Positions 1-12,303 of a stretch of 12,303 nucleotides of DNA are shown here, piece by piece. This DNA is from Clostridiales bacterium. GTDB taxonomy: Bacteria > Bacillota > Clostridia > Saccharofermentanales > Saccharofermentanaceae. Each line of letters starts with the position of its first letter. Position 1 is the stretch's first letter. The DNA lies in assembly GCA_017612755.1 (NCBI GenBank), contig JAGAFH010000125.1:1-12303 (forward strand), given 5' to 3'. Below the pieces are notes generated by a model that saw only the letters and a list, made by a program, of their open reading frames with translations, made no database searches and was not told the DNA's origin. A program made the position numbers and the translations under genes.

Positions 1-1041
1 CAGGAAGACCTGAAGGAGAGGATAAAGAATATCGCCATAGCTTATGATATGGACGGTAAGATCGTCACCGCCGGGGACCTTAATGCCCAGGGCGCCATGG
101 CCACTCTTCTGAAGGACGCCGTCTGCCCTAACCTGGTCCAGTCCCTTGAGCATATCCCCGCCTTTGTCCACGGGGGACCTTTCGCAAATATATCCCACGG
201 ATGCAACTCCATCATCGCCACTAAGGCGGGCCTTAAGTTCTCCGATATCCTCATTACCGAGGCAGGCTTCGGAGCAGATCTGGGAGCTTTCAAGTTCCTG
301 GACATCAAGTGCAGGAAGGCAGGCATCTGGCCTGACGCCTGCGTCATAGTTTCGACTGTAAGATCCCTTAAATACAATGCGGGCATTCCCAAAGAGGAGC
401 TGACCGTTCCCAATGTGGAGGCTGTTAAGGAAGGCTTCGGCAACCTGGCCAAGCATATCGAGAACATGAACTCCTTCGGCATCCCCGTAGTAGTCGCAGC
501 AAATCAGTTCCTCACTGATACTCCCGAGGAGATAAAGATGATGGCTGACCTCTGTGAGGAGAAGGGCGCCAGGTTCGCTCCCGCCGAGATCTTCGCCAAG
601 GGCGGCGAAGGCGGCCTTGAGCTGGCAGACAAAGTCCTCTCCATCCTGGATTCCGGTGAGAAGACAGAGCCAAACTTCGCATATGAACTGACAGATCCCG
701 TAGAGGAAAAGATCAGAAAAGTAGCTACAAGGATCTACGGCGCCAAGGATATCGATATCCTTCCGGAAGCTCGTGCCAAGATCGAAGGATTCGTGGCTTC
801 AGGCTACGGGGAGCTTCCCATCTGCGTCGCCAAGACCCAGTATTCCCTTTCCGACGATCCCAAGCTCCTGGGCCGTCCCGAAGGCTTCACCCTTACTGTC
901 AGGGATGTAAGGCTCTCTGCCGGCGCCGGCTATCTGGTAGTCCTGACGGGAAAGATCCTGACCATGCCCGGTCTTCCTTCCCACCCTGCAGCTCTGGACA
1001 TAGATATCGACGGAGACGGAACCATCACCGGACTGTTCTGA
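1..1041 (+). CDS. fhs: formate-tetrahydrofolate ligase, C-terminal part
   Basis: This ATP-dependent cytoplasmic enzyme joins formate to tetrahydrofolate to give 10-formyl-THF for one-carbon metabolism. The frame is open from the first base, so the gene is cut by the window edge. About 346 codons are present of a family that is usually near 556, so roughly the first 210 residues are missing. Recognisable family blocks are PAFVHGGPFANISHGCNS, then TEAGFGADLGAFKFLDIKC, and the C-terminal KTQYSLSDDP and LPSHPAALDIDIDGDG segments. The stop is TGA at 1039-1041. The next gene starts 10 bases later, so the two are probably co-transcribed. Nothing looks damaged. Family assignment is very secure; only the start is unseen. 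Confidence 0.97.
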   Translation, partial: QEDLKERIKNIAIAYDMDGKIVTAGDLNAQGAMATLLKDAVCPNLVQSLEHIPAFVHGGPFANISHGCNSIIATKAGLKFSDILITEAGFGADLGAFKFLDIKCRKAGIWPDACVIVSTVRSLKYNAGIPKEELTVPNVEAVKEGFGNLAKHIENMNSFGIPVVVAANQFLTDTPEEIKMMADLCEEKGARFAPAEIFAKGGEGGLELADKVLSILDSGEKTEPNFAYELTDPVEEKIRKVATRIYGAKDIDILPEARAKIEGFVASGYGELPICVAKTQYSLSDDPKLLGRPEGFTLTVRDVRLSAGAGYLVVLTGKILTMPGLPSHPAALDIDIDGDGTITGLF

Positions 1042-1051
1042 TAAGAGGTTT

Positions 1052-2305
1052 ATGAAGCGGCCGAATCCCACCTTTCTCACCAAAGCGGTAGAGATAAAAG
1101 AGAAAAGACATAACAGGATCAAGATCGCCATTATAGTGATCGCGGTCCTGTCTTTGCTGACCATATTCGTCATAAAGGTAGCCTCCATGCAGCAGGTCTA
1201 CAGGGAGAGGTTCCCCGAGCTGGTAGGAGCAGGTACCGCAACTGCAGCCGAGACCGCTGAGTCCTCAGAAAGCTCTGAGCAGGAAGAAATCCCCGTGACA
1301 GAGACGGCGGAAGCTTCAGAAGAGACAACGGAAGATATCCTGGCTCCGGTAGTGGTGCAGGACGACGAACCTACGGAGGAGACTACGGCATCTGAAGAGA
1401 CTGAGCAGAACAATGCTCCTGACGTTTTCGTTGAATCCGATCCCGTATATTTCAGCGACTCCTATCCCCTCCAGACCATCTCCCACGAGGACAGGGACGT
1501 GGAGCTGGACCAGCTGAAGCAGGATGTCATCAACTATATGGATCTGTACAGCAACGAGAGGATCTGTTTCCGCTATGTGAACCTGTCTTCCAACGAGACA
1601 CTGGGCATCAACGATCTGGATCCCATCGTCCCCGGAGGTGCCATAACCCTTCCCGTCAGCATCGCCTACTACGAAAGGATAGACAAAGGATGGACATATC
1701 CCACCTCCGTGGTCACCTACCAGGGAGAAGAAGCTCCGGAAGGATCCTCCTATATCGCAGATACCTACGAGGCAGGAAAGCAGTTCTACTTAAGGACCTG
1801 CGCCAACCTGGCCGTCACCATGAACGACAACCTGGCCCTCCAGTATATGCTTGATTCCATGGGAGGCCTGGAGAATAACTGGTCCGCCATCTCATCCATC
1901 AGTTCCTATATCAACTATACGGACAGCGTTATCTATACCGATTTTGAAGGGGAACTCCAGAGAGGTCCCCACAGGACTTCCGCCTACGATCTGGCAGCAT
2001 ACGCTGAGTACCTTTATACCGCCTACATCAATGATCCGGATCTGTACCAGCCCCTGATCAACGACCTGGCAGCTTCTGAAAAGCCCACGGGCATCAGGAC
2101 AGCCTTCGGGGAAGATACCCTGATCTTACACATGAGCGGAACAGACGTGGAATACAGCGCCTATACGGACGTGGCCATCATAGACGCGGAAGAGCCCGTG
2201 ATCCTTGTGATCTACTGCGAATGCTCCTCTGCCGACAGGGCTGCCACCATCCAGGCTGACCTGGCCACATATCTTGCCAGATATTTAACTTATTGTCATT
2301 CATAA
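1052..2305 (+). CDS. membrane-anchored beta-lactamase-fold protein with altered active site
   Basis: The 417-residue protein has a short basic cytoplasmic N-terminus, one membrane helix at about residues 24-43, an acidic Ser/Thr/Glu linker at about 61-130, and an extracellular domain at about 145-415. The domain follows the class A beta-lactamase/serine hydrolase layout, but each catalytic motif is changed. The SxxK site reads G-A-I-T (196-199, before LP). SDN reads NDN (258-260). KTG reads MSG (361-363, in LHMSGT). The TSAYDLAAYAEYLY helix (309-322) is typical of the fold. A role in binding peptidoglycan or a partner, not hydrolysis, is an inference. The start has a weak AAGAGG only 3 bases upstream and may be translationally coupled to fhs. 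Fold confidence is good; function is unknown. Confidence 0.8.
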   Translation: MKRPNPTFLTKAVEIKEKRHNRIKIAIIVIAVLSLLTIFVIKVASMQQVYRERFPELVGAGTATAAETAESSESSEQEEIPVTETAEASEETTEDILAPVVVQDDEPTEETTASEETEQNNAPDVFVESDPVYFSDSYPLQTISHEDRDVELDQLKQDVINYMDLYSNERICFRYVNLSSNETLGINDLDPIVPGGAITLPVSIAYYERIDKGWTYPTSVVTYQGEEAPEGSSYIADTYEAGKQFYLRTCANLAVTMNDNLALQYMLDSMGGLENNWSAISSISSYINYTDSVIYTDFEGELQRGPHRTSAYDLAAYAEYLYTAYINDPDLYQPLINDLAASEKPTGIRTAFGEDTLILHMSGTDVEYSAYTDVAIIDAEEPVILVIYCECSSADRAATIQADLATYLARYLTYCHS

Positions 2306-2320
2306 ACAGAAAAATATGAT
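2293..2320 (+). promoter_or_regulatory. promoter of the SRP RNA
   Basis: TTGTCA (2293-2298) and TATGAT (2315-2320) are separated by 16 bases, which predicts a start near 2327, just before the SRP RNA helix. The -35 box lies inside the last codons of the upstream gene. A TATACT at 2320-2325 is an alternative -10. Confidence 0.6.
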
Positions 2321-2350
2321 ATACTCATATATGTTCATCCCATGTGATCT

Positions 2351-2460
2351 GTAGCCGGGTCGGGTCTTGTGCAATCCGCTCCCGTGAACCCTGTCAGGTC
2401 CGGAAGGAAGCAGCAGTAAGCGGACCTGCGGTTGTGCCGCAAGGGTGCCTGCCCGGCTGC
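2351..2460 (+). ncRNA. ffs: signal recognition particle RNA, small bacterial type (4.5S)
   Basis: This RNA is the scaffold that binds Ffh and pairs with FtsY for co-translational membrane targeting. The diagnostic apical region is present: CAGGTCC, the GGAA tetraloop at 2402-2405, then GGAAGCAGCAGTAAG and the matching GGACC strand. GTAGCCGGG (2351-2359) pairs with CCCGGCTGC (2452-2460) at the base. Pairing continues outward: CATCCCAT (2336-2343) matches ATGGGATG (2468-2475), with two internal mismatches between these blocks and the core helix. The full transcript is therefore probably about 140-150 nt. No Alu domain is seen, so this is the short type. Its place directly before dnaX is a common arrangement. 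Confidence 0.95.
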
Positions 2461-2486
2461 AGTTCAGATGGGATGGATCTTTTTTT
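2461..2486 (+). terminator. SRP RNA 3' end: closing helix strand plus T tract
   Basis: The 3' strand of the outer SRP helix (2468-2475) is followed by seven T residues (2480-2486), so the long SRP hairpin itself can act as the intrinsic terminator. The dnaX ATG is only five bases past the T tract. Confidence 0.6.
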
Positions 2487-2491
2487 AGAAT

Positions 2492-4690
2492 ATGGAACAT
2501 GTAGCGCTTTATCGACAATTCAGACCCGCTAACTTCGACGAGATCGTGGAGCAGAAAGCGCCGGTCACAGCCCTCAGACAGGCTGTTAAGACCGGAAGGA
2601 TCGGTCATGCCTACCTTTTCTGCGGCCAGAGAGGTACCGGTAAGACCTCCATCGCCAGGGTCTTTTCGAGAGCTATCAACTGCGAAGATCCCCAAAACGG
2701 AAACCCCTGTAACAAGTGCCCCACCTGTAAGGGCATCCTGGATGGTTCCCTGATGGACGTTATCGAGATCGACGCCGCATCCAACAGAAGTATCGACAAT
2801 ATCAGGAAGATATGCGAGGAGGTTACCTATTCTCCCTCTAAGGCCCCTCATAAGGTCTATATAATCGACGAGGTCCACATGATCACCAACGATGCATTTA
2901 ATGCATTGCTGAAGACATTGGAGGAACCCCCGGCCCATGCAGTTTTCCTTTTCGCTACTACGGAGCCCCACTCCATACCCGCCACCATCCTTTCCAGATG
3001 CCAGAGATTCGACTTCAGAAGGATCTCCCTGAATTCCATCATGGAAAGGCTTAAGTATATTGCCAGGGAAGAGAAGATCGACATATCCGACGATGCCGTA
3101 AGGCTTATCGCCTCCATGTCTGACGGCGCCATGAGAGACGCCATCTCCATCCTGGACCAGGCTGCCTCTGCCAAGGACGGCGGTTCCATCTCCTCCGAGG
3201 ATATCGAGAACATGACCGGTACGGTCAATACGGAATTTATGGCCGACATGGCCCAGATCCTGATAGACGGCAGGTTCGATGACCTTCTCGTCAAGTGCGG
3301 AGAGCTGGCAGACAGCGGAAGGGATTCCATCCGTTTTGCTCTGGATCTGGCTGACTATTTCAGAAACCTCCTGATCGTCAGGACGGTGCCGGATCCTTCA
3401 TCCCTTATCCCCGCATCCCCCACCACCCTGGAGAGGATGTACCGGGTCGCCAACACTACCAACACCCAGACCCTTCTGGGATTTATCACCACCCTTTCAA
3501 AGATAATCTCCGACCTCAAGTGGTCCCCTTCCGTAAGGACCAGTTTTGAGATCGCCCTCTTAAGGCTCTGCGGAAGAAAGGTAAAGCTTGAGGAAGCGCC
3601 TCTCGTGATACCCGACTTCTCCAAAAAGCAGGCAGAAGCTGCAAAGAAGATCTCCGAAGGATCTGCATCTTCATCTGCATCTTCCCTTCCCCCTATAGCA
3701 AGGCCCGTAGAAAAGAAGGAAGAGCCTGAGGCTGAAGAGAAAAAGCCTGAGCCCGAGAAGAAAGAGGAGCCTTCCAAGGAAGAGAAGAAAGAAGGACCAA
3801 AGGAAGAGGAAAAGAAGGAAGAGAAAAAATCCGATGTTCCTCCCGATCCCTTTGAAGCAATAAAGGCAAGGATGAACCTTCTTAAGCCTTCCGCACCTTC
3901 AGCTGACAGTGAGAAGAAGGAAAAAGAGGAAGAAAAGAAGGAAGAGCCTAAGGAAGAGGAGAAGAAGCCGGAGCCTGAGATAATCATGCACGACCTTCCC
4001 GCTCCCGAGGAAGAAGAGGAAGAGGACAATACTCCTCCCGAGAACCAGATGGACATCTTCTCCATGGGTTCTTCTCCTGCCCCTGCTCCCGAAAAGGAAA
4101 GATCTGAGGAAAAGGGTTCCCGCATCTTCGCAGATCTGGGATCCTCCTTCCTGGACGATCTTGATACAGAGGAAGAGGAAGAAGAGAAGACTGATGTTTA
4201 CGAGCCCACCGGCAGGATCGGCGAGACGAGAAAGACCGCCCTCTCTGCTGCGGTGGAGGCCAACCCCATAGTGAAGCGCAAGGAAGAAGCACTTCCCGTT
4301 TTCGAGGAGGGCACAGATCCTTCCGTTATCTGGAGTGCTATCCTGGCCCGGGTGGAGAAGGAAGACTTCATACTCCACTCCCTGCTGTCTTCCGCCCAAC
4401 TCCTTGTATCAGGTGAGAAGGCCTTTGTTACATTCGGCGATGACGGTAAGCCCGTTATCGAACAGGTGAAGGACGATCCTAACTACAGGAAGGTCTCAAC
4501 CGACATAAAGAACTCCATCCCCGGCATCGACCGCGTTTATCTGGCCACCATGACCCAGTACAGAAATGCAGTCGGCAATGCAAATGGCGGTCAGGCCGCT
4601 CCGGCGCCCCGTGCGGGAGGAGTCGATGATTTCTACAACAGATCCCAGGAGCTGGGCATCAATGCCGAGCTTCATTTCGGGGATGACTGA
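2492..4690 (+). CDS. dnaX: DNA polymerase III subunit gamma/tau
   Basis: This is the clamp-loader ATPase that loads the sliding clamp and tethers the replicative polymerase. The N-terminal AAA+ module has Walker A GQRGTGKT (45-52), a four-Cys zinc site (C64, C73, C76, C79), Walker B IIDEVH (124-129) and the SRC motif (168-170). The collar region runs to about 365. Residues 405-565 are a low-complexity Lys/Glu/Pro tract, and a folded tail follows at about 605-695. At 732 residues it is longer than most clostridial homologues, mainly because of this tract. The start is fixed by the family N-terminus (xALYRQFRP). No ribosome binding site precedes it, because the SRP RNA terminator occupies that place. 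ybaB follows after 34 bases. Confidence 0.97.
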   Translation: MEHVALYRQFRPANFDEIVEQKAPVTALRQAVKTGRIGHAYLFCGQRGTGKTSIARVFSRAINCEDPQNGNPCNKCPTCKGILDGSLMDVIEIDAASNRSIDNIRKICEEVTYSPSKAPHKVYIIDEVHMITNDAFNALLKTLEEPPAHAVFLFATTEPHSIPATILSRCQRFDFRRISLNSIMERLKYIAREEKIDISDDAVRLIASMSDGAMRDAISILDQAASAKDGGSISSEDIENMTGTVNTEFMADMAQILIDGRFDDLLVKCGELADSGRDSIRFALDLADYFRNLLIVRTVPDPSSLIPASPTTLERMYRVANTTNTQTLLGFITTLSKIISDLKWSPSVRTSFEIALLRLCGRKVKLEEAPLVIPDFSKKQAEAAKKISEGSASSSASSLPPIARPVEKKEEPEAEEKKPEPEKKEEPSKEEKKEGPKEEEKKEEKKSDVPPDPFEAIKARMNLLKPSAPSADSEKKEKEEEKKEEPKEEEKKPEPEIIMHDLPAPEEEEEEDNTPPENQMDIFSMGSSPAPAPEKERSEEKGSRIFADLGSSFLDDLDTEEEEEEKTDVYEPTGRIGETRKTALSAAVEANPIVKRKEEALPVFEEGTDPSVIWSAILARVEKEDFILHSLLSSAQLLVSGEKAFVTFGDDGKPVIEQVKDDPNYRKVSTDIKNSIPGIDRVYLATMTQYRNAVGNANGGQAAPAPRAGGVDDFYNRSQELGINAELHFGDD

Positions 4691-4724
4691 TATAACAACA
4701 AAAGATTTTTGGAGGATTTTAAAA

Positions 4725-5060
4725 ATGGCTAAAGGCGGTTTCAGAGGCGGTATGCCCGGAGGAATGGGAAATCTTATGGCGCAGGCACAGAAGATGCAGC
4801 GTCAGATCGAAGAGGCCCAGAACGAGATCAAGCTCATGAGGATCACGGGAACGGCAGGCGGAGAGCAGGTAAAGCTCACCCTCGGCGGTGACCACGTTAT
4901 CTACGGACTTGAGATCTCTCCCGAGGTCATCGATCCCGAGGATCCCGAGCTTCTTGCCGACCTGGTCATGGCTGCATATAACCAGGCTAACGAGCAGCTG
5001 GAGAAGACATCTGAAGAAAAGCTTGGCGGTATCACAGGCGGAGTCAAGCTCCCCTTCTGA
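4725..5060 (+). CDS. ybaB: YbaB/EbfC family nucleoid-associated protein
   Basis: A 111-residue small DNA-binding protein that forms dimers and is nearly always found between dnaX and recR. Its exact role is still unclear; nucleoid organisation and repair support have been proposed. The sequence shows the Gly/Met-rich N-terminus (GGMPGGMGNLM), a charged helix starting QAQKMQRQIEEAQNEI, the VKLTLGGDHVIYGLEISPEVID sheet region and the C-terminal TGGVKLPF. The start at 4725 is chosen because GGAGGA (4711-4716) lies 8 bases upstream. An in-frame extension back to 4566 would run inside dnaX and looks unlike the family. recR begins 2 bases after the stop. Confidence 0.95.
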   Translation: MAKGGFRGGMPGGMGNLMAQAQKMQRQIEEAQNEIKLMRITGTAGGEQVKLTLGGDHVIYGLEISPEVIDPEDPELLADLVMAAYNQANEQLEKTSEEKLGGITGGVKLPF

Positions 5061-5062
5061 TA

Positions 5063-5671
5063 ATGGCAAGATATTCACCTTCCATACAGGATCTTATCAA
5101 CAGGCTGGGAGCCCTTCCCGGCATCGGTGCGAAGTCTGCTACCCGTGTGGCCCTTCATATCCTTAATATGCCCGAAGAAGATGCCAAAGGCCTTTCGGAT
5201 TCCATCATAAACGCAAGGAAGAATACATTCAGGTGCTCCGTCTGTCAGAACCTGACAGACTCGGATCCCTGCCCTATCTGTTCCGACCCTTCAAGGGATA
5301 AGACTACTGTCTGCGTTGTGGAATCTCCCAGGGATATCCTGACCATGGAACGTATCCACGAATACAAAGGACTCTACCACGTGCTCCACGGGGTCTATGA
5401 TCCTGCCGGCGGCAAGGCCATAGCTGACATCACTTTGAACCAGCTTATCGAAAGGCTCACCTTACATCCCGAGATCAACGAAGTGATCATGGCCACCAAC
5501 CCCACCATCGAGGGAAATGCCACGGCTCTTTATGTCTCCAGGCTCCTTTCAAATTCCGGGATAAAGATCACCCGTCTCGCATCGGGCCTCCCTCTCGGAT
5601 CCGAGCTGGAGTTCTCAAATGACTACACCTTGACCAGCGCCTTTAAGGGAAGGGTCGATATCACATCATGA
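5063..5671 (+). CDS. recR: recombination protein RecR
   Basis: RecR works with RecO (and RecF) to load RecA at gaps and ends. At 202 residues it has the normal length. The order of parts is a helix-hairpin-helix (LGALPGIGAKSATRVALHIL, 16-35), a four-Cys zinc finger (C58, C61, C70, C73), then a Toprim domain starting VCVVESPRDI (83-92). The C-terminus has the usual NPTIEGNATALYVSRLL and LASGLPLGSELE blocks. It has no clear ribosome binding site of its own and begins two bases after the ybaB stop, so translational coupling is likely. Its stop overlaps the next start in ATGA (5668-5671). Confidence 0.97.
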   Translation: MARYSPSIQDLINRLGALPGIGAKSATRVALHILNMPEEDAKGLSDSIINARKNTFRCSVCQNLTDSDPCPICSDPSRDKTTVCVVESPRDILTMERIHEYKGLYHVLHGVYDPAGGKAIADITLNQLIERLTLHPEINEVIMATNPTIEGNATALYVSRLLSNSGIKITRLASGLPLGSELEFSNDYTLTSAFKGRVDITS

Positions 5672-5922
5672 GACTTGATAAGTTCCTTAAGGTATCCAGG
5701 ATAATCAAAAGACGCACCGTGGCCAACGACGTATGTTCCGCCGGCCGCGTTACCGTCAACGGAAAAGAAAGTAAGCCCGGCGTAAAGCTCAAGGTGGGCG
5801 ACATCGTCACTATAGTTTTCGGAAACGGAAAAGTCAGCTTTAAAGTATTATCCCTCCCGGACAATGTCAGGAAGGAAAATGCTGCCGATATGTATGAGAT
5901 ATTGGAAGACGATCAGGAGTAG
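5668..5922 (+). CDS. rqcP: S4-domain ribosome-associated quality control protein RqcP
   Basis: An 84-residue protein made almost only of an S4 RNA-binding domain. The sequence MRLDKFLKVSRIIKRRT, then GRVTVNGK and KPGVKLKVGDIVTI, is typical of RqcP (formerly YabO), which helps RqcH add alanine tails to nascent chains on stalled 50S subunits. The start overlaps the recR stop by four bases (ATGA), so it is read through translational coupling as the last gene of the dnaX run. The stop at 5920-5922 directly abuts the stop of the convergent divIC gene. No intrinsic terminator is visible between them. An Hsp15-like heat-shock role is the alternative reading, but length and context favour RqcP. Confidence 0.9.
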   Translation: MRLDKFLKVSRIIKRRTVANDVCSAGRVTVNGKESKPGVKLKVGDIVTIVFGNGKVSFKVLSLPDNVRKENAADMYEILEDDQE

Positions 5923-6225
5923 TTACTCACCTGTTACCCTGAACACGATCTCACCGGGATAGACCATATCCAGTTTATTTCTTGCAACGCCCTCTACATA
6001 AGCCGCATCACTTCCGCGGCTTCCCTGTGCCAGGATGGCGTTGTTCTTATCTATAAGAGCCTGCTTCTGGGCCTCCAGCTGTCTGGACTCCTCAAGAAGC
6101 CTTGCTTTTCTGGTACTTATGTCATAAAGCTTGGTGGCGCAAAGGATGGCAACGACGACGAATGCGATGCATACGACTGTCATCAGAAGGTTTCTTGTGC
6201 TTGAACCGCGTCTGGGGGATGCCAT
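5923..6225 (-). CDS. divIC: septum formation initiator family protein (FtsB/DivIC)
   Basis: A 100-residue bitopic membrane protein of the divisome, expected to act with FtsL and DivIB at the septum. It shows a short basic cytoplasmic tail (PRRGSSTR), one membrane helix at about 13-31, a coiled-coil region at about 36-66 (LLEESRQLEAQKQALIDKNN) and a short C-terminal segment with YVEGVARNKLDMVYPGE. That last segment is the most family-specific part. AAGGAGAG lies upstream of the ATG (complement of about 6232-6239). In Bacillus-type order this gene follows rqcP on the same strand with yabP and yabQ between. Here it faces rqcP and those genes are missing. The family is well supported; DivIC versus a paralogue is less certain. 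Confidence 0.87.
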   Translation of the reverse strand: MASPRRGSSTRNLLMTVVCIAFVVVAILCATKLYDISTRKARLLEESRQLEAQKQALIDKNNAILAQGSRGSDAAYVEGVARNKLDMVYPGEIVFRVTGE

Positions 6226-6301
6226 TTCCGTCTCTCCTTTGCTCTTCTATATAGGAAGTATTTTACAATTATCTTTCCCCTATAAGAATAGAAACGGGAT
6301 G

Positions 6302-6330
6302 ATTATAACCAAACTGTAATAATTACTCAA
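6302..6330 (-). promoter_or_regulatory. promoter of divIC
   Basis: Read on the minus strand, TTGAGT (6330-6325), a 17-base spacer and a perfect TATAAT (6307-6302) give a start near 6295 and a leader of about 70 nt. The -35 overlaps the stop codon region of the upstream minus-strand gene. Confidence 0.65.
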
Positions 6331-6583
6331 TGAGCTTTATCTGGAACTTGTCGAACCTGACCTTTTCGCTGTACTGGCCGGAAAAGAAGATGGTCTGATG
6401 GAAGGCCGCGAACTCATGGGTATTCTTGCTCATCCACATGGGTGCCGGGATATCCATTTCCTTGCACAGGAGTATGAGCGTCTTTTCCAGCTCCTGGGAA
6501 AAACGCAGGGAAGGATCGGAGAAACTGGCCTCCTTTATCATTATGAGCTTATTGGATACGAAGAGCCTGCCTTCTAAAACCAT
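6323..6583 (-). CDS. conserved-looking hypothetical protein, 86 residues
   Basis: The protein is small and soluble, with no signal peptide, membrane helix or cysteine cluster. It has an N-terminal strand-like MVLEGRLFVSNKLIMIKE, a central helix (LRFSQELEKTLILLCKEMDIP) and a C-terminal region ending VRFDKFQIKLIE. The pattern of DIPAPMWMSKN followed by EF and FDKFQIKLIE resembles a family of uncharacterised proteins of about 85 residues common in Clostridia. That is recalled from memory and has not been checked. AAGGAG lies 7 bases before the ATG, which strongly supports a real gene. It sits upstream of divIC on the same strand. No function can be given. Confidence 0.75.
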   Translation of the reverse strand: MVLEGRLFVSNKLIMIKEASFSDPSLRFSQELEKTLILLCKEMDIPAPMWMSKNTHEFAAFHQTIFFSGQYSEKVRFDKFQIKLIE

Positions 6584-6645
6584 GTGTATACTCCTTTTTC
6601 ATTGCCACTATTTTGCCGTTTTTTAGCCTTAAAGTAAATAGTAAA

Positions 6646-6695
6646 GGTGTTATCATATAGTTGTTCTAAGTAATTGTTCCTTACTTCATAACACC
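6646..6695. other. structured intergenic element
   Basis: GGTGTTAT (6646-6653) is the exact inverse of ATAACACC (6688-6695). Inside it AAGTAA (6668-6673) pairs with TTACTT (6681-6686) around a TTGTTCC loop. TTGTTC also occurs twice (6661-6666 and 6674-6679). The element folds on either strand and has no coding frame of note. Confidence 0.5.
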
Positions 6696-6704
6696 CTCCT
6701 TTTG

Positions 6705-6737
6705 GACACTGACTCCCCCTCGTCAGTGTCTTTTTTT
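6705..6737 (+). terminator. strong intrinsic terminator with no obvious upstream gene
   Basis: GACACTGA (6705-6712) pairs with TCAGTGTC (6723-6730), followed by seven T residues (6731-6737). The T tract is on the + strand only. The nearest + strand gene upstream is rqcP, about 780 bases away, with two minus-strand genes between. Confidence 0.85.
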
Positions 6738-6764
6738 GCGCTCAAAAAATATTTTATGTAAAAT
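6736..6764 (+). promoter_or_regulatory. promoter placing the start at the ATG of the metalloprotease gene
   Basis: A weak -35 TTGCGC (6736-6741), a 17-base spacer and TAAAAT (6759-6764) predict transcription from base 6771, which is the A of the ATG. The -10 lies in the inverted repeat TATTTTA-TG-TAAAATA (6750-6765), so a -10 also exists on the minus strand. Confidence 0.5.
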
Positions 6765-6770
6765 ACCTCT

Positions 6771-7571
6771 ATGTTCTACAAAGCTATCAGCGTCAAGCAC
6801 GGAATGACCCTTAAGGATCTGGCGGCGATCTCCTACAAAAACAGGGCGAAAGTCCCCGTACAGATAACTGTGGCCGAAGATAAGATCTCCATCCTTGCAT
6901 ATGTGGATTACGACAATGTCATGAAACAGAAGTTTCATTCAAAAAGGCCCAAGGGAGAGGGCGTGACCGAGGACTTTACCTACGCTGATGCTTTCGAAAA
7001 AGGAGTCAGGAGATACTGGGAAAAGGAATATGACTTCTCCTACTGCGGCCTGGGCAAGGCCACCCTTGACGTTACCTTCATAAGGAAGGGCTCCCCTGAC
7101 TATCCCGAAGGCCAGAGGTGCTTCCGGGTCAGGAAGGCGAGGATCTCCAAGACATCTTTCGTTTCAAGTCCTCCCTTCAGGTTATTCTGGGGACTGTTTG
7201 CCTACATAAGCCCCGAGAGCGCCATGCTCAACTGGTCCCTTAAGCATCCGGGCACCGTTAATATGCAGCTTTATAAGAACGCCTCCGGCTTTAAAAGGGT
7301 CTGCGCCCATGAGTTCGGCCACATCCTGGGCATAGGCGACGCTTATGAAGCCCATTACCGCTTCTACTACATGGCTCCCGGCACGGAGGATTTCATGATG
7401 TATCACAACACCTGCGTCCAGCCCCAGGAGGTCATGATGGTCTTAAGGGCCCACCAGACCGGAAGGATGCAGTATTTCCCCATTAAATTTTCCCTCAGAA
7501 GGTACCTTAAGGGAGTTAAGAAGTCCGTCTCCCAGAGCCGGGTATTCAGCCGCCGTCAGAAGAAGGATTAA
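6771..7571 (+). CDS. putative metzincin-type zinc metalloprotease
   Basis: The 266-residue protein contains HEFGHILGIGD (180-190), matching the HExxHxxGxxH/D zinc motif with Asp as the third ligand, as in snapalysin-type metzincins. A possible Met-turn, DFMMYH (207-212), follows about 20 residues later. There is no signal peptide, membrane helix or obvious pro-domain, so it should stay in the cytoplasm, which is unusual for this class. The C-terminus is very basic (about 242-266). ATG 6771 is the first start after an in-frame stop at 6759-6761, and no ribosome binding site is present. A phage or toxin-like protease is possible. The motif is clear; the substrate is unknown. Confidence 0.75.
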   Translation: MFYKAISVKHGMTLKDLAAISYKNRAKVPVQITVAEDKISILAYVDYDNVMKQKFHSKRPKGEGVTEDFTYADAFEKGVRRYWEKEYDFSYCGLGKATLDVTFIRKGSPDYPEGQRCFRVRKARISKTSFVSSPPFRLFWGLFAYISPESAMLNWSLKHPGTVNMQLYKNASGFKRVCAHEFGHILGIGDAYEAHYRFYYMAPGTEDFMMYHNTCVQPQEVMMVLRAHQTGRMQYFPIKFSLRRYLKGVKKSVSQSRVFSRRQKKD

Positions 7572-7616
7572 ATTTTTGACTTTTTTGTAAACTGTTGTCA
7601 GTTTGCACATAAGATA

Positions 7617-7646
7617 TTGAAAAACCCCCTCTTGAAGTTGTAAAAT
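7617..7646 (+). promoter_or_regulatory. promoter of the zinc-ribbon/HD gene
   Basis: TTGAAA (7617-7622), an 18-base spacer and TAAAAT (7641-7646) predict a start near 7653. The mRNA leader of about 37 nt contains the AGGAGGT at 7674-7680. TTGACT at 7576-7581 is a second -35-like site without a good partner. Confidence 0.5.
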
Positions 7647-7689
7647 ATCTCTATCAATTTGATATGGAATGACAGGAGGTCTCTGTTTT

Positions 7690-8532
7690 ATGAAAAAATG
7701 TCCCGATTGTGGAATGGTCATCGCCAACCAGGCTATAAGGTGCCCCAAGTGTAAGTTTAATTTCTCCGAGAATGCAGATGCAGGCGCAGCAGCTGTACCC
7801 GAAGCGGCAGCAGCAGTTTCCGCAGCAGCTACAGGCACAACATCCAAGGGCGGCGGTTCAGGTATCATGCCCATGGTAGAGGTTACAAAGGATAACGTTG
7901 ACGAGCTCTATGGTCAGCTTAAGGCTGCAGTCGTTAAGAGAAAGACAGAGTTCGATCATTTCATCGATTTCCTTGAGAACAGAACTTCCTGGCTCACAGC
8001 TCCCGCAGATCTTCACGGCACACTTGCCTGTGAGAAGGGTCTTCTTATCAGAAGCGTAGCAGTTACAAAGCAGCTTCTCAGGATCAAGGATACTCTTATG
8101 CCCCAGCTTGATGAGGAAGCAGCTATCATCATCGGTCTCTTCCACGATGTAGGTAAGGTCGGTGTTGAGGGCAAGCCTTATTTCCTTGTAGAGGAGAGAC
8201 TCGGATCTACATCTTCCGCTCTCGGACTTTCCTTCAGTTCCAGGATCTCCACCACAGGAAGTACAGCTTCTTCTTCCCAGTCCTATTCCATCAACCCTAA
8301 ACTCGTAAATATGCATATCGGCGTAAGGAGCCTTTATCTTGTATCACAGTACATGCTCCTTTCCGACGATGAGGCCCAGGCTATCAGCTATGCAGCTGAG
8401 ACAGAGCTTCTCGACGGCAACCTCAGCCCTTATACTCTCGTTCTTCAGACAGCTCTTGAGCTTCAGAAGTCCATTTACGAGAATGCTGATGCAGTAGACA
8501 GCTACAGCTTCACTGTCATCAAGCCCCAGTAA
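7690..8532 (+). CDS. zinc-ribbon and HD-like domain protein
   Basis: A 280-residue cytoplasmic protein. Residues 1-25 form a zinc ribbon (C4, C7, C18, C21). An Ala-rich, then Gly-rich linker runs to about 60. The rest resembles the HD phosphohydrolase fold: LHGTLACEKGLLIRS (108-122), LFHDVGK (150-156), H209, and DEAQAISYAAE (227-237). The usual His in the first block (GGLLEHS-like) is R121, and the final His is lost in AISYAAE, so metal-dependent catalysis is doubtful. Ser-rich residues 173-200 look like an insertion. ATG 7690 is chosen over 7669 because AGGAGGT (7674-7680) lies 9 bases before it and the Cys motif follows at once. Codon choice (GCA, ACA, GTA) differs from its neighbours. It appears monocistronic. 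Confidence 0.8.
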   Translation: MKKCPDCGMVIANQAIRCPKCKFNFSENADAGAAAVPEAAAAVSAAATGTTSKGGGSGIMPMVEVTKDNVDELYGQLKAAVVKRKTEFDHFIDFLENRTSWLTAPADLHGTLACEKGLLIRSVAVTKQLLRIKDTLMPQLDEEAAIIIGLFHDVGKVGVEGKPYFLVEERLGSTSSALGLSFSSRISTTGSTASSSQSYSINPKLVNMHIGVRSLYLVSQYMLLSDDEAQAISYAAETELLDGNLSPYTLVLQTALELQKSIYENADAVDSYSFTVIKPQ

Positions 8533-8566
8533 CAGAGATTAATATTCTTAATACTCCATTTCTTTT

Positions 8567-8602
8567 CCCCGCTTCTCTTTTACAGAGGGGCGGGGTTTCT
8601 TT
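8567..8602 (+). terminator. intrinsic terminator after the HD gene
   Basis: CCCCGCTTCTCT (8567-8578) pairs with AGAGGGGCGGGG (8584-8595), a 12-bp stem with two G-T pairs and a 5-base loop. TTTCTTT follows. Confidence 0.92.
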
Positions 8603-8607
8603 ATGTT
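8579..8607 (+). promoter_or_regulatory. possible promoter of the decarboxylase gene
   Basis: TTTACA (8579-8584), in the loop of the terminator, is 17 bases from TATGTT (8602-8607). This predicts a start near 8614, only about five bases before the ATG. The -10 is poor. Confidence 0.35.
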
Positions 8608-8618
8608 AATATATAGGC

Positions 8619-9977
8619 ATGAAAGAGGATCTTAAGACAAAACTTGACGGATACATAAAGTCTGATGTGCTGCCCATGCATATGCCGGGCCATAAGAGAA
8701 ACCCCGGATTTACCGGTTCCAAAGGTGACATCACCGAGATCGAAGGATTTGATAATCTTCACAGCCCTAAAGGCGTGATCAGGGATCTGGAGAAGAAGGC
8801 CGCTGATATCTACGGTGCAGATGACGCCTTCATCTCCGTAAACGGGGCTACCGCCCTTATATTCGCGGCCATCCATGCAAGTACTTTCCGGGGTGAGAAG
8901 ATCTTAGTCTCTTCCGGCTGCCATATAAGCGTCTGGCACGCAATCGAGACCGCAGGCCTTGTGCCGGTACTTACCGATCCCATATCAGATGTAACTACAG
9001 GCGCCTTCGAAGGCCTGGATCACCGCGCTTTTATAAAGGCTATAGAAGAAAACGGCATCAACACTGCAGTCATCACCACCCCCACCTACGAGGGCCTCAT
9101 CACTGATACTAAAGATCTTTACAAAAGATGCAGGCAGCTGGGATGCACCCTTATCGTAGACGAGTCCCACGGGGCCCACTTCGGAGTAAAGGGAAATTCA
9201 AAGTTCCCGGAGACATCTGAAGGGGATATAGTCATCAAGAGCCTTCATAAGACTATGGCCTCCCCTACCCAGACCGCAGTCATGCTCACAAAGAAAGATC
9301 TGCCTTTCAAATATCTTATTAGGCACTATCTGGCTGTAAATGAATCCACGAGTCCTTCATATATCCTGATGAGCGGTATCGCTTCTGCCCTCACCCACAC
9401 TGATACAGATGCTTTTTTCGATATAGTTAAAGAAGGCAGAAAGGCTCTCACGGGTCTTAACAAACTGAGGCTCTACGAAAGAGCCGATATGGATCCTTCC
9501 AAGTTCGTGATCCTGACAGAAGGGTATCTGACAGGCTATGAGCTGGCGGACAGATTAAGGAAGGAATACAGGATCGAAGTGGAAGCCTCCTTCCCTTCCT
9601 ACATTATCGCCATGACAGGTATGGGAGATACTCCTGAAACCATAAAGCGCTTTACGGACAGCCTTCTTGCTGTTGACGGAAAGCTGGGAGACAGGAACGG
9701 TACAACAGCGGATACCTTCTACCCTGAAGCGGCCGGCAGGAAGTTTATGCTCAGCATCGAGAATGCAGTAAAGTCTGAAAAAGCCGTAACAGAAATAAAG
9801 AAGGCGGAAGGTAAGATGAGCGGGGAATATCTTTTCGCTTATCCGCCGGGAGTTCCCATCCTTATTCCCGGGGAAGTAATAACCGGAGCTTCCATAAAGG
9901 CGATAGAGGGCGCTTCATATCTTAAGACAGATCCCTTCAGGGATTTCGACGGCACCCTTTTAACAGTTGACATTTAA
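8619..9977 (+). CDS. Orn/Lys/Arg decarboxylase family PLP enzyme
   Basis: A 452-residue fold-type I PLP enzyme that should decarboxylate a basic amino acid to a polyamine precursor such as cadaverine, agmatine or putrescine. It starts with the family PMHMPGHKR block (19-27). It then has SVNGATALIFAAI (73-85), the cofactor Asp in DESHGAHFG (181-189), and the PLP lysine K211 in SLHKTMASPTQTA. The C-terminal YPPGVPILIPGE shapes the active site. The length fits the short YaaO/SpeA-like clade, not the 700-residue inducible enzymes. The substrate cannot be read from sequence. No ribosome binding site is visible and a poor promoter lies just upstream. The last codons contain the -35 of the SCIFF promoter. 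Confidence 0.92.
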   Translation: MKEDLKTKLDGYIKSDVLPMHMPGHKRNPGFTGSKGDITEIEGFDNLHSPKGVIRDLEKKAADIYGADDAFISVNGATALIFAAIHASTFRGEKILVSSGCHISVWHAIETAGLVPVLTDPISDVTTGAFEGLDHRAFIKAIEENGINTAVITTPTYEGLITDTKDLYKRCRQLGCTLIVDESHGAHFGVKGNSKFPETSEGDIVIKSLHKTMASPTQTAVMLTKKDLPFKYLIRHYLAVNESTSPSYILMSGIASALTHTDTDAFFDIVKEGRKALTGLNKLRLYERADMDPSKFVILTEGYLTGYELADRLRKEYRIEVEASFPSYIIAMTGMGDTPETIKRFTDSLLAVDGKLGDRNGTTADTFYPEAAGRKFMLSIENAVKSEKAVTEIKKAEGKMSGEYLFAYPPGVPILIPGEVITGASIKAIEGASYLKTDPFRDFDGTLLTVDI

Positions 9978-9996
9978 AGCAAAGTCAAAGTATAAT
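9967..9996 (+). promoter_or_regulatory. consensus promoter of the SCIFF peptide gene
   Basis: TTGACA (9967-9972) and TATAAT (9991-9996) both match consensus exactly with an 18-base spacer. They predict a start near 10003 and a leader of about 25 nt. The -35 lies inside the last codons of the decarboxylase gene. Confidence 0.88.
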
Positions 9997-10027
9997 TCTT
10001 TTATTAAAAATTAAGGGGGCTATTGTC

Positions 10028-10177
10028 ATGACAAGAATCGTTACTGTCAATACACGCGACCTGAACAAGTCTGCTAAGGAAGGCGGCTGCGGCGAGTGCC
10101 AGACATCCTGCCAGTCTGCTTGCAAGACTTCCTGTGGTGTTGCCAACCAGGCTTGCGAGAAGGTTGAAAAGAAGTAA
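10028..10177 (+). CDS. SCIFF family ranthipeptide precursor
   Basis: A 49-residue precursor of the SCIFF (six cysteines in forty-five) family, a ribosomally made peptide that its radical SAM partner modifies by Cys-to-side-chain thioether bonds. The leader is residues 1-20 (with VNTRDLNKSAKE). The core holds six Cys at 21, 24, 28, 32, 36 and 43, in the conserved CGECQTSCQSACKTSC order. AAGGGGG (10013-10019) lies 8 bases before the ATG. The residue after the fifth Cys is Gly37, where many SCIFF peptides have Thr. A 14-bp hairpin separates it from the maturase gene, which starts 81 bases later. The biological role of SCIFF products is still poorly known. Confidence 0.95.
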   Translation: MTRIVTVNTRDLNKSAKEGGCGECQTSCQSACKTSCGVANQACEKVEKK

Positions 10178-10201
10178 TCTTTTAAACAAGAAGTAAATCG
10201 T

Positions 10202-10236
10202 AAGGTCTCAGGAATCTTTATTTTTGAGACCTTTTT
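10202..10236 (+). terminator. terminator or attenuator between peptide and maturase
   Basis: AAGGTCTCAGGAAT (10202-10215) pairs with ATTTTTGAGACCTT (10220-10233), including two G-T pairs, around a 4-base loop. The T tract at 10232-10236 follows. The maturase ribosome binding site (AAGGAG, 10246-10251) lies just after it. Partial termination would keep peptide mRNA in excess. Confidence 0.82.
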
Positions 10237-10258
10237 CATGCCCAAAAGGAGATAAGAC

Positions 10259-11629
10259 TTGATCCACTGTTTTAAGTTCGACGACAAGAATATCGTACTC
10301 GACGTTTACTCCGGCGCCATCCACCTGGTGGATGACGTTGCTTTTGACATCATAGGAATGTATGAGGATACACCGAAGGATGAGATAAAGAAGACGATCC
10401 TTGAGAAATACGGTGACAGAGAAGACGTAAACGAAGATGAGATCGAAGAATGCTTTGGAGATATCGAAGACCTTAAGCAGCAGGGCAAGCTCTTTGCTCC
10501 CGACAAATATGAGAAGATCGCCATAGATCTTACAAAGAAGAAATATACCCTGAAGGCCCTCTGCCTTCATGTGGCCCACACCTGTAATCTGAACTGCTCC
10601 TACTGCTTTGCCGCCCAGGGAAACTTCCACGGCGAGAGGGGCCTTATGAGCTTTGAAGTCGGAAAGAGGGCTATCGACTTCCTTATAGAGAATTCCGGCT
10701 ACCACAAAAATCTTGATATAGATTTCTTTGGCGGTGAGCCTTTGATGAACTGGGAAGTCGTAAAGCAGCTCGTTAAATACGGCCGTTCCGTAGAGAAGGA
10801 AAACGGCAAGAATATAAGGTTCACCCTTACCACCAACGGAGTGGGCATAACAGACGAGGTCATCGACTTCTGTAACGAAGAGATGTATAACGTGGTCCTC
10901 TCTTTAGACGGCCGCAAGGAGACTAATGACAGATTCAGAGTGGATCTGAAGGGCAACGGTTCATACGATACCATCGTTCCCAAGTTCCAGAAGTTTGTCA
11001 GCAGAAGAGGCACGAAGAGCTACTACATGAGAGGCACCTTCACCCACTTCAATACCGATTTCGTGGAGGATATCCTCCATATGGCAGATCTGGGATTTAA
11101 GGAACTTTCCATGGAGCCGGTAGTAGCTTCCCCCGACTCCCCTTCCGCCCTCACCAAGGAAGATCTGCCCGTAATACTTGCAGGCTACGAAAGACTTGCA
11201 AGGGAGATGATGAAGAGAAATAAAGAAGGAAACGGCTTTACCTTCTACCACTATATGCTGGATCTGGAGTGCGGTCCCTGCATCTATAAAAGGATCTCCG
11301 GCTGCGGCGCCGGTACAGAATACCTGGCTGTAACCCCTTGGGGCGACCTCTACCCTTGCCACCAGTTCGTGGGAGATCCGAAGTTTAAGATGGGGGACAT
11401 CTATAAGGGAATAGAAAATACAGACCTTAGAAACGAATTCGCCCAGGTAAACTGCTACTCAAGAGAAGGCTGTAAGGACTGCTGGGCAAAATTATTCTGC
11501 TCCGGCGGATGCGCCGCCAACTCCTACCACGCCCAGGGTTCTATATCCGGCATCTATGAGTACGGCTGCGAGCTCTTCCGTAAGAGGATCGAGTGCGCCC
11601 TGGCCGTCAAGCTGGATAATCTAGATTAA
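10259..11629 (+). CDS. SCIFF peptide maturase, radical SAM/SPASM thioether-forming
   Basis: The 456-residue cytoplasmic enzyme uses SAM and a [4Fe-4S] cluster to form thioether links in the SCIFF peptide. The N-terminal region (about 1-85) is the peptide-recognition (RRE-type) domain, beginning IHCFKFDDKNIVLDVYSGAI. The radical SAM cysteines are C109, C113 and C116 (CNLNCSYC). FGGEP (157-161) helps bind SAM. The C-terminal SPASM domain has C338, C341, C349, C367, C399, C405, C408, C414, C418 and C437, enough for two auxiliary Fe-S clusters. The start is TTG, fixed by AAGGAG (10246-10251) 7 bases upstream and by the family N-terminus. It pairs with the precursor just upstream. Confidence 0.95.
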   Translation: MIHCFKFDDKNIVLDVYSGAIHLVDDVAFDIIGMYEDTPKDEIKKTILEKYGDREDVNEDEIEECFGDIEDLKQQGKLFAPDKYEKIAIDLTKKKYTLKALCLHVAHTCNLNCSYCFAAQGNFHGERGLMSFEVGKRAIDFLIENSGYHKNLDIDFFGGEPLMNWEVVKQLVKYGRSVEKENGKNIRFTLTTNGVGITDEVIDFCNEEMYNVVLSLDGRKETNDRFRVDLKGNGSYDTIVPKFQKFVSRRGTKSYYMRGTFTHFNTDFVEDILHMADLGFKELSMEPVVASPDSPSALTKEDLPVILAGYERLAREMMKRNKEGNGFTFYHYMLDLECGPCIYKRISGCGAGTEYLAVTPWGDLYPCHQFVGDPKFKMGDIYKGIENTDLRNEFAQVNCYSREGCKDCWAKLFCSGGCAANSYHAQGSISGIYEYGCELFRKRIECALAVKLDNLD

Positions 11630-11630
11630 G

Positions 11631-11648
11631 ATTCTCAAATTTGAGAAT
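11631..11648. repeat. perfect 18-bp palindrome ATTCTCAAATTTGAGAAT
   Basis: An uninterrupted palindrome that begins two bases after the maturase stop. It has no loop and no T tract, so it fits a dimeric regulator site better than a terminator. Confidence 0.75.
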
Positions 11649-11659
11649 ATTAACCGCCC

Positions 11660-11691
11660 TTTTCGAGAATTTCCGGAATAATTCTCAAAAA
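11660..11691. repeat. second ATTCTC/GAGAAT inverted repeat
   Basis: GAGAATT (11665-11671) and AATTCTC (11680-11686) are exact inverses. With one mismatch the arms extend into TTTT and AAAA (11660-11663 and 11688-11691). The TTCCGGAA in the loop is itself palindromic. Confidence 0.65.
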
Positions 11692-11759
11692 AAATGTAGA
11701 TTGTATCCATTGTCGCGAATTGTATCGGATTTGGTGCAAAACACTATTTACAAACTGCT

Positions 11760-11778
11760 ATTCTCTTCTTATGAGAAT
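11760..11778. repeat. third ATTCTC/GAGAAT inverted repeat, over the start of the next gene
   Basis: ATTCTC (11760-11765) and GAGAAT (11773-11778) flank 7 bases and cover the ATG at 11771. A repressor here, or a hairpin in mRNA, would block that start. Confidence 0.55.
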
Positions 11779-12178
11779 GCACGATTCACATCAGCTAAGG
11801 CTTTCATACTTAAAACATCAGATGGATAAATATCCTCATTGTAAATATGCAGAATATATGGGGAGAAAAGTTATCTATGTTTTGTCGGATCCGGCAGACA
11901 AGAGCATTTCCGGATATAACAGAAAAAGATATTATACAGATTCCCCAAAAGGGATCTTCTATTCAAGACTATACTCTGAGTATCTTAAACTGGAATCAGA
12001 ATACAAAAAACTCCTGAACGAATGGGAACTCATGTATAAGGCTAAACCTGAACTGATCAGTTTCCCTATTAAACGGAATGATCCTGTACTGTTATCAAGC
12101 GGCTTTTTCAAAAATGCTGCAGAAAACAGAAATGAGTATCCCAACGAGGATCCTATCTTATATCCTAACTTCCCATAA
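11771..12178 (+). CDS. unrecognised protein, 135 residues
   Basis: I do not recognise this gene. From ATG 11771 it encodes 135 residues. ATG 11777 is equally possible, and a TTG at 11720 would add 17 residues. The N-terminal half is basic and Tyr/His-rich (LSYLKHQMDKYP, YAEYMGRKVIYVL, GYNRKRYYTDS). A helical stretch rich in Leu, Tyr, Glu and Lys spans about 65-87 (SRLYSEYLKLESEYKKLLNEWELMYK). The tail is Asn/Pro-rich and ends YPNEDPILYPNFP. No membrane helix or signal peptide is seen. It lacks a ribosome binding site, uses more AT-rich codons than its neighbours and sits between two regulatory repeat clusters, so it may be acquired. The pattern fits a small phage- or integron-type accessory protein, but this is a guess. 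Confidence 0.55.
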   Translation: MRMHDSHQLRLSYLKHQMDKYPHCKYAEYMGRKVIYVLSDPADKSISGYNRKRYYTDSPKGIFYSRLYSEYLKLESEYKKLLNEWELMYKAKPELISFPIKRNDPVLLSSGFFKNAAENRNEYPNEDPILYPNFP

Positions 12179-12179
12179 C

Positions 12180-12189
12180 ACCAAACGAT
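12180..12189. promoter_or_regulatory. distant half-site ACCAAACGAT
   Basis: An exact copy of one arm of the 12261-12288 operator, two bases after the stop of the preceding gene and about 90 bases from the operator. Confidence 0.5.
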
Positions 12190-12225
12190 AAAAGCAACAA
12201 CAAACCATTGAAAACACAATGAATT

Positions 12226-12246
12226 CGGACATTTGCTCCGTTTTTT
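12226..12246 (+). terminator. possible weak terminator
   Basis: CGGA (12226-12229) and TCCG (12237-12240) form a 4-bp stem with a 7-base loop, followed by six T residues. The stem is short, so termination would be inefficient. Confidence 0.4.
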
Positions 12247-12247
12247 C

Positions 12248-12275
12248 TTGACTCTCTAACATCGTTTGGTATAAT
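12248..12275 (+). promoter_or_regulatory. promoter of the gene starting at the window end
   Basis: TTGACT (12248-12253), a 16-base spacer and a perfect TATAAT (12270-12275) predict a start near 12282. Confidence 0.82.
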
Positions 12276-12288
12276 ATAACCAAACGAT
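12261..12288. promoter_or_regulatory. operator: perfect 10-bp inverted repeat over the -10
   Basis: ATCGTTTGGT (12261-12270) and ACCAAACGAT (12279-12288) are exact inverses with an 8-base centre that holds most of the -10. A dimeric repressor, for example of TetR type, bound here would block the promoter. The regulator family is inferred. Confidence 0.8.
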
Positions 12289-12300
12289 GGGAGGTGCGTT

Positions 12301-12303
12301 ATG
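12301..12303 (+). CDS. start codon of an unseen gene
   Basis: Only the ATG is in the window. GGGAGGTG (12289-12296) is a good ribosome binding site just before it, and the promoter and operator upstream support a real, regulated gene. Self-repression would suit the operator layout, but the product cannot be known from this window. Confidence 0.7.

Follow-up and report, generated by a model that had tools for sequence, protein, structure and literature searches.

The SCIFF locus

The stretch of DNA analysed here, 12,303 nucleotides in its full length (the window), carries a gene for a SCIFF precursor and, 81 bases 3' of it, a gene matching the SCIFF maturase family TIGR03974 (Table 1). The precursor open reading frame (10028-10177) encodes MTRIVTVNTRDLNKSAKEGGCGECQTSCQSACKTSCGVANQACEKVEKK, which has the six cysteines in about 45 residues that mark its family, at positions 21, 24, 28, 32, 36 and 43. 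In profile searches the peptide scored 82 bits against TIGR03973 (cut-off 50) and 81.7 bits against PF13165 (cut-off 27), and it was the single SCIFF match in its genome, which is 70% complete. No relative of the precursor was found among PDB sequences, the sole match up to E 10 being an epoxyqueuosine reductase (E 0.18).

All six cysteines are kept and the residue after the fifth is Gly37, encoded by GGT, as the initial annotation had stated. The Thr at position 37 that a thermocellin-type Cys32-Thr37 thioether needs is therefore replaced; Cys32 and Thr34, which a thermocellin-type Cys32-Thr34 thioether needs, are both present. Judged from its sequence, the window precursor is not a Cys32-Thr37 peptide.

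Table 1. Coordinates of the SCIFF genes, of sites within and around them, and of neighbouring genes in the window.
Feature	Coordinates	Strand	Basis
ORF of 266 aa containing HEFGHILGIGD	6771..7571	+	weak Pfam matches below cut-off (peptidases M6, M10, M7)
ORF of 287 aa; N-terminal zinc-ribbon-like stretch and HD-domain-like stretch	7669..8532	+	PF01966, 19.5 bits, below the cut-off of 22
Orn/Lys/Arg decarboxylase family protein, directly upstream of the precursor	8619..9977	+	PF01276
TTGACA-18-TATAAT promoter-like site 5' of the precursor	9967..9996	+	12/12 consensus matches; consensus match only
SCIFF precursor, 49 aa, six Cys, Gly37	10028..10177	+	TIGR03973 and PF13165 matches
Cys32 codon; donor Cys of characterised systems	10121..10123	+	sequence; reviews, in the parts available
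Thr34 codon, kept; CteA acceptor reported in E. coli	10127..10129	+	sequence; reviews, in the parts available
Gly37 codon GGT; Thr in 281/289 phylum-draw precursors	10136..10138	+	sequence
Terminator-like hairpin AAGGTCTCA...TGAGACCTT then T residues, in the precursor/maturase gap	10202..10233	+	fold z -2.23; comparable in 58/60
SCIFF maturase (radical SAM/SPASM), 456 aa, TTG start	10259..11629	+	TIGR03974; CteB match
Maturase residues 108-120, loop with radical SAM Cys 109/113/116; Thr108, Asn112, Ser114 and Gln120 typical of Gly37 systems	10580..10618	+	class alignments
Maturase Tyr332	11252..11254	+	Tyr in 137/137 C32/G37 and S32; Phe in 251/263 C32/T37

The maturase scored 737.8 bits against TIGR03974 (cut-off 425), and its nearest solved relative is CteB (5WGG/5WHY, E 1.7e-169). 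Its radical SAM CxxxCxxC motif consists of C109, C113 and C116, and its SPASM cysteines are C341, C349, C367, C405, C408, C414, C418 and C437, matched to those of CteB where the latter are printed.

Among the flanking genes, the stretch HEFGHILGIGD of the 266-residue product matches the zinc-protease motif HExxHxxGxxD. The hairpin of the window, which has a T-rich tail and is missing from the list of a stock terminator scan, would hold maturase expression below that of the precursor. Of 60 sequences examined, with the window and L001 included in the number, 58 have a comparable hairpin. The letters of the stem, GGTCTC...GAGACC, are often the same among them and the loops differ; stem letters so well kept may point to more than a plain terminator.

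Distribution of Gly37

Genomes were sampled evenly across the phylum, and 318 of 398 gave a SCIFF match. After 28 of these were left out, 290 loci from 290 different genomes were fetched, yielding 289 readable precursors. Residue 37 was Thr in 281 of them, which bears out the remark of the initial annotation that many family members read SCT, Gly in seven and Ser in one. Gly37 was confined to five of the 105 family codes (f11, f13, f36, f37 and f43), f37 also holding one Thr37. For the window's genus, 34 genomes were searched, three of which (G013, G015 and G020) gave no SCIFF match; Gly37 was present in all 30 readable loci, the window's own counted, and positions 33-41 read KTSCG(V/I)ANQ throughout. 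A partial copy in G009 also has Gly37, and the copy in G032 is broken. Other families of the same order had Thr37 in 16 and Gly37 in one of 17 readable loci.

When 80 named records were picked for the nearness of their maturases to that of the window, 68 showed Gly37 and eight Thr37; L085 is broken and three could not be read by the script, two of these being partial or masked yet showing Gly. Gly37 was likewise present in 114 of 120 homologues, a proportion that, these being the nearest 120 of 5159, cannot serve as a frequency. Since all 30 genus loci have the Gly and separate records show it too, among them other MAG records (L061, for instance, with a maturase of 94% identity), a sequencing or assembly error at Gly37 was ruled out, as was a recent loss of Thr37 in a single strain. 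On these counts Gly37, rare though it is in the phylum, is standard in the window's lineage, and is an old, kept variant and no one-off. The sole result against calling it fixed in the lineage comes from three metagenome contigs of 540, 595 and 582 bases (P0023, P0038 and P0086), which combine Saccharofermentans-like leaders with a Thr37/Gly39 core and may be chimaeric.

Other variant precursors were also observed. Cys36 is replaced by Leu or Ile in 20 of the 289 phylum-draw precursors, which keep Cys32, Thr34 and Thr37 and are thus five-cysteine members; they include L145, L147 and L160 (family f35) and L169, L187, L205, L213 and L215 (family f28). In L085 and L418 a Saccharofermentans-like precursor ends after SACK, and the maturase adjoining that of L418 is full length, with 71% identity. 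P0025 and P0029 (also P0001, P0039 and P0262) carry a part of the SCIFF leader and core in tandem repeat, and may be either assembly artefacts or real multi-core precursors.

Residues 32, 34 and 37 across the family

Precursors are classed here by residues 32 and 37. In 415 distinct core DNA sequences (16 of 487 loci fell outside the search pattern: eight are C32/T37 precursors that differ at other positions, and the remaining ones are incomplete, are broken or do not belong to SCIFF), the pair was C32/T37 in 294, C32/G37 in 106, S32/S37 in 14 and S32/A37 in one. No other pair occurred among these 415 cores, S32/G37 included. It is residue 37, not residue 34, that changes along with residue 32. 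Cores that retain Cys32 but lack Thr37 have Gly there, from all four codons (GGT 53, GGC 43, GGA 8 and GGG 2 in the 106 C32/G37 cores); those without Cys32 have Ser, from both codon families, or Ala. This pairing corresponds to one switch on well-supported branches and three on all branches, and as a sign test for the coupling needs six pairs, no statistical claim is made.

Three homologue lists (the nearest 120 of 5159, of 931 and of 5915) were pooled into 337 proteins, which comprised 219 C32/G37, 81 S32/S37, 28 C32/T37 and four S32/A37, with three unparsed and two odd pairs found once each, R32/G37 (P0005) and R32/S37 (P0169). Thr34 was invariant in the phylum draw (289/289) and the genus loci (30/30). 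It was kept in 48 of 49 distinct C32/G37 cores of 26 residues, the exception being Pro34 in P0251, and in all distinct cores without Cys32 (20/20 S32/S37 and 2/2 S32/A37). Positions 28-31 and 33-35 were as invariant as Thr34 in the phylum draw, and the nearly universal cysteines are Cys21, Cys24, Cys28 and Cys43.

The S32 precursors, with Ser or Ala as residue 37, are those of L456, L458-L465, L468, L469, L476, L478 and L483 and part of P0121-P0235. All three Ser32 peptides tested (the typed L456 peptide, P0209 and P0123) are named 'six-cysteine ranthipeptide SCIFF' by NCBIfam, with scores over its cut-off, so that the annotation does not separate the classes. An added cysteine right after Cys43-Glu44 was seen in 30 of 81 S32/S37, 11 of 216 C32/G37 and none of 15 C32/T37 proteins.

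Phylogeny of the maturases

The first maturase tree contained 201 rows thinned by likeness, namely the window, 48 of 107 Gly37 rows, 151 of 238 Thr37 rows and one Ser37 row. In it, one branch (SH-aLRT 100) set the Gly37 rows apart from all others. The Ser37 precursor, used as a query, retrieved a large neighbouring group with Ser in place of Cys32. A later tree was built from 98 rows, including the maturases of 14 S32 loci, after seven rows had been removed, up to six thinned, and L457 and L462 dropped. It placed every non-Thr37 precursor (63 C32/G37, 13 S32/S37 and one S32/A37) on one branch (100/99). Within it, 62 of the 63 Gly37 rows formed one clade (91/94), and L487 stood outside this clade, close to the base. 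The S32 rows formed a grade. Monophyly was not rejected for all S32 rows (p-AU 0.211) or for all Gly37 rows (p-AU 0.202); a regain of Cys32 is therefore not claimed, though the drawn tree suggests it.

Repeated independent changes from Thr37 to Gly were considered and found no support in the first tree, where one change suffices, and a single Gly37 group stood in the test just given. The position of L141 (S32/S37) beside Thr37 Lachnospiraceae in that first, quick tree was superseded when more rows brought it to the Gly37 side (100/99). The window precursor is thus very probably a genuine SCIFF peptide of a kept C32/G37 class with its own maturase lineage, in which Thr37 has been replaced by Gly.

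Class-specific features of the maturase

All three classes retain the radical SAM and SPASM cysteines, in every column of the 63 Gly37, 14 S32 and 21 Thr37 rows. The same held for a larger set of 122 Gly37, 15 S32 and 263 Thr37 maturases, apart from a Ser349 in one Gly37 enzyme and from some truncated rows. Beside the radical SAM cysteines, residue 108 is Thr or Ser in 120 of the 122 Gly37 maturases and Asp in 220 of the 263 Thr37 and 13 of the 15 S32 enzymes; Asn112 and Gln120 occur in 102 and 119 of the Gly37 maturases, respectively. Of the 15 columns most specific to Gly37 enzymes, nine are no more than six residues away from a cluster cysteine; among variable columns the proportion is 16%, and none of 5000 random draws gave so high a share. 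This signature was sought after the classes were known and counts distance along the chain, not in space. In a control with 45 clades, the highest value, 0.60, was reached by the whole Gly37 clade and by one clade inside it, while the 27 clades without Gly37 rows stayed at or below 0.47 and nine pure Gly37 clades ranged from 0.07 to 0.60.

At the S32 loci, the maturase gene lies 51-231 bases 3' of the precursor in all 15 cases examined. As Cys32 is lost there while the maturase and its Fe-S cysteines are kept, the enzyme, if active at these loci, would have a task independent of Cys32.

Candidate partners of Cys32

According to the available parts of the reviews, Tte1186a and CteA carried a Cys32-Thr37 link in vitro, the sole link found, whereas CteA co-expressed with CteB in E. 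coli carried a Cys32-Thr34 link, from sulfur to the gamma carbon, as determined by labelling. The reviews, as far as available, leave this discrepancy standing and raise the question of other cysteines taking part. The initial annotation had given Cys32-Thr37 as the CteA link, which agrees with the in vitro work and is unsettled by the E. coli product. Its placing of Cys32 at the same number as in CteA is upheld by the accessible text of the SkfB paper, in which residues 1-21 of CteA finish with a Cys that is third in the core, and the reactive Cys stands at core position 14; this register gives CteA Cys21 and Cys32, numbered as in the window precursor. It was also right that Thr37 is absent and that Gly37 has no means of forming a gamma-carbon link, which excludes residue 37 of the window peptide as a gamma acceptor. 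The alternatives it listed (Thr34, Ser35, Asn40, an alpha-carbon link or another ring pattern) are sensible ones.

The reading that we tentatively place first, while holding it short of probable, is a gamma-carbon link from Cys32 to Thr34 in the window peptide. The maturase would still link Cys32 in the C32/G37 class, the acceptor would be Thr34 through its gamma carbon, giving the short ring of CteA from E. coli, and Thr37 would then never have been indispensable, with Gly37 acting on the backbone only. Thr34 is rated highest because, in the reviews as available, it is a reported acceptor in this enzyme family, because it is present and because it needs no new chemistry. It also fits this reading that the Gly37-class core of the 30 genus loci has gained no Thr, Asp or Asn, and that the class retains Cys32, as a donor should be retained. 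In the 106 distinct cores this is so by definition, but S32/G37 is absent from the 415 cores and R32/G37 was met once in the 337 proteins. Its footing, at the level of sequence, is the family assignment, Gly37, the kept Cys32 and Thr34 and the kept Fe-S ligands; we infer that the maturase would act on the window peptide, join these atoms and make one link. Other observations weigh against Thr34. It is invariant in the relatives that lack Cys32, which means that a role as Cys32 acceptor does not account for its conservation, and the residues around it are no less invariant in the phylum draw. The residue that changes along with Cys32 is 37, not 34. A strict Gly37 from all four codons would seem unneeded for a merely vacated position. 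P0251, a C32/G37 peptide, has Pro34, and the acceptor reported in vitro, in the reviews as available, is Thr37. The initial annotation had held that its point would fall if Gly were common here and the characterised acceptor were another residue conserved in this peptide. The second part is borne out in so far as Thr34, reported in those reviews, is kept; the first is not, Gly37 being rare in the phylum (7/289), though general in the genus (30/30).

A link between Cys32 and the Gly37 alpha carbon, the one carbon available in Gly, would turn a gamma-carbon SCIFF enzyme into an alpha-carbon (sactipeptide-type) one; it is ranked second and regarded as rather unlikely. It is placed there because it would explain the kept Gly, the pairing of residues 32 and 37, and the difference of the enzyme at its cluster. 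The two residues change together in the 415 cores, Thr37, where it is lost beside Cys32, always giving way to Gly. Next to the radical SAM cluster (residues 108, 112 and 120) the Gly37 maturases stand apart from those of the other two classes, with the nine of 15 specific columns near the cluster cysteines. A precedent for Gly exists in streptosactin, where, according to the accessible part of a review, the Gly34 alpha carbon is joined to Cys31 by a radical SAM/SPASM enzyme. Against this, the coupling comes down to the one supported switch (three on all branches), too few for a test; the QhpD-like branch to which the maturase belongs is known, in the available parts of the reviews, for beta and gamma links; and the enzyme signature is post hoc, with control clades reaching 0.47 against 0.60. 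Should this link exist, the Gly37 class would represent a natural switch of linkage within one gene family, from gamma ranthipeptide to alpha sactipeptide, beside a neighbouring group that dropped the Cys32 ring and still uses the enzyme, a scenario we regard as doubtful. Residues 32 and 37 would then be the true natural pair and the Thr34 product of CteA in E. coli off-register.

Somewhat less likely again is that Cys32 is unlinked in the Gly37 class, the ring having been given up with Thr37, so that Cys32 would serve a disulfide, a metal or recognition and another cysteine would be linked. The S32 group, which retains the adjacent maturase (15/15) and the Fe-S cysteines without having Cys32, argues for it, and so do the nearly universal Cys21, Cys24, Cys28 and Cys43 and the Leu or Ile in place of Cys36 in 20/289. 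These S32 relatives, keeping the enzyme without the donor, also make the earlier statement that the maturase must use another acceptor too strong. Cys32 is, however, as strict in the Gly37 as in the Thr37 class, unlike a residue under relaxed selection, and in vitro the Cys32 link was the only one in Tte1186a and CteA, as the available review text has it. A link from Cys32 to Ser35, Val38, Ala39 or Asn40, or a wholly different ring pattern, is improbable, for although Asn40 (287/289) and Ser35 (289/289) are conserved in the phylum draw and Asn is the acceptor in NxxcA (a review, seen in part), both residues are equally invariant with Thr37 present and with Cys32 absent and are not singled out in the Gly37 class.

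SCIFF is present in most genomes of the phylum draw (318/398), yet the reviews, in the parts available, differ on the Thr partner of Cys32. The natural variants bear directly on this point, as C32/G37 peptides cannot use Thr37, S32 peptides cannot use Cys32, and each comes with its own maturase. They make the disputed acceptor testable, with Thr34, residue 37 or another cysteine as the core of SCIFF chemistry. Neither Gly37 nor Cys32-less SCIFF peptides are mentioned in the literature examined, of which parts were available and which excluded most subscription journals.

Comparison with known systems

The window genes belong to the same precursor and maturase families as CteA/CteB of Clostridium thermocellum (thermocellin; 5WGG, 5WHY). 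Cys21 and Cys32 are in register with CteA and Thr34 is common to both, whereas CteA has Thr37, according to the reviews as available, and the window peptide Gly37. The window maturase aligns with CteB over residues 1-453; where the window enzyme has Thr108, Asn112, Ser114 and Gln120, the residues of CteB are Asp, Arg, Lys and Thr, and Phe takes the place of Tyr332. Tte1186a/Tte1186 of Caldanaerobacter subterraneus is also a SCIFF system with Cys32 as the reported donor, but its acceptor, reported as Thr37 in the review text at hand, is absent here. The S32/S37 and S32/A37 precursors, from entries named Mogibacterium, Anaerovorax and Family XIII, share the tree branch of the window (100/99) and the loss of Thr37, and differ in that Cys32 is missing as well. 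Streptosactin (GggA/GggB), as described in the part of the review available, shows the chemistry that an alpha-carbon link to Gly37 would need; its precursor and sactisynthase belong to other families, and the likeness is one of chemistry only.
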